Below are positions 1 through 63,013 of a DNA stretch of 63,013 nt, in pieces. The position numbers and the translations under genes were made by a program. Below the pieces are notes generated by a model, which did no database searches, was not told the origin of the DNA, and worked only from the letters and a program-made list of their open reading frames with translations. Source of the stretch: Calditrichota bacterium (lineage in GTDB: Bacteria > Calditrichota > Calditrichia > Calditrichales > J004). Location of the stretch: NCBI GenBank assembly GCA_024277115.1, contig JAJRVW010000125.1, positions 1 to 63,013 on the forward strand. The letters run 5' to 3'. Position 1 is the first letter of the stretch, and every line of letters begins with the position of its first letter.

Positions 1-1
1 A

Positions 2-1198
2 ATTACAGAAGAAGAACAGAAAATGGGCAATAATCTGAAAGTTTTTATTGTCTGTAATATGTTGCTAACCGGTTTTGATGCACCCATTGAGCAAACAATG
101 TATTTGGATAGTCCTTTGCGTGACCACAATCTTTTACAAGCTGTTGCAAGAACAAACCGACCTTACGATGATAAAGTGACCAAACTTTCAAAAGAGTTTG
201 GGCGAATTGTTGATTATGTTGGTGTGTTTCAAAACTATAAAGAAGCACTTAACTACGACCCCGAAGATATTGGAGAATTTGAAGATGTAGAAAGTTTAGT
301 TAAAACATTTCCAAAAGTTTTGGATAATGCCTTTAAGCCTTTTGAGCATATCAAATTAGAAGATAGCTATGAGTGTACAATGCAGATTGTAAGAAAACTA
401 TCAGAAATCGACCACGGCAAATTTGAAAATGATTTTAGAGAAGTGGTTCAACTTTGGGAAGCCATTTCGCCAAATCCTGCGTTGCGTGATTCAAAAGTAA
501 AATATCTGTGGTTAAATGAGATTTACGAAATTTATCTTGAAGAATTTAAACGACTTGATTTTGATGCAGAAATATATGCAGCAAAAACAAGAAAGCTAAT
601 CCAAGAAAGCTCAAAATTGTTGAATTTCAAAGGACATCTTCCCGAAATATCAATTGACTCAGATTATCTGAATAAACTTAAAGAAATAAAACTTGACCCA
701 TCAGATAAGGCAGAAAAGATAATTCGAGATATTGAAACGGTAATTAGGCAAAACGAAGTAAGCAGTGCCATTTATGTAGAGTTCCAAAACCGCTTAGACG
801 ACTTGATAAAACAAAAGCAGGAAGAAAGTCTTGCCATTGAAGAAATATTAAATCAATTAGGTGATTTATACACAGAACTTGATGAAGTTGCTTCATTACC
901 GCAAAGAATGGGTTTTCCGGACAAAGGTAGTTTTGAGTTTTTTACAATCATTAAAAATGATTCTGATGAAAACTTTAATGAAGACCTTGTAAGAGAGTTT
1001 TCTTTTGAAGCATCAGATAAAATTAAAGCTAAGATTTACAACGGTTGGCAAGATGTACCAAGAGAATTTGACCGTTTGAAATATGAAATACTATTGCTTT
1101 CTGTAAATCCAAAGTTTGAAGAACTGAAAATTGATACAAACGAAGAATTAATGGAACGGATAATGAAAGCCGTTTTACAAAATTACAAGTTGAACTAA
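2..1198 (+). CDS. hsdR: Type I restriction enzyme R subunit, C-terminal part
   Basis: The frame is open from the left edge, so the gene is truncated by the window; the first ATG at 23 is internal. The visible part starts inside the second helicase lobe: a motif V-like GFDAP is followed by QAVARTNRP, which fits helicase motif VI (QxxxRxxR). The remaining roughly 330 residues are the helical C-terminal region that binds the methylase core in type I enzymes. The family translocates DNA with ATP and cuts unmethylated DNA. The stop codon shares one base with the next ATG (TAATG), so the two genes are translationally coupled. hsdM and hsdS would lie upstream, outside the window. The DNA is AT-rich compared with the genes from 2247 onward, which suggests acquired defence DNA. 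Confidence 0.88.
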   Translation: MTEEEQKMGNNLKVFIVCNMLLTGFDAPIEQTMYLDSPLRDHNLLQAVARTNRPYDDKVTKLSKEFGRIVDYVGVFQNYKEALNYDPEDIGEFEDVESLVKTFPKVLDNAFKPFEHIKLEDSYECTMQIVRKLSEIDHGKFENDFREVVQLWEAISPNPALRDSKVKYLWLNEIYEIYLEEFKRLDFDAEIYAAKTRKLIQESSKLLNFKGHLPEISIDSDYLNKLKEIKLDPSDKAEKIIRDIETVIRQNEVSSAIYVEFQNRLDDLIKQKQEESLAIEEILNQLGDLYTELDEVASLPQRMGFPDKGSFEFFTIIKNDSDENFNEDLVREFSFEASDKIKAKIYNGWQDVPREFDRLKYEILLLSVNPKFEELKIDTNEELMERIMKAVLQNYKLN

Positions 1199-1854
1199 TG
1201 CAATTACCTGATAATTACATATTAATCCGCAAGGAAGTAAAACACGCTCGATTGAGAGTTAGTGAAGATGGTAAAGTGCGTATCATTGCACCACCTGCAT
1301 TTTCGGAAGATGATATTAAATCTTTACTTAGTAAAAAATCAAAATGGATTGATAAAAATATCAGGTATTTTGAAAATATGTCCGAGATTGAACTGCAAAG
1401 AAATCAACTTTTATTGTTTGGTATTAGGTACAATTATTTTTACGATACAACATTTGCTCAAAAGATAATTGTAAACCACGAGCATAAAACAATAACAGCA
1501 AAAAGAGATTTGCTTGATTTGAAAATACAAGAAAAATGGTATCGCAAAGTTGCAAAAACACACTTAACAAAACGAACTGAACAATTAGCTCAAAAGCTAA
1601 ATTTTAAGTATAACAAACTATATATCAGAAATCAGAGAAACAAATGGGGCAATTGCTCACGAGATAAAAATATTTCGTTGAATTGGAAACTTATAAAAGC
1701 ACCTGAATATGTAATTGATTATATAATTATTCACGAGTTATTGCATACGGCAGTAATGGAACACACCAATAAATTTTGGACTTTATTAAAATCATATTAT
1801 CCGAATTATAAAGAATCAATAAAATGGTTAGAAAAATATGGAAACAGTTTATAG
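1198..1854 (+). CDS. YgjP/SprT-like zinc metallopeptidase linked to type I restriction genes
   Basis: The 218-residue protein carries HELLH at about residue 180 followed by a second histidine (HTNKFW), matching the YgjP-like (DUF45) metallopeptidase signature HExxH...HxxxFW. A conserved RNQRNKWGNCS block precedes it, as in that family. These proteins are often the last gene of type I restriction operons; their substrate is unknown. The start overlaps the hsdR stop by one base, so it is clearly co-translated. Its AT-rich composition matches hsdR. Confidence 0.85.
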   Translation: MQLPDNYILIRKEVKHARLRVSEDGKVRIIAPPAFSEDDIKSLLSKKSKWIDKNIRYFENMSEIELQRNQLLLFGIRYNYFYDTTFAQKIIVNHEHKTITAKRDLLDLKIQEKWYRKVAKTHLTKRTEQLAQKLNFKYNKLYIRNQRNKWGNCSRDKNISLNWKLIKAPEYVIDYIIIHELLHTAVMEHTNKFWTLLKSYYPNYKESIKWLEKYGNSL

Positions 1855-2246
1855 CCCACGCTTCGCAGTCATACATCCCGAAAACTTTTGGGGCCAAGTC
1901 GCACAAGCCAACGCTTAAACCAAAACTTGTCAAAAAGTATTCCTGTCCCAACGTATTGTGAATCAGTATTGAAGAAGAAAGTACTGGCTACAACAAAGTC
2001 AATACCCAATAAGGGTTTTAGTAGTAAATTGAAGGTAAATGCAAATAATGAAAACTAAATATAAATTAAAACGGAAGTGCTTCAAAATCCCTTACTTAGG
2101 ATAGCCAAACCGTTCTGGCGAGGGCTTCTTAGTTTACAAATACCGCAAACCCAATATTACAGATATTAAAAAAATTATCAGATGGATTAAAAAACCGCTC
2201 TACGCCTCTTTGGGACAGACAAATTTACAGAAGGCCTTAAACAAAT
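1855..2246. other. Intergenic region between the restriction genes and the chromosomal block
   Basis: No gene can be supported here. Base composition shifts within the region from AT-rich toward that of the downstream genes. One forward frame is open for about 54 codons from roughly 2097 with no start codon and runs into the start of the M61 gene; it may be the tail of a lost gene or chance. This is a plausible boundary of the acquired restriction segment. No tRNA, attachment repeat or integrase was seen. Confidence 0.4.
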
Positions 2247-4190
2247 ATGAAAACACTTTTTATGATTAGCCTGTTTTTATTTAGCGCAGGCTTAATCGCC
2301 CAACCTGCAATTAAATACGTTGTTTCGTTTCCAAATATTATCCACCATGAGGCGGAAGTGCAAATTGAATTTTCCGGTTTGCCCGCCAAAGCCCTGGAGT
2401 TGAGAATGAGCCGTAGCTCGCCCGGGCGCTACGCCTTGCATGAGTTCGCAAAAAATGTTTACAATGTCCGTGTATCTGATCGTGCCGGAAACCGACTGGA
2501 CTTTACCCGGCCAAACCCGCATCAATGGAATGTTGCTCATCACGATGGAGTGGTAAAAATCCACTATACAATTTTTGGTGATTTGACAGACGGGACATAT
2601 TTGGCGTTGGATAATACGCATGCCCATCTTAATATGCCGGCTACTTTTATGTGGGCAAAAGGCTTGGAAAACAATCCCATAAAAATCGAGTTTATTCTTC
2701 CCAAAGAAAAATGGAAAATTGCCACCCAGCTTATCCCGGCCAACGCCCCAAATATTTTTACGGCGCCCAACCTGGATTATTTCATGGACAGTCCGGTCGA
2801 GATCAGTGATTTTCAAATGGCGTCCTGGCGGGAAAAATCCAATCAAAAAGACTATTCCATTCGGTTGGCGCTGCACCATCAGGGAAATATACAGGAGTTG
2901 GAAGCGTACAGGAAAATGGCCCGGGCCGTCATAAAGGAGCAAATCCATATTTTTGACGAATTGCCCCAATTTGAAAACGCTTCTTATACTTTTATTGCCG
3001 ATTATCTACCCTATGTTTATGGTGATGGAATGGAGCATCGTAACTCATCCGTTTTGACTGAAAAGGCCACTTTAAAAGAGGACGCGGTTGATTTATTTGG
3101 TACATTGGCCCATGAATTTATACATAGCTGGAATGTAGAACGTATCCGTCCTAAATCATTAGAACCTTTTAGTCTTGAACGGGCAAATATGTCCGGTGAA
3201 CTTTGGTTTGCCGAAGGTTTTACAAATTATTACGGGCCTTTAACCATCACACGTGCAGGGGGTTATTCTTTAGATAAATATGCCAAACGTATTTCACGTT
3301 CATTAAATTTTGTGATTAATGCGCCTGGAAGCAGAGTAAAAAGCGCCGAGGATATGAGCCGCTATGCACCGTTTGTGGATGCAGGCAAATCTATCGATCC
3401 TAAAAATTTAGAAAATATATATGTAAGTTATTACTCCTTTGGAGAAGTGATTGCGCTTGGGCTCGATTTAACTTTACGCACTCAATTTGCCGGTATTACA
3501 CTCGACGATTTTATGAAAGCGCTTTGGCAAAAATATGGTAAATCCGAAACACCTTACACAAATATCGACCTGGAGAACACACTGGCCGAGGTAACAAAAA
3601 ACACGGACTTTGCCCGATCATTTTTCGATAAATTTGTTTATGGCAATGAACTGCAAAATTACGCCCATTTATTGCAATTTGCAGGCATGTCCCTTAAACG
3701 GGAAGAACAAGGCGGGGCATGGTTGGGATTCAGCGCGTTAAAAGTAAAAAACAGGAAATTGGTTGTCGCGGAAACAACCCGACGGGGCACGCCGTTGTAT
3801 CGGGCCGGATTAGATAAAGGCGACACACTTTTAACGTTTGATGGCGACTCTCTAAAAACTGAAGCCGCGCTGGAAAAATGGTTAAAACTTAAAAAGCCTG
3901 GCGAAGCGATAGATATTAATTTCAATTCCCGCGATGGACAGAAAACGACAAAACTTGTTTTACAGGAAAATCCCCAGCTTATTGTCACACCTTTTGAGCA
4001 TGATTCGTTGGAAATAACACCCAATATTGTCGCCTTTCGTAAATCATGGCTGGGCGTTGGCAAGAATAGAAATGACAGCACCTTAGTGCGATACTGCCCA
4101 CTTTGCAAAAGGGCTTTTCCCTTTCGCTTTGAGTTTTGCAGGTATGATGGCGAAGCATTGAAAATTACTTTAGAACCAAATAAAAATTAA
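2247..4190 (+). CDS. M61 family aminopeptidase with PDZ domain and C-terminal zinc-ribbon-like tail
   Basis: The protein has 647 residues with an N-terminal signal peptide (hydrophobic core about 4-18), so it is exported. The M61 catalytic site is clear: HEFIH at about 289-293 and the third zinc ligand in WFAEGFTNYY (E about 323). A PDZ-like domain with GLDKGDTLLTFDG follows at about 490-580. Family members are glycyl aminopeptidases. The last 25 residues hold CPLC and FCRYDG, a CxxC...FCxxDG pattern like a zinc ribbon, which is unusual at the end of an exported M61 peptidase. It converges with the hydrolase gene on the other strand, one base apart. Confidence 0.88.
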   Translation: MKTLFMISLFLFSAGLIAQPAIKYVVSFPNIIHHEAEVQIEFSGLPAKALELRMSRSSPGRYALHEFAKNVYNVRVSDRAGNRLDFTRPNPHQWNVAHHDGVVKIHYTIFGDLTDGTYLALDNTHAHLNMPATFMWAKGLENNPIKIEFILPKEKWKIATQLIPANAPNIFTAPNLDYFMDSPVEISDFQMASWREKSNQKDYSIRLALHHQGNIQELEAYRKMARAVIKEQIHIFDELPQFENASYTFIADYLPYVYGDGMEHRNSSVLTEKATLKEDAVDLFGTLAHEFIHSWNVERIRPKSLEPFSLERANMSGELWFAEGFTNYYGPLTITRAGGYSLDKYAKRISRSLNFVINAPGSRVKSAEDMSRYAPFVDAGKSIDPKNLENIYVSYYSFGEVIALGLDLTLRTQFAGITLDDFMKALWQKYGKSETPYTNIDLENTLAEVTKNTDFARSFFDKFVYGNELQNYAHLLQFAGMSLKREEQGGAWLGFSALKVKNRKLVVAETTRRGTPLYRAGLDKGDTLLTFDGDSLKTEAALEKWLKLKKPGEAIDINFNSRDGQKTTKLVLQENPQLIVTPFEHDSLEITPNIVAFRKSWLGVGKNRNDSTLVRYCPLCKRAFPFRFEFCRYDGEALKITLEPNKN

Positions 4191-4191
4191 C

Positions 4192-5184
4192 CTACTGTTT
4201 TCTGTGGGGGAAAAGTGCGGCGATTCGTTTTTTGATACGGCCATAAAATTTTTTCCAGCGGCTTTCTTCTTTTTCATTGAGGAATTCAATAACAATTTTT
4301 GCCATTTCCGGTGTCCGCAGATAACCAAATGATTTATGTGGGTTGCGTTCACCGTTCATTTCATAATCATTAAAGACTGAAATATCTTTGGCACGGATTC
4401 CTGATTTGTTCGCCTCATAATCATCCGCCAAGGTTGGGTCCAGGGCAACCATATCCTCGGTATCGGATAAATTATACCACTTATGGCGAATATTATCCGG
4501 GGCGCGGAGTTTTTTTTCTTGGGGAAGCTGCCGGTTCTGGTCAGCATAAATACGGCTTACAACAACCGGTAATCCCAACGGCGAGCCGATCGTCACAAAA
4601 GTATTTATGGAAAACTCTTCCGCAAAATCATGTAATACTTCATAAGCCACAATCGTCCCCATCGAATGGGCAATTAACAGAATGTCATCACCTTTGTGTT
4701 CGGCCAGTGTTTTTATCAGCCGCTCGCGGATCGCATTGCGGGATTGGTAATTATTGGGCTGGCTATCTTCAGTTGCATCACCCTGGAAATAAATTTCGAG
4801 TTCACGGAAATAGTTATGGATAATCGAATTGGTGACACCTTCATAGTTTAGGGTCATGTCCGGTTTAAGGAAGATTTTATCCAGCTGTTTTTCGGCATAT
4901 TTTAAGAAACGGGTTTTAAGGCCTTCGGTGTGCGGGGTTATTTTCCCATCGGCCGGCCGGTATGGCTCATCCAGGAAATAGGGGCTTTTATTATCGCTTA
5001 TAGCAGGATCAAGAACGTGTTCGTATAAAATATCTGCCCAATAAACCAGTTTAAAGGTGAAATCTTTCGGCGACGCTTCAATCTTGTTCAGGCCTTCGAT
5101 CAGAGCATCATACCACCATTTTTCCAATAATGAATGGGGTGGTTTGTTGCCAAGGCCATGTATTGCGATGATTATTTTGGACAT
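4192..5184 (-). CDS. Alpha/beta hydrolase (lipase-like)
   Basis: The 330-residue protein has no signal peptide. It begins with IIIAIHGLGNKP, the usual oxyanion-loop HG of alpha/beta hydrolases, and has the nucleophile elbow LIAHSMGTIVAYE (AHSMG in place of GHSMG) near residue 170. A late aspartate and histidine are available for the triad but I cannot place them with certainty. Substrate is unknown; similar proteins are annotated as lipases or PGAP1-like esterases. The gene faces the M61 gene and is divergent from uvrB, so it probably has its own promoter in the 160 bases before uvrB. Confidence 0.75.
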   Translation of the reverse strand: MSKIIIAIHGLGNKPPHSLLEKWWYDALIEGLNKIEASPKDFTFKLVYWADILYEHVLDPAISDNKSPYFLDEPYRPADGKITPHTEGLKTRFLKYAEKQLDKIFLKPDMTLNYEGVTNSIIHNYFRELEIYFQGDATEDSQPNNYQSRNAIRERLIKTLAEHKGDDILLIAHSMGTIVAYEVLHDFAEEFSINTFVTIGSPLGLPVVVSRIYADQNRQLPQEKKLRAPDNIRHKWYNLSDTEDMVALDPTLADDYEANKSGIRAKDISVFNDYEMNGERNPHKSFGYLRTPEMAKIVIEFLNEKEESRWKKFYGRIKKRIAALFPHRKQ

Positions 5185-5346
5185 AACTTGATCTGTTCGG
5201 ACGTGTGTCTGTCAATTTAAGAAAAAGGATGATATAAAAATAACTTACATTTTTTGGTATTTTAATATTCGCAAATCCCAACCATTTTTCTTAATTTCCA
5301 CGCTCTGTAAGTAACAACCTCCAACCACCTATAAAACTCAATTTTA

Positions 5347-7329
5347 ATGGATAAATTTAAACTCGTTTCGCCTTATAGCCCACAAGGTGACCAGCCGACG
5401 GCTATTGCCGAGTTAACTGCCGGGCTTAAACGTGGTGACCAGTTCCAAACCTTGCTGGGCGTTACAGGGAGCGGTAAAACTTTCACCATGGCCAATGTGA
5501 TCGAGCAGGTCAACAGGCCAACGCTGATCCTCTCGCACAATAAAACGCTGGCCGCCCAATTATTTGGTGAGTTTAAAAGTTTCTTTCCGGAAAATGCGGT
5601 GGAGTTTTTTATCAGTTATTATGATTATTACCAACCTGAAGCCTATATCGCAACTACCGATACATTTATTGAAAAAGATTCATCTGTAAATGATGAGATT
5701 GACCGTTTGCGTTTAAAAGCGACAAGCTCGCTCCTTGCCCGGCGTGATGTAATTGTCGTCGCCAGCGTTAGTTGCATTTATGGGATTGGCTCGCCATCCG
5801 ATTATAAAGATTTGCTGGTTACCTTTAAAAAGGGGCAATTTATAAACCGCCAGGATTTCCTGATGCAATTGGTCGACATCCAATATAGCCGCAATGATTT
5901 TGAGTTTCAGCGCGGATGCTTTAGGGTGCGTGGGGACATCATCGATATCTTCCCGGCCTATGAGGAATTTGCTTACCGCCTGGAGTTTTTTGGCAATGAG
6001 ATAGACCGTATCCAGGTAATCGACCCGCTTACCGGCAAGGCCCGTCATGAAACAGACAAAGCCGCCATTTTCCCCGCTAAGCATTTTGTAACCACCGATG
6101 AGAAAAGGGAAATCGCCCAAAAACAAATCAGAGAAGAACTTAAAATACGTCTGGAACAATTACGCTCTCAAAATAAATTATTGGAAGCACAGCGTATCGA
6201 AATGCGCACCAACTTTGACTTGGAGATGATGCAGGAAATCGGCTATTGTAGTGGCATTGAAAATTATTCGCGTCATTTTTCTGGCAGAAAACCCGGTCAG
6301 GCGCCCTATACTTTGCTGGATTTCTTTCCCGATGATTTTTTATTATTTGTCTACGAATCGCACCAAAGTTTCCCACAGGTGCGCGCTATGTACAATGGTG
6401 ACCGCGCACGCAAGGAAACCCTTGTGGAACATGGGTTCCGCCTGCCAAGTGCCCTGGATAACCGTCCATTAAAATTTGATGAATTTGAAAAACATATCAA
6501 TCAGGTGATTTGTGTTTCGGCAACACCGGCAGCCTACGAATTGGAAAATAGCAATGGTGTTTTTGTGGAGCAGGTTATCCGGCCAACCGGTTTAATTGAT
6601 CCGGAAATTGAAGTACGGCCCATTGCCACACAAATTGATGATTTGATTGGTGAAGTGAAACTACGAGCCGAAAAAGGGGAGCGGTCGTTGATCACAACGT
6701 TGACAAAACGTATGGCCGAGGACCTTTCGGAATATCTTGCGGCGGCAGGGATTCGTGTGCGCTATATGCATTCGGAAATTGATGTATTGGAACGTGTTTC
6801 CATTTTACGTGAATTGCGCCTGGCACAGTTTGATGCTTTAGTTGGCATCAACCTTTTGCGTGAAGGCCTGGACTTGCCCGAGGTTTCGCTGGTGGCCGTG
6901 CTGGATGCAGATAAAGAAGGTTTTTTACGGTCGTATGTCTCCTTGATGCAAACTGCTGGCAGGGCGGCACGAAATGTGGGCGGCCAGGTTATCTTTTATG
7001 CGGACCGGATTACCGACTCGATGAAAGCAACAATAGATGAATGCGACCGGCGCCGCGAAAAACAAATCGCCTATAACAAAGCCCATAACATCACACCCAA
7101 AACGATCTTGAAATCGGCTGAGGAAATTATGCGCAGTACAGCGGTGGCCGATGTGCGCAAAGCCCAGCCTATCGTGTCGGATGTAAAAATTGATTATGGT
7201 AAGAATTTAAGTAATGAAGAGATTATCATTCGCCTGGAAAAAGATATGAAAACAGCAGCGGTCAATTTGGAGTTTGAAAAAGCAGCCGCGCTTAGAGACG
7301 AGATTAAGAGATTGTCAATTGACAATTGA
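5347..7329 (+). CDS. uvrB: UvrABC excinuclease subunit B
   Basis: Length (660 residues) and sequence are typical of UvrB. Walker A GVTGSGKT is at 38-45, the beta-hairpin region [11 protein letters not shown] near 92-102, helicase motif VI as QTAGRAARN, and a C-terminal UVR coiled coil at about 622-657 for UvrC and UvrA contact. UvrB verifies damage and recruits UvrC in nucleotide excision repair. No strong ribosome binding site precedes the ATG. The stop codon lies in a perfect 14-bp palindrome (7312-7325). Confidence 0.97.
7312..7325. repeat. Perfect 14-bp palindrome over the uvrB 3' end
   Basis: TTGTCAATTGACAA reads the same on both strands. It is followed by TTGATGATTGATAATTATCAA-like sequence, the kind of AT-rich self-complementary text that often marks gene ends in FCB genomes. 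It has no T-run, so a terminator role is not supported. Confidence 0.4.
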
Positions 7330-7362
7330 TGATTGATAATTATCAAGATTGAAAGAGGGAAA

Positions 7363-8640
7363 ATGAACATACTCATAATCGGTTCCGGTGGGCGGGAGCA
7401 TGCTTTGGCCTGGAAGGTGAAACAAAGCCCGGTTTTAGATAAACTGTTTTGCATGCCCGGCAATCCGGGGACGGCAGAAATAGCCGAGAACATTGAGCTT
7501 GATATTTCTGATTTTGATGCACTGGTGCGTTTTGCGAAAAAGCAGGATATTGGTTTGACCATAATCGGCCCTGAGAATCCGTTGGTAGATGGCATTGTGG
7601 ACCGATTTTCTGCAGAGGGTTTGGTTGCTTTTGGCCCAACAAAATTTGCAGCACAACTCGAAGGCAGCAAATCATTTTCCAAAGATTTGATGCAGGCAAA
7701 CAATATCCCTACGGCAAAATATGCAATATTTACAGAATTGGACGCGGCAAAAGATTATATTTTAAAAAATAAAAAATATCCGCTGGTTTTAAAGGCCGAT
7801 GGACTGGCCGCAGGAAAGGGTGTTTTAATTTGCACGGATGAGAAAGAAGCGCTGGACGGGCTTAATATGATTATGGCCGATAAATCCTTTGGCGATGCCG
7901 GAAATAAGCTGGTGATAGAGGAATTTCTTGATGGTGATGAGCTTTCCCTTTTTGTTTTGTGCGATGGCGAGAACTACAGAATTTTACCGGCAGCGCAGGA
8001 CCATAAAAAAGTGGGCGAGGGCGATACAGGGAAAAATACAGGCGGCATGGGCGCTTATGCCCCGGCGCCATTGGCAACCTCTGCATTACTGAAAAATGTA
8101 GAAGAAAATGTTATAAAAAAAACCTTACAGGCGATGAAAAATCTTGGCCATCCCTATCGCGGGTTGCTTTATGTTGGGATAATTATCGAGGACGGCATTG
8201 CGTATGTGCTGGAATATAATTGCCGCTTTGGTGATCCTGAAACACAGGCTATTTTGCCTTTGGTTAAAAGTGACCTGGTGCCCTTTTTTAAGGCCTGTGC
8301 GACAGGCTCATTAAAAAACCTTACGCTGGAGTTTGAGGAAAAATGTGCCATGGATGTGGTGCTTACATCCGGCGGTTATCCCGGTTCGTATGAAAAGAAT
8401 TTTGAGATTACCGGCCTCGACCAGATAAGCAATGGCTGTTTACTTTTTCATGCTGGTACAAAACTATCCAATGGCAAGATTATAACCTCAGGCGGCCGGG
8501 TGGTAAACCTCGTTTCTACCGGCAGCTCTTTTGCTGAATGTATGGAAAATGTGTATGAGGAGATTGAGAAAATCCAATTTGAAAAGATGTATTTTCGGCG
8601 GGATATTGGTTTTAAGGTTTTGGAAAAAGAGGGATTGTAG
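7363..8640 (+). CDS. purD: Phosphoribosylamine--glycine ligase
   Basis: This is the ATP-grasp enzyme that joins phosphoribosylamine and glycine to make GAR, the second step of purine synthesis. The N-terminal motif NILIIGSGGREHALAWK, the ATP-grasp core around VLKADGLAAGKGV, and CRFGDPETQAILP are all present. The ATG at 7363 is preferred because AGAGGG lies just upstream and the family motif starts there; an in-frame TTG at 7333 would add ten atypical residues. Length from this start is 425 residues, as usual. Confidence 0.97.
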   Translation: MNILIIGSGGREHALAWKVKQSPVLDKLFCMPGNPGTAEIAENIELDISDFDALVRFAKKQDIGLTIIGPENPLVDGIVDRFSAEGLVAFGPTKFAAQLEGSKSFSKDLMQANNIPTAKYAIFTELDAAKDYILKNKKYPLVLKADGLAAGKGVLICTDEKEALDGLNMIMADKSFGDAGNKLVIEEFLDGDELSLFVLCDGENYRILPAAQDHKKVGEGDTGKNTGGMGAYAPAPLATSALLKNVEENVIKKTLQAMKNLGHPYRGLLYVGIIIEDGIAYVLEYNCRFGDPETQAILPLVKSDLVPFFKACATGSLKNLTLEFEEKCAMDVVLTSGGYPGSYEKNFEITGLDQISNGCLLFHAGTKLSNGKIITSGGRVVNLVSTGSSFAECMENVYEEIEKIQFEKMYFRRDIGFKVLEKEGL

Positions 8641-8685
8641 GATAGGTAACGGGTTCTTTTAGATAAAGATAAAAGGTTTATAATA

Positions 8686-9243
8686 ATGAAGTTAATAAAA
8701 ATATTACTTACCCTACTTGTTTTCTTTATACCAGTTCTATCACAAAACAAAAAGTACCTCGAAATTATTAAAAGTAATTATTATAACCTTAAAACATTCC
8801 AATCAAAGTTAAATGTAAAAAAGATAGTAGACTTAAGTGGCTCGGCTGAAGGAGCAGAAATTGTTTACTTTTTTAATGATCTAAATAATGTGTTGATAGT
8901 AGAGGTAGAAATTTTAGGGGAAACAAGTAAAAGTAATCAGAATTATTATTTTATAAATGACTCACTGTCATTCCTATTTGTATGTGAAGAATATTATAAT
9001 GCACCCACTTCGACTTTATTAATGTCAGTAGAAGAATTGGAAAAAAACGGAATGGAAAGATTAGATCATAATAAATCTGCATTTTCTGAAAACCGTTTTT
9101 ACTTTTTTAGAGGAAAATTGATAAAGTGGGTGGACAAAAATCATAAGAGTGTTTCAGACACTACACTCGAATTTAGTAGAGTCTCCAATAATTATTTAGA
9201 CTACAGTATGGAACTATTAAATATATTTTCATCTCAAAATTAA
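8686..9243 (+). CDS. Exported hypothetical protein
   Basis: The 185-residue protein has a clear signal peptide (KLIKILLTLLVFFIPVLSQ) and a mature part rich in Asn, Lys, Ser and Tyr. No family is recognised. It sits between purD and cdsA and is noticeably more AT-rich than both, which hints at a separate origin. A small periplasmic or outer-membrane-associated protein is the most one can say. Confidence 0.6.
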   Translation: MKLIKILLTLLVFFIPVLSQNKKYLEIIKSNYYNLKTFQSKLNVKKIVDLSGSAEGAEIVYFFNDLNNVLIVEVEILGETSKSNQNYYFINDSLSFLFVCEEYYNAPTSTLLMSVEELEKNGMERLDHNKSAFSENRFYFFRGKLIKWVDKNHKSVSDTTLEFSRVSNNYLDYSMELLNIFSSQN

Positions 9244-9252
9244 AGGAATACA

Positions 9253-10065
9253 ATGAAAGAACTAATGGCGCGTATTGCGGTGGCAGTGGTGGCCATTCCG
9301 CTTCTCGTTTATTTAATCTTACAAGGCGGGTGGTATTTTTTTGGACTGATTGCAATTATTGCCGCAGTTGGCCAATGGGAGTTCTATAACCTGGCTGCCC
9401 AAAAGGAAAGTATCGCACAAATAGTACCGGGGATTTTGCTGACCCTGATTTTATTTTATGGCGTACAAAGCGGTTTCACGCATGTTTTGATTGGATTTGC
9501 CTTATTGCTGTTTGTTATAATTTTTAGTTTTGAAATGTTTCATAACAAAGCATCGGCCATCTTAAATATTTCCACAACACTGGCCGGCGTAGTTTATCCC
9601 GGGCTGTTTTTGGCCTGCCTGCTTTTTTTGCGTAATAATGTACAGGATTTAGGCGTCTCATCTGCTGGTGGATTTGTGATGACCCTTTTTGTTGCCATCT
9701 GGGCCTGTGATACCTTTGCTTATTTTGTTGGTAAGTCCATTGGCAAGCACCGTTTGTTTGAGCGTGTTTCCCCAAAGAAAAGTATCGAAGGGGCATTAGG
9801 TGGCCTTGCTGGGGCTGTCCTGGCTTTTCTTGCCGTTTACTATTTTGAGTGGTATAAAATTTCAATGGAACTTTCCCTTATAAGTGGTCTTATTGTTGGA
9901 ACTTTTGGCCAGTTTGGTGATTTAGTAGAGTCTTGGTTTAAACGCGATGCAGGCATAAAAGACTCATCGCATATTTTGCCTGGCCATGGTGGCATTTTAG
10001 ACCGTTTTGACAGCCTGATTTTTGTGGCGCCCGTATTTATGATTATCTATTTATTTTGGAGTTAA
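9253..10065 (+). CDS. cdsA: Phosphatidate cytidylyltransferase
   Basis: An integral membrane enzyme of 270 residues with about seven hydrophobic segments. It converts phosphatidic acid and CTP to CDP-diacylglycerol, the precursor of bacterial phospholipids. The C-terminal CdsA signature is intact: SWFKRDAGIKDSSHILPGHG followed by GILDRFDS. AAGGA lies shortly before the ATG. The next gene starts nine bases after the stop, so they may be cotranscribed. Confidence 0.95.
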   Translation: MKELMARIAVAVVAIPLLVYLILQGGWYFFGLIAIIAAVGQWEFYNLAAQKESIAQIVPGILLTLILFYGVQSGFTHVLIGFALLLFVIIFSFEMFHNKASAILNISTTLAGVVYPGLFLACLLFLRNNVQDLGVSSAGGFVMTLFVAIWACDTFAYFVGKSIGKHRLFERVSPKKSIEGALGGLAGAVLAFLAVYYFEWYKISMELSLISGLIVGTFGQFGDLVESWFKRDAGIKDSSHILPGHGGILDRFDSLIFVAPVFMIIYLFWS

Positions 10066-10073
10066 ATTTTTAA

Positions 10074-11651
10074 ATGAAATTACTTTTTGGGGCTGTGATG
10101 ATACTTTTTATAATCACAGCCCTTTTTACATGCAATAAAAATTCTGAAGAAGAGAATTTAAAAAAACAGGGTGGCACGGTCACCGTGGCAATACAGGGAA
10201 GCGCCAACAACCTGTTCCCTTATAATATTCGTGAATACTATGTGCAGGAAATAAGCCACAATCTGCTTACCCAATCTTTAACGCATATTGGCCCGGATGG
10301 CGATATTAGTCCCGAACTGGCGACATCCTGGGAAATTGACAGCGCAGGTATTACATATTTTTTAGACAGTAAACGTTTTTGGAGCAATGGCGATCAGGTT
10401 TTGGCCGGGGATATTTTGGCAAGCTTTAAATTTCTTAAGCAAAACCGGGCGCAGGTAAGCACGCTTTTTAAAACGCAATTTGTAAAAAATGTACTTGTCA
10501 TTGATTCATTTACTGTCCGTTTTGAGTTAAAGAGAGAAGCGCTTTCGCCACATGCAATTTGCCGTTTTCCTGTTTTGAACCAAAAACAAATTATAAAAGC
10601 GGGAGATTGGGAAAATCTTAAAAAAAGCTATTATAAGGAATTTATTGGCTGTGGGCCGTTTGTTCTAAAACGCTATTCGAGCGAGTCTGTATACTTAGAA
10701 AAGAATCCGCGTTATCAAGCGGGTCTGCCGTTTTTGGATGCGATTAATTTTAGGTTTTATTCAGATACAGATTCCCTGGAAAGTTGGCTGCAAATGGAAA
10801 CGGTTGATCTAGTGCCCGACTTACCGCATAATTTGTTAAAAACATTAAAAAATAAAAATTTTTATACGATTGTGCCATCGGTTGAGCCGGGATATACGTT
10901 CATCGGCTGGAATCTTTCCCGGCAGGAAGTGGCCAATCGGGCTTTTCGTAAAGGATTGTCCCTTGCCTTAGACCGCCAAACCATGGTGGACGGTGTGATG
11001 TCTGGCTATGCAACAGTTTACGATGCACCTGCTTATCCCGAATTTTGGGCTTATTATGACACACCTCCGATGGCCTTTGATTTGGAAAAGGCCCATGGGT
11101 ATTTAAAAAAAGCCGATTGGGCAAGAAATAAGAATACACGTAAACTGGAGAAAAACGGTGAAATTATGCGGCTTACGATTTTAACAAATAAGGAAAATAA
11201 ATTACGGGTTAAAATCGCATCAAATATAAAAGCCTATTGGGAATCGATTGGTGCAGAAGTAGAATTAAAAAGCTTAGCCTGGGGCGATTTTTTACAGGCG
11301 CTAAAGGAAAAAAAATATGATGCCGCCCTTGTATCGTGGGTCGCGGTAGATGCGTTCGATCCCAGTGAACTGTACCATTCTTCCGGTATAAAAAGTGATA
11401 ATAATTTTATGGGATTTGCTAATGATACGGTAGATACTTTTATTGAGAATGCGCTAAGCATGAAGAATAAAAATGCGCGCTCTCAAAACTGGCTGCTATT
11501 TCAAAAGAAAATTATTGAGGAATTACCCGTGACCGTTTTATTTGGGAAGCGGTTGGTGAATGTCGTTTCTAAAAAATTAAAAAATGTTAAAATAAATAGC
11601 CATGGTTTTCTTTATAATGCTAAAGAGTATTGGCTGGATGATCGAAAATAA
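10074..11651 (+). CDS. ABC transporter substrate-binding lipoprotein, peptide/nickel (family 5) type
   Basis: The 525-residue protein begins with a hydrophobic segment ending in ITALFTC, a probable lipobox with Cys20. The mature part has the family 5 layout: GGTVTVAIQGSANNLFPY at the start, the ELATSWEI region, and a C-terminal lobe around RVKIASNIKAYWESIGAEVE. Such proteins deliver oligopeptides, or sometimes metals, to an ABC permease; none is encoded nearby, so it is an orphan here. The family assignment is firm and the ligand unknown. Confidence 0.85.
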   Translation: MKLLFGAVMILFIITALFTCNKNSEEENLKKQGGTVTVAIQGSANNLFPYNIREYYVQEISHNLLTQSLTHIGPDGDISPELATSWEIDSAGITYFLDSKRFWSNGDQVLAGDILASFKFLKQNRAQVSTLFKTQFVKNVLVIDSFTVRFELKREALSPHAICRFPVLNQKQIIKAGDWENLKKSYYKEFIGCGPFVLKRYSSESVYLEKNPRYQAGLPFLDAINFRFYSDTDSLESWLQMETVDLVPDLPHNLLKTLKNKNFYTIVPSVEPGYTFIGWNLSRQEVANRAFRKGLSLALDRQTMVDGVMSGYATVYDAPAYPEFWAYYDTPPMAFDLEKAHGYLKKADWARNKNTRKLEKNGEIMRLTILTNKENKLRVKIASNIKAYWESIGAEVELKSLAWGDFLQALKEKKYDAALVSWVAVDAFDPSELYHSSGIKSDNNFMGFANDTVDTFIENALSMKNKNARSQNWLLFQKKIIEELPVTVLFGKRLVNVVSKKLKNVKINSHGFLYNAKEYWLDDRK

Positions 11652-11675
11652 GGACTTTATAAAAAGGAGAACCTT

Positions 11676-12764
11676 TTGCCACTTAAAAATGTCCTTGTTG
11701 TTGATGATGAAGAAGATTTGACCTGGTCCATTGCCAAGCATCTTTCTAAAGATAAATAACATTACAAACTTCATGCAGTAAACAGCGCAGCCGATGCTTT
11801 GGCGCTATTAAAAAAAATACCGGTCGAGCTTGTAATTTCTGATATCCGCATGCCCGAAATTTCCGGGTTGGATTTATTATTAAAAATTCGTGAACTGTAT
11901 CCCTCCACAAAAGTGATTATTATGACCGCTTATGGCTCTTCGGAAATCCAGGAAGAAGCCAACCGGCGGGGTTGTTTTAAATATATTGAAAAGCCTTTCG
12001 AAATTGGCAAATTGCGCCAGATGATCCTCGATACAGTCAAAGAGAAAAAGGGTTTTGAAGGAACAATTTCAAATTTTCAGTTGAGCGATTTAATTCAGAT
12101 GAATTGTCTGGGGCGTCTTACGAATGCGATTAATGTAGAAACAATCGACAAAAAAGGGGTCATATTTTTTGAGGATGGCAATATAATCCACGCAACTGTG
12201 GATGAGAAAGATGGCGAGGAAGCCTTTTATGAAATTATCAGCTGGCAGGGTGGCTCGTTTTCGATCGATAAAAATAGTAAAGCCGATCAGGAGTCAATTT
12301 TAAAAGGTTGGCAATCGTTGATGTTAGAAGGGCTACGGCGGATCGATGAACGCGAAGAACAAGAAGACGAGCTTGATGCCGAAGCGATAAAAAAAGAACA
12401 TGTCACCAAAGTCCTGGGGAAGTTCATCGAAACCAAAGGAATCCATCTTTTAATTTTATTCGATAAAACCGGCAAACCGTTTGTTACGCTCCTCAATAAA
12501 AAATATGAAGACAAATACGATGTTGATAAAATTAAGGAGCAGGTGGAAGCGGTTATTAAAGAAGAGAAGAAGCTTTCCCAAATCCTTAATTTAAGCCGAA
12601 AAAAAGAAATTACCATCGAATATGAAGACGGCCTGTTAAAAATTACCTGGCTGCCGGAAGCGGACGACTTTTTATTGTTGTTGGCGGACCATACATCAAA
12701 TTTTGGATTATTGCGTATCGAGACAAAAAAATACCTCAGGGCGCTTAATACCTCGTTCAATTAG
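11676..12764 (+). pseudogene. Response regulator with PATAN (DUF4388) and roadblock-like regions, interrupted by TAA
   Basis: From a TTG at 11676, preceded by AAGGAGA, the frame reads a normal REC start (NVLVVDDEEDLTWSIAKHLS), meets TAA at codon 28 (11757-11759), then continues in the same frame with the rest of REC, including the phosphoacceptor in LVISDIRMPEISG and KP near 110. A PATAN/DUF4388 domain (about 125-225, GTISNFQLSDLIQMN and FEDGNIIHA) and a roadblock/LC7-like C-terminal part follow. Re-start at the ATG at 11799 would give a REC lacking its acidic pocket. The TAA is one substitution from GAA or AAA. It may be a pseudogene or a sequence error. Confidence 0.75.
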
Positions 12765-12790
12765 TGCCTGGCCATAAACTCATGCGAAGT

Positions 12791-12906
12791 TGTCATTCTG
12801 AGTTGCTTTTTAACGAAGAATCCCCTGCTGTATAAATGGGAGACTTCTCTAAGCACTGAAAACCGGGATTTAGCTCTGGTTGTAAATTCCGAAGGCGGGG
12901 ATGACA
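12791..12906. repeat. Possible small interspersed repeat with TGTCATYC ends
   Basis: The segment begins TGTCATTCTGAG and ends GGGGATGACA, so its ends are inverted copies of TGTCATYC. Internal GAAGAATCC and GGGA(C/T)TT text is of the kind seen in dispersed intergenic repeats. No coding potential. Only one copy is visible in this window, so membership in a family is inferred. Confidence 0.4.
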
Positions 12907-12982
12907 TCCACAAATTACCTTTATTTTTGCTTTCTAAACAGGCGCTGATTAATCCTTAAATGTACCGAGGGATAAGTTTTTA

Positions 12983-14310
12983 ATGACAACCGAAAAACTG
13001 TTTGCAAAATATTTTTCTTTGGATCTAACCCATACATTAAAAAACTTTCAGAGCAATTTTCCCCATAAAAAAAATATATACTCCGAGCTTTATTTTAAAT
13101 ATTCAAATTCTTACATCCTGGAATATGTGAACGGTATTTTTATCACAGATTCTACGGTAAGTTCAAGTGGCCGTTCGCATCGGCATATAGACGGTCGGAA
13201 GGTGGAGTTTGGTGCGGGTAGTTTTCCAGCGTACTCTTCTATGGATGCCAATGTCCCGATAATTGACAGGTTTACCCTTACAAATATACAGAGAAAAAAA
13301 ATCCTGAAAACAGCCGAGGCTATAATCCTTGCAAAAAATGCCCGTATCGAAGGTCTGGCCTTTATATGGATTACAAAGGAAAAATTTGTCACTATTTATA
13401 ACAACACCGGTTTTCTTAATTACAAGATTGAATCATTGGGCAGCTTGAGTATCAGTCTGAAAAGTAAAAAAAACAGCGTATATTTTGACGGCCAATCCGC
13501 ATTTAGCAATGTTGAAGAAAGAAAAATTTTTACAAGTGAAAAAGTTGTTGGCCTGATCGAAAGTGCTTTAAAAGATGCGGAAAATAAATCCAATTGTGTC
13601 AAAACTATTCCCGGCCACTATGATATTGTCTTCGCAAAGGGCAGTGCAGGGATTCTTTTTCATGAGCTTGTTGGGCATTTACTGGAAGCTGATTATGTGG
13701 CCAATGGCCAATCGATTTTTGAAGGCGCAGCGGAAAGAAAATCGCCAATGGGCAACTTACATTAATTGATGGCCCACGGGATGGAAGTCCTGTAAATTAT
13801 CCTTTTGATGATGAGTGGATTTTAAGCTCGGAAACAATCCTGGTTGAGAATGGTGTCTTAAGAAATTATATTTCAGACCGCTATCATGAAAAAAATTTTG
13901 AAATAGCTGCAACTGGGAATGGCCGCCGTCAATCTTTCTACGATCTGCCGGCGCCGCGTATGAGCAATACACGTGTAGAAAACGGCAAGTACAACGCATC
14001 GGAGATAATCGGATCGGTTAAAAAGGGGCTGTATATTTCCGATGTTGGAGATGGTTTTACCAACCCGAACACAGGGTACTTCTCGTTTACGGGCGCTTCG
14101 GGGTTCCTAATTGAAAAAGGTGTTATTATTAAGCCGGTCAATTCGCTTGAAATTTCCGGGAATGTTAAAGATGCGTTAAATAATATTGAGATGGTTGCCA
14201 ATGATTTTAAATGTGCCGAAGCGCATGCGGATTGTATTAAAGAAAATCAAATTATTGAGGTTGGTTGTGGGGCGCCAACAGTTAAAATAAAAAATTTATT
14301 GACCCGGTAG
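12983..14310 (+). pseudogene. tldD: TldD/PmbA family metalloprotease, single-base frameshift
   Basis: The N-terminal frame (12983-13765) contains the TldD zinc motif HELVGHLLEAD at about residue 227. It stops early after AAERKSPMGNLH. The expected continuation, NGQLTLIDGPRDGSP...GFLIEKGV...CGAPTVKI, is in the -1 frame from about 13741 to 14310. Adding one A to the A4 run at 13738-13741 restores a single frame of about 440 residues reading ERKIANGQLTLIDG. TldD with TldE (PmbA) trims peptides such as microcin precursors; no tldE is seen here. It may be a real mutation or an undercalled homopolymer. Confidence 0.82.
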
Positions 14311-14378
14311 GAGTTGTCTCCTGACAACGATAAAACAAAAAACTTATTGGCCCGGCAGGCGTTGTCTCCCGACATCGA
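14291..14378. repeat. Two imperfect copies of a 40-bp repeat, period 48
   Basis: Copies at 14291-14330 and 14339-14378 match at 34 of 40 positions. Each contains TTGTCTCC flanked by C/G-rich text, and the first includes the small palindrome GTTGTC-TCCT-GACAAC. The first copy overlaps the last codons and TAG stop of tldD, so the tail of that protein may derive from the repeat. The rest of the gap to 14566 holds no recognised feature. Confidence 0.6.
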
Positions 14379-14566
14379 CTATTAATGGATTGACAAAGTA
14401 TACAAAATAAATGCATCCTTTCGGTTATAAATCCTGTGAGTGGGGATTAAATGGGATGCTTCTCCCACCAAAGCTACGGCGGGATCCGCATGATATATTT
14501 TACTACTTATAGACGGATACTAAATAAAAATTTTGCACTATCGGCTATGAAAATTGGAGAAATAAA

Positions 14567-15199
14567 ATGAAAACATTTTTGATGATAATTGGGGTTATTT
14601 TAGTCATTGCCGGCTTGTCCATTTTTTGGGTGTACAGCTCTTTTAAATATCAGCCGGATTATTTTAAGGAAGTTGAAACGGCAAACTTTTCCCAAATTGG
14701 CCGTGAAGGGCGAAAAATAGAAAACCGTGTACGCGAAGAGTTGGCAGAGAAAGGCGAGACGAAAGTAACAGGGGATGATATGACCGCGCTGGTCATCAAC
14801 CAGATAAACAAACGGGGCAAGGTAAATTTAAAATCATTTGTAAAAAAGGTAAAAAGTGAGGTTGTTGACGGCAGGTTAAAGGTGGAGGCACTCGTTAACC
14901 TAAAGGAGCTAAGCCAGCAAAAAATACATGCCAAGGCCAAAGAATACCTGGATATGTTTTTAGAGAATACGCCTGATGATCTGCTGGAAGATGTTTATAT
15001 TTCTTTTAATGGTTTACCAATCCGGGATGGAAGTATCTTAAAATTTGACGAAAATACTGAATTTACAATCGGTGATATCAGTTATAATTTATCATCGGTT
15101 TATGGCAGCCATAAAATCCGTATTGGCGCATCGATGTTACGGAAATTGGGGATTTCCAATTTTGAAGTATTGGATGATATGATCTTGCTACAAAAATAA
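14567..15199 (+). CDS. Hypothetical membrane-anchored protein
   Basis: 210 residues with one N-terminal transmembrane segment (about 4-26, FLMIIGVILVIAGLSIFWVY) and a soluble remainder predicted outside the cytoplasm. The middle is charged and helix-like (REGRKIENRVREELAEKGE), then a region with VDGRLKVEALVNLKEL that resembles lipid-binding domains of the YpmS/DUF2140 type only weakly. GGAG lies just upstream of the ATG. No function is assigned. Confidence 0.6.
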   Translation: MKTFLMIIGVILVIAGLSIFWVYSSFKYQPDYFKEVETANFSQIGREGRKIENRVREELAEKGETKVTGDDMTALVINQINKRGKVNLKSFVKKVKSEVVDGRLKVEALVNLKELSQQKIHAKAKEYLDMFLENTPDDLLEDVYISFNGLPIRDGSILKFDENTEFTIGDISYNLSSVYGSHKIRIGASMLRKLGISNFEVLDDMILLQK

Positions 15200-15222
15200 A
15201 CAGGGATGTGCGTGACGTTTAT

Positions 15223-15939
15223 TTAATATGTTTCTTCAAATTCTGAGGAATAAATTTGTTGAGCAGGCGCGGCGCTTGTAAATCGTGCAAACAGAAAAAA
15301 CATCCGTCCACCACTAATGTAAAAAGATATATCTCCGCGGCCCATTGGGCTGTCGTAAATCCATAACTCATACTCACTGTATTTTGAAAGACTGTTCTGT
15401 GCCGGAACACCACTCAAAATATCTTCGATATTTTCAAAGGAATTTGAAATTAATTCGCTAGGCATCCCGTATTTAATAATTATCCTGCCTTGATCGGTCT
15501 GCCATCCCCGCCTGGTTGGGGTAGAGAACTGATCATTTGCATATTTTACCCTCTTACTAAATTCATCTTTAAGCGCATTATTTGCATCACGTGTGTCAGG
15601 ATCAAGTTCTTTCCAAAAAGAATCTATAAAGTTAAGTCTTTCATCCTCAGTTACAAGATTTTCAAATCTATTGAGTGGTTCACCATCTAAGATATATTTA
15701 TATGCGCATGAAGAAGAGTCTTGTTCTGATAAGGTGCGGAGATCGGTGTCCCGTGTAAAAAAATCATACGAATATTTACCGACACTTAGAACAAATCCAA
15801 CAATCATAAACGTATCAATCCAGTCAGAATTATCGTCGGGCTGAAAATTGGTTGAATAGGATTTATTGGGGATGATTAAAAAAATTATCGTTAATACTGT
15901 AATTAGCAGATTGATAGAAGGGGAGTAAAGACTTTTCAT
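15223..15939 (-). CDS. GWxTD domain protein
   Basis: The 238-residue protein has an N-terminal signal or anchor (LLITVLTIIFLIIPNKSYS) and the GWxTD-domain hallmark: FWKELDPDTRDANNALKDEF, then RRGWQTDQGRIIIKYG, then YELWIYD. The domain is common in Calditrichota, Ignavibacteria, Acidobacteria and relatives; its role is unknown and it is often exported. The gene is alone on the minus strand. Confidence 0.85.
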   Translation of the reverse strand: MKSLYSPSINLLITVLTIIFLIIPNKSYSTNFQPDDNSDWIDTFMIVGFVLSVGKYSYDFFTRDTDLRTLSEQDSSSCAYKYILDGEPLNRFENLVTEDERLNFIDSFWKELDPDTRDANNALKDEFSKRVKYANDQFSTPTRRGWQTDQGRIIIKYGMPSELISNSFENIEDILSGVPAQNSLSKYSEYELWIYDSPMGRGDISFYISGGRMFFLFARFTSAAPAQQIYSSEFEETY

Positions 15940-16118
15940 CGGAATAATCTCATTAATTTTGTGGTAAATATTTTAAGGATTTTTTACTTGGAGCAAATCC
16001 AATAACGGTAAATATATGTCTTTTTTTTAAGCAGATCAATTTTAAATAGCAACGTTGATATGTATATCCCTGCTCTGTAACTTTACAATCTAAAAAATGG
16101 CACTATTTACAGGATAGC

Positions 16119-16826
16119 ATGAACGGTTCTGAAAAAAATAAAATCCCATCCAGAATAAAGGACTGGCCCAAAGAGGAGCGCCCACGCGAACGATTGATGA
16201 AACATGGGGCCGGTTCGGTAAGCTCGGCAGAGTTGGTTGCAATTCTATTAGGGCAGGGCAGCGCTAAAAATAATGCTGTGGATACGGCCAAACATCTTTT
16301 AAAAGAATTCAAAACTTTGCGCGGATTGGCCAATGCCTCGCTGGTAGAGCTGCAAAAAATTCCAGGGATTGGCCCGGCAAAGGCCGTAACATTACTGGCT
16401 GCCTTTCAGCTTTATCGCAATATGCAGCACGAAAGTGCTGAGCTGTCCATTACAAAATTTACCGATCCCGCGGCTGTGGCGGAAATTTATAAGCCGGTAA
16501 TCGGTCATCTTAAAAAAGAAAGTTTTTATGTAATCCTGCTTGATAGCGGCATGCGCAAAATCCAGGATGTTGAAGTTTCCCGTGGTATACTCACCGAGTC
16601 CCTTGTCCATCCCAGGGAAGTGTTTAACCCGGCCATACGGTTTAACGCCAAAGGCATCATTGTCTTGCACAACCATCCATCAGGGCAATCCAGGCCAAGC
16701 CCGGACGATATAAAAATGACCAAACGTCTCTTGGAAAGCGGTAAAATTTTAAGCATCCCCGTTTATGATCATTTAATAATCACAGAAAAGAGTTATTACA
16801 GTTTTAGGGAAAACGGACTGATCTGA
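16119..16826 (+). CDS. radC: RadC family JAB-domain protein
   Basis: 235 residues, the usual size. A helix-hairpin-helix region (LVELQKIPGIGPAKAVTLLAA) precedes the MPN/JAB domain, which has the JAMM metal motif HNHPSGQSRPSPDD near 188-201. RadC-type proteins were once linked to DNA repair, but the biochemical role is unsettled. The ATG has AGGA upstream. Confidence 0.93.
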   Translation: MNGSEKNKIPSRIKDWPKEERPRERLMKHGAGSVSSAELVAILLGQGSAKNNAVDTAKHLLKEFKTLRGLANASLVELQKIPGIGPAKAVTLLAAFQLYRNMQHESAELSITKFTDPAAVAEIYKPVIGHLKKESFYVILLDSGMRKIQDVEVSRGILTESLVHPREVFNPAIRFNAKGIIVLHNHPSGQSRPSPDDIKMTKRLLESGKILSIPVYDHLIITEKSYYSFRENGLI

Positions 16827-16845
16827 TTGAATATTTTAGAATGAA

Positions 16846-17301
16846 AGATTGTAAGATTGTAAGTTTGAAAGACTTTAAAACGGTATATTGAATCGAGGAT
16901 CAAGATTGACAAATGAAGAATTAAAAACAAGATCAAAACATTTTGCACATCGGTGTGTAAAACTCTGTCTATCCTTACCAAATTCAATCTTGGGAAGACA
17001 TATTCAGGGACAGCTTATAAGATGCTCTACATCTGTCGCAGCAAATTATCGAGCGGCCTGTCTTGCACAATCAAAAGCGGCATTTATTGCAAAAATGAGT
17101 ATTACGGTTGAAGAGACCGATGAATCTCTTTTTTGGCTTGAATTTATTATGGATGAAAAACTTTTAGACGAGAGCCGAATTAAACCCTTGTACAATGAAG
17201 GCCTTGAATTAGCAAAGATTTTTATTTCATCAAGGATGACGGCGAGCGGGAAGACAAAAGTAAAATAACAGATGGTTAACATTCTTACAATCTTACACTC
17301 T
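16846..17301. mobile_element. Inverted-repeat-bounded cassette carrying a four-helix-bundle gene
   Basis: AGATTGTAAGATTGTAAG at 16846-16863 matches the reverse complement of 17284-17301 at 17 of 18 positions. The arms enclose one small gene and little else. A further solo arm-like copy (17 of 19 matches) lies at 22673-22691. The layout recalls 23S rRNA intervening sequences, which carry a four-helix-bundle gene between complementary ends, but here it is intergenic. No transposase is present. Confidence 0.6.
16906..17268 (+). CDS. Four-helix-bundle protein (23S rRNA intervening-sequence type)
   Basis: About 120 residues, all helical, with the family landmarks: a first helix ending in LCLSLPNSILGRHIQGQLIRC, then SVAANYRAACLAQSKAAFIAKMSITVEETDESLFWLEF. 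Proteins of this family occur in 23S rRNA intervening sequences and as free-standing genes; the related Avd protein forms a pentamer that binds nucleic acid. The TTG at 16906 is chosen because GAGG lies about eight bases upstream; an upstream in-frame TTG at 16888 has no clear site. Its role here is unknown. Confidence 0.82.
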   Translation: MTNEELKTRSKHFAHRCVKLCLSLPNSILGRHIQGQLIRCSTSVAANYRAACLAQSKAAFIAKMSITVEETDESLFWLEFIMDEKLLDESRIKPLYNEGLELAKIFISSRMTASGKTKVK

Positions 17302-17328
17302 TAAATCTTAGAATCCAAAGGGAGCACC

Positions 17329-18879
17329 ATGACACGCGAAGAACAATTTAAACAATTGGAAAAATTTAGGGAAGAGGCCAAGCTCGGCGGCGGCGAAAAG
17401 CGCATTGAGGCCCAGCATAAAAAAGGCAAATTAACAGCCCGCGAGCGGATTGATTTTTTAGTGGATGAAGGCTCGTTTGTGGAAATGGATATGTTGGTGC
17501 GCCACCGCAGTAAAGATTTTGGGTTGGAGAAGCAACGCCCGGCAGGTGATGGCGTCGTGACCGGCTATGGGTATATCGATGGCCGGCTTATCTTTTTGTT
17601 TTCACAGGATTTTACCGTATTTGGCGGTTCACTTTCCGAAACCTTTGCAGAGAAAATTTTAAAAGTGATGGAGCAGGCCATGAAGGTCGGGGCGCCGGTA
17701 ATTGGTTTAAATGATTCCGGTGGCGCGCGTATCCAGGAAGGCGTAGTCAGCCTCGGCGGATATGCGGAAATATTTTTACAAAACACATTGGCCTCGGGCG
17801 TAGTGCCGCAAATCTCGGCTGTTTTAGGCCCTTGTGCGGGTGGCGCGGTTTATTCCCCGGCTATTACCGATTTTACGATCATGGTGCGCAAGACAAGCTA
17901 TATGTTTGTTACCGGGCCTAATGTGGTAAAAACAGTCACGCACGAAGAGGTGAGTTCCGAAGATTTGGGCGGCGCCGATACGCATGCGTCTAAAAGCGGT
18001 GTAAACCACCTTACGGCCGATAGCGATGTGGAAGCCCTGCAAAAAGTGCGGCAGCTTATTTCGTATATGCCATCCAATAATATGGAGGATGCGCCACGTA
18101 TAAAAAGCGGCGATCAGCCGGACAGGATTGATGAAAAACTGGACAGCCTCGTCCCGGAAAATCCCAACCAGCCTTATGATATAAAAGAAGTGATTACATC
18201 CGTCGCGGATAATGGTGTGTTTTTTGAAATCCATGAAGATTATGCTAAAAATATTGTAGTTGGTTTCGCGCGATTGGATGGCTACTCGGTCGGGATAATT
18301 GCCAATCAGCCCGCTTTTCTTGCCGGCGTGTTGGATATCGATACATCGACTAAGGCTGCGCGTTTTATCCGTTTTTGTGATGCCTTTAATATCCCGCTGG
18401 TCACTTTTGAAGATGTCCCCGGATTTTTGCCCGGCACGCATCAGGAATGGGGCGGCATTATTAAACATGGCGCTAAACTGCTTTATGCCTACTGCGAGGC
18501 CACCGTGCCTAAGATTACAGTTATCACCCGCAAAGCGTATGGCGGCGCGTACGATGTGATGAGTTCCAAACATATCCGTGGTGATGTCAACCTGGCCTGG
18601 CCATCGGCAGAAATTGCCGTGATGGGGCCAAAAGGCGCCGCAGAAATTATCTTTAAAAAAGAAATTGCCAATGCCGAAGACCCGGAAGCGATGCTGGCCG
18701 AGAAAGAAAAAGAATACCGGGAGAAATTTGCAAATCCATATCTCGCGGCAGAACGCGGCTATATCGACGAGGTGATTTTACCCAGAAACACCAGGTTGAG
18801 AATTATTCAGGCCTTGCGCATGTTGGAAAACAAAGTGGATAAAAACCCGGTGAAGAAGCATGGGAATATCCCGCTGTAG
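17329..18879 (+). CDS. Acyl-CoA carboxylase, carboxyltransferase (beta) subunit
   Basis: The 516-residue protein matches propionyl-/methylmalonyl-CoA carboxyltransferases: the N-terminal [13 protein letters not shown], the acyl-CoA pocket [14 protein letters not shown], a [12 protein letters not shown] oxyanion loop, and the C-terminal biotin-site block [14 protein letters not shown] and [11 protein letters not shown]. It would transfer CO2 from biotin to propionyl-CoA or the reverse. No biotin carboxylase, biotin carrier or mutase gene is adjacent, so carboxylase and decarboxylase roles cannot be separated. GGGAG precedes the ATG, just beyond the right arm of the four-helix cassette. Confidence 0.93.
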
Positions 18880-19186
18880 ATAAAATAAAAAATACTTCAA
18901 AAGGACATTTTTTTTATTGCAGAAAATATTAGGCTGGTCTGTTATGCAAAACAAGGGGACGCACCTCCGGAGCTTATAAATATTTTGATTTAATTGACTA
19001 TAAATAGTTTTTCCCGATGGGACAGCTAAAAGAAGGTTTTTTCCTACCGCCTGTTTGTTCCAGAGAAACAACCTATTTGTAGTATTAGGGCGTAAAACAA
19101 AAATGAAGCGCTGTAAGTGCGTTCTACAAAAAGTGGTATAAAATCCGGCAGAACAACAAGAGTAAAATTTTATTAGGAGACAATAC
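18880..19186. repeat. Intergenic cluster of short palindromic motifs
   Basis: No gene fits here. Between about 18957 and 19095 there is a run of small palindromes spaced by TATAAAT-type AT-rich text: CTCCGGAG, TCCCGATGGGA, TTCCTACCG and TTCCAGAGAAAC. This resembles dispersed palindromic intergenic repeats of FCB genomes; the family assignment is from memory of the pattern and not searched. The last 20 bases carry TAGGAGA, the ribosome binding site for dcd. Confidence 0.4.
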
Positions 19187-19750
19187 TTGAGCATTAAATC
19201 AGATAAATGGATTCGTCGCATGGCGCAGGAGAAGGGGATGATTGAACCTTATTGCGAGCATACCGGCGGTGATAAAATCAGTTACGGCCTTTCCAGTTAC
19301 GGTTATGATTTTCGGGTAGCGGATGAATATAAAATCTTCACCAACATTAATAACGAGCTGGTTGACCCGAAAGAATTTAAAGAGACCTCTTTTGTTGATT
19401 TTAAAGGGAATTCGTGCATCATTCCGCCAAACAGTTTTGCCCTGGCACGAACGGTGGAATATTTTCGGATTCCCCGGAATGTTCTGGCCATTTGTGTGGG
19501 TAAATCCACCTATGCCCGTTGTGGGATTATTATAAATGTTACACCTTTAGAGCCGGAATGGGAAGGGCACCTTGTTGTTGAGATTTCCAATACCACGCCT
19601 TTGCCATCAAAAATTTATAGTAACGAAGGGCTTGGGCAGCTTTTGTTTTATGAAAGTGATGAACAATGCGAAACCAGCTATGGCGATCGAAAAGGAAAGT
19701 ACCAAAACCAGCATGGCATTGTTTTACCTAGGGTTGAAGACCAAAAATAA
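19187..19750 (+). CDS. dcd: dCTP deaminase
   Basis: The 187-residue enzyme deaminates dCTP to dUTP, feeding dTMP synthesis. It has the trimeric dUTPase-like fold signatures: [13 protein letters not shown], the nucleotide loop [10 protein letters not shown] and the catalytic glutamate in GHLVVEISN. It starts at TTG, with AGGAGA eight bases upstream deciding the start. It appears monocistronic. Confidence 0.95.
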
Positions 19751-19982
19751 GTGAATGGTTGATGCTTTGGAGACCATAATTTTTTTTATATTTTCATAAA
19801 ATAATCTTGATAATAAATGCTGAAGTGCAAAGAAAAACGAATATGATATTTTAAAACGAAAATGTGTTCTGTTTCTCTGTAGTAAAAACTGAAAGCCAGG
19901 TCAACAGCGTGGCGCGCTCTGCCTTGAAAAATATTGCCTGGATAGAACCGGTATTCAATCGACAAAGTAACATTCTTTAAAT

Positions 19983-20834
19983 ATGTTCTTTAAAAATCAA
20001 AATGATAAACCTTTATTAACCATTATTGCCGCCTATCAACTTATTATGGTTGTGTTGCTGCTTCTGTATTTTACGAAAGTTGAGAACAGTTTTTTGTGGC
20101 TTCTGTTTCACGGCGCTGTTTTTGCCTTTTTATGGTGGGACCGTTCACAATATTTGAACCGGATAAAAAAATGGTCGGTGATTGTACTTATCCCGTTAAA
20201 TTTTACAGAGCTGCATTACCTCGTTCATACAGTACACCCGGTTGATTATGATACGCTTTTGATCCAGCTGGACAGGATGTTATTTGGGACAGACCCAACT
20301 ATTTGGATGGAGCAGTTTACAAATCCCTACCTAACCGAGTTTTTACAATATATTTATGCTACGTTTTATTTTTTGCCCATTGGGCTGGGAGTAATCCTTG
20401 CCAAAAAACAACGGGAAAATGATTTGAATTTTGTTTTCTTCCAGATTGTTTTTGGTTTTTATTTGTCATATCTCGGGTATTTTATATTACCGGCCATTGG
20501 GCCGCGCTTTACTTTGGACCACCTTCAAAGTTTTCCCTTAACCGGCGTATGGCTGGCGCAGGATATTCAACATCTTTTAAATACCCTGGAAAACTCTCAA
20601 CGCGATGCTTTCCCAAGCGGGCACACGGCCATGACCTTGCTTACGCTGTTTTATGCCCATAAATATCACCACCCCTATTTTTATTTTATGCTACCGGTTA
20701 CAGGCCTTATGCTCTTAGCAACCGTCTATTTAAGGTACCATTATGTTGTAGATGTTCTGGGAGGGATTATTTTATTTGTGTTCATAATTTTGTTAGGATC
20801 ATGGTTGTATCATTTTTTAGCGGAAAAAGAATGA
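19983..20834 (+). CDS. PAP2 superfamily membrane phosphatase
   Basis: 283 residues with five or six transmembrane segments. The PAP2 motifs are visible late in the chain: FPSGHTAMT (motif 2) and RYHYVVDVLGG (motif 3). The arrangement resembles inositolphosphotransferase/Aur1-like PAP2 proteins. The substrate could be a phosphatidic acid, undecaprenyl diphosphate or a related lipid phosphate. The 230 bases upstream hold no recognisable gene. Confidence 0.85.
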   Translation: MFFKNQNDKPLLTIIAAYQLIMVVLLLLYFTKVENSFLWLLFHGAVFAFLWWDRSQYLNRIKKWSVIVLIPLNFTELHYLVHTVHPVDYDTLLIQLDRMLFGTDPTIWMEQFTNPYLTEFLQYIYATFYFLPIGLGVILAKKQRENDLNFVFFQIVFGFYLSYLGYFILPAIGPRFTLDHLQSFPLTGVWLAQDIQHLLNTLENSQRDAFPSGHTAMTLLTLFYAHKYHHPYFYFMLPVTGLMLLATVYLRYHYVVDVLGGIILFVFIILLGSWLYHFLAEKE

Positions 20835-20897
20835 TTTGTGTATCCCTTTGTACCTGTGACAATCAAAAACAGGAAAGTAAAATTTAAGAGAATAAAA

Positions 20898-21428
20898 ATG
20901 AATTTATTAAATGCGTTTAAAAATGCTATACCCATGGATGAATATTTAGAGACCATGGACGATCAGAGAAAAGTCCATGAACTGCACTATAAAAAAGCTG
21001 AGATTATGGGTGAATTGCCCGCGTTTTCCGGGCTTAAAATTCTGGTTATAACAGAGCCCTGGTGTGGTGACTCGTCCACTATCCTGCCTGTGTTAATCAA
21101 AATGTTTGAAGCTAAAGATGCTGAAATAAAGGTGGCCTTGCGGGATGAAAACCCGGAGCTGATCGACCAATTCCTTACAAATGGCGGGCGTGCAATTCCC
21201 ATTATCCTTGTCCTTGATGCGTCCGGTGAATTGATTATGAAATTTGGCCCGCGTCCCAAAAAGATCCAAGCCATTTTTGAAGAGCATAGGCAAGCTATTG
21301 CCGATGGTAAAATCGAGAAAAAAGAGGTGATGTTAAAAATACGGAACTTTTATTCCAAAGACCGCGGTAAAATTGTTTCTGAAGAATTTATTAATGCATT
21401 GAAAAGAAGTTTTAATACTGCAAAGTAA
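20898..21428 (+). CDS. Thioredoxin-fold family protein
   Basis: 176 residues with a thioredoxin-like core: KILVITEPWCGDSSTILPVL holds a CxxS active site instead of CxxC, and GGRAIPIILVLD supplies the cis-proline strand. This form is common in Bacillota and FCB proteins of the bacillithiol/thioredoxin-like group. A single-cysteine site favours thiol exchange or de-glutathionylation-like chemistry over disulfide reduction; that is inference. The ATG at 20898 is chosen over an upstream GTG at 20838 because the fold begins there. Confidence 0.82.
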   Translation: MNLLNAFKNAIPMDEYLETMDDQRKVHELHYKKAEIMGELPAFSGLKILVITEPWCGDSSTILPVLIKMFEAKDAEIKVALRDENPELIDQFLTNGGRAIPIILVLDASGELIMKFGPRPKKIQAIFEEHRQAIADGKIEKKEVMLKIRNFYSKDRGKIVSEEFINALKRSFNTAK

Positions 21429-21564
21429 AAACAGGGTTTTAAAATATTTAGTAGGGAAATTTTTTATTTTAACTTTTTCCATAAATCCTCAATAGCATCT
21501 TGTCACACATCTTCTTAAATTAGGTAACCTAATTCAATTCCTGCTCATTTTTTGATTGTGGCTT

Positions 21565-22620
21565 ATGTCTGAAACAAATAGTACGCCCCGTTTTATTAAT
21601 TTTGCAATCGGGATTATCGTTTTATTTCTTGCGGTGTGGGTTTTAATTCTTGGCCGGGCTATAATCCTGCCGTTTATGATTGCAGCTTTCCTCACTTTTG
21701 TATTAGAACCTTTGATCACCATTTTGGGGCGTATAAAAATCCCCAGAGGGTTGGCCGTATTTTTAACAATCATTATTTCGTTCGTCATCCTCTATCTTAT
21801 TGGCCTTCTTGTCTATTCCAACGTCCAAACTTTTGTGGAACAATTCCCGACTTACGAAGAGCGGCTTGTCTCCCTTTTAGAAGGTACGGTTAGCTCCATC
21901 GAAGAAATTATCGGGCAGCCTATCAGTGTAGATTTATGGGAAAAAATTAACTGGCTCGATGCCATTAAGCAATTTTCCATCGCCAGTAATGTTGTTGCCG
22001 GTGTTGGGACTTTCTTTACTTTTTTTGGCAAGATGTTGATTGTTACTGTTTTTATGGCTTATATGCTGATGGGCAAAAACAATCTAAAGGCCAAGATTTT
22101 TAAAGCGTTCCCCAATAACCAGGCCAACCGCATTGATGACATTATTGATGCCGCATCTGATAAAATCCAAAAATACCTCAGCACCAAATTACTCGTCAGC
22201 CTGATTACAGGGCTTATTTCATTTATTGTTTTTACAATATTCGGGCTGGATTTTGCCGTGTTCTGGTCCATCGTTATTTTTCTGTTTAATTTTATCCCCA
22301 ACATAGGTTCGATTATCGCCTCGCTGCTTCCGGTGATTTTTTCCATTTTGCAATTTGGTTCATTTAGCACGGCCTTATGGCTGTTGCTTGTTTTAGGCAT
22401 CTTACAATTTATTATGGGCAATATTCTTGAGCCGCGCCTTATGGGCTATTCCTTAAACCTAAGCCCGATGATTGTGATTTTGTCTTTGATTTTCTGGGGA
22501 TATATCTGGGGCGTTGCCGGTATGTTGCTTTCTGTTCCTATTTTAGCAACCAGCGCCATTGTGTTTGAGCGAATCGAATCTTTGCGTTTTATAAGCGTGT
22601 TTTTAAAAGGGGAAGTTTAG
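21565..22620 (+). CDS. AI-2E family transporter-like permease
   Basis: About 351 residues with seven or eight transmembrane helices in the family pattern: two N-terminal helix pairs, a large loop (roughly 75-150), and four C-terminal helices. Family motifs seen include FNFIPNIGSIIASLLPV and NILEPRLMGYSLNLSPMIVILSL (split across residues). Members include TqsA-type exporters and Na+/H+ antiporters, so the substrate is unknown. The ATG at 21565 is preferred over the TTG at 21556. Confidence 0.88.
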   Translation: MSETNSTPRFINFAIGIIVLFLAVWVLILGRAIILPFMIAAFLTFVLEPLITILGRIKIPRGLAVFLTIIISFVILYLIGLLVYSNVQTFVEQFPTYEERLVSLLEGTVSSIEEIIGQPISVDLWEKINWLDAIKQFSIASNVVAGVGTFFTFFGKMLIVTVFMAYMLMGKNNLKAKIFKAFPNNQANRIDDIIDAASDKIQKYLSTKLLVSLITGLISFIVFTIFGLDFAVFWSIVIFLFNFIPNIGSIIASLLPVIFSILQFGSFSTALWLLLVLGILQFIMGNILEPRLMGYSLNLSPMIVILSLIFWGYIWGVAGMLLSVPILATSAIVFERIESLRFISVFLKGEV

Positions 22621-22653
22621 GGATTTTAAGATTGTTGAGCGTTTTTAGCGAAA

Positions 22654-22672
22654 TCCCGTGTTTTATACGGGA
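22654..22672. other. Small hairpin without a U-tract
   Basis: TCCCGT and ACGGGA pair perfectly around a seven-base loop. No T-run follows, so it is not a convincing terminator. It directly precedes the solo copy of the four-helix cassette arm at 22673-22691. Confidence 0.35.
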
Positions 22673-22691
22673 AAGACTGTAAGATTGAAAG
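22673..22691. repeat. Solo copy of the four-helix cassette arm
   Basis: AAGACTGTAAGATTGAAAG differs from the cassette arm at 16845-16863 at two of 19 positions. It stands alone upstream of the M49 peptidase gene. Confidence 0.45.
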
Positions 22692-22726
22692 TTGTTTTTG
22701 AATAATATTAATATGAAAGGACCGAG

Positions 22727-24769
22727 ATGAAGATGTTAGTTTTTTTAATTGTTTTGGTAGGGTTGATTGTTGCCCGTCAGGAAACCGCACCTAAGGAAGA
22801 AGGGGCGTTTAAATACCAAACCGAGCAATTTGCCGATGTGCGAATTATCCGTTACCAGGTACCGGGTTTTGAAGAGTTGGATTTGAAGACGAAGAAATTA
22901 TTGTATTTTCTCTCCCAGGCCGCACTCTCCGGTCGCGATATAATCTATGATCAAAATTTTAAGTATAACCTGCTTGTGCGCCGCACGCTGGAAGCTATTA
23001 TCGAAAATTATTCCGGCGATAAGAACAGCGACGATTTTAAAAATTTTATGGTGTATGCGAAACGGGTTTGGTTTGCCAACGGTATTCATCACCATTATTC
23101 CAAAGATAAGTTTAAACCCGCTTTCAGCGCGGATTATTTTAGCGAATTGGTAAAAGCTGTTCCCGCCGAAAAATTGCCGTTGGCCAAAGATGAAAATATC
23201 GATGGTTTTCTTACACGCATCACACCGATTATGTTTGATGAAAGCTTGTATGCAAAAAGTGTAAACCTTGATGCAGGGATTGACCATATCAAAGAATCGG
23301 CCAATAATTATTATGAAGGTGTGACAGAACAAGAGGTTGTTGATTTTTATAAAAGCAAAATAAATAAGAATGATGCCGAACCTATTTCCTGGGGATTGAA
23401 TTCCAAATTGATTAAAGAAGATGGCGTTATCAAAGAAAAAGTCTGGAAGATTGGCGGTATGTACAGCGCGGCAATCGAGCAGATTGTTTATTGGCTTAAT
23501 AAGGCTGTGGATGTTGCCGAAAATGATCAACAAAAAAAGACTTTGCAGCTTTTAATAAAATATTACCAAACAGGCGACCTGCATGTTTTTGATGAATACA
23601 GCATTGCCTGGGTAAATGACACGGAATCGAAAGTGGATATGATCAATGGTTTTATTGAAGTTTATGGCGATGCGCTTGGCTATCGCGGTGCGTATGAATC
23701 CATTATTCAGGTAAAAGACCCCATCGCCACAAAACGTATAGCCGCCATCAGTAAAGAGGCGCAGTGGTTTGAAGATAATTCCCCGTTGATGGCTGAACAT
23801 AAAAAGGAAAACGTAAAAGGCATCACGGCCAACGTGATTAATGCTGTAATGGAAGCAGGCGATGCGGCACCGTCCACACCCATCGGCGTAAACTTGCCCA
23901 ATGCCAATTGGATCCGTTCTACACATGGCTCTAAGTCTGTTAATTTGGGCAATATTGTGGATGCTTACAGTGAGTCCTCTAAAAGCAGCGGCTCTTTAGA
24001 ATAATTTGCCTGGGACCAGGCGGCAATTGATCTTGAAAGAGAGTGGGGCAAATTAGGCAGCAATCTGCACACCGATATGCACGAAGTAATCGGTCATGCG
24101 TCGGGCAAAATCAATCCCGGGATTGGCACACCAAAAGAGACATTGAAAAATTATTCCAATACGTTGGAAGAAGCGCGCGCGGACTTGGTCGCCCTCTATT
24201 TTATAATGGACGAGCGTCTTGTAAAAATGGGAATTTTGCCCAATTTAAAGCCGGGCATGGCCGAGTATAACAGTTATATTGCCAATGGTATGATGAAACA
24301 GCTAAAACGTTTGGAACCGGGCGCTAACCTTGAGGAAGCACACATGCGCAACCGGCAGCTTAATGCCAGTTGGGTTTATGAAAAAGGTTTGGCCGATAGT
24401 GTAATCGAGAAAAAAGTACGTGGTGGCAAAACCTATTTTGTGATAAATGATTATATGAAATTAAAAGAACTCTTTGGCCAATTGTTGCGGGAAATCCAAC
24501 GGATAAAATCCGAAGGGGATTATGAAGCCGGGAAAAACCTGGTTGAAACGTATGGCGTAAAAGTGGATAAAGAATTGCATGAAGAGGTTTTAGCACGTTA
24601 TAAAAAGTTAAACATTGCCTCGTATGGTGGGTTTATCCAGCCAAAACTTACAGCTGTTGAAGAAGAAGGAAAAATTGTTGATGTGAAAATTGAATACCCG
24701 GATGATTTTACAAAACAAATGCTTTTGTTTAGTAAAAATTATTCGTTTTTACCGACGATGAATTAAGCT
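22727..24769 (+). pseudogene. Dipeptidyl-peptidase III (M49), interrupted by an in-frame TAA
   Basis: Both halves lie in the same frame: 22727-24001, then TAA at 24002-24004 (codon 426), then an open frame to the stop near 24766. The read-through product would be about 680 residues, the family size. After the TAA comes FAWDQAAIDLEREWG and the M49 zinc site HEVIGH (about 452-457) with EEARAD (E482). The 5' half alone has no active site. The N-terminus MKMLVFLIVLVGLIVARQET looks like a lipoprotein signal in which the lipobox Cys is now Arg (CGT at 22775, one transition from TGT). The TAA is one change from GAA. A stop plus a lost lipobox favours decay, though error remains possible. Confidence 0.85.
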
Positions 24770-24785
24770 AATATTTGGACGATTG

Positions 24786-24807
24786 GGTGGCTTTGCCGCC
24801 TTTTTTT
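24786..24807 (+). terminator. Rho-independent terminator after the M49 gene
   Basis: GGTGGC-TTT-GCCGCC forms a six-pair stem with one G-T pair, followed directly by seven T. It separates the peptidase from the rfb genes. Confidence 0.8.
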
Positions 24808-24845
24808 GTTAATTTTAAATCTTAGATTTTTAAGGAGTTTGTGAA

Positions 24846-25907
24846 TTGAAAAAAGTTCTAATAACCGGTGGGGCAGGTTTTATCGGTTCCAATCTGGTGC
24901 ATTATCTTATCGACAATAAGCTGGCCGAAGTCATCAATGTTGATCTTTTGACCTATGCCGGGAATTTGGCTTCTTTGAAAGCCGTAGAAAATAATCCACT
25001 TTACCATTTTGAAAAGGCGGATATTTGCGATCCTGAAAAAATAAAAACTATTTTTGAAAAATATAAACCGGACCTGGTTATGCACCTTGCGGCGGAATCG
25101 CATGTGGACCGTTCCATTGACGGACCGGCGGAGTTTTTAAATACCAATATTATGGGCACCTATAATATGCTGGAAATCAGCCGTTCGTACTGGGAAAAAC
25201 TTGATGATGATAAAAAGAATGGTTTTCGGTTTTTACATATTTCCACCGATGAGGTTTTTGGTTCCCTCGGTACCGAAGGCATTTTCAGTGAGACCACGGC
25301 TTACGATCCCAAATCGCCATACTCGGCCAGCAAAGCTTCATCCGATCATTTAGCGCGTGCCTGGCAACATACTTTTGGACTTCCAACGTTGATTACAAAC
25401 TGCTCTAATAATTATGGCCCTTATCAATTCCCCGAAAAATTAATCCCAGTAATTATTTTAAATGCCCTGCAAGGCAAGCCAATCCCGGTTTATGGTAAAG
25501 GGGAAAATATCCGTGACTGGCTTTATGTGGAAGATCATGTTTCTGCTTTATGGAAGGTTATAACCGAAGGTGGAACTGGCGAGACTTATTGCATTGGTGG
25601 CAATAATGAAAAACAGAATATTGATGTGGTAAAAATCATTTGCAGCTTAATGGACGAGTTGAGCGATAACCCAAAAGTAGGGCGGCATGAAGATTTAATC
25701 ACGTATGTAAAAGACAGGCCGGGCCACGATCTGCGCTATGCCATCGATGCGACGAAGATAAAAAATGATTTGGGTTGGGAGCCGGCCACAACCTTTGAGG
25801 TAGGCTTTCGGAAAACGGTAAAATGGTACCTGGAAAACCTGGATTGGTGCTCGGACGTTTTGGACGGTAAGTTGGATTTAAAGAGAATTGGTCTGAAAAA
25901 TACTTGA
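24846..25907 (+). CDS. rfbB: dTDP-glucose 4,6-dehydratase
   Basis: 353 residues of the extended SDR family. The NAD-binding [11 protein letters not shown] is at the start, with [10 protein letters not shown], the catalytic TDEVFG and [10 protein letters not shown] further in. It makes dTDP-4-keto-6-deoxyglucose for L-rhamnose or other deoxysugars of surface polysaccharide. It starts at TTG with AAGGAG nine bases upstream. The TGA stop lies within the left arm of the GxxExxY cassette. Confidence 0.96.
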
Positions 25908-26334
25908 CAGGATTACAGGATAAGAAAATATTTCTCTATGGAATATCAGAATATTACAGAACAAATTATAAAATGTGCTTATAAGGTTTATAACACATTG
26001 GGGTTCGGCTATCTTGAATCGGTCTATGAGAAAAGCATTATAATTGAATTAAAGAAAACAGGTTTAGATGTAGAAAGTCAAAACCCAATAACAGTCAGAT
26101 ATGACAACGAGATTGTTGGTTCATTTATAGCAGACTTATTTGTTGATAAAAAGGTAATCGTTGAATTAAAATCGATAAAAACTCTCACAAAAGCACATGA
26201 AGTCCAGTTAGTTAACTATTTAACAGCAACAGGAATCGATGTTGGTTTATTGATCAATTTTGGAGAGTCGAAAGTAGAAGTAAAAAGAAAAGTCAGGATG
26301 CTAAAAAAGTGATTTTTATCCTGTTATCCTGTCA
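25905..26334. mobile_element. Inverted-repeat-bounded cassette carrying a GxxExxY gene
   Basis: The left end TGACAGGATTACAGGATAAG (25905-25924, continuing into A-rich text) is matched by the reverse complement of the right end at 26312-26334, TGACAGGATAACAGGATAAA, with one clear mismatch over the first 19 bases. The element holds a single gene, splits rfbB from rfbA and uses the rfbB stop codon as its first three bases. No transposase is present, so movement would need an outside enzyme. Confidence 0.68.
25938..26312 (+). CDS. GxxExxY family protein
   Basis: 124 residues. The name-giving motif is seen as GYLESVY within NTLGFGYLESVYEKSI, followed by the family blocks GSFIADLFVDKKVIVELKS and LVNYLTATGIDVGLLINFG. 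The ADL...VELK spacing resembles a PD-(D/E)xK nuclease-type core, which is suggestive only. Family members are short, often present in many copies and scattered between unrelated genes. The stop overlaps the right inverted-repeat arm. Confidence 0.85.
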   Translation: MEYQNITEQIIKCAYKVYNTLGFGYLESVYEKSIIIELKKTGLDVESQNPITVRYDNEIVGSFIADLFVDKKVIVELKSIKTLTKAHEVQLVNYLTATGIDVGLLINFGESKVEVKRKVRMLKK

Positions 26335-26374
26335 GTGAAAAGATGTTTTAATATACGATCGAAAAGGAGTTATC

Positions 26375-27238
26375 GTGAAAGGAATAATCTTAGCCGGTGG
26401 AAGTGGGACGAGGCTTTATCCGGTAACACAAACGGTTAGTAAACAATTATTGCCTGTGTACGACAAACCGATGATTTATTACCCGCTTTCAACACTTATG
26501 TTTGCCGGGATAAATGATGTTTTAATCATCACGACACCGGAAGATGCGGATCAGTTCCAGCGTTTGTTAAAAGATGGCAGCCAATGGGGGATAAATATTT
26601 CGTATGCGGTACAACCCAATCCAGAAGGACTTGCCCAAGCCTTTATTATTGGTGAAGACTTTGTAGGCGGCGATACGGTTTCACTTGTTTTGGGCGATAA
26701 TATCTTTTTTGGCCATTCATTGCCCGAGATGTTGACCCATGCGGCACAGGTAAAAGATGGTGCGACTGTTTTTGGCTATTATGTAAAGGATCCCGAAAGA
26801 TATGGTGTCGTAGAATTTAATGAAAAGAACGAGGCTTTAAGCATAGAGGAAAAACCGGAGAAACCGAAATCCAATTATGCTGTAACCGGATTGTATTTTT
26901 ATGACAATGACGTACTTGAAATTGCCAAGAATATAAAACCTTCGCCACGTGGTGAGTTGGAAATTACTGACGTAAACCGTGTTTATCTGGAAAATGGCAA
27001 ACTAAATGTGGAGTTGATGGGACGCGGATTTGCCTGGTTGGATACGGGCACACACCAATCTCTTGTTGACGCGACTTTATTTATTAAAACCATTGAGGAC
27101 AGGCAAGGATTGAAAATCGGCTGTATCGAAGAGATTGCCTATCGAAATGGATTTATTGATGCCGGCCAGGTTGAACGACTTGCCGAACCCATGAAAAAAA
27201 ATAATTATGGGCAATATTTATTAGGACTCTTAAAATAG
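26375..27238 (+). CDS. rfbA: Glucose-1-phosphate thymidylyltransferase
   Basis: 287 residues. The nucleotidyltransferase motif [11 protein letters not shown] is at the N-terminus, then KPMIYYPLS and the metal-binding LGDNIFFG. It makes dTDP-glucose, the substrate of RfbB. It starts at GTG with AAGGAG upstream. Its own ribosome binding site follows directly after the cassette, so expression may persist from the rfbB promoter despite the insertion. Confidence 0.97.
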
Positions 27239-27251
27239 AATTAAGGAAGAA

Positions 27252-27800
27252 ATGCCGTTTATATTTGAAAAAACAGAATTGAGTGAAGTTATAATCATCA
27301 AACCAAGTATTTTTAAAGATCAGCGCGGGACTTTTTTTGAGTCTTACAAACATTCTGAATTTGCAGATAATGGAATTACCCAAAATTTTGTTCAGGATAA
27401 TTGTTCAAAATCAACGAAAGGTGTTTTGCGCGGCCTGCATTACCAGGTTGAACCTTTTACGCAGGGAAAGCTGGTACGGTGTATCTGTGGATCGGTTTTT
27501 GATGTGGCGGTGGATATTCGTAAAAGCTCAGCTACATTTGGCAAGTGGGTAGGATATACTTTGTCTGAAGAGAATAATAATATGCTTTATATTCCGCCGG
27601 GTTTTGCCCATGGCTTTCAGGCGCTTACAGACATCGCAGAGGTGGCATACAAAGTGACGGCAGAATATAATGCGGAAAGTGAACGCAGCTTAAAGTGGAA
27701 TGATCCTGAAATTGGTATTAACTGGCCTGTTCAAGAAGTTTTATTATCAGAGAAAGACAAAATTGCACCCGCTTTGGGAGAGGCAATATTATTTGAGTAA
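27252..27800 (+). CDS. rfbC: dTDP-4-dehydrorhamnose 3,5-epimerase
   Basis: 182 residues, cupin fold. The motif KSTKGVLRGLHYQ and the catalytic region FDVAVDIRKSSATFGKW, followed by YIPPGFAHGFQ, are typical. It is 13 bases from rfbA and surely cotranscribed. rfbD, needed for the last step to dTDP-L-rhamnose, is not in the window. Confidence 0.96.
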   Translation: MPFIFEKTELSEVIIIKPSIFKDQRGTFFESYKHSEFADNGITQNFVQDNCSKSTKGVLRGLHYQVEPFTQGKLVRCICGSVFDVAVDIRKSSATFGKWVGYTLSEENNNMLYIPPGFAHGFQALTDIAEVAYKVTAEYNAESERSLKWNDPEIGINWPVQEVLLSEKDKIAPALGEAILFE

Positions 27801-27813
27801 TGTTTTGGACGTT

Positions 27814-29775
27814 TTAATTATCTAGAACTATTCGTACCTTTCTTACAAGATCCATAGGCGAGAATGGCTTCTGGATAAATTCTGTTCCGGGATCGAGGAT
27901 ACCTTGCTCATCAATGGCATTATCGGTATAACCCGACATATAAATGATCTTTGTCCCTTCTTTAAAGTTTTCGAGGTTTTCGATTAGTTTTTTTCCACCC
28001 ATTTCCGGCATCACTACATCGGTTAATATTAAGCTAATATCATCACGGTTTTTGTTATAAACATCGATAGCAAGCTTTCCATTGCTAGCTTCTAAAATTG
28101 AATACCCTTTCAATTCCAGCATTTCAATAACAAGTTCACGTACTTGTTCTTCGTCTTCCACAACTAAAATTGTTTCTGTACCACCTAAATTTCCCGTATG
28201 GAGCGTTTGCCCTGTTTCTTCAATGGCCACTTCCTCTTCAACAATATCGGGTTTTGGGATATAGATGGAAAAAGTTGTGCCTATATTTTTTTGGCTGTCC
28301 ACGGTGATGTGGCATCCACTTTGTTCAACAATACCATAAACCGTTGAGAGTCCCAGACCGGTTCCTTTTCCTTTTTCTTTAGTTGTATAAAACGGCTCAA
28401 ATATGCGGTCTAAAATACTTTCCTCAATCCCTATGCCAGAGTCACAGATATTTAGAATTATATATTCGCCCGCCTTAATTTCCTTTGTACTATTTTCTTC
28501 AGAGATTTCTGTACTATTAGTTGAAATAATCAATCTGCCGCCTTCGGGCATGGCATCGCGCGCATTTACAACAAGGTTCATTATCACGGTTTCTATCTGC
28601 CCGGGATCGGCCATGATTTTATGCAAATCTTTTTCCAGGCGTGCTTCCAGCATAATGTTTTCACCGATTAAGCGGTTTAACATTTTTTCCATATCATGGA
28701 TGAGATGGTTAATATCAATTAGTTTTGGTTCTAAAATTTGTTTACGGCTAAAGGCAAGTAATTGCCTAGTTAACGAAGCCGCACGATCGGCCGCTTTATT
28801 AATCTGAATTATATTTTTATATTGAGGGTTCTCTTTATCTATGGCGGCAAGCAGGTTATTACTATAACCCGAAATAACGATCAACAGATTGTTGAAATCG
28901 TGCGCGACACCTCCGGCGAGCTGGCCAATTGCTTCCATTTTTAATGATTGGCGTAATTGTTCTTCCAACTGCTTTCTGTCTGTGATATCACGCCCTACAC
29001 AAATTATTAAAATAGGATTGCCCGCGTCATCTGCAATGGAAGATGTAGAGAGGGAAAAAGGAAATTCCTCATTATTTTTTCTGCGGCATAAAATCTCGCC
29101 AGTCCAGGATTTCCTTTTTGTGCTTGGGATTATTTCATCTTCAAAAAGGTTTTTAGAATTTTCAGTACAAAGCTGGCTAATATTTTTTGTTTTTAATTCG
29201 GATGCAGAATAATTAAAAATGTCGTAAAGCTTTTCATTTGCAAATATTATATTCCCTGTCAGGTCAATTATTGCCAAGCCTTCGCTAATACTGCGCATGG
29301 CGTGGGCCAGCATATTGATTTCGACTTCGGTACGCTTTCTGGCCGCTATGTCTGAGATTGTGGCGATAAAAAAAATTTCGCTATCAATGCTTACAACGGA
29401 TAGTGAAATCTCCATTGGAAAAATTTCACCATTAGTGCGTTTGGCCGCAATTTCCATTTTATCTAATGGTGTGTTACCCTCGGACGAGGTGAGTGCAAAA
29501 TGTTTTAAGAGACTTAAAAACCGTTGTTTATTCTGATCGGGTATAAAACTGGAAAACGAGTGACCACGCATTTCAATATCGGTGCACTGAAAAACTTTTT
29601 CTGCAACGGGGTTTAATATTAATATAGATGCGTCTTTATCCAATAAAAGCATGGCATCGTTGCTAGCGTAAAAAACAGCATTTAATAAAACAGTTATTTT
29701 TTGTGATAGATTATTGATATCAGGTTGGGCAGTCATCTTATCGGCACCGTAGGAATCTGAAGAATTTATTTTCAT
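27814..29775 (-). CDS. Hybrid sensor histidine kinase: PAS-PAS-HisKA-HATPase-REC
   Basis: 653 residues, no membrane segment, so cytoplasmic. Two PAS domains (about 25-140 and 155-270) precede an H-box reading QLAGGVAHDFNNLL (His about 293), an ATPase with the G2 box TGLGLSTVYGIV, and a C-terminal REC with VVEDEE and LILTDVVMPEMGG. The H-box subtype (AHDFNNLL) is that of kinases that relay to or regulate REC partners. It is a paralogue of the kinase at 36785. The gene converges on rfbC and is divergent from the lytic transglycosylase gene. Confidence 0.93.
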   Translation of the reverse strand: MKINSSDSYGADKMTAQPDINNLSQKITVLLNAVFYASNDAMLLLDKDASILILNPVAEKVFQCTDIEMRGHSFSSFIPDQNKQRFLSLLKHFALTSSEGNTPLDKMEIAAKRTNGEIFPMEISLSVVSIDSEIFFIATISDIAARKRTEVEINMLAHAMRSISEGLAIIDLTGNIIFANEKLYDIFNYSASELKTKNISQLCTENSKNLFEDEIIPSTKRKSWTGEILCRRKNNEEFPFSLSTSSIADDAGNPILIICVGRDITDRKQLEEQLRQSLKMEAIGQLAGGVAHDFNNLLIVISGYSNNLLAAIDKENPQYKNIIQINKAADRAASLTRQLLAFSRKQILEPKLIDINHLIHDMEKMLNRLIGENIMLEARLEKDLHKIMADPGQIETVIMNLVVNARDAMPEGGRLIISTNSTEISEENSTKEIKAGEYIILNICDSGIGIEESILDRIFEPFYTTKEKGKGTGLGLSTVYGIVEQSGCHITVDSQKNIGTTFSIYIPKPDIVEEEVAIEETGQTLHTGNLGGTETILVVEDEEQVRELVIEMLELKGYSILEASNGKLAIDVYNKNRDDISLILTDVVMPEMGGKKLIENLENFKEGTKIIYMSGYTDNAIDEQGILDPGTEFIQKPFSPMDLVRKVRIVLDN

Positions 29776-29898
29776 ACCTCTAAAACTTTGTCATTTTTCT
29801 AATTATTTATAAAACCACATCGACTAAGTTATATTAAATGTTTAGGATTGTTGCGCTTTGTGGTATTATTGACCAATCTAAAATTATTTCTTTAAAAA

Positions 29899-31557
29899 TT
29901 GGATATTTCTTTGTTTTATAATTTTTTTATACTTCTATTTATTCTTCTTATACCCCAGTTTAGCTTTTCTCAAACTCAGGATTCGACACGTATTGAAGTG
30001 GAAAATATCGACAGCCTGCGTGCAGGGTTAAAATCGATGTTACAAATGCTAAAGAATGGTGAAAAAGAACGCGCCATAGTCTGGTTTAAAAAAAATTACC
30101 ATAACCTGCATTTATATAATTTGTTGTCAGACTCGATGCTTACGGCCCTGTATTCGGAAAATCAATCGAAACTAAATCCGCCTAATGATGGTGCGACTTC
30201 AATTGTTTCAGACTCGGTTCGTATAAATAAAAAGCTTCATGCTTTTATTAAAAAGGAATTAACCTCAATTGCAACCGAATTGGGCGAATCTCCGGATGTT
30301 GTCTTGCCGCTGAGTTTTATTAAAGATGTGGAAAAATATGTAGCTATGTTTAGTGAGGACCCCGGTTATAAGAACTTCTTTCAGCAAGCTTTAAATAGAT
30401 CTCGAAAATATATACCACTTTTTAAGGATATATTTAGCGAGAAAGGGTTTCCAAAAGAATTACTGTATTTTGTAATTATCGAGTCAGGATTCGATGCCAA
30501 CGCGATCAGTAAGGCTGGCGCTGCCGGTATGTTTCAATTTATGCCCGCCACGGCAAGGCAATATGGCCTGCGGATAGATGATGTTTTCGATGAGCGCTTT
30601 TCAGCATATAAAAGTGCAAAAGCCGCAGCCAATTATTTAAAAGATTTATATTTAGAACTTGGAGATATAAATCTTGCCCTCACATCTTATAATTCCGGTT
30701 CAGGTAAAACAAGGGCTGCTTTAAAGGAGTTGCCAACCCTAAAGGAAAGAGGGTTTTGGGCCATACGTGAAAAAAGTAAAAAACTCGCCAAAGAAACACG
30801 GGAATATGTCCCACAAATATTTGCGGCTATTGTTTTAGCGAAAGAGGGCAATCCCGAAAAATTTCAGTTTAATGAACCTGGCTTTCCGGCAGATAGCAGT
30901 TATGCCGTTTTCTTCTTGCCTGATAAAATTAATATTGAACATTTATGCTCAGCATTAAATATTTCCGGCGAAATATTCTTTAAGCTTAATCCTGACATAA
31001 ATGATAAAAGAATAACAACGCCGGAAAATATTTCGGATTATCCTTTATTTGTTCCAAAGGAAGCTGAGGCAAAATGCAGAGATTTTTTGATTGGAAAATT
31101 TGGAAATAAAAATTTTGATGGATCCGATATTAACCCTAAAAAAGTATCAATTAAGAAGCCAAAGAAAAAATCGAAAGCTAAAAAACGAAAAAAGAAACCG
31201 GGATTTGATTTACAATATGTAAGAGAAAAAAACATTATTAATGAAGGGGAAGAATTTTATTACGTTGTAAAGCGTGCAAATACACTCCATCTTGTTGCCC
31301 GTATTTTTGAGGTATCAGAAAAAGATCTAATGAGATGGAATAACCTAAAATATAAATCACTTAGAAAAGACAAAATATTAAAAATTAAAGCGTCAAAACC
31401 AATTATAAAATATCTTTATGAAATCCCCAAAAAGATATCCTACCGAATGCTTGCCCAACAATTCGAAGCGAATGCAAACGTCCTCAAAAAAACCAATAAT
31501 TTTAAAGGTGAGTTTTTAAAGAAAGGTGAGCAGATTATTGTGTTTATTCTTAAATAA
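29899..31557 (+). CDS. Lytic transglycosylase with LysM domains (MltD-like)
   Basis: 552 residues with an N-terminal signal peptide (FYNFFILLFILLIPQFSFS). The SLT domain has the catalytic glutamate in VIIESGFDANAIS (about E195) and AGAAGMFQFMPATARQYG, and ends with ALTSYNSG. A lysine-rich linker (about 415-435) leads to a LysM (YYVVKRANTLHLVARIFEVS) and a second, weaker LysM at the end. It cleaves peptidoglycan glycan strands in the periplasm. It precedes the flagellin genes, which fits wall remodelling for flagellum assembly, though it may be general. The start is TTG with a weak upstream site. Confidence 0.9.
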   Translation: MDISLFYNFFILLFILLIPQFSFSQTQDSTRIEVENIDSLRAGLKSMLQMLKNGEKERAIVWFKKNYHNLHLYNLLSDSMLTALYSENQSKLNPPNDGATSIVSDSVRINKKLHAFIKKELTSIATELGESPDVVLPLSFIKDVEKYVAMFSEDPGYKNFFQQALNRSRKYIPLFKDIFSEKGFPKELLYFVIIESGFDANAISKAGAAGMFQFMPATARQYGLRIDDVFDERFSAYKSAKAAANYLKDLYLELGDINLALTSYNSGSGKTRAALKELPTLKERGFWAIREKSKKLAKETREYVPQIFAAIVLAKEGNPEKFQFNEPGFPADSSYAVFFLPDKINIEHLCSALNISGEIFFKLNPDINDKRITTPENISDYPLFVPKEAEAKCRDFLIGKFGNKNFDGSDINPKKVSIKKPKKKSKAKKRKKKPGFDLQYVREKNIINEGEEFYYVVKRANTLHLVARIFEVSEKDLMRWNNLKYKSLRKDKILKIKASKPIIKYLYEIPKKISYRMLAQQFEANANVLKKTNNFKGEFLKKGEQIIVFILK

Positions 31558-31665
31558 TTAATAAAAATATTATAATTTAATTTTTTTATCAGATAACCAA
31601 TCCCTTTGTTTATCAATACTCACAAGGTTTTTCCAATATCATTTTGGATAAAAATAAAAAAACCA

Positions 31666-31692
31666 TTTAAGAACAAAATGCACCCCCCGACC
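31666..31692 (+). promoter_or_regulatory. Candidate sigma-28-type promoter of flagellin 1
   Basis: TTTAAGAA (31666-31673) and CCCCCCGACC ending at 31692 share order and exact spacing with the element before flagellin 2 (22 bases from TTTAAG to CGACC). The layout resembles the FliA consensus TAAA-N15-GCCGATAA. FlgM encoded downstream supports sigma-28 control. This is inferred; there is no transcription start evidence. Confidence 0.55.
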
Positions 31693-31759
31693 AAAGAAGT
31701 AAAGGCGAACAAATCAACTTAAATGTTGGAAATTTTTAACAAACCGAAAGGGGTATATC

Positions 31760-32581
31760 ATGAGTTCAGGCTTAACAAGAGTGGCTACCAATATTCAGGC
31801 GATGCAGTCACTAAACTATCTGAATAAAACCAACGCTAAGATTGCCAAGAACCAGTTAAATTTGGCAACCGGTAAAAAAATAAATACACCTGGTGACGAT
31901 CCTGCCGGGTATCAATTAGCGCGTGGCCTTGAAGCACGTAGAAATGGACTTGAAGCTGCTTTAGACAATGTTAACAATGCGAACAGCATTCTTAATATTG
32001 CCGACGGTGGTTATCAAAATATCATGGATATTTTGCAAACAATGAAGTCGAAAGCAACACAGGCCGCTGATGGAAGTTTGGGTACGACCCAACGGACAGC
32101 TATAAATGATCAGTTTACAGCATTACGTTCAGAGGTCGATCAGATCGTAACAGAAACGACCTTTAACGATGTAGCACTTATTGACGGCACATTCTCCGTT
32201 ACATTCCAGACAGGTGAGGGAGCCAGTGAAACACTATCTGTTGCATTATCCAGCGCTACTTCAACAGGGCTTGGCATAAATTCTGTATCATTAACAACAC
32301 AAGCCAGCGCATCTGCCGCCATTACAGCATTTGACACGGCCATCAATACACTTTCTTCTCGTGCCCAGGATGTTGGCGAGTATAAAGCACGTTTAGTTGC
32401 AAAAGAAAATACATTAAGTACGGCGATTACGAATACAGAAGCGGTAAGAAGTACCTATGAAGATGCAGATTTCGCTAAGGAGCAAATGGAAGTGCTTAAG
32501 ATGCAGATCTTACAGCAAACTGCGGTGTCCTCTTTGTCTCAGGCAAACTCAGCGCCACAGTTAGTGCTGTCTTTATTCTAA
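31760..32581 (+). CDS. Flagellin, short form (copy 1)
   Basis: 273 residues made almost only of the conserved D0/D1 helices. The N-terminal block SSGLTRVATNIQAMQSLNYL and DPAGYQLARGLEARRNGLEA, and the C-terminal EDADFAKEQMEVLKMQILQQ with terminal SLF, are standard flagellin. The variable middle is reduced to a beta-rich TFSVTFQTGEGASETL, so there is no outer D2/D3 domain. By my count it differs from copy 2 at 29 of 273 positions (about 89% identical). AAAGGGG precedes the ATG and a strong terminator follows. Confidence 0.97.
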   Translation: MSSGLTRVATNIQAMQSLNYLNKTNAKIAKNQLNLATGKKINTPGDDPAGYQLARGLEARRNGLEAALDNVNNANSILNIADGGYQNIMDILQTMKSKATQAADGSLGTTQRTAINDQFTALRSEVDQIVTETTFNDVALIDGTFSVTFQTGEGASETLSVALSSATSTGLGINSVSLTTQASASAAITAFDTAINTLSSRAQDVGEYKARLVAKENTLSTAITNTEAVRSTYEDADFAKEQMEVLKMQILQQTAVSSLSQANSAPQLVLSLF

Positions 32582-32600
32582 GGAAGGAATACTTAGCGAG

Positions 32601-32630
32601 AGGCGCCCCGGAAACAGGGCGCCTTTTTTT
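32601..32630 (+). terminator. Rho-independent terminator after flagellin 1
   Basis: AGGCGCCC and GGGCGCCT pair perfectly over eight bases around CGGAAACA, followed by a run of seven T. It separates the two flagellin transcripts. Confidence 0.92.
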
Positions 32631-32762
32631 ATTTTGGCGAATTATATCTGGTATTGTGGTTTTGAAAAAACTATTTATAAAAAAAGTAATAATTTGAACC
32701 ACAATAAAAACAATGGTTTATAAACCTGTTTACAAAAAAATAAAAAAAAGTTTAAAAAATCA

Positions 32763-32789
32763 TTTAAGAAATAAACATACCCCACGACC
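32763..32789 (+). promoter_or_regulatory. Candidate sigma-28-type promoter of flagellin 2
   Basis: TTTAAGAA (32763-32770) and CCCCACGACC ending at 32789 match the flagellin 1 element in sequence and spacing, while the flanks are diverged. Conservation of these blocks alone argues for function. Confidence 0.55.
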
Positions 32790-32872
32790 TATGAACTAAG
32801 AAACACTAATTACAAATATGTAATTAACAGAAACAAGGACGTTTCAAATCATACCTTAATAAGGAGGTTATT

Positions 32873-33694
32873 ATGAGTTCAGGCTTAACACGGGTTGCAT
32901 CAAACATTCAGGCTATGCAATCTCTAAATCAGCTGAATAAAATTAATACCAAGATTTCTTCAAGTCAGCTCAAGTTGGCCACGGGTAAAAGAATTAACTC
33001 CCCGGGAGATGATCCTGCTGGGTACCAGCTTGCTCGTGGATTGGAATCCCGTCGTAATGGGTTGGAAGCAGCATTAGGAAATGTTAACAATGCGCAAAGC
33101 ATTCTTAATATTGCCGATGGTGGTTATCAAAACATTATGGACATTCTCCAAACAATGAAGTCTAAAGCTACCCAAGCTGCCGATGGTAGTTTAGGAAGTA
33201 CACAACGTACCGCTATAAACGACCAGTTTGTAGCCTTGCGTTCTGAGATTGACCAGATTGTAACTGAGACAACCTTTAATGACAATGCGCTTATTGACGG
33301 AACATTCTCCGTAACATTCCAAACCGGCGAAGGCGCCAGTGAAACCTTGTCGGTGGCACTAAGTAGCGCCACATCTACCGGGTTGGGTATAAATAATTCT
33401 TCAATGGCCACTCAGGCAAGCGCCTCTGCAGCGATCACAACATTGGATACAGCCATTAATACTTTGGCCTCACGTGCCCAGGATGTTGGGGAATTTAAAG
33501 CGCGCCTTACTGCCAAAGAAAACACGCTTAGTACTTCGATTACAAACACAGAGGCAATAAGAAGTACTTATGAAGATGCAGATTTTGCCAAGGAACAGAT
33601 GGAAGTTCTGAAAATGCAGATTTTACAGCAGACTGCTGTATCATCACTTTCTCAAGCAAATTCAGCGCCTCAAATAGTGTTGTCTTTATTCTAA
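32873..33694 (+). CDS. Flagellin, short form (copy 2)
   Basis: 273 residues, a tandem paralogue of copy 1. Most differences are in the N-terminal helix (residues 20-43) and the C-terminal half of the small variable region. AAGGAGG stands before the ATG. A hairpin but no strong terminator follows, so some transcripts may read into fliS. Confidence 0.97.
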   Translation: MSSGLTRVASNIQAMQSLNQLNKINTKISSSQLKLATGKRINSPGDDPAGYQLARGLESRRNGLEAALGNVNNAQSILNIADGGYQNIMDILQTMKSKATQAADGSLGSTQRTAINDQFVALRSEIDQIVTETTFNDNALIDGTFSVTFQTGEGASETLSVALSSATSTGLGINNSSMATQASASAAITTLDTAINTLASRAQDVGEFKARLTAKENTLSTSITNTEAIRSTYEDADFAKEQMEVLKMQILQQTAVSSLSQANSAPQIVLSLF

Positions 33695-33713
33695 GAGTGA
33701 TCAATAATTAACC

Positions 33714-33742
33714 GGAGTGGAATTAATTTTCCACTCCATTTT
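33714..33742 (+). terminator. Hairpin after flagellin 2, possible weak terminator
   Basis: GGAGTGGAA and TTCCACTCC pair perfectly over nine bases around TTAATT. The following ATTTTCC is a poor U-tract, so partial read-through into fliS-fliD is likely. This could set a high flagellin to fliS-fliD ratio. Confidence 0.55.
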
Positions 33743-33763
33743 CCTGTCTAAAGGAGTGAGATT

Positions 33764-34108
33764 ATGTTAGCGGCGAAACAATTTACATCACAAAAGAGAC
33801 CGGTATCTAAAGCACAGAAAAATCCATATCTTGTTCAGAAAATTATGTCGGCAAGCCCGGAGCAGCTTATCTCGTATGTATACGATGCAGGAATTAAAGC
33901 CTGCGCAATTAGAGATAGAAGCGAAGCTTTAAGGGCCGTTCAGGTACTTATTAAGGCATTGAATTTTGACCATAAAGAGGTATCTGTTACGTTCTTCAAT
34001 GTTTACCGTTATATTAATTACACTATTTCCAGTGGGAATTTTGTCGAAGCTAAGAAGAACCTGGAAGAATTAAAATCTACCTGGACAACTGCAATGAAGG
34101 TTGTTTAA
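33764..34108 (+). CDS. fliS: Flagellar export chaperone FliS
   Basis: 114 residues, helical. The diagnostic N-terminal block reads NPYLVQKIMSASPEQLISYVYDAGIK (NPY...I..ASPEQLI..YD). FliS binds the C-terminal D0 helix of flagellin to stop premature polymerisation. The rest is diverged from enteric FliS. It has AAGGAG upstream and is followed 15 bases later by fliD. Confidence 0.85.
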   Translation: MLAAKQFTSQKRPVSKAQKNPYLVQKIMSASPEQLISYVYDAGIKACAIRDRSEALRAVQVLIKALNFDHKEVSVTFFNVYRYINYTISSGNFVEAKKNLEELKSTWTTAMKVV

Positions 34109-34123
34109 ATTGAGGTAAAGAAG

Positions 34124-35596
34124 ATGGATGTATCATCATTATTCGCAAATCAGAATTCCGTTCAGTATCTTGTTGATCAGTTTATGTTTTTTGAGCAAGA
34201 ACCGCGAAATAGGTTATTGGATAGAAAAGATAGTGTAACCAGTAAAATTAAAGTTTTATCAGATTTAGATTCCAAGCTTTCGGCATTACAAAAGCGTTCA
34301 AAACGGATGACAGATCAATTTACAGATTATTTTGCTGCGCGAAAATCATCTTCCACAAATGAAGACGTACTAAAAGTTACGGCTACGGGCGGTGCAGCCC
34401 TTGGCAATCATAGTATAGCTGTAGACCGAATTTCAGCATCTGATAACCGGGTTTCAAATCAATATATTGGTGCAAATTCAGGTTTTACCAGTTATGTGAC
34501 CGACCAGACATTCGATATTGAAGTAGGCCATCCTACGGATGATGATCCAAATAACCGTGTAATGATAACTGTTACAGTTGCCGCCGCCGCATTTACAGCC
34601 GATAATGAATCAGTCATAAATTCTATTAAAAATGCTGTTAACGGAGCAATGGATCAGGCTGTTGCGGACGAAATAATCACAAATGACGAGCGTATTTTAG
34701 CGACATCTGTTAGTGAAGAAATTGGTACTTCACGGCTGTCATTTAACGCGGCAAGCAGTGGTTATACGTATCGAATGGATTTTGGAAGCAGTGCTTTACT
34801 TGATGATTTAAATATTAATAATAATGGACAGTCCAGTGGAACAACAGGTGGTTATATTGTTGACCCTGGCACAAGTATTTCTTCATCGTTATTAAATTCT
34901 AAGTTTACACTGGATGGCTTAACTTACTATCGGGATTCATCCACTGTAACCGATGCCCTTGATGGTGTTACCTTAAAATTGTTGAACTCTTTTACGACAG
35001 CGGAAACAGTTACAATAAGTACAGATACAAAAAAAGTAAAAGACGAGATAAACGAATATATTAAAGCATATAACGAATCAGTTGCGTATTTAAGGGACCA
35101 AACCCAGTTCAATAAAACCACGGCCAGTCGTGGCCCACTCTCTGATGATATAACTTACAGGGACATATTATCCGATTTAAGAAATATATCCCAAGGTGAA
35201 GTAACAGATATAACCTTTGGTGAGTATAATTTGTTATATGACATCGGTATCGAAGCGGACCAACAGGGGAATCTTTCGATAGTCGATGCAGATAAACTAA
35301 CAACAGCAATTGAAACAAATTCAGAATATGTATCGGATATATTTAATGGTAGCGATGGAGTAGCTACCAAAGTTAATGACTATCTCGAAAAGTATATTAA
35401 AACAGGCGGTACTATTTCTGACAGTAAGAAAGCATTAAACAATGAAATTACAAGTTTGAATGACCGGTTAAGTCAGGTAGAATCTCTATTAGATAGGAAA
35501 GAAAAACAATTGTTTGGTGAATTTTCCAGTCTGCAAGCAACAATGGCCAGGCTACAAAATCAACAAGCTTTTTTAAGTCAGTTTATAATAAGCTAG
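34124..35596 (+). CDS. fliD: Flagellar filament cap protein
   Basis: 490 residues. The N-terminal coiled part (about 1-75) and C-terminal coiled coil (about 435-490, NDRLSQVESLLDRKEKQLFGEF then LQNQQAFLSQFI) are those of FliD, with a beta-rich middle ending in the FliD C-domain (TVTISTDTKKVKDEINEYIKAYN). It caps the growing filament and folds incoming flagellin. It lies in the fliS-fliD-flaG order. Confidence 0.95.
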   Translation: MDVSSLFANQNSVQYLVDQFMFFEQEPRNRLLDRKDSVTSKIKVLSDLDSKLSALQKRSKRMTDQFTDYFAARKSSSTNEDVLKVTATGGAALGNHSIAVDRISASDNRVSNQYIGANSGFTSYVTDQTFDIEVGHPTDDDPNNRVMITVTVAAAAFTADNESVINSIKNAVNGAMDQAVADEIITNDERILATSVSEEIGTSRLSFNAASSGYTYRMDFGSSALLDDLNINNNGQSSGTTGGYIVDPGTSISSSLLNSKFTLDGLTYYRDSSTVTDALDGVTLKLLNSFTTAETVTISTDTKKVKDEINEYIKAYNESVAYLRDQTQFNKTTASRGPLSDDITYRDILSDLRNISQGEVTDITFGEYNLLYDIGIEADQQGNLSIVDADKLTTAIETNSEYVSDIFNGSDGVATKVNDYLEKYIKTGGTISDSKKALNNEITSLNDRLSQVESLLDRKEKQLFGEFSSLQATMARLQNQQAFLSQFIIS

Positions 35597-35620
35597 TATC
35601 GGCTTTGAGGAGAATATATC

Positions 35621-35992
35621 ATGGAAGATATCAGAATCCCAAAAATATCCGGCCCACCTACGGCAACATCAAGTCTGCCAAAAGTAGCGAGCGGGAGTAA
35701 GATTAAAACAGAAATTGCATCTGGGGATGCAAAAGATAATACACAAAGTAAGGAGCCTATTATTCCGGTTGAGGTAAATATGGAACAATTAGTACAAGAG
35801 GCCAACCAGATTGCAAATTCAAATAACAAAGAAATTAATTTTGAGTTTGATAATGAAGGTGATCCTCCGGTAATTGTTGTTTCTGATAAAGAAACAGGAG
35901 AAGTAATTCGACAAATACCTTCGGAAGAAATGGTTCGTTTAAATGACAAAATGGAAGAATTTGTTGGTTTGATTTTTGACAGGAGGTATTAA
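35621..35992 (+). CDS. flaG: FlaG family protein
   Basis: 123 residues. The first half is low-complexity and probably disordered. The C-terminal FlaG domain is clear: NFEFDNEGDPPVIVVSDKETGEVIRQIPSEEMV split over about 75-110. FlaG affects filament length in Pseudomonas and Vibrio relatives. AGGAG is present upstream. It ends two bases before the next start. Confidence 0.9.
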   Translation: MEDIRIPKISGPPTATSSLPKVASGSKIKTEIASGDAKDNTQSKEPIIPVEVNMEQLVQEANQIANSNNKEINFEFDNEGDPPVIVVSDKETGEVIRQIPSEEMVRLNDKMEEFVGLIFDRRY

Positions 35993-35994
35993 CG

Positions 35995-36423
35995 GTGTTT
36001 CAAAATACGGCTACAGTTCCTAACAATTTGGAAGAAGTACTTAAGCTGGAAATGGATTATTTTAATTCTGTATTAAATATTTCGGAAAAGGTTGTTAAGC
36101 AGGTTGAGTCTTTACCCGTTTCTGTTCTTGTTGAAATGGTAAATTATCGGAAGGAATGGATAGAGAAAATCCAGAAACTTGAGAACCGCCGTAAAGAGCT
36201 TGATACAGAAATGAAAACTGATAGCGAAAATAAATATATCAAAAATATTTCTAAGCTGGCAAGCAAACTGGTTAAGATAGATGATAAAATCTATAAAAAC
36301 CTGGAACAGCGAAAAATGCAATATGTCGAGGAATCTGCTGCAATATCCGGGCAGAAGACGTATTCAAACAGGCAAAAATCAGATATACAACTAGAATCAA
36401 AAATTAGTATAATTCAGGAGTAA
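35995..36423 (+). CDS. FlgN/FliT-like flagellar chaperone (probable)
   Basis: 142 residues, all helical with coiled-coil tendency. Position between flaG and flgM, size and helical make-up fit an export chaperone of the FlgN or FliT type; no decisive motif is seen. It starts at GTG, with AGGAGGT located in the end of flaG (AGGAGGTATTAACGGTG), so it is translationally coupled. Confidence 0.55.
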   Translation: MFQNTATVPNNLEEVLKLEMDYFNSVLNISEKVVKQVESLPVSVLVEMVNYRKEWIEKIQKLENRRKELDTEMKTDSENKYIKNISKLASKLVKIDDKIYKNLEQRKMQYVEESAAISGQKTYSNRQKSDIQLESKISIIQE

Positions 36424-36426
36424 ATC

Positions 36427-36774
36427 ATGGGACCAATAAGACAGTTATTCTCTACGTCTCCTGATCTTAAGAAAACTGAATCGAGCAAGAAGCTGACACA
36501 GCGTTCTGAAACCGAAGAAGGTGGAAAAACAACGGGTACTGCGAATAATGGCAGTAAAGATCAGGTTCAAATCTCAAGTAAAGGCAGGGAATTATTATCC
36601 CTAAAAGTAGAAGCAGAGCAATATCTTCAGGAAGTTAAACAGAGTGAGACGATCTCTCCGCAAGAAGTTGATGCGATAAAAGAGAGAATTGCCGCGCGCT
36701 ATTACTTTGATGAGGAAGTTATTAGTGATTTGGTTGATAAACTTGTAAGCCTACCGGATTATATGAGTAAATAG
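36427..36774 (+). CDS. flgM: FlgM-like anti-sigma-28 factor
   Basis: 115 residues. The N-terminal 40 are polar and likely unfolded, as in FlgM. The C-terminal half has DQVQISSKGRELLSLKVEAE and VDAIKERIAARYYFDEEVIS, the pattern of the sigma-28-binding helices. FlgM holds FliA inactive until it is exported after hook completion. Its presence supports sigma-28 control of the flagellins. The gene converges on the kinase gene, 10 bases away. Confidence 0.8.
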   Translation: MGPIRQLFSTSPDLKKTESSKKLTQRSETEEGGKTTGTANNGSKDQVQISSKGRELLSLKVEAEQYLQEVKQSETISPQEVDAIKERIAARYYFDEEVISDLVDKLVSLPDYMSK

Positions 36775-36784
36775 AAATAATTAT

Positions 36785-38683
36785 TTATTCATATTTGTAG
36801 TTATCATCCAAAATATTTCGCACCATCGTTGCCAGTTCATCGGTCAAAAATGGTTTCTGCAGGAATGGTACGCCCGGTTCAATCCTGTTTGTATATGCGC
36901 TGATTAATAAAAATTTCATATCCTTCTTAATATTCTGCACCACAAGTTTTAACTCTACACCACCCATTTCCGGCATCACAACATCAGAAATTATCATATC
37001 GATCGCATCTCTATCCTGTTCAAAAATATCTAATGCCTTCATGCCATTATGGGCAATTTTAATTTTATAGCCATAATATTCCAACGATTCTTTTAGATAA
37101 AGGATAAGGTCTGCCTCGTCTTCTGCTATCAGGATTGTCTCATGGCCTGTTAGGTTCTTTTTCTCGACTTTCACAGATTTTTTTGTCTTCTTGTCCGCGT
37201 GCCATGGAAAGTACAAATCAAAAGTGGTGCCTTCGCCGATATCGCTTTCACATTCTATAAAACCCCCATGCTGTTTTACTAAACCGTATACAATTGAAAG
37301 GCCCAGACCTGTGCCATAGCCAATATCTTTTGTGGTGAAAAATGGCTCAAAAATATGTTTGATAGTCTCTTGCCCCATTCCCAGGCCGGAATCTGAAATT
37401 GAAAGAAGAATATATTTCCCCGGTGGTACCAGGCCACTAGAGGTTACTTTTTCTTCCAATAGTGTTTTATTACGTGTTGTTATTATCAGCTCGCCCCCAT
37501 CGGGCATGGCATCGCCCGCATTGATACACAGGTTCGTAAGGATTTGGTCTAAAGTTGCTTGGTCGGCTTTAATAATAGCCAGCGATTGTTGCAGATCTGT
37601 GATAAAGCGGATATTTACACCAAGATAGCGTTCTAAAAGTTTATAATTGTTTTTTATGATTTTATTTAAATCGATAGGACGGGTTGAGAGTTGCTGTTTG
37701 CGGCTAAAGGCGACGAGCTGCTGCACCATGTTGGCAGTGTTATTTGCTTTTTGATGGATTGTTTTTATTAAGGCCGCAGCACTGTGCTTTTTACCCATCT
37801 TTTTTAAGGCCAGTTCCGAGAGTCCGCTTATACCTGCCAGAACGTTATTAAAATCATGGGCAATCCCGCCTGCAAGTTGGCCAACAGCTTCAAGTTTCTC
37901 AACCTGGGAAAGCTTGTATTCCAGTTCTTTTTTCTCACTGATGTTTTTACCGATCATTAACACGGCATGCTGGCCATCGTAATTTACATATTGTGCTTCA
38001 ACTTCTATCTGCACTAAGTGTTGGTCATTTTTTAATAAACTTAATTCCAGGTAAGTGACAGCTTCGTCATCCAATTTTTGTTGTAAATTAAATAAATCAT
38101 TACGTGATTTACTTTCCACTAAATCGATAAGTGAATACCCCAGAAGTTCTTTTTTTGTAAAACCAAGTAATTTACAGGCCGCGTTGTTTATATCCATAAA
38201 TGGATTGGGCAGGCCATTGGGGCCAAAATGAAACAGCAATAAAATATCACTTGTTTTTTGGAAAAGGCTACGAAAGATTACTTTTAACTCGTTTACCTTT
38301 TCATATAACTCTGAAGTGAGTGTATTTTTTTCAAGTGTACAAATATATGTTTTTACTACCGGTTTCACCTTTTGCGTGGGGACAATTCGTAAATTAAAAC
38401 GTTGCAGGCTCCCTTCTTTGTCTGTTATTAAAATATCACCTTCCCAAACTTTGCTATTACGCACTTGCAGGATGGCATTGCTTTTTATTTTTTTTGGGAT
38501 TTCATTATTAAATAATAAACGGATACTTTTACCACAGATATGCTTTGGAGCATACCCTAATAACTCTGAAAAGGCCGGATTAATATATAAAATAATTCCG
38601 GCGTCTGAGACGATACACACTGGGTGCTTTATAAAGTCAAAGAGATGTGTCTCTTTTTTACTATATATTATAGGAGTAACCAT
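36785..38683 (-). CDS. Hybrid sensor histidine kinase: PAS-PAS-HisKA-HATPase-REC
   Basis: 632 residues, cytoplasmic. PAS domains lie at about 12-125 and 130-255, the H-box reads QLAGGIAHDFNNVLAG, the ATPase G2 box is TGLGLSIVYGLV, and REC has IAEDEAD and MIISDVVMPEMGG. The same architecture as the gene at 27814 points to duplication. No partner is defined. It sits between the flagellar and chemotaxis genes on the opposite strand. Confidence 0.93.
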   Translation of the reverse strand: MVTPIIYSKKETHLFDFIKHPVCIVSDAGIILYINPAFSELLGYAPKHICGKSIRLLFNNEIPKKIKSNAILQVRNSKVWEGDILITDKEGSLQRFNLRIVPTQKVKPVVKTYICTLEKNTLTSELYEKVNELKVIFRSLFQKTSDILLLFHFGPNGLPNPFMDINNAACKLLGFTKKELLGYSLIDLVESKSRNDLFNLQQKLDDEAVTYLELSLLKNDQHLVQIEVEAQYVNYDGQHAVLMIGKNISEKKELEYKLSQVEKLEAVGQLAGGIAHDFNNVLAGISGLSELALKKMGKKHSAAALIKTIHQKANNTANMVQQLVAFSRKQQLSTRPIDLNKIIKNNYKLLERYLGVNIRFITDLQQSLAIIKADQATLDQILTNLCINAGDAMPDGGELIITTRNKTLLEEKVTSSGLVPPGKYILLSISDSGLGMGQETIKHIFEPFFTTKDIGYGTGLGLSIVYGLVKQHGGFIECESDIGEGTTFDLYFPWHADKKTKKSVKVEKKNLTGHETILIAEDEADLILYLKESLEYYGYKIKIAHNGMKALDIFEQDRDAIDMIISDVVMPEMGGVELKLVVQNIKKDMKFLLISAYTNRIEPGVPFLQKPFLTDELATMVRNILDDNYKYE

Positions 38684-39078
38684 CCTGAATATTGAGCCCC
38701 TTTTTAGAAATATCTGATGCGTGTTGTAGAATTCATTTAAGCTAAGGTTCGGAGTAACCGATTAAAGTTTTAATTTATTCAAGGATTAGTTTTGTTGCAG
38801 ACCTGGCAAGTTTTGACCAAAATCTTTTAATTCCAAATCTCTATGTTCAAATCGATACTTCCAGAAGTCTTGTCCATGTTGTACGAGTTTAAAAATGTAT
38901 CTATATTTTCCTCTTAAATAAATCACTAAATGACCAAACCCTGAACATATATTGTGTAAAATGTCGAAAAAATTATCATTTGTACTTATTTTCGTTAAAC
39001 TGAATTGGGAACTTACCGATTGTTGTGTGAGACCGTCAAAGGTTTAATCGGTTTTTAAAACAAAATCAGCAAGAGCAT
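38684..39078. other. Intergenic region containing an inverted-repeat-bounded segment
   Basis: AACCGATTAAA at 38756-38766 is exactly reversed and complemented at 39043-39053. Between the arms the minus strand has one open frame of about 86 codons with no ATG, GTG or TTG start near its beginning, reading through VIYLRGKYRYIFKLVQHG and ending EHRDLELKDFGQNLPGLQQN-stop. It may be a decayed gene or a small non-autonomous element. No promoter of the kind seen before the flagellins is visible ahead of the gene at 39079. Confidence 0.4.
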
Positions 39079-39560
39079 ATGAAAAAAATATTAATAATTG
39101 ACCGCGACTCATCATCTTTAAATGACATTTCCCGTTTGGTAGCGGCCCTAAACTATGAGCCGGTTGTGGTTTTTAATACTGCGGCCATCCAAAATTTAAT
39201 CCGTGAAGAAATTGCCTGTATTTTTTTGGATGTGGAAACAAAAATGATAAAAGTCGATGATGTTGTCCGTTACTTTAACGGGCCGCGCAAAATTGGCCCC
39301 AAAGAGATTGTACCCATCTATTTTTTATGTACCAATCCCGATTCGTATTTTGTGAGCCACGCGCAAAAGTTGCCGCACACGGCCCTTGTCACCAAGCCAA
39401 TCAATTTAGAACAAATTTTTGAACTCCTTTATGAAAGTTTAAACCTTGATGACTGGAATATAATCAGTTTACAAATAATTATAAGCTTTCGCAGCTAAAA
39501 GAATATGCGCTTACAATGGATTCGTGGCTGGAAAAATTTGGCTCGCTATTGGATAATTAG
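39079..39560 (+). pseudogene. Divergent response regulator (REC), frameshift near the end
   Basis: A REC-like domain with the acidic pair in LIIDRDSSS, the acceptor region CIFLDVE and TKP. The first frame ends at 39498 after a nonsense-like tail (IIISFRS). Adding one A to the AAA at 39473-39475 joins a C-terminal helix that ends EYALTMDSWLEKFGSLLDN at 39560, just before the DUF342 gene. The REC fold is complete before the shift, so the product may still function. Confidence 0.65.
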
Positions 39561-39574
39561 AAGGTACTTACGGT

Positions 39575-41029
39575 TTGAGTAAAAAAAGAATTGAACTGAA
39601 CAATGGATTATTGCTGTTAACAGAACTCTGGGGAGGAAAGCTCGTTCTGGGCGAAATTCGTTATGGAACAGCAAAGAAAACAGAGATGCGTTCGGCATTG
39701 ATCAAAAAAGGATTTAAATATGGTCTGCTCGATGCAAGTATCGGTTTGCTCGAGAGCGGTCAAAAAGGGCAAGTACCCATTGCATTGGCCTATCTGGATG
39801 AAGACCCCGGTAAGCCGTGGTTCCACTTCGAAGATGCGTTAAATGATGACAATTTTACGACCTGGCTGGAAAGTGGCAGTCTGGACACAATCGATTTTTC
39901 TTACCCGGTAAAAGCAGGTGAGCGCTTACTGAGCCTATCGCAGACCCCGTTTTCTTATTTACGCCATCCCAACGGAAAGAAAGAATTTTTAGAGGAAATT
40001 CAGGAAGAAAACATTGCACTTTATGCAGGTGAAAATACGACTTTAAACATGCAGCAAAATGCTATCGAAGCTGAAGTAGATGGCTATGCCCATCATACAA
40101 TTTATGGGACAGTTTCCGTTTATCCCCTTAAAACAGTTAAAAATATTGGCAAAATGCACGGACGGGTAGAGTTTGATTATGCTTTGGAAGTGGAACAGGA
40201 TATTCGGAGTGAATCAAGTGTTACATTGCCTTCGAACCTAATTGTAAAAGGTTTAATACGTTCTGCATACATCCGTGTTGGAGGCAATATTACCTGCAAC
40301 TTTGGCTTTGATAACCAACAGCGGCTGGAAAGGGCGCGGATTTATGCCGGCCAATCCATTTTTTCTAACCAGATATTGGGTTATAACGTATGGGCAGGCA
40401 TGTATATAATCGTTCAGCAGTTTATCGAAAACTCGGTGGTTCAATGTATGAATAGCCTAGTTGCGCCGGTTATTAGTCGTTCCGAAATTAAAGTGGGCTC
40501 AAAGGTTTTTGCGCGTAATATCGAAAATGGTACCCAAATTTATCTTGGCCCCAACTATATTATCGATCCAAGTTTAAAAAGTATCAAAAACTATAATAGA
40601 CAGCATGAAAAGAAACTGTTTGATTTATACCTGGATTTAGAAGACCAGCAACGTGATTTAGAGTTTACTAAAAAGAAAGCATTGGGCCATCTGGGAAAAT
40701 TAAATAAAATGGCAAAGGCCAGTATATCCTCGGATGTCTTGCTGAACCGATTTTATGTAAATATGCGTGATATGCTTGAAAAATATCGATCAACATTAGA
40801 GAAATGCGAACGGACATTGAGCATTTACGAAGATGAAAAAAAACAACTCGCTTTCTACGAGACGCACACCCGCGACAAAAAAGATCCTGAAATTATAGTG
40901 ACCGGAAAGATTGGAAGTGGTTGCGTTATCTATGCCCCCCACCAAACCTTGCGAATCCGGGAGTCACTCCATCATGTTTCTATAAAACTTATTGCTGAGA
41001 ATGGCACATTGGAAATCAGTGATTTATAA
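39575..41029 (+). CDS. FapA/DUF342 family protein
   Basis: 484 residues. The central repetitive beta-strand region (about 180-340, IYGTVSVYPLKTVKNIGKMHG, then VKGLIRSAYIRVGGNITC) is a right-handed beta-helix typical of DUF342/FapA, followed by a coiled-coil segment (about 345-430). FapA in Vibrio affects polar flagellum placement through HubP and FlhF; that role here is inference. It starts at TTG. A second member lies at 56010. Confidence 0.8.
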   Translation: MSKKRIELNNGLLLLTELWGGKLVLGEIRYGTAKKTEMRSALIKKGFKYGLLDASIGLLESGQKGQVPIALAYLDEDPGKPWFHFEDALNDDNFTTWLESGSLDTIDFSYPVKAGERLLSLSQTPFSYLRHPNGKKEFLEEIQEENIALYAGENTTLNMQQNAIEAEVDGYAHHTIYGTVSVYPLKTVKNIGKMHGRVEFDYALEVEQDIRSESSVTLPSNLIVKGLIRSAYIRVGGNITCNFGFDNQQRLERARIYAGQSIFSNQILGYNVWAGMYIIVQQFIENSVVQCMNSLVAPVISRSEIKVGSKVFARNIENGTQIYLGPNYIIDPSLKSIKNYNRQHEKKLFDLYLDLEDQQRDLEFTKKKALGHLGKLNKMAKASISSDVLLNRFYVNMRDMLEKYRSTLEKCERTLSIYEDEKKQLAFYETHTRDKKDPEIIVTGKIGSGCVIYAPHQTLRIRESLHHVSIKLIAENGTLEISDL

Positions 41030-41153
41030 TCTTTTCCCCCCTATACGGATTCTAACCACCTTATCGTTATATCCTTCATTTTTAATATAGCCGTGTCGTT
41101 AATAAAGTCATATCATTTTATTATAAATACGATTTAAAATAATAGAGGTGCAC

Positions 41154-43478
41154 ATGAGCACGATATTAGAAGAAGATAAGGAAATCCTTTTTGACTTTAT
41201 TACAGAAAGTAATGAAGCACTCGAAAAAACTGAATTAGTGTTATTGTCCCTGGAAGAAAAAATTTCAGAAAGTGATGCCGTTGACTCGGCAGAGATAAAC
41301 ACAATTTTTAGGACATTTCATTCTATAAAAGGTAGTGCGGGGTTTATCGGTTTGGTTGGTACGCAAAGTTTAACACACGAAGCCGAAACACTGCTTGACC
41401 TGATCCGGAAAGACAAAATACAACTCTCCAAACCGCATATAGACATTTTCCTCGAAGTTAGTGATACGCTGATGATGATGATGAACCATCTGCAAGACCA
41501 TTTTTCTGAAGAAGAATTTCCTGTAGATATGTCCACGCTTTCTTCCCAAATCAGTGATTATATTTCGGCCGCAGAATCTGGTGATCAGGATAATGTGGCA
41601 GAGGATAGTGGTGCAAAATCAGAAACTAAAAAGGACGGGGCTAAAAAGAAAACAACAAAACAACCGGAAAAAAAGGCCTCAGAAATGTCGGACCAGGAAT
41701 TGTTGGATGCCCTGATTACCCCGGAAATGGAAAAACAATTTGTTGTAGACTCCACGGAACTATTGGATAGCCTGGAGCAGGACTTGTTAAACCTCGAGAA
41801 AGAACCGGACAATACAGAAATAATTGAAAATGCTTTCCGTACGCTGCACAGCCTTAAAGGCAATGCAGGATTTTTTAATTACACAGATATAAACCAAATT
41901 TGCCACAAGGCAGAAACTTTTCTTGACATGGCCCGCAGTGGAAAAGTAGTGCCGGGCACATCACAGATTTCTCTCATATTACAAGTACTGGATTTTATTA
42001 AAATCGCCGTGGATAATTTAGATGATGGCAAAGCGCCTGTAATTATGGGTAAGATTGGCTTAATGGATTTGATGAACGAAGCGTTTGGTTTTGATGAAAC
42101 AGAAGAAGCGCCCAAAGCAGCTACTCCTAAGAAAAAAAGCATTGAGAAAGAGAAATCTGGAAAAAAAGAGACGCAAGCAAGAGAAAAGCCTGAGCCAGAA
42201 AAAAATATAAAAGAAGCAGGAAAACAAGTTGTAACAAAGATACCGGCACTGACGAAAAAGACTGCGGCGAAGGCAGAAAAGGAAAAACCGGAAACAAAAA
42301 AGAGTGTTTCTGAAGTTATCCGCGTGGATGTAAATAAACTTAATACACTTATGGACCTGGTTGGCGAAATAGTGATTTCAGAATCAATGGTCTCTCATAA
42401 CCCCGATTTAAGGGGGATGGAATTGGAGAGTTTTGAAAAATCCATCAGCTATTTACAAAAAAATGTCAGGGAATTACAAGAACTTTCTACCTCGATGCGC
42501 ATGATCCCGCTTAATGGCGTTTTTGGGAAAATGAAACGGTTGATCCGTGACTTATCATCAAAAAATAATAAAAAAATTGAATTGGTTATTTCCGGTGGGG
42601 AAACCGAAGTCGATCGTTCTGTTCTGGAGCATATTTCTGACCCATTGGTCCATATTCTAAGAAATGCGGCGGACCACGGTATACAAGGCCCGGAAGAGCG
42701 CATCAAAAATGGAAAAAATGAAACCGGTCGTATTGAACTTTCTGCCCGGCAGGTTGGTGGAGAAATCTGGATTATGATCAAAGATGATGGTGCCGGTCTT
42801 AACCGTGAAAAACTTTTATCTAAAGCGTTGGAAAAAGGGGTTATTCAGGAAAATGAGCTGGATATGCCCGATGAAAAAGTCTGGAACCTGATTTTTGCAC
42901 CAGGGTTTTCCACAGCCGAAAAAGTATCTGATATTTCGGGCCGTGGCGTTGGGATGGATGTTGTGCTTAAAAATGTTGAAAAGATTCGTGGAAAGGTAGA
43001 GGTATCCAGTGAAGATGGAATTGGCACAACCATAAATTTGCGGATTCCGCTTACTACTGCAATTGTTGATGGCATGATTATGCGTGTTGAAAAATCGATT
43101 TATGCGATTCCAACCCTGGATATAAAAGAGTCTTTACAAGTTGGTGAAAATAATATTGTTGATTTAATTGACGGGCAAGAGGTTATAAAAATCCGTGAAA
43201 GCCTGGTACCTGTTTTACGTGTTCATGAGCTGCACCGGCTAAGCTTTGAACAAAAACCTTTAAGTGAAGGCATTGTTGTTGTTACGGAGAAGGCAGGAAA
43301 AGGCATTGGGTTTTTAGTGGATGAAATTCTTGGCCAACAGCAATTAGTAATAAAGGCGTTGCCCAATTATCTCGGTTCTGTGCCGGGTGTTTCGGGTTGT
43401 GCAATTTTAGGGACGGGAGAAATTTGTCTGATCCTAGAGCTGGCACATCTTATAAAAATGGTTGAGTCGGTGGCTTAA
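41154..43478 (+). CDS. cheA: Chemotaxis histidine kinase CheA with two Hpt domains
   Basis: 775 residues. Two Hpt domains are present: FHSIKGSAGFIGL (His56) and LHSLKGNAGFFNY (His232). A Lys/Glu-rich linker (about 320-380) follows, then the P3 dimerisation helices (VDVNKLNTLMDLVGEIVISE), P4 ATPase (HILRNAADHGIQGPEER and GRGVGMDVV), and the P5 CheW-like regulatory domain. CheA passes phosphate to CheY and CheB. The ATG at 41154 is preferred, with AGAGG upstream, over a GTG two codons earlier. The usual CheY-binding P2 domain is not evident. No frameshift is seen. Confidence 0.96.
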   Translation: MSTILEEDKEILFDFITESNEALEKTELVLLSLEEKISESDAVDSAEINTIFRTFHSIKGSAGFIGLVGTQSLTHEAETLLDLIRKDKIQLSKPHIDIFLEVSDTLMMMMNHLQDHFSEEEFPVDMSTLSSQISDYISAAESGDQDNVAEDSGAKSETKKDGAKKKTTKQPEKKASEMSDQELLDALITPEMEKQFVVDSTELLDSLEQDLLNLEKEPDNTEIIENAFRTLHSLKGNAGFFNYTDINQICHKAETFLDMARSGKVVPGTSQISLILQVLDFIKIAVDNLDDGKAPVIMGKIGLMDLMNEAFGFDETEEAPKAATPKKKSIEKEKSGKKETQAREKPEPEKNIKEAGKQVVTKIPALTKKTAAKAEKEKPETKKSVSEVIRVDVNKLNTLMDLVGEIVISESMVSHNPDLRGMELESFEKSISYLQKNVRELQELSTSMRMIPLNGVFGKMKRLIRDLSSKNNKKIELVISGGETEVDRSVLEHISDPLVHILRNAADHGIQGPEERIKNGKNETGRIELSARQVGGEIWIMIKDDGAGLNREKLLSKALEKGVIQENELDMPDEKVWNLIFAPGFSTAEKVSDISGRGVGMDVVLKNVEKIRGKVEVSSEDGIGTTINLRIPLTTAIVDGMIMRVEKSIYAIPTLDIKESLQVGENNIVDLIDGQEVIKIRESLVPVLRVHELHRLSFEQKPLSEGIVVVTEKAGKGIGFLVDEILGQQQLVIKALPNYLGSVPGVSGCAILGTGEICLILELAHLIKMVESVA

Positions 43479-43499
43479 CGGGGTTGATAGGAGGTCTGG

Positions 43500-45260
43500 A
43501 TGTTTAATTTTTTTAAAAAAGGGCCCGGAGCAGATTTTGATGCCTCTGTGCAAAATGAGACGTCTCCGCCTAAGCGTAAAAAACGTGCTTATGGTAAAGG
43601 TGTAATCTCTGTTTCGGATTCAAAGGATCGGGAAAAAATAAATTTTCTTGGGCTTACTGAAGATGATTTAGGAATTATAAAATCCTGGCAAGATATCTGT
43701 CTCGAAGTTTCCGATGAACTAGTTGATCAATTTTATGATCATGTTAAAAAATATGCGGTTACACTAAATATTTTAAATGAACATAGCAGTGTTGAGCGAC
43801 AACGGCCAATGCTTACCCGTTATATTAAAACCTTTTTTGATGGGAAAATTGATGATAAATATATTGAATACCGACGTATAGTTGGCATCCAGCATGAGCG
43901 GATAAACCTTGATGCCAGTTGGTATATTGCCATGTATGAGGTCATCCGTAAAGTACTTGTAGGCGCATTAAAAGATAGTGGCGCTTATCAGGAAGAAATT
44001 CAGGATTTCTCGGAATCATTTTCTCGCTTAATTCAAACGGATATCGCTTTTGTAATACAAGCCCTCTCCGATGCCCGCTTTGAGAAAATAGAAAATATGC
44101 AAAAAAAGCAAGTGCAAATTTTTAACGATCTTGTAAGCGAAATAAACCTGCTTGGCGAGGCGGGGCAATCGGGTGATTTAAGTAAAAGGGCACGTGTTGA
44201 TGGCCTTGATGAGAATGTGCAAGGTGTTCTAACTTCTTTAAATAAAATGTTGGATGAAATTGTAAAACCCACACAAGAAGCACTGAAAATATTACAATGT
44301 ATTTCCAAGGGTGACTTAACTAAATCAGTAGAGGGTGTTTACAAAGGCGATCATTCAAAAATGAAAATTGCTTTAAATGATACCATTTTTTCATTGAATG
44401 ATGTTCTTGGTGGTGTCTCTTTTTCAATTGGCCAATTAACTTCGGGTGCAAAACAAGTTTCGGACAGCGCTCAGTCAGTAGCACAGGGTACAACTGAACA
44501 GGCAAGTTCCCTTCAAGAGATTAGTGCTTCAATGACGATTATTAACCAACAAACCGATCAAAATGCGCAAAGTGCAGGCCAGGCAGACAAACTTTCCGGT
44601 GAGACTCAAAAACTATGCGTGACAGGTAGTAAGCAAATGGAGACCATGATTGATGCCATGGGCGAGATGAAAGTATCATCGGAACAAATTTCTAAAATAA
44701 TCAAAGTTATTGATGAGATCGCCTTCCAGACGAATTTACTGGCATTGAATGCCGCTGTTGAAGCCGCACGGGCAGGCATTCATGGAAAAGGATTTGCCGT
44801 TGTGGCCGAAGAGGTTAGGAACCTGGCCCAACGAAGTGCAAAGGCTGCCAACGAAACCACAGATTTGATAGAAGGAAACAACACAAAAGTAGTTGATGGC
44901 TTAAAAATTGCGCAAGAAACAGGAAAATCTTTTGCAGAAATTGTGGGAAATATTACCGAAGTATCGAAGCTCATTTCTGAAATAAATGTAGCATCGAAGG
45001 AACAGAGTGATGGCATAAACCAGGCAAATAGTGGTCTGGCACAAATTGATCGAGTAACTCAATCGAATACCGCAAGCTCCGAAGAAAGCGCTGCTGCCGC
45101 TGAAGAGCTTGCGAGCCAATCGAACCATTTAGAGACTTTGATAAGTAAATTTAAAATCACAAATAATTCAAATTTGGCTTCAAAGAAGCATAATATATCA
45201 GAGCAATCATTGGAATATGCGTACGACAATTCGGGTGAATTTGGGTTTGAGGATAATTAA
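43500..45260 (+). CDS. Globin-coupled chemoreceptor (HemAT-like)
   Basis: 586 residues without membrane segments, so a soluble receptor. The N-terminal 190 residues match a sensor globin: a proximal-histidine region VGIQHERINLDASWYIAMYE (His about 132). A HAMP-like segment (about 240-300) precedes the signalling domain, whose tip is [20 protein letters not shown] then [20 protein letters not shown]. Family members bind heme and sense O2. The gene lies 22 bases after cheA and 40 before cheW, so all three are one transcription unit. Confidence 0.9.
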   Translation: MFNFFKKGPGADFDASVQNETSPPKRKKRAYGKGVISVSDSKDREKINFLGLTEDDLGIIKSWQDICLEVSDELVDQFYDHVKKYAVTLNILNEHSSVERQRPMLTRYIKTFFDGKIDDKYIEYRRIVGIQHERINLDASWYIAMYEVIRKVLVGALKDSGAYQEEIQDFSESFSRLIQTDIAFVIQALSDARFEKIENMQKKQVQIFNDLVSEINLLGEAGQSGDLSKRARVDGLDENVQGVLTSLNKMLDEIVKPTQEALKILQCISKGDLTKSVEGVYKGDHSKMKIALNDTIFSLNDVLGGVSFSIGQLTSGAKQVSDSAQSVAQGTTEQASSLQEISASMTIINQQTDQNAQSAGQADKLSGETQKLCVTGSKQMETMIDAMGEMKVSSEQISKIIKVIDEIAFQTNLLALNAAVEAARAGIHGKGFAVVAEEVRNLAQRSAKAANETTDLIEGNNTKVVDGLKIAQETGKSFAEIVGNITEVSKLISEINVASKEQSDGINQANSGLAQIDRVTQSNTASSEESAAAAEELASQSNHLETLISKFKITNNSNLASKKHNISEQSLEYAYDNSGEFGFEDN

Positions 45261-45299
45261 AAAATTTAAACGTATCACTTCTTATCAGGAGTTATTGTT

Positions 45300-45812
45300 A
45301 TGCAAACAGCAGAAGAATCTTTAGTGGAAAATTTTGAGGAAGAAGACAGCCAGGAAGGGCAGTTTTTGACATTCAATATTGCAATGCAAGAATATGGCAT
45401 TGATATCCGCCATGTTACAGAAATTATCGGGATTCAGAAAATTACAGAATTGCCTGAGTTACCGGAATTTGTAAAAGGTGTGATAAACCTCCGTGGCAAA
45501 GTAATCCCTGTGGTTGATGTGCGCTTGCGCTTTGGCATGGACGAGCGTGACTACGATGAACGGACCTGTATTGTTGTTGTAAATATCAACCAAACTTCTG
45601 TTGGGTTGGTTGTTGATACCGTCTCGGAGGTGATGAATATTCCGGAAGAAAGTATTGAGCCTCCACCCAAAGTAAATAAAAAAATTAATGGTAACCGGTT
45701 TGTCCAAGGCCTCGGCAAGGTGGAGGAAGATGTGAAAATTTTACTTGATACCCAGAAGCTTTTGTTTGAAGAAGAACTGGAACAAATTATTAATGCCCAA
45801 ACAAAAGTATAA
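45300..45812 (+). CDS. cheW: Chemotaxis coupling protein CheW
   Basis: 170 residues. The CheW fold is shown by FLTFNIAMQEYGIDIRHVTE, KGVINLRGKVIPVVDVRLRF and VGLVVDTVSEVMNIPEE. It links receptors to CheA. A GGAG site is present upstream. The 195 bases downstream hold no gene. Confidence 0.96.
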   Translation: MQTAEESLVENFEEEDSQEGQFLTFNIAMQEYGIDIRHVTEIIGIQKITELPELPEFVKGVINLRGKVIPVVDVRLRFGMDERDYDERTCIVVVNINQTSVGLVVDTVSEVMNIPEESIEPPPKVNKKINGNRFVQGLGKVEEDVKILLDTQKLLFEEELEQIINAQTKV

Positions 45813-46007
45813 TTGGGACACGTGCTTTGTTTTTGTGAGGTGATTAGTTTTCTCTTTGAGGAGCTACTAAATATGCTGCATTTTTATAGAAGACGAAATC
45901 TATAAGTTGTGACCTTCAATTAGAAGATTATTGTGTTCAATTTAATTTTCCTGTACTACGGGAAATCTCGGTGAAAACTACAACGATTCAAAGAGAATGT
46001 TTTACTT

Positions 46008-48053
46008 ATGCATGATAAATATAAAACCAAAGCACAACTTATTACAGAGCTGAATGAGTTACGTTTACAATTAACTTCATGTAAAAGCCCCGATAATAAA
46101 AAGCTTACACACATAAAAATAAGCAGGCCGATTATAAAAAGCCCGGAATATTTATCGCGCTTCCCGAATGAAAATCCAGAGCCAGTATTTCAAACAAATA
46201 AACGGTGCGAAATAATTTATGCCAATAAAGCATCAGAGTGTTTATTAAAAAGCTGGGTGACCAGTAAAAGTGGCTTGCTTAGTATTGATCTTCAAATGAA
46301 AATGATAAATGCTTTTGCAACAAATCAGGCGTTTTTAGTTGAAGTATTATGTGGAAAAAAAGTCTTCGATATCCATTGTGTACCCCTTGTAGACTTTGAA
46401 TGTATGAATTTTTATGCCCATAATATTACTGAACGCAAAAGGATGGATGAGGCACTGCGTGAGAATGAAAATAAATACAGAACATTATTCGAGCAATCTG
46501 TGGATGCCATTCTTATTATAGAGCATGAAAAATTTATTGATTGTAATCCCGCCACATTAGAGATGTTGGGTTATAGTGATAAAAAAGAGTTGTTAAATAC
46601 CCATCCCTCCGATTTATCCCCCGAGATACAAGCCGATGGAAGAAACTCCTTAGAAAAGGCAAACGAGATGATTGTAACGGCCTTTAAAAAAGGAAACCAC
46701 CGTTTTGACTGGGAGCATAAACGAAAAAACGGGGAAGTGATCCCTGTGGAGGTCATTCTCTCCGTTATCCCTTTTGGCGGGAAGAAATTATTACAGGTGG
46801 TATGGCGCGATATTTCTGTTCGTAAACAAGTGGAATTAGAATTACAAAGGGCAAAAGATTTTGCAGAGGAGTCAAACCGCGCAAAAAGTGAGTTCCTGGC
46901 TAAAATGAGCCATGAAATTAGAACCCCGATGAACGGTGTACTTGGCATGGCCGATTTACTTCTTGGAACAAAGCTTGATGCCGAGCAGAAAGAATTTACA
47001 AAAATGATTTATGAATCGGGCAAGTTTTTATTAACTGTAATCAACGATATTCTTGATTTTTCAAAAATTGAATCAGGTAATTTAAGCCTGGAATATATAG
47101 ATTTTAATCTGTACGAGGTGATTAAAAGTGTCACTGATTTATTTCAGAAAAAAGCACAGGAAAAAAAGATATCTTTTTCTTGTGTTACGGCTAACGAAGT
47201 ATCCGACAAGCTTATCGGTGATCCTGTCAGACTTAGACAAATATTAGTAAATTTAATTAGCAATGCCTTAAAGTTTACAAATGAAGGTGGTGTATCTGTC
47301 AAAATAGAGATAGAAAAAGAAACAACGGTTGCACAGTTTTTGCGTTTTGAAGTAATTGATACAGGAATTGGCATAAAACAAAGAAACATTACTAAACTAT
47401 TCCAGTCTTTCACCCAGGAGGATAGTTCAACAACCCGCAAATACGGCGGCACAGGATTAGGGCTCGCCATATCAAAAAATTTATGTAAACTTATGGGGGG
47501 GGAGATTGGCGTTGAGAGCGAAGTGGGCAAAGGCTCTCTTTTTTGGTTTACACTTCCTTTAAATAAATCGCAGAACAGTGCAGTAAAAACAACTAATACG
47601 ACAGAAATTAATAACTTAGATTATAACGATCAGCAAATAAGTATATACAGCCCTGTTGACGAAAGCCCCCTACGGATTTTATTGGCGGAAGATAATCTTA
47701 TTAATCAAAAAGTGGCGACTAAACAATTGGAAAAACTTGGATACTCTGTTGATTGCGTGCTAAATGGCAAAGAAGCGTTAATGAAAATTAATTCAACACA
47801 ATTCGATCTCGTTTTAATGGACATGCAAATGCCGGAGATGGACGGATTGGAGGCAACCGAAGCCATCCGGGCATCTGAAACAAGTGGGCAGAGAATACCG
47901 GTTATTGCCTTAACTGCCAATGCAATGAAGAGTGATCAGGAAAAATGCCTTGCGGCGGGGATGGATGATTATATGTCCAAGCCATTTACTAAAGAGCAGC
48001 TAAAAAGAATAATAGAAAAATATATAATAAAAACTGAGCAATTTGAATTTTGA
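46008..48053 (+). CDS. Hybrid sensor histidine kinase: PAS-HisKA-HATPase-REC
   Basis: 681 residues. The first 60 are a helical segment, then one degenerate and one good PAS domain (about 65-145 and 150-275). The H-box is the classical SHEIRTPMNGVLGMADLL, unlike the other two hybrid kinases. The ATPase has TGLGLAISKNLCKLMGG and REC has LLAEDNLINQKVA and LVLMDMQMPEMDG. No Hpt domain follows, so relay needs an outside Hpt. Confidence 0.93.
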   Translation: MHDKYKTKAQLITELNELRLQLTSCKSPDNKKLTHIKISRPIIKSPEYLSRFPNENPEPVFQTNKRCEIIYANKASECLLKSWVTSKSGLLSIDLQMKMINAFATNQAFLVEVLCGKKVFDIHCVPLVDFECMNFYAHNITERKRMDEALRENENKYRTLFEQSVDAILIIEHEKFIDCNPATLEMLGYSDKKELLNTHPSDLSPEIQADGRNSLEKANEMIVTAFKKGNHRFDWEHKRKNGEVIPVEVILSVIPFGGKKLLQVVWRDISVRKQVELELQRAKDFAEESNRAKSEFLAKMSHEIRTPMNGVLGMADLLLGTKLDAEQKEFTKMIYESGKFLLTVINDILDFSKIESGNLSLEYIDFNLYEVIKSVTDLFQKKAQEKKISFSCVTANEVSDKLIGDPVRLRQILVNLISNALKFTNEGGVSVKIEIEKETTVAQFLRFEVIDTGIGIKQRNITKLFQSFTQEDSSTTRKYGGTGLGLAISKNLCKLMGGEIGVESEVGKGSLFWFTLPLNKSQNSAVKTTNTTEINNLDYNDQQISIYSPVDESPLRILLAEDNLINQKVATKQLEKLGYSVDCVLNGKEALMKINSTQFDLVLMDMQMPEMDGLEATEAIRASETSGQRIPVIALTANAMKSDQEKCLAAGMDDYMSKPFTKEQLKRIIEKYIIKTEQFEF

Positions 48054-48199
48054 AAGTGTAATAAATACCCCATCCTTTTGTCATTACCTGAATTATTAAA
48101 GCAGGCTTCTGGCCGAGCTTTTAATACCTCCCCTTGCATTTTGCATCAAATACTACTCAATTATTCCTGGCAAAAAACTAATCAATCTTAATTATTCAA

Positions 48200-48228
48200 T
48201 AACATCCCCATTACAATCTCCGATATAA
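48200..48228 (+). promoter_or_regulatory. Weak sigma-28-like promoter candidate
   Basis: CTCCGATATAA (from 48218) lies about 20 bases after a TAAC-type block and 50 bases before the gene at 48277. It resembles the GCCGATAA -10 of sigma-28 promoters, but the -35 match is poor. Confidence 0.3.
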
Positions 48229-48276
48229 TTTAAAGAATCGAAAAATGCATTTTAAAATCATCATGGAGGATGTAAA

Positions 48277-48813
48277 ATGAGAACGTTACGATTAACAATT
48301 CTATTATTGCTAGTTTTATCTACAAGCCAGCTTTTTGCACGGAATGCAACGGCAGCACAATATTTATACATGATCAGTAAAGTAATCCCGGAGAAGAAAA
48401 AAGTAGCTGTATTCATGTCCAGGGATCTTGTAGAAAAAGAAAAAGGCAAGCTTCAGCGGGCTGCAGCAACTTTTGGTGTTACGGTAACAATTTATATTAT
48501 CGAAGGGGCCCGTTCTATCGGAACCAGCCTGAAAAAATTATCTGGTGATGATGTGCTGGTTGTATATGAAACACCTGTTTTAGTCCAAAAATCGAGCAAA
48601 ATGTTTATTCTCTCTAAATGTAAAGAGAAAGGGATACCGGTAGTTTCTCCATCTGAAGAGTATGCCAAGGCTGGAGCATTTATAGGGATATTTGTAAATG
48701 AGAAATTTAAAATGACAGGGTTGACCATCAATCTGCAAAACCATGCAGACCTGGCACCAAAATTTACAGAGGAATTTAACGTATCACTTGGTATTACTGA
48801 AGTATTAAAATAA
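48277..48813 (+). CDS. Periplasmic protein, YfiR/substrate-binding-like
   Basis: 178 residues with a clear signal peptide (LRLTILLLLVLSTSQLFA). The mature part, ISKVIPEKKKVAVFMSRDLVE, then VTIYIIEGARSIGTSLKKL, ending with GIPVVSPSEEYAKAGAFIGI, resembles one lobe of ABC_sub_bind or YfiR-type periplasmic proteins. The strong site GGAGG precedes the ATG. It is followed 24 bases later by a membrane chemoreceptor, so it may present a ligand to that receptor. Confidence 0.65.
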   Translation: MRTLRLTILLLLVLSTSQLFARNATAAQYLYMISKVIPEKKKVAVFMSRDLVEKEKGKLQRAAATFGVTVTIYIIEGARSIGTSLKKLSGDDVLVVYETPVLVQKSSKMFILSKCKEKGIPVVSPSEEYAKAGAFIGIFVNEKFKMTGLTINLQNHADLAPKFTEEFNVSLGITEVLK

Positions 48814-48837
48814 AAAATATTTAAAAAGGTGCAGGAA

Positions 48838-51039
48838 ATGAAACTCAACAACATGAAAATTAAATCAAAGGTATTGGTGATTTTTCTACCTGTTATTATA
48901 GTGATGATATTAATTGGTATGTGGACTATTAATATGATTACAAAAAGTGCCCTCAATAAAAACCTGGAAAAATCAGTTGAGATTGTAAGTAATATAGCTT
49001 CCGGAGCCGTAAAAACCGGGTTGGAATTTGCTGATAATGAAACAATTGCTGAGGCTCTGAAATATTTTAAAAGTGATGAGCAAATATCTTTTATTCGTGT
49101 GAAAAACAATGTCGATGAGACAGTCTTTTTCTTCAGAAGAGAAGGTTATCCAAAAATAGCATCAAATAAATCCGGAGAGCAGGAAGACAATGATTATGAA
49201 TTTTTCAGCTCAAAACCAGTTATGTCTGGCACTGAAGAAATAGGTACTGTATATGTAGGGATTTCGCTTGAGGCGAGGGATGCCGCGCTCAGTTTTGCGA
49301 ATACAATTTTAAATGTTTTATCTATTGTCGGTGTTCTCGTTTTAGCTGCTTTGATATTGTTTATGGCCACCCGCTTTTCAAAGCCCATCCAGGGACTTGC
49401 AGAAATAGCAGAGAAATTAAGTGACGGGGATGTTCAGCAATAAATTGAGTTTCATAGCGGGGACGAGTTAGGTATTCTGGCCGATTCCTTCAGGAAGATT
49501 GTTGCTGCCCAGCGTGAAAAAGCACATGTTGCCAATGAGATAGCACGTGGAAATATGAACGTCGAGCTTTCTCAAATCAATAAACAGGATAGCCTTGGCA
49601 ATGCTATGAATACGATGAAAGAACGGATTCAAGCAATGGTGAACGAAGTACAAAATTTGGTAGAAAGTGCTGTTGAAGGCGATCTGAAAAAACGGGCGGA
49701 TGCCACAAACCATCAGGGTGATTTTTATGAAATTATCAGTGGGATCAATCGTATTTTAGATGCGGTTGTAGAGCCAATGTCGGTCACGGCCGATTACATT
49801 CAACAAATTGGGGCAGGGCATATTCCTGAAAAGGTTGACCAGAATTTTAAAGGTGATTTTAAAGTTGTTGAAGACAATTTGAATATGTGTATTTCGTCGA
49901 TCAATGCATTAATTACGGATTCCAGAACATTAGCGGAAGCAGCAATTGCCGGGAATTTAAGTGTAAGGGTAGATGAAGATAACCATAATGGTGATTATGC
50001 TAAAATTATGGATGGTTTAAATAATACAATGGAGGCTGTGGTCAGGCCAATTAATGAAGCAAAAATTGTATTAGATGAGATGGCCAATGGTAACCTTACA
50101 TTTACAATGGATGGTGAGTTTAATGGTGATCATGCAAAAATAAAAACAGCTCTTAATAACTCGATACATTCTATCAATGAAATTTTGAGCCAGGTTGAAG
50201 TTGCAGTGGAAAAGGTTGGGATTGGATCAAAGCAGGTTTCAGAAACAAGTCAGTCTGTTTCGCAGGGGGCTTCGGATCAGGCAAGTTCTATGGAAGAAAT
50301 TAGCGCATCTATGGTCGAGATTGGCCAACAGTCTAGGCAAAATGCCGAAAATGCCGAAAATGCCAATAATATTTCGCTCAAATCGCGCAGCGCAGCCGAG
50401 GAAGGCAACTCACAGATGAATGAAATGTTGGAAGCGATGGAAAAGATCAATAAATCATCGGTAGAGATTTCGCGCATTATAAAGGTAATTGATGAGATAG
50501 CATTCCAAACTAATTTATTAGCCCTTAATGCAGCTGTAGAAGCAGCCCGTGCAGGTGTACATGGCAAAGGCTTTGCAGTGGTTGCCGAAGAAGTGCGTAA
50601 CCTTGCACAAAGAAGCTCGAAAGCTGCCGAAGAAACAACGGAATTGATTGAGGAATCGGTAAACAATGTAAAGAATGGTGCTGAAATTGCCGGTAAAACA
50701 GCCGATGCAATTAATCGAATTATCGAGGGTATCGGACAATCCACCGACCTTATAGCGGAAATAAATACATCCTCCCAAGAACAGGTTCAAGGGATTGACC
50801 AGGTTAGTACAGCATTGCAGCAGATAGATAAAGTAACGCAATCCAACACATCGTATGCCGAGGAGAGTGCAGCAGCAGCCAGTGAGCTCACCATCGAAGC
50901 AGAGCATCTAAGAAAAATGTTACAACGTTTTCAGCTTAATAAAAATATTGGTGCTGCAGGTGGCGGATATGGGAATAATAACTTAGAAGAATTTGCTTTT
51001 GAACAAGGTGAAGATTTGGATTTTGGGAACAACTTTTAG
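48838..51039 (+). pseudogene. Membrane chemoreceptor with repeated HAMP domains, interrupted by an in-frame TAA
   Basis: The frame from 48838 encodes a transmembrane helix (VLVIFLPVIIVMILIGMWTI), a periplasmic domain of about 120 residues, a second membrane helix and the start of HAMP (PIQGLAEIAEKLSDGDVQQ), then TAA at 49441-49443 (codon 202). It continues in the same frame with [18 protein letters not shown], at least three more HAMP-like units (about 215-445) and a full signalling domain with [20 protein letters not shown]. The stop is one change from AAA or GAA, and K or E is expected there. Translation restarting at 49555 would give a soluble receptor. Confidence 0.8.
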
Positions 51040-51053
51040 GATAATGCCTGATT

Positions 51054-51905
51054 ATGAATGAACTAACCGCCATCTCCGATCTTTCCATATCATCGCGGGA
51101 ATACGAATTAATATCTAGGCTTGTTTACGATCGCTTTGGTATTAATCTTGGGAGTAAAAAGCAGTCATTAGTGTCTAACCGTTTACGGAAAGTACTGATA
51201 GAAAATAAGTTTTCCAGTTTTAAGGCATACTATGAGCATATTCTTAATGATAAAAGTGGCGCAAGTTTAGATATTCTTATAAACAAAATATCAACAAACC
51301 TTACCTATTTCGCACGTGAGCAAGAACATTTTAACTATTTAAAAGATACGGTCCTGCCGGAGCTTTTTTATAGGCCGGAGATAGCCAGGGATAACTCACT
51401 TCGGATTTGGTGCGCCGGTTGTTCTACAGGTGAAGAAGCCTATACGCTGTCCATGGTTATGCACGAGGCCGCAGGCGGCAGTAGGTCAAAATGGAAATTA
51501 GATGTACTTGCAACCGACATATCGGCGCGTGCCCTTAAGATAGCAGAAAGTGGTATTTATAAAGATGAAAATGTTGAGAAGATGCAAACCAACATAAAAC
51601 ATAAATATTTTCAGAAAACGGATACGGGCGATTGGATTGTAACAAATGAAGTCCGTAATAAAGTTTTATTTAGACGTTTAAACTTAATGCGCAGCCAATT
51701 TCCATTTAAGAAGAAGTTTCATTCCATTTTTTGTAGAAATGTAATGATCTATTTTGATACACCAACGCGTGAAGAATTGGTCAAAAAATTTAGCGCAAAT
51801 TTAATTGATGAAGGCTACCTTTTTATAGGACACTCCGAGAGCCTGGGCAGGGCAAATCCTTATTTTGATTATATCCGCCCGGCTGTATATAGAAAGAAAG
51901 CATAA
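51054..51905 (+). CDS. cheR: Chemotaxis protein methyltransferase CheR
   Basis: 283 residues. The N-terminal helical domain is followed by the SAM-binding LRIWCAGCSTGEEAYTLSMV, VLATDISARAL and FHSIFCRNVMIYFD. It methylates receptor glutamates. Its stop and the cheB ATG share one base (TAATG). Confidence 0.97.
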   Translation: MNELTAISDLSISSREYELISRLVYDRFGINLGSKKQSLVSNRLRKVLIENKFSSFKAYYEHILNDKSGASLDILINKISTNLTYFAREQEHFNYLKDTVLPELFYRPEIARDNSLRIWCAGCSTGEEAYTLSMVMHEAAGGSRSKWKLDVLATDISARALKIAESGIYKDENVEKMQTNIKHKYFQKTDTGDWIVTNEVRNKVLFRRLNLMRSQFPFKKKFHSIFCRNVMIYFDTPTREELVKKFSANLIDEGYLFIGHSESLGRANPYFDYIRPAVYRKKA

Positions 51906-52966
51906 TGCATAATAATACCCGTGTATTGGTCGTTGACGACTCAGCAATAGTTAGAAATATATTATCTCGAGGACTTTCGATGAATGAAGGGATAGAAGTA
52001 GTTGGCGCTGCAAGCGACCCATATAAAGCGCGCGATATGATTGTGAAACTCCGGCCGGATGTGTTAACATTGGATGTTGAGATGCCCCGTATGGATGGTT
52101 TACAATTTCTAAAAAAACTTATGCCACAATACCCAATGCCTGTTGTAATGGTTAGCTCATTAACCGAGTCAGGATCGAGTATTACACTAGATGCCCTCTC
52201 GGCTGGTGCCGTAGATTTTGTGTGCAAACCCTCAAGTAATTTAAAAACCGGCCTGATGGGCATGATGAAAGAGTTGTCAGAAAAAGTAGTTACTGCGTCC
52301 CATGTTGATGTATCTAATTATAAAAACCATGCTAGCAGCAAAATGCCAAATAAACTGGCTGTACAGAATGGACATTATCTGGATAGCACTCTCATCACAA
52401 TTGGCGCCTCCACCGGTGGTACCGAAGCATTACGGCGAATAATTACAACATTACCGGCAAACTATCCGGGAATAGTAGTTGTGCAACACATGCCTGAAAA
52501 ATTTACAAAAATGTTTGCGGATCGGTTAAACGAGCAATCAAAACTTTATGTTAAAGAAGCAGTCTCCGGTGAAGAAGTAGAAAAGGGGAAAGTACTTATT
52601 GCCCCCGGTGGTTTACAAACACAAATATTAAAAAGCGGAAGTACCTACAAAGTGGTTTGCCGGGCCGGACAAAAAATATGTGGGCACAGGCCGTCTGTGG
52701 ATGTATTATTTAGATCGGCAGCACGCTTTGCAGGGAAAAATGCCATTGGGATAATGTTAACGGGAATGGGAAGTGACGGTGCGGATGCAATGATTAAGAT
52801 GAGAGAAGTTGGTGCACGTACCTTTGCACAGGACGAAAATACTTCAGTTGTATTTGGTATGCCAAAAGAAGCGTATGAAAGAGGCGGTGCAGAGGAACTG
52901 GTGGCTCTGGAACATATTCCGAATAAGATTAAAGCGCTATTAGAGGAAAGAAAAGAATGGAAGTAG
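51905..52966 (+). CDS. cheB: Chemotaxis methylesterase/deamidase CheB
   Basis: 353 residues. REC (LVVDDSAIVRNILS, LTLDVEMPRMDG) is joined to the esterase domain, with the catalytic serine in IGASTGGTEAL, histidine in VVQHMPEKF and aspartate in GMGSDGADAM. It removes receptor methyl groups when phosphorylated by CheA. The end overlaps cheD by 10 bases. Confidence 0.97.
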   Translation: MHNNTRVLVVDDSAIVRNILSRGLSMNEGIEVVGAASDPYKARDMIVKLRPDVLTLDVEMPRMDGLQFLKKLMPQYPMPVVMVSSLTESGSSITLDALSAGAVDFVCKPSSNLKTGLMGMMKELSEKVVTASHVDVSNYKNHASSKMPNKLAVQNGHYLDSTLITIGASTGGTEALRRIITTLPANYPGIVVVQHMPEKFTKMFADRLNEQSKLYVKEAVSGEEVEKGKVLIAPGGLQTQILKSGSTYKVVCRAGQKICGHRPSVDVLFRSAARFAGKNAIGIMLTGMGSDGADAMIKMREVGARTFAQDENTSVVFGMPKEAYERGGAEELVALEHIPNKIKALLEERKEWK

Positions 52967-53442
52967 TCAATGTAGGTGTTGGTGAGATAGGTGTTTCAAA
53001 TGTACCGGATACAATGGTAAAAACGTATGCCCTTGGCTCGTGCATCGCCTTAATTATGGTTGCCCCAAAACTTAACGCGGTCGGCCTGGCACATATTGCC
53101 CTTCCGGACTCGAGCTTTGCAAACGGTAAGGCCAAGGCGCTACCGGGTTATTTTGCCGACCTGGCCATACCTGAGTTAATTGAAAAATTTAAAAAACTGG
53201 GTGTTAAAAAGAATTCTGAAGTAATTGTAAAGATGACCGGTGGCGCAAAAATAATGGATCCTGAAGGCCGTTTTAATATTGGCAAAAGGAACGCCCTTGC
53301 CACAAAAAAGATTTTATGGAAATATAAACTGGGGGCCATCGCAGAAGACATCGGTAAAAATTTTAGCCGTACTGTAAGTGTTAATGTTGATTCTGGAGAA
53401 ATAACAATAACATCGCCCGGAAGAGGGCAATGGAATATTTAA
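52957..53442 (+). CDS. cheD: Chemoreceptor deamidase CheD
   Basis: 161 residues. The Cys and His of the deamidase site are in YALGSCIALIM and GLAHIALPDS, with KMTGGAKIM further on. CheD deamidates receptor glutamines and in some species binds a CheC-type phosphatase. The CheX-like gene is two genes away, which fits. Confidence 0.95.
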   Translation: MEVVNVGVGEIGVSNVPDTMVKTYALGSCIALIMVAPKLNAVGLAHIALPDSSFANGKAKALPGYFADLAIPELIEKFKKLGVKKNSEVIVKMTGGAKIMDPEGRFNIGKRNALATKKILWKYKLGAIAEDIGKNFSRTVSVNVDSGEITITSPGRGQWNI

Positions 53443-53464
53443 TTAGGTTTTAAGAGGAAATAGT

Positions 53465-53848
53465 ATGAACCAAGTTCTAATCGTAGATGATTCTACAATG
53501 GCGCGGGCATTAATTAAGCGGAGCCTTGAAATCTGTGGGTTTGAAAACTTGCAGGTCAGCGAGGCCATCGATGGTTTAAATGCCCTGGAGATTTTAAAAG
53601 AAAAATCTTTTGATCTGGTCTTTTCTGATTTGGATATGCCAAAACTTGATGGCGAGGGATTGTTGAAACGGATTAAAAGCTCACCAAAATTAAATCATAT
53701 TCCCGTTGTAATAATTTCCAGTAAAACCAATTCCGCGACGGAGCGAAAACTGATAGCTGATTATGCAGAAGCAGTGCTATCAAAACCATTATCAATCCCG
53801 TTATTAAATAATGTCTTAGAAAATTCACTAAATCTTGAAAAAATTTAA
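53465..53848 (+). CDS. CheY-like response regulator
   Basis: 127 residues, REC only: LIVDDSTMARALIKRSL, the acceptor in LVFSDLDMPKLDG, the VVIISSK switch Ser, and SKP. It sits between cheD and the CheX-like gene and has AGAGGAAA upstream. A motor-binding or phosphate-sink role cannot be distinguished. Confidence 0.93.
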   Translation: MNQVLIVDDSTMARALIKRSLEICGFENLQVSEAIDGLNALEILKEKSFDLVFSDLDMPKLDGEGLLKRIKSSPKLNHIPVVIISSKTNSATERKLIADYAEAVLSKPLSIPLLNNVLENSLNLEKI

Positions 53849-53857
53849 GGTGCTAAA

Positions 53858-54325
53858 ATGAGTTATGAATTGGATCAAATAAGTGAAGAATTGACAGATG
53901 CCGTTTCCGAAGCATTTGAAAATATGTTTTTTGCAGATATAGAGAACTGTCAGGATTTAGAGTCCATCGAAACAGAGAAGGATTCATATCTGATTTCTGT
54001 CGATACACTGCTCCCTTTTAGCGGTAATGTTGGCTTGGTTATCGAAAAGGAATATTCTGAAGAAATTGTAATGGATATGACTGGTGGCGATGTTGAGGAG
54101 ATTAATAAAGAAATGATTGATGATGCCATGGCCGAAATAGGAAATACAATTGTTGGCCGGTTTCTCTCACGCATTGTTCCCGAAGACGAAGAATTTAGTT
54201 TGGGCTTTCCCGAGTGTTTGGAATGGGATTCAAATCCGGAGTATAGCATAAAATCGGAAAATACAAGGCTATTCTCGTTAGAAATGGAAGAGACCTGTGT
54301 TTATTGCATCTTGAGTAAAAACTAG
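53858..54325 (+). CDS. cheX: CheX/CheC-like chemotaxis phosphatase
   Basis: 155 residues. The phosphatase helix pattern E-x2-N is seen in DDAMAEIGNTIVGRF, after VMDMTGGDVEEINKEM. The size is that of CheX, which has one active-site helix; CheC has two. It would dephosphorylate CheY-P. Co-occurrence with CheZ in one cluster is notable. Confidence 0.75.
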   Translation: MSYELDQISEELTDAVSEAFENMFFADIENCQDLESIETEKDSYLISVDTLLPFSGNVGLVIEKEYSEEIVMDMTGGDVEEINKEMIDDAMAEIGNTIVGRFLSRIVPEDEEFSLGFPECLEWDSNPEYSIKSENTRLFSLEMEETCVYCILSKN

Positions 54326-54446
54326 ATGAAAAATGAAAGTGAGAAGAATCTTTGCAAAATAGGGGAGAATCCACACTTTAATTATATTTCACAGTTAATA
54401 AGACGAATACAAATAAAAAATACTTATATCCTTGGAAAGGGGAAAA

Positions 54447-54824
54447 ATGATGGAAGGTAAAAAAGTCATTTTTGTCGAAGATTCGCCTACGATGAGGCGA
54501 ATTATTATGAACTCATTAAAAAAGATTGGAATTGAAGATGTAACTGAAGCTGAAAATGGTGTAGACGCCCTTGATAAGATGGGCGATGCAAGCTGGGATA
54601 TGGTTATTACAGATTGGAATATGCCCGAGATGAATGGCGAAGAGCTTGTAAGGGAGCTCCGTGGCAAAGACCAATACAAAGATATGCCAATTTTAATGAT
54701 TACTACACGTGGGATGCAGGATGATGTGATGACCGCAATTAAAATGGGTGTTAACGGGTATGTTGTAAAACCTTTTACACCAGAAATATTGAAAAAGAAG
54801 ATAGGTGAGATTTTTACTTCGTAA
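54447..54824 (+). CDS. cheY: CheY chemotaxis response regulator
   Basis: About 125 residues closely like CheY: VIFVEDSPTMRRIIMNSLKK, VITDWNMPEMNG, LMITTRG and VVKPFTPE. The ATG at 54447 (or 54450) is preferred over the TTG at 54432 because AAAGGGG is five to eight bases upstream. It precedes cheZ by 14 bases, so this is the best candidate for the motor-binding CheY. Confidence 0.93.
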   Translation: MMEGKKVIFVEDSPTMRRIIMNSLKKIGIEDVTEAENGVDALDKMGDASWDMVITDWNMPEMNGEELVRELRGKDQYKDMPILMITTRGMQDDVMTAIKMGVNGYVVKPFTPEILKKKIGEIFTS

Positions 54825-54838
54825 AGGAAGGTTGAATA

Positions 54839-55486
54839 ATGAAAAAGATTAAAAGTCTGGATGATGTACTTAACCATATTGAGGAACTTCGCGAAACGAT
54901 TCGATTTAGTGACGACCTTTTCCCTTTAGTGAAAGATTTGTTCATATTTTTAAAGGATATGATTCCATTACTTATGGAAGCAAATGTCTCTATAAAAGAA
55001 AGTACATCGCGTATACCTACAGCAACAGATAATATTGATAATGTTTCCAAAATGACCGAAAATTCGACCAATCAGGTGTTGGACTCCATTGATACAATAA
55101 CAGGGAAATTAGAAGCATTGGGCGAAATGATTAAATCCAAGAACGAAAGCAAGGACCCAACAGATCTTATCAAGGAAATTTCTGATATGGCCAATGAGAT
55201 GGTTTTTGCCTTTCAATTCCAGGACATAACTACCCAAAAGTTAGAACACACAAGTCGAATTCTAAAGACGGTTCATGATAAATTTAGCATCCTTTTTAAG
55301 TCTTTTGAATCCATGCGGATGAACAGTTCTATGGGCAGTGACGTGGCCATGGCGTTGGAAGCTGAGTTTAATAAAAATGCAGTTAATGAAGAGGTGCGTA
55401 AAAAAGAATTTGAAGAGCAGACAAAAGATATAATGCACCATACCACAGCTGTATCTCAGGATGATATTGATAGTCTCTTTAAATAA
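54839..55486 (+). CDS. cheZ: CheY-P phosphatase CheZ
   Basis: 215 residues, long helices. The catalytic region FQFQDITTQKLEHTSRIL corresponds to the QDFQDLTGQ block of enteric CheZ with its catalytic Gln. The C-terminal AVSQDDIDSLFK, after a flexible linker, matches the CheY-binding tail (QDQVDDLLDSLGF-type). It follows cheY. CheZ is best known in proteobacteria but occurs more widely. Confidence 0.85.
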   Translation: MKKIKSLDDVLNHIEELRETIRFSDDLFPLVKDLFIFLKDMIPLLMEANVSIKESTSRIPTATDNIDNVSKMTENSTNQVLDSIDTITGKLEALGEMIKSKNESKDPTDLIKEISDMANEMVFAFQFQDITTQKLEHTSRILKTVHDKFSILFKSFESMRMNSSMGSDVAMALEAEFNKNAVNEEVRKKEFEEQTKDIMHHTTAVSQDDIDSLFK

Positions 55487-55501
55487 GTATAAGGATGTTA
55501 G

Positions 55502-55774
55502 ATGAGCGTATTTGATGAATTAACAATCGACGACCAATTAAAAGTATTTAAAGCAAAAAAAGACAAACGACCAAGTTCGATCATTAAGAAAAGTAATGTT
55601 CAACTTGCCGGTTCCTCTGTAAAAATTAACCCTTACGAGAACTCACATATTCCGGTAAATAAAGGAAAGATAACCCCTTTAACAGATAATGATGAGATTA
55701 TCGGGTTTATTTATGAATGTTCGTGTGGCGAAATTGCCAAAGTTGTTTTTGATTTCGATGAATCCTTCAGTTAA
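55502..55774 (+). CDS. Small hypothetical protein of the chemotaxis operon
   Basis: 90 residues, basic N-terminal half and acidic end. It has CSCGE near residue 77; two cysteines could hold a metal or be fortuitous. It follows cheZ by 15 bases and precedes a terminator, so it belongs to the same transcript. No family is recognised. Confidence 0.6.
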   Translation: MSVFDELTIDDQLKVFKAKKDKRPSSIIKKSNVQLAGSSVKINPYENSHIPVNKGKITPLTDNDEIIGFIYECSCGEIAKVVFDFDESFS

Positions 55775-55839
55775 TGACAATCATATAAAATGTTCTTAAT
55801 AGGGGTAATTCTGTCCCTCGGTATCCAATAATATCAAAG

Positions 55840-55890
55840 AGAGACCTCACCGTGTTCTACGGGAGTAAGAATAAAGGTCTCTTATTTTGT
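55840..55890 (+). terminator. Probable terminator closing the chemotaxis operon
   Basis: AGAGACCT (55840-55847) and AGGTCTCT (55875-55882) pair perfectly, followed by TATTTTGTTG. The loop is long, so it is only moderately convincing. Confidence 0.55.
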
Positions 55891-56009
55891 TGTTCAAATA
55901 AGCTGCTAAAAATGAAGATTTCGATTATTAAATAATAACAAATAGATTTTTTAATCCGAATATAAAAATATTAGTCAAGGACAACATTTATTTCTGATAG
56001 CAAATTATT

Positions 56010-57421
56010 GTGAATTCAATAAAACTAAATATTTCTCCGGACAAACTATCCGCTTACCTTACTATTTCAACAGGAACTGAAAATTTTCCTTCACCTGAAG
56101 TTATTTTAAGTTATTTAGCTAAAAACAATATTATTAGCGGAATAAATTCTTCTCTCATATCCGATATATGTGATAAAAAAGAACCTGTTCGCTCAATCCT
56201 AATTGCCGAAGGTACAAAACCTGTTGGTAAGCTAAATTGGCACGTAGTAGTCGATAACCCACACAAACCAACAATAACCAGCGCAAATCGGGCAGATTTT
56301 AAAAAACTTGCCTCATATCAATTTGTTGAAAAAGGAACACATATTGTCAGCCGTGATGAATCGGCAGTTCCAGTTTCCGGTCAAACAGTAACCGGGGAAC
56401 AAATAGAAATTGAATCTCATGATCTTGATTTTCCTGAATTTGAAAACCTTTCACTTTCAGAAGACAAGAAGACATTATTTGCTCTAATTTCCGGATATAT
56501 AAGGTGGGCAGACAATAAACTGATTATCGAAGCAGTACTTCATATAAAAGGGGATGTTGATTACAGCACGGGTAACTTAAAACTAAAAGGCGCTGTGATT
56601 ATTGATGGCGATGTCCGCTCCGGATTTAAAGTAGAGACAGCTGGCTCGATCTCTATCGCCGGGAGTGTGGATGCGGCCGATCTTTTTTCTCAAAATGGGG
56701 ATATTATAATTGGACAAGGTGTTTTAGGACAAGGCCGTGCAAAAATTTTATGTGGTGGTACATTACGGTGTGGCTTTATGCAAGACGCAAATATCGCCGT
56801 ACAAAAAGATGTTATAATTGAGAAATATGCACTGAACTGTGTCATTTCCTCGGGCGGCTATATCCGGGCAAGTAAAAAAACAGCTTAATCCGAGGTGGAA
56901 TCTTAACGGCCGAAAAAGGGATCGAGTTATATGATGTTGGCTCTGAGAGGGGGACACCGACCGAACTAAAAATCCGTAACTATTCCGATGGTGAGTCCCA
57001 ATCGCAACTTTGGAAACTAAACCGCGAAAAAACAAGCTATAATTTACGCCTTTCCTCTTTAAAGAAACGTCAGGACTTTTTATTGATTCTTAAGCGTGGG
57101 ACGGAAAATCTATCAAATGAAAAAATGGCTGAACTAATATTTATTGAAAAAGAAATGACCCGGTTAAAGAGCAAGCTCGATGCATTGGCCGGTGAGGAGG
57201 TACGTTTGCAAAAAGAATCATCAATACAAACTATAAAAAAAGAAATTTTTATTTATGGTAAGATGTATAAAAATGTACGTGTAGATATTGGCGGGGCACA
57301 TTTTATTTGCCCATATACAAAAACGAATGCAAAGCTGGCAAATTTTAAAGAAGAGATTATTGTCGAATCATTAAGGGCCCAAAGTTCTCCTGAATACGAT
57401 ATTTATGTACCTAATGAATAA
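56010..57421 (+). pseudogene. FapA/DUF342 family protein, frameshift at an A7 run
   Basis: The N-terminal frame (56010-56888, GTG start) contains the beta-helix of a DUF342 protein: VIIDGDVRSGFKVETAGSIS and IIGQGVLGQGRAKILCGG. It stops after ASKKTA. The expected rest, LIRGGILTAEKGIELYDVGS and a coiled coil (NEKMAELIFIEKEMTRLKSK), is in the -1 frame to 57421. One added A in the A7 at 56874-56880 restores it. A7 is also a possible slippage site: a -1 shift on the two AAA codons gives exactly the continuing frame. Error, mutation or slippage remain open. Confidence 0.72.
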
Positions 57422-57487
57422 ACATTTTTCAGGATTTAGAAAACAAGGTTTTGGGATCGATCAAATTAGTAATTGTGGGTAATTAAA

Positions 57488-58885
57488 ATGAATGAATACC
57501 AAGAAGAGACTCAGCCAAAATATAATATACTTATTGTGGATGATGAGCAAGACGTGCTGGACACCATAGCGGAAGCACTTACAGACCTACGCTACAAAAT
57601 TACCTGTGAACTAAATCCGGTGGATGCCTTAAAACAAATCGAAACAAATTGCTATGACATTGTATTGACCGATTTAATGATGCCTGAGATTGGTGGGATG
57701 GACCTTGTAAACGCGATTAAAGAAAAAAATGAAAACACCTTTGTGATTGTTATTACCGGCCATGCAACAATTAACAGTGCCATCGAATCCATTCATCTTG
57801 GTGTATATGATTATGTAAATAAACCGATTGATCATAAAAAACTACAAAACCTGGTTTTTCGGGCAACGGAAAATATTTCGTTACAGCGCAGGAACGTGGA
57901 GCTTCAAAAGAAAAATAAACGTATTTTAGCCAACCTTTCCTTATTGATCGATATTAGTAAAATTATTTACCAGGTCAGCGACTTACAATCGGTATTTAAG
58001 ATGGTTATCGATACGATCACAGAATATTTTAATTTATCTAAGTCTGCTATTTTTATGGAAGATGTTCAAACTGGGAAGTTTAAAATAGTATCTATGAACA
58101 ACATCGAAACAGATATAGAAAAAGTAGAATTTGAGCTGGCACAAACAATCAACGATACGCGCCTATCTAAAACGAGCGAATCGATTATTAATATAAGAAA
58201 TAATGAATTGGATATTGGGCATGTTAAAATTTCTGTAGCGAAAAACGGATGGCTCTCTCTTCATCCCATCAGCTTCCAGGATCAGGTTATGGGTTTTCTT
58301 ATGGTGCAATCGGAGCAGGAGGACACTTTTGCCTCCACGGAAATAATTAGCATGTTAAATATACTTGCCTCACAAACTGCGCCGATGATGTATTCATTAA
58401 AATTTGGAAAACAGAATAAGCCTATTTTGGAAAATGATGTTGTTTATCGCATCCGTGAGAGTATTGAAAAGGCCCGCGAGGTATTATGCCCGATTACCTT
58501 TGCTTTAATCCGGTTGGAATTAAATAGCCCTTCTGGTGATTCTTTCTCTTACCGCGATATGATCCATACAGCCCATTCATTTATTTTAAACCATATTGAA
58601 GATACGTTTGATATTCTTTGGCAATCGCAAGATACAGCATTGCTGATCATGCCGGAGGTTGATTATTTTAATGCAGAAATTTTTTGTAAAAGCCTAAAAA
58701 AAATGGCACGGTCTGAGTTTAAGGCGAAAGAAACGGGAGCGGGACTGGCCCTTCACTACGCGTGTTTGGGATATCCGGAGGCTGGTAATACGGCCCAGGA
58801 GATTACAGACCATTTATGGTCAAAAATATTGCACGAGATGCAGGCCACAAAATTTGATAGATTTGAAGAAAAAATTGCAGAATAA
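57488..58885 (+). CDS. Response regulator with GAF and degenerate GGDEF-like domain
   Basis: 465 residues. REC (ILIVDDEQDVLDTIAEAL, IVLTDLMMPEIGG, VNKPID) is followed by a coiled-coil linker, a GAF-like domain (about 160-300, LQSVFKMVIDTITEYFNLSK) and a C-terminal domain (about 325-460) with the outline of a nucleotide cyclase but no GGDEF motif. It probably acts as a signalling platform and makes no c-di-GMP itself. The ATG at 57488 is used; the TTG at 57473 is less likely. Confidence 0.8.
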   Translation: MNEYQEETQPKYNILIVDDEQDVLDTIAEALTDLRYKITCELNPVDALKQIETNCYDIVLTDLMMPEIGGMDLVNAIKEKNENTFVIVITGHATINSAIESIHLGVYDYVNKPIDHKKLQNLVFRATENISLQRRNVELQKKNKRILANLSLLIDISKIIYQVSDLQSVFKMVIDTITEYFNLSKSAIFMEDVQTGKFKIVSMNNIETDIEKVEFELAQTINDTRLSKTSESIINIRNNELDIGHVKISVAKNGWLSLHPISFQDQVMGFLMVQSEQEDTFASTEIISMLNILASQTAPMMYSLKFGKQNKPILENDVVYRIRESIEKAREVLCPITFALIRLELNSPSGDSFSYRDMIHTAHSFILNHIEDTFDILWQSQDTALLIMPEVDYFNAEIFCKSLKKMARSEFKAKETGAGLALHYACLGYPEAGNTAQEITDHLWSKILHEMQATKFDRFEEKIAE

Positions 58886-58896
58886 AAAGTTTATCC

Positions 58897-59451
58897 ATGA
58901 ATAACTCTATTTTAATAGTAGATGATGATGCTGGGCTGTTGGAGATGATCAGCGAAGGCCTTGAGGAACATGGTTATACCGTGACGGTTGCCTCACATCA
59001 CGAACAAGCATTAAAAATGATAAATCAAACGCCGGTCCGTTTTGCGCTTTTGGATTACGATCTTGGCGTACCTGGTTTAAACGGTGTTGAATTAGCCCAG
59101 AAAATCCGCTTTCAGGCGCCGGATGCGATTATTTTAATTATGACCGGCTATCAGAATATTAAATTTGCGGTCGAAGCTATGCGTGCTTTTAAATTTGATT
59201 ATATGATTAAACCTTTCAGGATCGATCAGGTAATTTCCGCTTTTGAGCGTTCTTTGCGTGAGTATGACCTTGTTGAAGAAAACAAAAATTTATACAGGTC
59301 TATTATTGAATTAGAAGAAGAGATAAGCAGTTTAAAAAGTGAAATTGCGGAGAAAAATAACACGGATGTAAAAATTATCAGTAAGGCATCAAAAAATGTT
59401 GTCTCCAATTCTAAGGCAGCCGATGTTTATAAGAAACAACAAAGATTATAA
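58897..59451 (+). CDS. Response regulator with C-terminal coiled coil
   Basis: 184 residues. REC: LIVDDDAGLLEMISEGL, FALLDYDLGVPGLNG and IKPFRIDQV. A helical segment (about 125-165, NLYRSIIELEEEISSLKSEI) follows, with no output domain. It lies between the REC-GAF gene and the NtrC-type gene, forming one operon of regulators. Confidence 0.88.
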   Translation: MNNSILIVDDDAGLLEMISEGLEEHGYTVTVASHHEQALKMINQTPVRFALLDYDLGVPGLNGVELAQKIRFQAPDAIILIMTGYQNIKFAVEAMRAFKFDYMIKPFRIDQVISAFERSLREYDLVEENKNLYRSIIELEEEISSLKSEIAEKNNTDVKIISKASKNVVSNSKAADVYKKQQRL

Positions 59452-59476
59452 AATATATCGCAGCTAAAAGGAAACC

Positions 59477-60853
59477 GTGTCAGAAAAAAAGAAAATACTC
59501 GTCGTAGATGATGATGAAGATTTGAGAATGATTACCAAAGAAAGTCTCGAATCTGAAAAATATATCGTTAAAGATGCCGAAAACGGAAACGCAGCATTAA
59601 AACTGCTCGAACAAGAAAAGTTTGACCTGATGATTACAGACTTGATGATGCCTGGTATAAAAGGGATAGAATTGCTCAACCTTGCTAAGAAGATCGATCC
59701 GGAAATTGGTGTGCTGCTTGTATCGGCCTATGGGACAGTAGAAACAGCTGTGGATGCAATGAAAGAGGGTGCATTTGATTTCATTACAAAACCATTTTCA
59801 ATCTCAAATATAGAGTCCCGCGTGAACAGGTTTTTTGAGTTCAAGTCTTTAAAATCTGAAAACAAGTTATTAAAAAAACAACTTGCCGGGCAAAAAATAC
59901 AAACAAAATTGATTGGCGAAAGTAAAGCTGCCCTTGACTTAAAATATCATATTGATATTGTTTCGCGCAGTAATGCCACTGTTTTTTTAAAAGGTGGAAG
60001 CGGTACAGGAAAAGAGGTTGTTGCCGAGGCGATCCACATGAAAAGTGAACGTTCGGATCAACCCTTTTTAAAAATTAATTGTGCAGCAGTACCGGAGACG
60101 CTTTTTGAAAGTACACTTTTTGGTCACATGAAGGGATCTTTCAGTGGGGCGCATAAAGATCAGAAGGGTATTTTTGAAGAATGTGATGGTGGTACTTTGT
60201 TACTGGATGAAATAAGTGAAATACCACTTACAATGCAGGCAAAACTTTTAAGAGTGCTACAGGAAATGCAGGTTATCCGTGTGGGGAGTACATCAGAAAT
60301 CTCCGTTGATGTGCGGATAATAGCAACAACAAATAAAGATATTAATGCGCTTGTTAACTCCAACCAGTTCCGGGAAGACCTGTTCTTTCGTCTCAATGTT
60401 TTTCCCATTGAGATGCCTACGCTTGATGAACGTAAAAGTGATATTCCCCTTTTGGTTAATTATTTTTTAGAATCGTTAAAAACCAAGTATAAGTATTCAA
60501 AAAAGACTCTTAATCCTGCAGCCCTCCAACTTCTTCTTGACTCAAAATGGCCTGGCAATATCAGGCAATTATATCATATTCTGGAGCGGGCAATTTTATT
60601 TTCCGGCCAGGATGAAGAGATAAAGACTATTCATTTGAAATTCGAAAATGGATTTGAAAGCAATCCTGCCACAAATATAAATGTTGCCGAAGTGGTGCCA
60701 CTTGCGGAGATGGAAAAACAGCTTATTTTTGCCGCCCTCAAAAAAACAAATAACCACCGTACACAAGCCGCAGAGCTTTTGGGTATCACTGTCAGAACAC
60801 TAAGAAACAAACTTCACCTCTTTGAGAAAGAGGAAGCTGACAAGGCGAATTAA
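59477..60853 (+). CDS. Sigma-54-dependent NtrC-family response regulator
   Basis: 458 residues. REC (VVDDDEDLRMIT, MITDLMMPGIKG) is followed by the AAA+ domain with Walker A GGSGTGKEVV, a GSFSGA loop in place of the usual GAFTGA sigma-54 contact, Walker B GGTLLLDEISEIPL, and a Fis-type helix-turn-helix (HRTQAAELLGITVRTLRNKL). It starts at GTG after AAAGGAAA. Targets are unknown; no TGGCAC-N5-TTGC promoter was found nearby. It may time flagellar or sensory genes. Confidence 0.95.
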   Translation: MSEKKKILVVDDDEDLRMITKESLESEKYIVKDAENGNAALKLLEQEKFDLMITDLMMPGIKGIELLNLAKKIDPEIGVLLVSAYGTVETAVDAMKEGAFDFITKPFSISNIESRVNRFFEFKSLKSENKLLKKQLAGQKIQTKLIGESKAALDLKYHIDIVSRSNATVFLKGGSGTGKEVVAEAIHMKSERSDQPFLKINCAAVPETLFESTLFGHMKGSFSGAHKDQKGIFEECDGGTLLLDEISEIPLTMQAKLLRVLQEMQVIRVGSTSEISVDVRIIATTNKDINALVNSNQFREDLFFRLNVFPIEMPTLDERKSDIPLLVNYFLESLKTKYKYSKKTLNPAALQLLLDSKWPGNIRQLYHILERAILFSGQDEEIKTIHLKFENGFESNPATNINVAEVVPLAEMEKQLIFAALKKTNNHRTQAAELLGITVRTLRNKLHLFEKEEADKAN

Positions 60854-60994
60854 AAGCTGGATTTTAGACATTGTTTATAGATAATGACAAAAAATTATTT
60901 GTACAAAATAGATGTTTGTGTTGATAAACCACGTGCTGTATTTTTCACCTTCTTTTCTACATAAAAAAATATCTGTCCACTTATTTACTTTCCC

Positions 60995-61023
60995 TTTAGA
61001 ACCTTCGCATCAATTCCGATATA
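60995..61023 (+). promoter_or_regulatory. Candidate promoter with flagellin-like spacing
   Basis: TTTAGAAC at 60995 and TTCCGATAT from 61014 place CGA 22 bases after the TTT, the same spacing as in both flagellin elements. It lies 30 bases before the REC gene at 61055. This would tie the last module to the same sigma factor, if the motif is real. Confidence 0.35.
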
Positions 61024-61054
61024 TGGTTTTATACAAAAATACGGGATAAAAATT

Positions 61055-61468
61055 ATGCGTGCTCTAATTGTTGAGGACGACTTCCGAAGTCGCATGCTAT
61101 TACAAAAATACCTTATGCCTTTTTTTGAAGTACATATTGCAGTGGATGGTAGAGAAGCCCTGCAAGCTTTTAACCTTGCCATAGAAGAAGAGGAGCCTTA
61201 TAAATTAATTTATCTCGATATTCTACTCCCAAGATTAGACGGTCAGGAATTTTTGATAGAGATTAGACAGATTGAGGAAAAATTGGGTTTGTTTGCCAGT
61301 GATGGTGTAAAAGTTGTAATGACTTCGGCATTAAAAGACAGTAAGAATGTTTTAGGGGCTTTTAAAACAGGATGCGAAGCATACCTTGTAAAACCGTTTG
61401 ACAGAAAAAAGTTTTTAGGGGTAATCGAAAAATTAAATTTGATAAAAACAACAGAACCTCAATCTTAA
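61055..61468 (+). CDS. Response regulator, REC only (copy 1 of a tandem pair)
   Basis: 137 residues. ALIVEDDFRSRMLLQKYL, LIYLDILLPRLDGQEF, VVMTSALKD and LVKPFDRKK mark an intact receiver. It is a paralogue of the next gene, with the same ALKDSKNV/ALDDSRNI insertion. Confidence 0.92.
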   Translation: MRALIVEDDFRSRMLLQKYLMPFFEVHIAVDGREALQAFNLAIEEEEPYKLIYLDILLPRLDGQEFLIEIRQIEEKLGLFASDGVKVVMTSALKDSKNVLGAFKTGCEAYLVKPFDRKKFLGVIEKLNLIKTTEPQS

Positions 61469-61481
61469 CTTGTGAGAAAAA

Positions 61482-61886
61482 ATGAAAGCGTTAATAGTTG
61501 AAGATGATTCTACAAGCAGAAAAATATTAGAACGTTTTTTAAATGATATTTTTAAAACCGACATTGCAATAGACGGTGAAGAAGCATGTATGGCATTTAA
61601 GCAGGCATTTACAGGTGATGATAAGTATGATGTAGTTTTCCTGGATATAATGATGCCCAAAAAGGATGGGCTCGAGGTTTTAGATGAACTACGAAAATTT
61701 GAGGAAAAAAATGGGGTATTGGGTCTTGATGGTGTGAAAATAATCATGACATCGGCACTCGATGACAGTAGAAATATTTTAAACGCATTTAAAGGTGGCT
61801 GCGAGGGATATATTGTAAAGCCATATTCAAAAAAAAATATATATGATAAAATAGAAGAATTGGGCTTAATCAATCAGGAAGTTTAA
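61482..61886 (+). CDS. Response regulator, REC only (copy 2 of a tandem pair)
   Basis: 134 residues, similar to the previous gene along its length (ALIVEDDSTSRKILERFL, VVFLDIMMPKKDGLEV, IVKPYSKKN). The pair is the first half of a module with an RsbW-like kinase, a STAS protein and a CheA-like protein. Confidence 0.92.
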   Translation: MKALIVEDDSTSRKILERFLNDIFKTDIAIDGEEACMAFKQAFTGDDKYDVVFLDIMMPKKDGLEVLDELRKFEEKNGVLGLDGVKIIMTSALDDSRNILNAFKGGCEGYIVKPYSKKNIYDKIEELGLINQEV

Positions 61887-61906
61887 TCTTAAATCAATGT
61901 TGCCAA

Positions 61907-62368
61907 ATGAAAACTTTTGAAGCAAATGGTTGTGATAAATCTTTGAAGCTTGACATACAATCAAGTTTTAAACATATAGATGGAATGATTGAGAAAGTAT
62001 TGAATTATTTAAAACAAGAAGTACGATGTTTCGATTCTTTTGAGATTAATGTTATACTGCGTGAGTTGTTAACAAATGCAATAAAACATGGTAATAAAAA
62101 TGATGAATCCAAAAAGGTGCTTTTCGTTTTAAGGTGTTATGAGAATAGGTTGCAATTTCGAATAAAAGACGAAGGACAAGGTTTTGATCCGGTAAAAGAA
62201 TTAAATGAAAAATCGGATATATTAACTCCACATGGGATGGGGATGACTATTATTACATCCTTGGGTTATCATCTGGAGTATGACCAGGAAGAAAACTATT
62301 TAGTTGCTACAAAAAAAGTTATCGATAAAAATAATATTCTAGAGGGGAATAATTATGAGCCAGAATGA
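61907..62368 (+). CDS. RsbW/SpoIIAB-like ATP-binding protein
   Basis: 153 residues. GHKL ATPase: the N-box ILRELLTNAIKHGNK, then FRIKDEGQGFDP and the G2-type HGMGMTII. It is of the anti-sigma serine kinase type that phosphorylates a STAS partner. The next gene encodes such a partner, overlapping by 14 bases, so they are translationally coupled. No sigma factor is adjacent. Confidence 0.88.
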   Translation: MKTFEANGCDKSLKLDIQSSFKHIDGMIEKVLNYLKQEVRCFDSFEINVILRELLTNAIKHGNKNDESKKVLFVLRCYENRLQFRIKDEGQGFDPVKELNEKSDILTPHGMGMTIITSLGYHLEYDQEENYLVATKKVIDKNNILEGNNYEPE

Positions 62369-62642
62369 TGGCATAATCGTATATCCAGATTATGATATTA
62401 CTACATCAACGTGTGATCAGCTAAGGGATGAACTTCTAAAATCATTCCAGGATGGCATACATCATATTACAATAGATTTTAAGAAAGTTAATATTATTGA
62501 TTCTACAGGATTGTCTGTCCTCATTTCGGCACATAATTCGTTAAAGAAAGATGGCGAGAGGCTAAAACTGGTGAATGTATCCGATAATATTTTAAAGCTT
62601 TTATCAATTACGCGTTTAGACAAACATTTTACAGTGAATTGA
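62355..62642 (+). CDS. STAS-domain anti-sigma-factor antagonist
   Basis: 95 residues. The STAS core HITIDFKKVNIIDSTGLSVL has the phosphorylatable Ser in DSTGLSVL. It would be phosphorylated by the RsbW-like protein just upstream. GAGGGGAAT is a good ribosome binding site inside the upstream gene. Confidence 0.9.
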   Translation: MSQNDGIIVYPDYDITTSTCDQLRDELLKSFQDGIHHITIDFKKVNIIDSTGLSVLISAHNSLKKDGERLKLVNVSDNILKLLSITRLDKHFTVN

Positions 62643-62713
62643 GCTAAAAAACGATATTTGTTCTGTAAGAAGGTTTAAAATTTTAATAAGATTATAAATT
62701 TGAGGATTTTACA

Positions 62714-63013
62714 ATGGCAATGATCGAAGATGATGAGATTATCCAGGTATTTATTGAAGAATCAGTAGAACACATTGATGGGATTGAAACCGATCTATTA
62801 GATATTGAAAAAGACGGGAAAAATATAAATGTTGATCTGGTCAACAAAGTATTTAGGGCTATTCATTCGGTCAAGGGTGGCGCTGGCTTTCTTGGTTTGG
62901 AACATATAAAGGAATTGGCCCATGAAATGGAGAATATTTTAAACCTGATCCGCAATGTGGAATTGGTGCCCGATTCTAATCTTATCAATATTTTGCTTGA
63001 TGCCACAGATAAA
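62714..63013 (+). CDS. CheA-like protein, N-terminal Hpt domain (cut by the window end)
   Basis: One hundred codons are visible, open to the right edge. The Hpt motif AIHSVKGGAGFLGLEHIKEL lies near residue 57, like the first Hpt of cheA at 41154. TTGAGG precedes the ATG. It is likely a second CheA or an Hpt-containing kinase fed by the REC pair and partner-switch genes upstream. Whether ATPase and CheW-like domains follow cannot be seen. Confidence 0.85.
   Translation, partial: MAMIEDDEIIQVFIEESVEHIDGIETDLLDIEKDGKNINVDLVNKVFRAIHSVKGGAGFLGLEHIKELAHEMENILNLIRNVELVPDSNLINILLDATDK

Follow-up and report, generated by a model that had tools for sequence, protein, structure and literature searches.

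The presence of a small gene of the family known from 23S rRNA intervening sequences (IVS) between two protein-coding genes raises the question of what kind of unit it belongs to. In the window, the whole 63,013 nucleotide stretch analysed here (contig JAJRVW010000125.1 of a Calditrichota bacterium), inverted arms enclose a single four-helix gene between radC and a carboxylase gene, as a preliminary description of this DNA had stated. The sequence, the open reading frames and the match to PF05635 all agree with this. On balance, and with moderate confidence, the cassette is read as an IVS-type element lodged in an operon gap, one PF05635 gene flanked by inverted arrays with some five words each. 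Its arms would be cognate to the protein, its RNA would be excised, and it would spread in trans.

The cassette between radC and the carboxylase gene

Only a PF05635 gene lies between the arms and no transposase is encoded there. The protein clears the curated cut-off of the family (49.5 versus 33.8 bits), and its TTG start falls at the same place as the ATG of the copy in the congener, G001. The gene is intact and is conserved between the congeners. The arms had been described as 17-of-18-base repeats. The inverted pair is present, with AAGATTGTAAGATTGTAAG at 16845-16863 on the forward strand and, with 1 mismatch, at 17284-17302 on the reverse strand, but the arms consist of tandem words rather than simple 18-mers. 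These words are 7–9 nt long, mostly 8, with the core GATT; in the reverse complement of 17276-17315 the right arm reads GATTCTAA/GATTTAA/GAGTGTAA/GATTGTAA/GAATGTTAA. Allowing up to 3 mismatches, AAGATTGTAAGATTGTAAG has 6 matches in the window, against 0.06 expected from shuffles. An Rfam search of the locus returned nothing.

Table 1. Coordinates of the features of the window
Feature	Positions	Strand	Basis or context
Palindromic array of a 7-nt word, ATTGTCAATTGACAATTGATGATTGATAATT	7311..7341	+	At a gap filled in the sister species G001
radC, upstream neighbour	16119..16826	+	ORF list; stop codon TGA at 16824-16826
Left arm, five tandem 8-nt words GAATGAAA/GATTGTAA/GATTGTAA/GTTTGAAA/GACTTTAA	16839..16878	+	Sequence; inverted repeat; period 8
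Cassette gene, PF05635 (23S_rRNA_IVP / four-helix bundle), TTG start	16906..17268	+	Pfam 5.6e-13
Right arm, five tandem words (9, 8, 8, 7, 8 nt), inverse orientation	17276..17315	-	Sequence; inverted repeat
GGGAG, ribosome-binding-like site of the carboxylase gene; undisturbed, beyond the right arm	17320..17324	+	Sequence
Carboxyltransferase gene, downstream neighbour	17329..18879	+	ORF
Solo two-word array of the window arm word (AAGACTGTAAGATTGAAAG), intergenic	22673..22691	+	Pattern scan; sequence context
GxxExxY (PDDEXK_3) cassette, arms TGACAGGATTACAGGATAAGAA and inverse, gene at 25938-26312	25905..26334	+	Between two co-directional genes

The site in related genomes

The sole congener sampled (G001) has the cassette gene at the same site, 72% identical to that of the window, with radC 85% and the carboxylase gene 90% identical; for the cassette gene dN is 0.19 and dS is saturated. 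In other family members the carboxylase gene follows straight after radC, across a gap of about 14 nt with a ribosome-binding site. In these empty gaps CGGAG is the counterpart of the GGGAG of the window. The radC orthologues of relatives are 60–85% identical and the adjoining carboxylase genes 72–90%, and across relatives in the order the two genes are adjacent without a PF05635 gene. The arms and gene are a discrete unit, located between a stop codon and a ribosome-binding site and absent from the outgroups. Conserved synteny, which had been named beforehand as evidence against a cassette, holds for the genus (G001) only, the gap being empty in relatives beyond it. Because the site is filled in the congener and empty in the relatives, entry of the cassette probably predates the split of the window species and G001.

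The best relatives of the protein from other phyla are 61–67% identical, close to the 72% of the congener, which fits horizontal spread. No target-site duplication is definable at the window site, the empty sites compared all being diverged. Searches for a clean empty site elsewhere found only filled copies in near-identical plasmid DNA for Planktothrix, and for Gloeocapsa only Thermus and Rhodococcus operons, 66–69% identical, with a matched span about 400 nt shorter.

Four-helix-bundle genes are also seen in defence-type operons of plasmids, in Planktothrix agardhii (L262), Gloeocapsa (L264) and Chlorohelix (L330). The gene orders are DISARM drmD / IVP / MmeI and DUF1156 / IVP / Swt1-HEPN, the latter being found in a cyanobacterium and in a member of the Chloroflexota.

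Cassettes at other PF05635 loci

The arm score was taken as the best inverted match between the 200-nt flanks of a locus, with a threshold of 12, and as a control left and right flanks were swapped between different loci. Arms are present at 63% of 68 PF05635 loci from the window's genome and 15 relatives of the order, compared with 2% of swapped flanks. In a second set, 79 usable loci from named organisms chosen by similarity to the window protein, 84% have arms, compared with 19% of swapped flanks. The higher control value is telling in itself: all members of this set belong to a single protein subfamily with a common word core. By record title the subfamily set spans at least ten phyla, and it includes isolates of Flavobacterium, Aequorivita, Mesonia and Rhodopirellula; selection was by similarity, binning errors in MAGs may be present, and in several cases one site is represented by more than one related species. 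Cassettes of this build are found in ten phyla or more and appear to form a widespread class of mobile mini-cassette that has hardly been described; the literature searched yielded no account of the class as a whole.

The preliminary description had suggested a common small-cassette design, to be doubted if arm copies were missing near other four-helix genes. At the level of the class they are not missing. For both PF05635 and GxxExxY genes arms are far more frequent than in the swapped-flank controls, so that the design is wider than had been claimed, but there is no single arm sequence. Each protein subfamily has its own word, and other four-helix genes in the same genome therefore have different arms. 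The window's own genome has ten PF05635 matches, several with stops breaking the frame, and the complete genome G006 has nine PF05635 loci. One of the loci in the latter (L107, G006:C1 2540607-2540906) has CRISPR-like direct repeats (CCCCGTTATTCAGAGGGGATTGAGAC) flanking the PF05635 gene.

Arm words and protein subfamilies

Arm similarity and protein identity are correlated across 101 clear-armed cassettes (Mantel r 0.525; maximum of 2000 permutations 0.18), and remain so after deduplication at 60% (0.445 versus 0.20). Same-orientation arm pairs scoring at least 11 make up 0.2% of pairs below 20% protein identity and 38% of those above 60%, whereas reverse-orientation pairs with such scores never exceed 1.4%. 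Cassette pairs within one genome have no common words. The arm word tracks the protein subfamily and not the host. Inheritance of word and gene as one unit is enough to produce this link, and recognition of the word by its own protein is therefore only suggested by it. In the words of the window subfamily positions 2–4 are nearly fixed (A, T, T), partly through word choice, while the last two positions vary among cassettes and agree inside each cassette.

Of the 101 cassettes, 87 have PF05635 arms with a period of 7 and 13 with a period of 8. The number of words per arm, counted in 100 arms after deduplication with a strict counter since a dynamic-programming counter overextends, is five in 36, four in 15 and six in 7. 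Lone arrays elsewhere likewise have about 4–5 words, and five may therefore be a property of the arrays rather than of the protein.

Placement and orientation

Placement was assessed in 80 cassettes whose two neighbours, as called by a simple ORF finder, are both at most 300 bp away. In 78 of these the upstream gene has the direction of the cassette gene, and the arm starts a median of 2 bp past the upstream stop codon. The downstream gene has this direction in 72, with its start a median of 17.5 bp from the cassette. After deduplication the upstream gene is co-directional in 36 of 38 (p 5e-9) and the medians are 8 and 23 bp. The cassettes thus lie in the sense direction, immediately after a stop codon. 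In 86 of the 101 clear-armed cassettes the left arm is G-rich. Inverted repeats enclosing one gene could also form an invertible switch, the arms being recombination sites that flip the gene. The single orientation to the upstream gene and the fixed polarity of the left arm argue against this, leaving it next to no probability, and argue for dependence on read-through transcription. On a plasmid of Nostoc sp. TCL26-01 (L265 1629-3385) a four-helix-bundle gene located between cas2 and cas1 is on the opposite strand, a rare departure from placement in the sense direction.

Arm words without a gene

A solo arm copy at 22673 had been noted, and a count of arm copies across the genome proposed. The solo copy is real and was found by pattern scan. 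A scan of the whole assembly, allowing up to 2 mismatches, gave 17 arm matches and 0 for a reversed control pattern. Most of these are outside the window cassette, and gene-free hairpins of the same word are present at C60:9099-9220, C176:20163-20329 and C202:9308. At the gap matching the palindromic array of the window (Table 1), G001 has a PF05635 cassette of another subfamily.

Lone arrays of 7–8-nt words, such as AACTATTC, AAGATTA and AATTACG, are frequent in 800 kb of G006 and G001. The AATTACG arrays correspond to the word found in the arms of a PF05635 cassette at another place in G006. The window itself also has a 9-nt tandem array, AAAATGCCG x3, at 50339-50370.

Arrays of 7–8-nt words might arise from replication slippage in tolerant gaps, a gene then being flanked by two such arrays by coincidence. 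The many lone word arrays of these genomes speak for this. However, the 141 periodic segments of the 800-kb sample include no two inverted arrays that match at the threshold of the census; this threshold also missed one weaker known PF05635 pair. An inverted-repeat census with an 8-base seed likewise misses diverged arms. In addition, the arms of a cassette match each other far better than swapped arms do and the words follow the protein across phyla, and slippage alone is considered very improbable.

Relationship to 23S intervening sequences and other repeats

The 23S genes, where the same arms might be looked for, could be checked only in relatives of the order, since the 23S gene of the window genome is missing from its assembly; it was not found in the assemblies of G001, G002, G003 and G016 either. 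Two of the PF05635 loci of the order set (L072 and L102) are inside LSU rRNA genes; they are true 23S intervening sequences, and their arms (TCAAGGAACAAGG...) are like those of the cassettes. The 23S IVS of Coxiella burnetii has tandem heptamers (GACAGAT) near its end and 28-bp termini, and is excised by RNase III (PMC4990558). Taken with the arms of L072 and L102, these heptamers suggest that the intergenic cassettes are elements of the 23S IVS kind that occupy a different habitat.

The Coxiella IVS and the cassettes have in common a PF05635 gene of about 120 codons, an element size of about 430–470 nt, complementary termini, tandem heptamers close to the end and a scattered distribution. In the window cassette the termini are 31-nt arms that are 84% complementary, and tandem words of 8 nt are present in both arms, those of most relatives being 7 nt. 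The Coxiella IVS is in 23S rRNA, whereas the window cassette is between protein genes, radC and the carboxylase gene, behind a stop codon. Heptamers are reported for one IVS only in PMC4990558, the only paper in the literature searched to describe heptamers in an IVS. In that literature no subfamily-specific word rule, five-word peak or intergenic majority was found.

Intergenic tandem words of 7 nt are also known as the TAACTGA heptamer repeats of the Beggiatoaceae (PMC4679880) and the cyanobacterial STRRs, but what is described there is direct repeats rather than pairs of arms enclosing a gene. PMC4679880 does not contain the terms 23S, S23 or four helix. REP/RAYT systems resemble the cassettes in that their hairpin repeats lie in intergenic gaps and are cognate to a small protein; they differ in that the protein is a Y1 transposase, while the cassette arms are tandem words flanking a PF05635 gene.

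Protein structure and possible modes of spread

The AlphaFold model of the window protein has four helices (pLDDT 96). Its best Foldseek matches are 2rld (TM 0.81–0.82), an S23-family structure, 2gsc, and Avd (4dwl), and it also matches 8ub7, a ribonucleoprotein of diversity-generating retroelements (DGR). Five chains are listed in each of 2rld and 2gsc, a hint that the family protein is a pentamer. Avd is a pentamer.

It may be inferred that the arms are bound, that the RNA is excised and that the unit is mobile. The arms would be putative cognate sites of the encoded protein and, as the family crystal structures contain five chains, the protein may form a five-fold ring that reads about five words. 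Base-pairing of the arms in the RNA transcribed together with the neighbouring genes would allow RNase III to cut the cassette out, as in 23S IVSs. Lying between genes and removed from the transcript in this way, the insertion would do almost no harm to either of them. Spread of the element would be by a trans-acting route.

In the folding of the cassette RNA, a check proposed at the outset, the minimum-energy structure pairs the arms, although the stability of the whole RNA is not unusual (z -0.68). Arm mismatches are G-U in 78 cases and A-C in 59 (p 0.12), with no difference from swapped arms; G-U is not in excess, and selection on RNA pairing is thus not apparent. In the orthologue of the congener arm pairing is weaker (score 11 versus 18.5).

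Since neither the pairing test nor the overall stability supports the RNA step, the main rival is an element mobilised in trans at the DNA level, a non-autonomous transposon with the arms as terminal inverted repeats read by the protein and a transposase, for example of the RAYT-type Y1 kind, acting from elsewhere. The discrete unit with empty sites, the cargo-free hairpins and the solo arms of the same word are all consistent with this, as is the failure to detect selection on RNA pairing. Each of the six genomes tested has Y1 transposases, and the purH-purC gap of G016, a gap that holds a PF05635 cassette in G006, contains a gene that by its sequence is Y1-transposase-like and is accompanied by hairpin repeats. 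The near-total sense orientation behind a stop codon is not expected of such a transposon without strong selection, however, the cassette has no transposase, no duplication was seen, and RAYT hairpins are unlike the cassette arms. A DNA transposon is regarded as a serious but less likely explanation.

The match to Avd and to the DGR ribonucleoprotein, together with the sense orientation, would also suit retro-mobility, in which the PF05635 protein acts in an Avd-like way and a reverse transcriptase copies the cassette RNA into DNA. Avd has the four-helix fold of the cassette protein but is distant in sequence, at 11–13% over the aligned part, and the reverse transcriptase, template and variable repeat that accompany it in diversity-generating retroelements are not seen at the window locus. 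Two reverse transcriptase genes are present in the window's genome, but on other contigs, with none near the cassette. None was found in G001, G016, G011 or G006, and as the last of these is complete and has nine PF05635 loci, the element seems able to do without a resident reverse transcriptase. Retro-mobility is considered quite improbable.

GxxExxY cassettes and gaps with changing content

Arms are present at 50% of GxxExxY loci, compared with 5.5% of swapped flanks. Their words are mostly of 8–10 nt. The cassettes have a median size of 454, like those of PF05635, and 16 of 17 have the same orientation. A general class can be put forward only tentatively: small proteins of unrelated folds, each perhaps reading its own repeated word in two inverted arms, with a period set by the family (7–8 nt for the pentamer-like four-helix proteins, 8–10 nt for the PD-(D/E)XK nucleases) and about five words matching a five-fold ring, might have spread into sense gaps behind stop codons across bacteria, the 23S IVSs being the visible tip. 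If the proteins are indeed cargo, two common orphan families, the four helix bundle and GxxExxY, would be explained as the cargo of mini-elements. The cassettes would also be a source of operon-gap insertions that annotation pipelines take for ordinary genes. PF05635 proteins are widespread, and the protein-specific word in the flanking arms is a concrete candidate ligand for them.

Some gaps differ in content between related genomes. One has a PF05635 cassette in the window's genome (G000:C111) and a GxxExxY cassette in the sister species G001; another has a PF05635 pseudogene in G000 and a gene-free word hairpin in G001. The purH-purC gap has no cassette in G017 and G007, and in G015 (L273, C603 ~3080-3430) it contains two nested gene-free inverted arrays, of the GTTGAATG type outside and the CGTTATTCG type inside.

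Follow-up and report, generated by a model that had tools for sequence, protein, structure and literature searches.

What is a GxxExxY gene with inverted repeats at both ends doing inside an rfb operon of a Calditrichota bacterium, and is it carried by a mobile element or part of what moves? We addressed this question in a stretch of 63,013 nucleotides (the window), which is a contig of a 4.97 Mb draft genome and is labelled C67 below. A first-pass annotation, made from the letters alone, had placed a GxxExxY cassette with near-identical inverted ends between two rfb genes and had taken it for a small non-autonomous mobile element with an uncharacterised cargo. The flanking genes were confirmed as rfbB and rfbA by profile matches, and the locus has the following parts.

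24846..25907, + strand: rfbB, dTDP-glucose 4,6-dehydratase, upstream flank in the host operon (TIGR01181, 484.9 bits)
25905..26334, + strand: whole inserted unit, 430 bp, missing at the rfbB-rfbA junction of 4/4 relatives in which the junction was found
25905..25926, + strand: left arm, ACAGGAT units at 25907-25913 and 25915-25921, TG before them
25938..26312, + strand: GxxExxY gene, predicted PD-(D/E)XK-type nuclease, 124 aa, with TIGR04256 and PF13366 matches
26313..26334, - strand: right arm, inverted array, ACAGGAT units on the minus strand at 26326-26332 and 26318-26324
26375..27238, + strand: rfbA, glucose-1-phosphate thymidylyltransferase, downstream flank in the host operon (TIGR01207, 512.8 bits)

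The insert consists of a 22-nt arm, 11 bp, the 124-aa gene and the inverted arm, which begins straight after the GxxExxY stop codon. Both arms contain two copies of ACAGGAT, one base apart, and are 91% complementary (20 of 22 nt paired, one mismatch in the first 19), with 386 nt between them. The left arm starts with the rfbB stop codon TGA (25905-25907), as the annotation had noted. The PF13366 gene was the sole ORF of at least 80 aa in the insert, so that no transposase, the defining feature of IS elements and DDE transposons, is encoded by an ORF of this size, in agreement with the earlier claim. The inverted-repeat score of the insert was 17.0. Among control ORFs, a score of at least 16 was reached by 1/228 in a same-genus genome and 3/124 on other GxxExxY contigs, and a score of at least 14 by 4/228 and 6/124, respectively. 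Across 539 alignments tried for 60 window-subfamily units, no target-site duplication was found (best z 2.5). A genome-wide search for the arms, as proposed with the annotation, returned the array pattern at the two window arms only, and a looser pattern added one place. Elsewhere in the window, a peptidase-like gene is seemingly split into two ORFs (22727-24004 and 24077-24766 within 22727-24766) by a frameshift or an assembly error, and two near-identical flagellin-like genes, named from the sequence, lie in tandem at 31760-32581 and 32873-33694.

The GxxExxY gene was missing between rfbB and rfbA in G005, of the same genus, and in G002, G003 and G004, of the same family; these four junctions were also free of arrays. 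G005, with an RfbA 91% identical to that of the window, has a spacer without the gene, and in G002, G003 and G004 rfbB and rfbA overlap; the exact insertion border is unreadable from these relatives. A fifth relative, G001, has no close RfbA. By this comparison, the 430-bp unit is an insertion at the rfbB-rfbA junction. The presence there of a real gene-plus-array unit with inverted ends was confirmed.

The window protein is a clear member of the GxxExxY family, a family that is itself only named, with 143.5 bits against TIGR04256 (cut-off 35) and 142.3 bits against PF13366 (PDDEXK_3; cut-off 22, E 1.1e-41). Over 44 members, G22, G24, E27, Y30, D66, K78, Q90 and N107 were invariant, and E76 and Y94 were conserved at 90% or more; the conserved motifs of the window protein are D66, E76-x-K78, E27 and QxxxY (90-94). 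A sequence search of solved structures gave a best E of only 0.2. The AlphaFold2 model (pLDDT 95.4) had SSO0001 (4ic1), which we take to be a Cas4, as its nearest solved fold (Foldseek E 1.4e-4; VIA-align Z 10.3, rmsd 4.4, 101 aligned), and the next Foldseek matches were MGME1, lambda exonuclease and AddAB, all with E above 0.001. Since D66, E76 and K78 are conserved and the predicted fold agrees, we assigned the protein to the PD-(D/E)XK superfamily, of which the annotation had been reminded by a short motif, and predict a minimal nuclease like Cas4 and lambda exonuclease. The likeness to Cas4, lambda exonuclease and MGME1 lies in the modelled fold. Cas4 has four conserved iron-sulphur cysteines, whereas no cysteine was found among the invariant or nearly invariant columns of the 44 GxxExxY members; moreover, the window protein has only 124 aa and the family was not seen beside cas genes.

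The window genome has five TIGR04256 genes, which differ in their arms:

C67 (window): arms TGACAGGATTACAGGAT, score 17.0
C127: arms TTGTCCACGAATTACACAAATTTACACGAATTA, clear and unlike those of the window, score 20.5; between gmd- and fcl-like genes, as read from the sequence
C125: weaker arms of the TGTCAAAACTTTGATT type, score 12.5
C240: CACAGA-like repeats, score 9.5, the control level
C151: no arms, score 9.0

Family genes were present in 37 of the 40 genomes of the phylum. Out of 119 matches we examined 94 (the remainder, mostly short or degraded, was left out), and arms were scored for the 90 copies with 150 nt on either side. The median score was 15.75 for the real left-right pairing and 9.0 when arms were swapped between copies, and a score of at least 16 was reached by 45/90 copies but only 1.3% of swapped pairs. 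Clear arms were absent in about a third of the copies (score below 13 in 30/90).

We also tested how the arms relate to the protein. In 62 phylum loci scoring at least 13, after exclusion of pairs within a genus and of 19 pairs whose outer flanks match, arm similarity increased with protein identity (Mantel r 0.379, 0/10,000 permutations; 0.114 for the opposite-strand control); this comparison was built on paired arms only. The link was imperfect, as the arm of the nearest protein ranked in the top 5% for 22/62 loci (median rank 0.115). The GFGFLESVYEKC cluster of proteins was paired with ACAGGAT arms, the GNGFQEVIYQRALAIE cluster with TGTCTGAACC..TTTGATT arms, the LGYGFLEKVYENSL cluster with CACCGAA or CACCGAT arms and the AVYQEAL cluster with CACGAATT arms, and further clusters exist. 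Within 46 elements of the window subfamily, the two arms of one element agreed better than swapped arms in unit letters (0.934 versus 0.903, 0/2000 swaps) and in unit spacing (0.859 versus 0.640, 0/2000 swaps), and the letters between units agreed more weakly (0.542 versus 0.420, 1/2000). Because unit letters and spacing agree beyond swaps, we read the pattern as recognition of both by the protein, to which common descent of the whole unit may contribute; such descent could likewise be a partial cause of the coupling between protein and arm.

Since window-like proteins carry ACAGGAT arms within their own phylum, we expected, before any search, that relatives in other phyla would carry them too. 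The named loci are the best 80 of at least 557 relatives and not a random sample, and 76 of them had 200 nt on each side. Three also occur in the phylum set (L128=L049, L158=L072, L185=L099) and L045 repeats L042; these duplicates were removed in the counts of 73 loci, 46 elements and 138 genes and retained in those of shared words, target duplications, neighbours, control ORFs (124) and G.U pairs. Exact ACAGGAT faced inward on both sides in 62 of the 73 independent loci from these best 80, on one side in 8 and on neither side in 3, and 58/73 scored at least 14. Among 124 control ORFs on the same contigs, none had the motif on both sides and 8 had it on one. The matches listed include Armatimonadota, Methanoperedens and Methanosarcinaceae archaea, Cloacimonadota, Planctomycetota, Verrucomicrobia, Bacteroidales, WOR-3, Neomarinimicrobiota, Hydrogenedentota, Deltaproteobacteria, Nitrospinaceae, Sumerlaeota, KSB1, Dependentiae, Nitrospirae and Anaerolineae. 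The prediction of ACAGGAT arms in other phyla, archaea included, therefore held. Still among the best 80 of at least 557, the outer end of the arms reads TT[T/A]GACAGGAT, with conservation fading outward within about six bases; the spacing of close units was 8 (65 cases), 9 (76) or 10 (11); and the 25 seven-letter words most shared between flanks were all pieces of the array or their complement.

Because the arm unit follows the protein subclade across phyla, we concluded that the gene is not idle cargo and that gene and arms form one dispersed unit; a mere passenger would not show such a tie. From the first reading, a small, inserted and dispersed cassette without a recognisable transposase is retained, and the non-autonomous element with a cargo is given up. 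With little more than even confidence, we regard the insert as one copy of a minimal mobile element, consisting only of a gene for a predicted PD-(D/E)XK nuclease and, in inverted orientation, two arrays of that protein's own repeat unit.

Arrays were also found without the gene. The ACAGGAT array pattern occurred in 19/40 phylum genomes, with up to 50 per strand, and the backward-read pattern in none; CACGAAT arrays numbered up to 391 in one genome. Arrays without a matching gene were present in G011 and G029 (38 ACAGGAT arrays each), G006 (44 CACGAAT arrays) and G036 (22 arrays and no GxxExxY match whatever). Many of the ACAGGAT arrays of G011 are found at the ends of contigs (e.g., L289, L290 and L291), so the assembly breaks there and gene-bearing units may be missing from the draft. 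The co-occurrence of arrays and genes gave p values of 0.032 (by arms) and 0.0012 (by protein) for ACAGGAT, 0.00076 for CACGAAT and 0.0078 for TGTCTGAACC. One cross-control was negative (0.88) and the other positive (p 0.0044), and because of the latter we regard type-specific co-occurrence as weak. When 423 kb were scanned freely, 9 inverted arrays were found versus 2 in shuffled sequence, with one clear gene-less pair, in G005. Forty gene-less ACAGGAT loci fetched from four genomes comprised 19 inward pairs, no outward pair, 18 single arrays and 3 pairs of the same direction, and the spacers of the inward pairs were mostly unrelated.

The junction of an HD-type hydrolase gene and an isocitrate-isopropylmalate-type dehydrogenase gene, read in 18 genomes, provided a second site. 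A GxxExxY unit was present there in seven genomes of six genera (G007, G009, G011, G012, G014, G016 and G021), with a stop in two of the seven genes. Remnants or other arrays were found in G008, G010, G022, G023 and G030; no array was seen in the spacers of G013, G019, G020 and G033, which in G020 and G033 are short. GAA is the unit ending on both sides in G012 and G014 and in nearly all units of G021; G007 and G011 have GAT on both sides, and G016 has a mixture. Over the seven genomes, GxxExxY identity and neighbour identity had a correlation of 0.52. Since the neighbour proteins of the congeneric G007 (L358) and G009 (L352) are 86% alike and the GxxExxY proteins only 64%, turnover at this site is likely. 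With its empty, filled, decayed or other-array states across genera, the junction (L349-L365) resembles a hot spot. In L363 (G030), arrays of another, AGTGACTAAAGTGACT-like type 3' of the HD gene flank several hundred bases without the GxxExxY motif.

No strain-level pair of occupied and empty sites with exact borders was found in the comparisons of G003/G004, L038 and G029/G030. The type I restriction locus of G004 (L221) and G003 (L222), whose conserved parts are 92-97% alike, carries quite different GxxExxY genes and was dropped as too variable; L038 was dropped because its flanks had no counterpart, and G029 versus G030 because they are too diverged.

Alternatively, a pre-existing inward pair might be the recognition site of the nuclease, which would cut between its arrays so that the gene is copied into the gap, as in homing; gene-less pairs would then be empty homing sites and not relics, and alleles without the gene should keep the site. 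The gene-less loci with two arrays of opposite sense, inward in 19/19 and with mostly unrelated spacers, are in line with this, as is a locus of G009 (L352; same place as L053), where an inward CACCGAA pair encloses a four-helix-bundle unit that has GGGAACT arms and is next to a decayed GxxExxY gene. However, the readable junctions without the gene are also free of arrays, at rfbB-rfbA in four relatives and at the HD/dehydrogenase site in G020 and G033, and we consider homing an unlikely explanation, though one that keeps some weight.

Six such four-helix-bundle genes, unrelated to GxxExxY, were met by chance in the fetched loci, each between inverted short-period arrays (two confirmed by TIGR02436, the others by tblastn):

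L350:1043-1402, - strand: four-helix-bundle gene
L350:3055-3405, - strand: four-helix-bundle gene
L352:2640-3005, + strand: four-helix-bundle gene
L353:2929-3279, - strand: four-helix-bundle gene
L061:2224-2577, - strand: four-helix-bundle gene
L225:16830-17153, + strand: four-helix-bundle gene

Arm type tracks protein similarity in these units as well: GGGAACT arms accompany three proteins that are 62-70% alike (one of them weak, at a score of 10.5), AGTTATTG arms two proteins 66% alike, and GTTTC-like arms one. A four-helix-bundle gene on a Pseudanabaena plasmid had no array arms, and no further relatives were found in viral contigs. The shared layout means that a nuclease may not be needed for it. 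Two unrelated gene families with a common layout, and genomes rich in arrays without a matching gene, would fit an enzyme that moves the arrays in trans, with the GxxExxY and four-helix-bundle proteins as array-binding accessories that steer, protect or regulate. The unit encodes no such enzyme, however, and since the arm code differs by GxxExxY subclade, a single common mover is hard to picture. We give this possibility slightly less credit than homing.

Copies of the GxxExxY gene mostly lie inside operons and in their direction: both neighbours were co-directional in 117/138 cases and both opposed in 2/138, compared with 68/119 and 12/119 for control ORF triples on the same contigs. This strong co-direction would suit a role at the RNA level, in which base pairing between the arms of the operon transcript would lead to excision of the insert from the mRNA, much as RNase III removes intervening sequences from rRNA; the part of PMC4990558 available to us describes such an element with paired inverted ends and a similar size. 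Arm mismatches showed no preference for G.U over A.C on the sense strand (94 versus 88, p 0.71; 117 loci), by which we rejected an RNA stem, and the letters between units agree weakly (0.54 in real, 0.42 in swapped arms). A role in RNA is thus very improbable.

The neighbours were diverse (140 Pfam families in the 106 scanned of 314 found, the commonest in 6), which did not support a preference for sugar-nucleotide operons. Spread on phages or plasmids was rejected: a search of 50,697 phage records gave no match and one of 72,556 plasmid records gave 8, and 2 viral contigs matched. Annotated plasmid neighbours include fabD and fabG (Sphingomonas), radA (Bacteroides finegoldii) and adenine deaminase (Bernardetia). 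Of the eight plasmid records, seven regions were read: clear array arms were present in B. finegoldii, Bernardetia and Gemmatirosa, short or weak arms in three, and an arm on one side only in Sphingomonas. Both viral contigs had clear arms. On the Gemmatirosa plasmid (L205), arms of GGACTGAAGAAGGAC units form several successive palindromes beside the gene.

Toxins and defence proteins occur among PD-(D/E)XK nucleases, and the arms might be operator or regulatory sites of a resident nuclease of this kind instead of element ends. PADLOC gave only weak Cas4 and PDC matches (best Cas4-model E 1.8e-4), and a defence system was rejected. Inverted copies at both ends, the many unrelated insertion sites and arrays far from any copy leave operator sites hardly any probability. 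A chance inverted repeat beside an ordinary gene, as armless loci such as C151 might suggest, is refuted by the controls, since control ORFs seldom reach the score and the arm sequence was correctly predicted in other phyla.

We compared the unit with known systems. Like REPIN/RAYT, as described in the accessible parts of PMC3733652 and PMC3116915, it has one gene bounded by short inverted repeats, together with inverted pairs that lack the gene and are scattered between genes; such dispersed doublets of the end repeat were present in 19/40 gene-less loci. REPIN/RAYT has an HUH tyrosine transposase, whereas here a PF13366 PD-(D/E)XK protein is present and the window-type ends are arrays of a 7-nt unit that varies by protein subclade. 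The intervening sequence of 23S rRNA, which according to the part of PMC4990558 we had is a selfish element of about 430 nt that holds a single small ORF and has inverted repeats at its termini, resembles the unit in size, its single small ORF and inverted ends, but lies in rRNA and carries an S23 ORF, while the window unit lies between rfbB and rfbA with a PF13366 ORF. The four-helix-bundle units are closer to these intervening sequences than the window unit is. S23 is presumably related to TIGR02436. Rpn proteins (YhgA-like, PF04754) are PD-(D/E)XK nucleases too, of another family than GxxExxY; in the accessible part of PMC5350276 they promote RecA-independent recombination and show little sequence specificity, and insertions of one paralog at the same place are described. 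A search for papers on GxxExxY gave, in the text available, passing mentions only and none on its function or the surrounding repeats, and no paper was found that explains where these short-period intergenic repeats come from. To our knowledge, Rpn genes have no array ends. As each known kind tested lacks a defining feature and the literature searches gave no description, we regard the unit as a putative kind of mobile DNA without earlier description, which by analogy may work like REPIN/RAYT.

For the minimal mobile element proposed above, the nuclease, probably as a multimer, would bind the arrays through ACAGGAT-like units 8-9 bp apart, with the intervening letters of little account, and would cut either within the inverted arrays or in the stretch that separates them. 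The unit would then be copied or re-inserted by host recombination or end joining, with no target duplication, expression of GxxExxY would come from readthrough of the host operon, and gene-less array pairs would be relics or have moved in trans. We infer that the nuclease cuts at the arms and that it drives the spread. More tentatively, and at rather less than an even chance, GxxExxY nucleases may be the self-sufficient movers of an undescribed class of transposase-free mobile DNA and the source of many short-period intergenic arrays (ACAGGAT, CACGAAT, CACAGAG, CACCGAA, TGTCTGAACC and others) in environmental bacteria and archaea, with an unrelated four-helix bundle having reached the same architecture. 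As each subclade would read one code, the array code would be predictable from the protein.

No function is known for the widespread GxxExxY protein, and the tie between subclade and repeat unit brings this puzzle and that of the intergenic repeats under a single hypothesis, open to testing in vitro. If the nuclease drives the spread, the unit would be a mobile element of about 430 bp without a transposase, recombinase or reverse transcriptase of its own, and the pairs of protein and array would form a natural set of nucleases that read sequence and have about 125 residues each.
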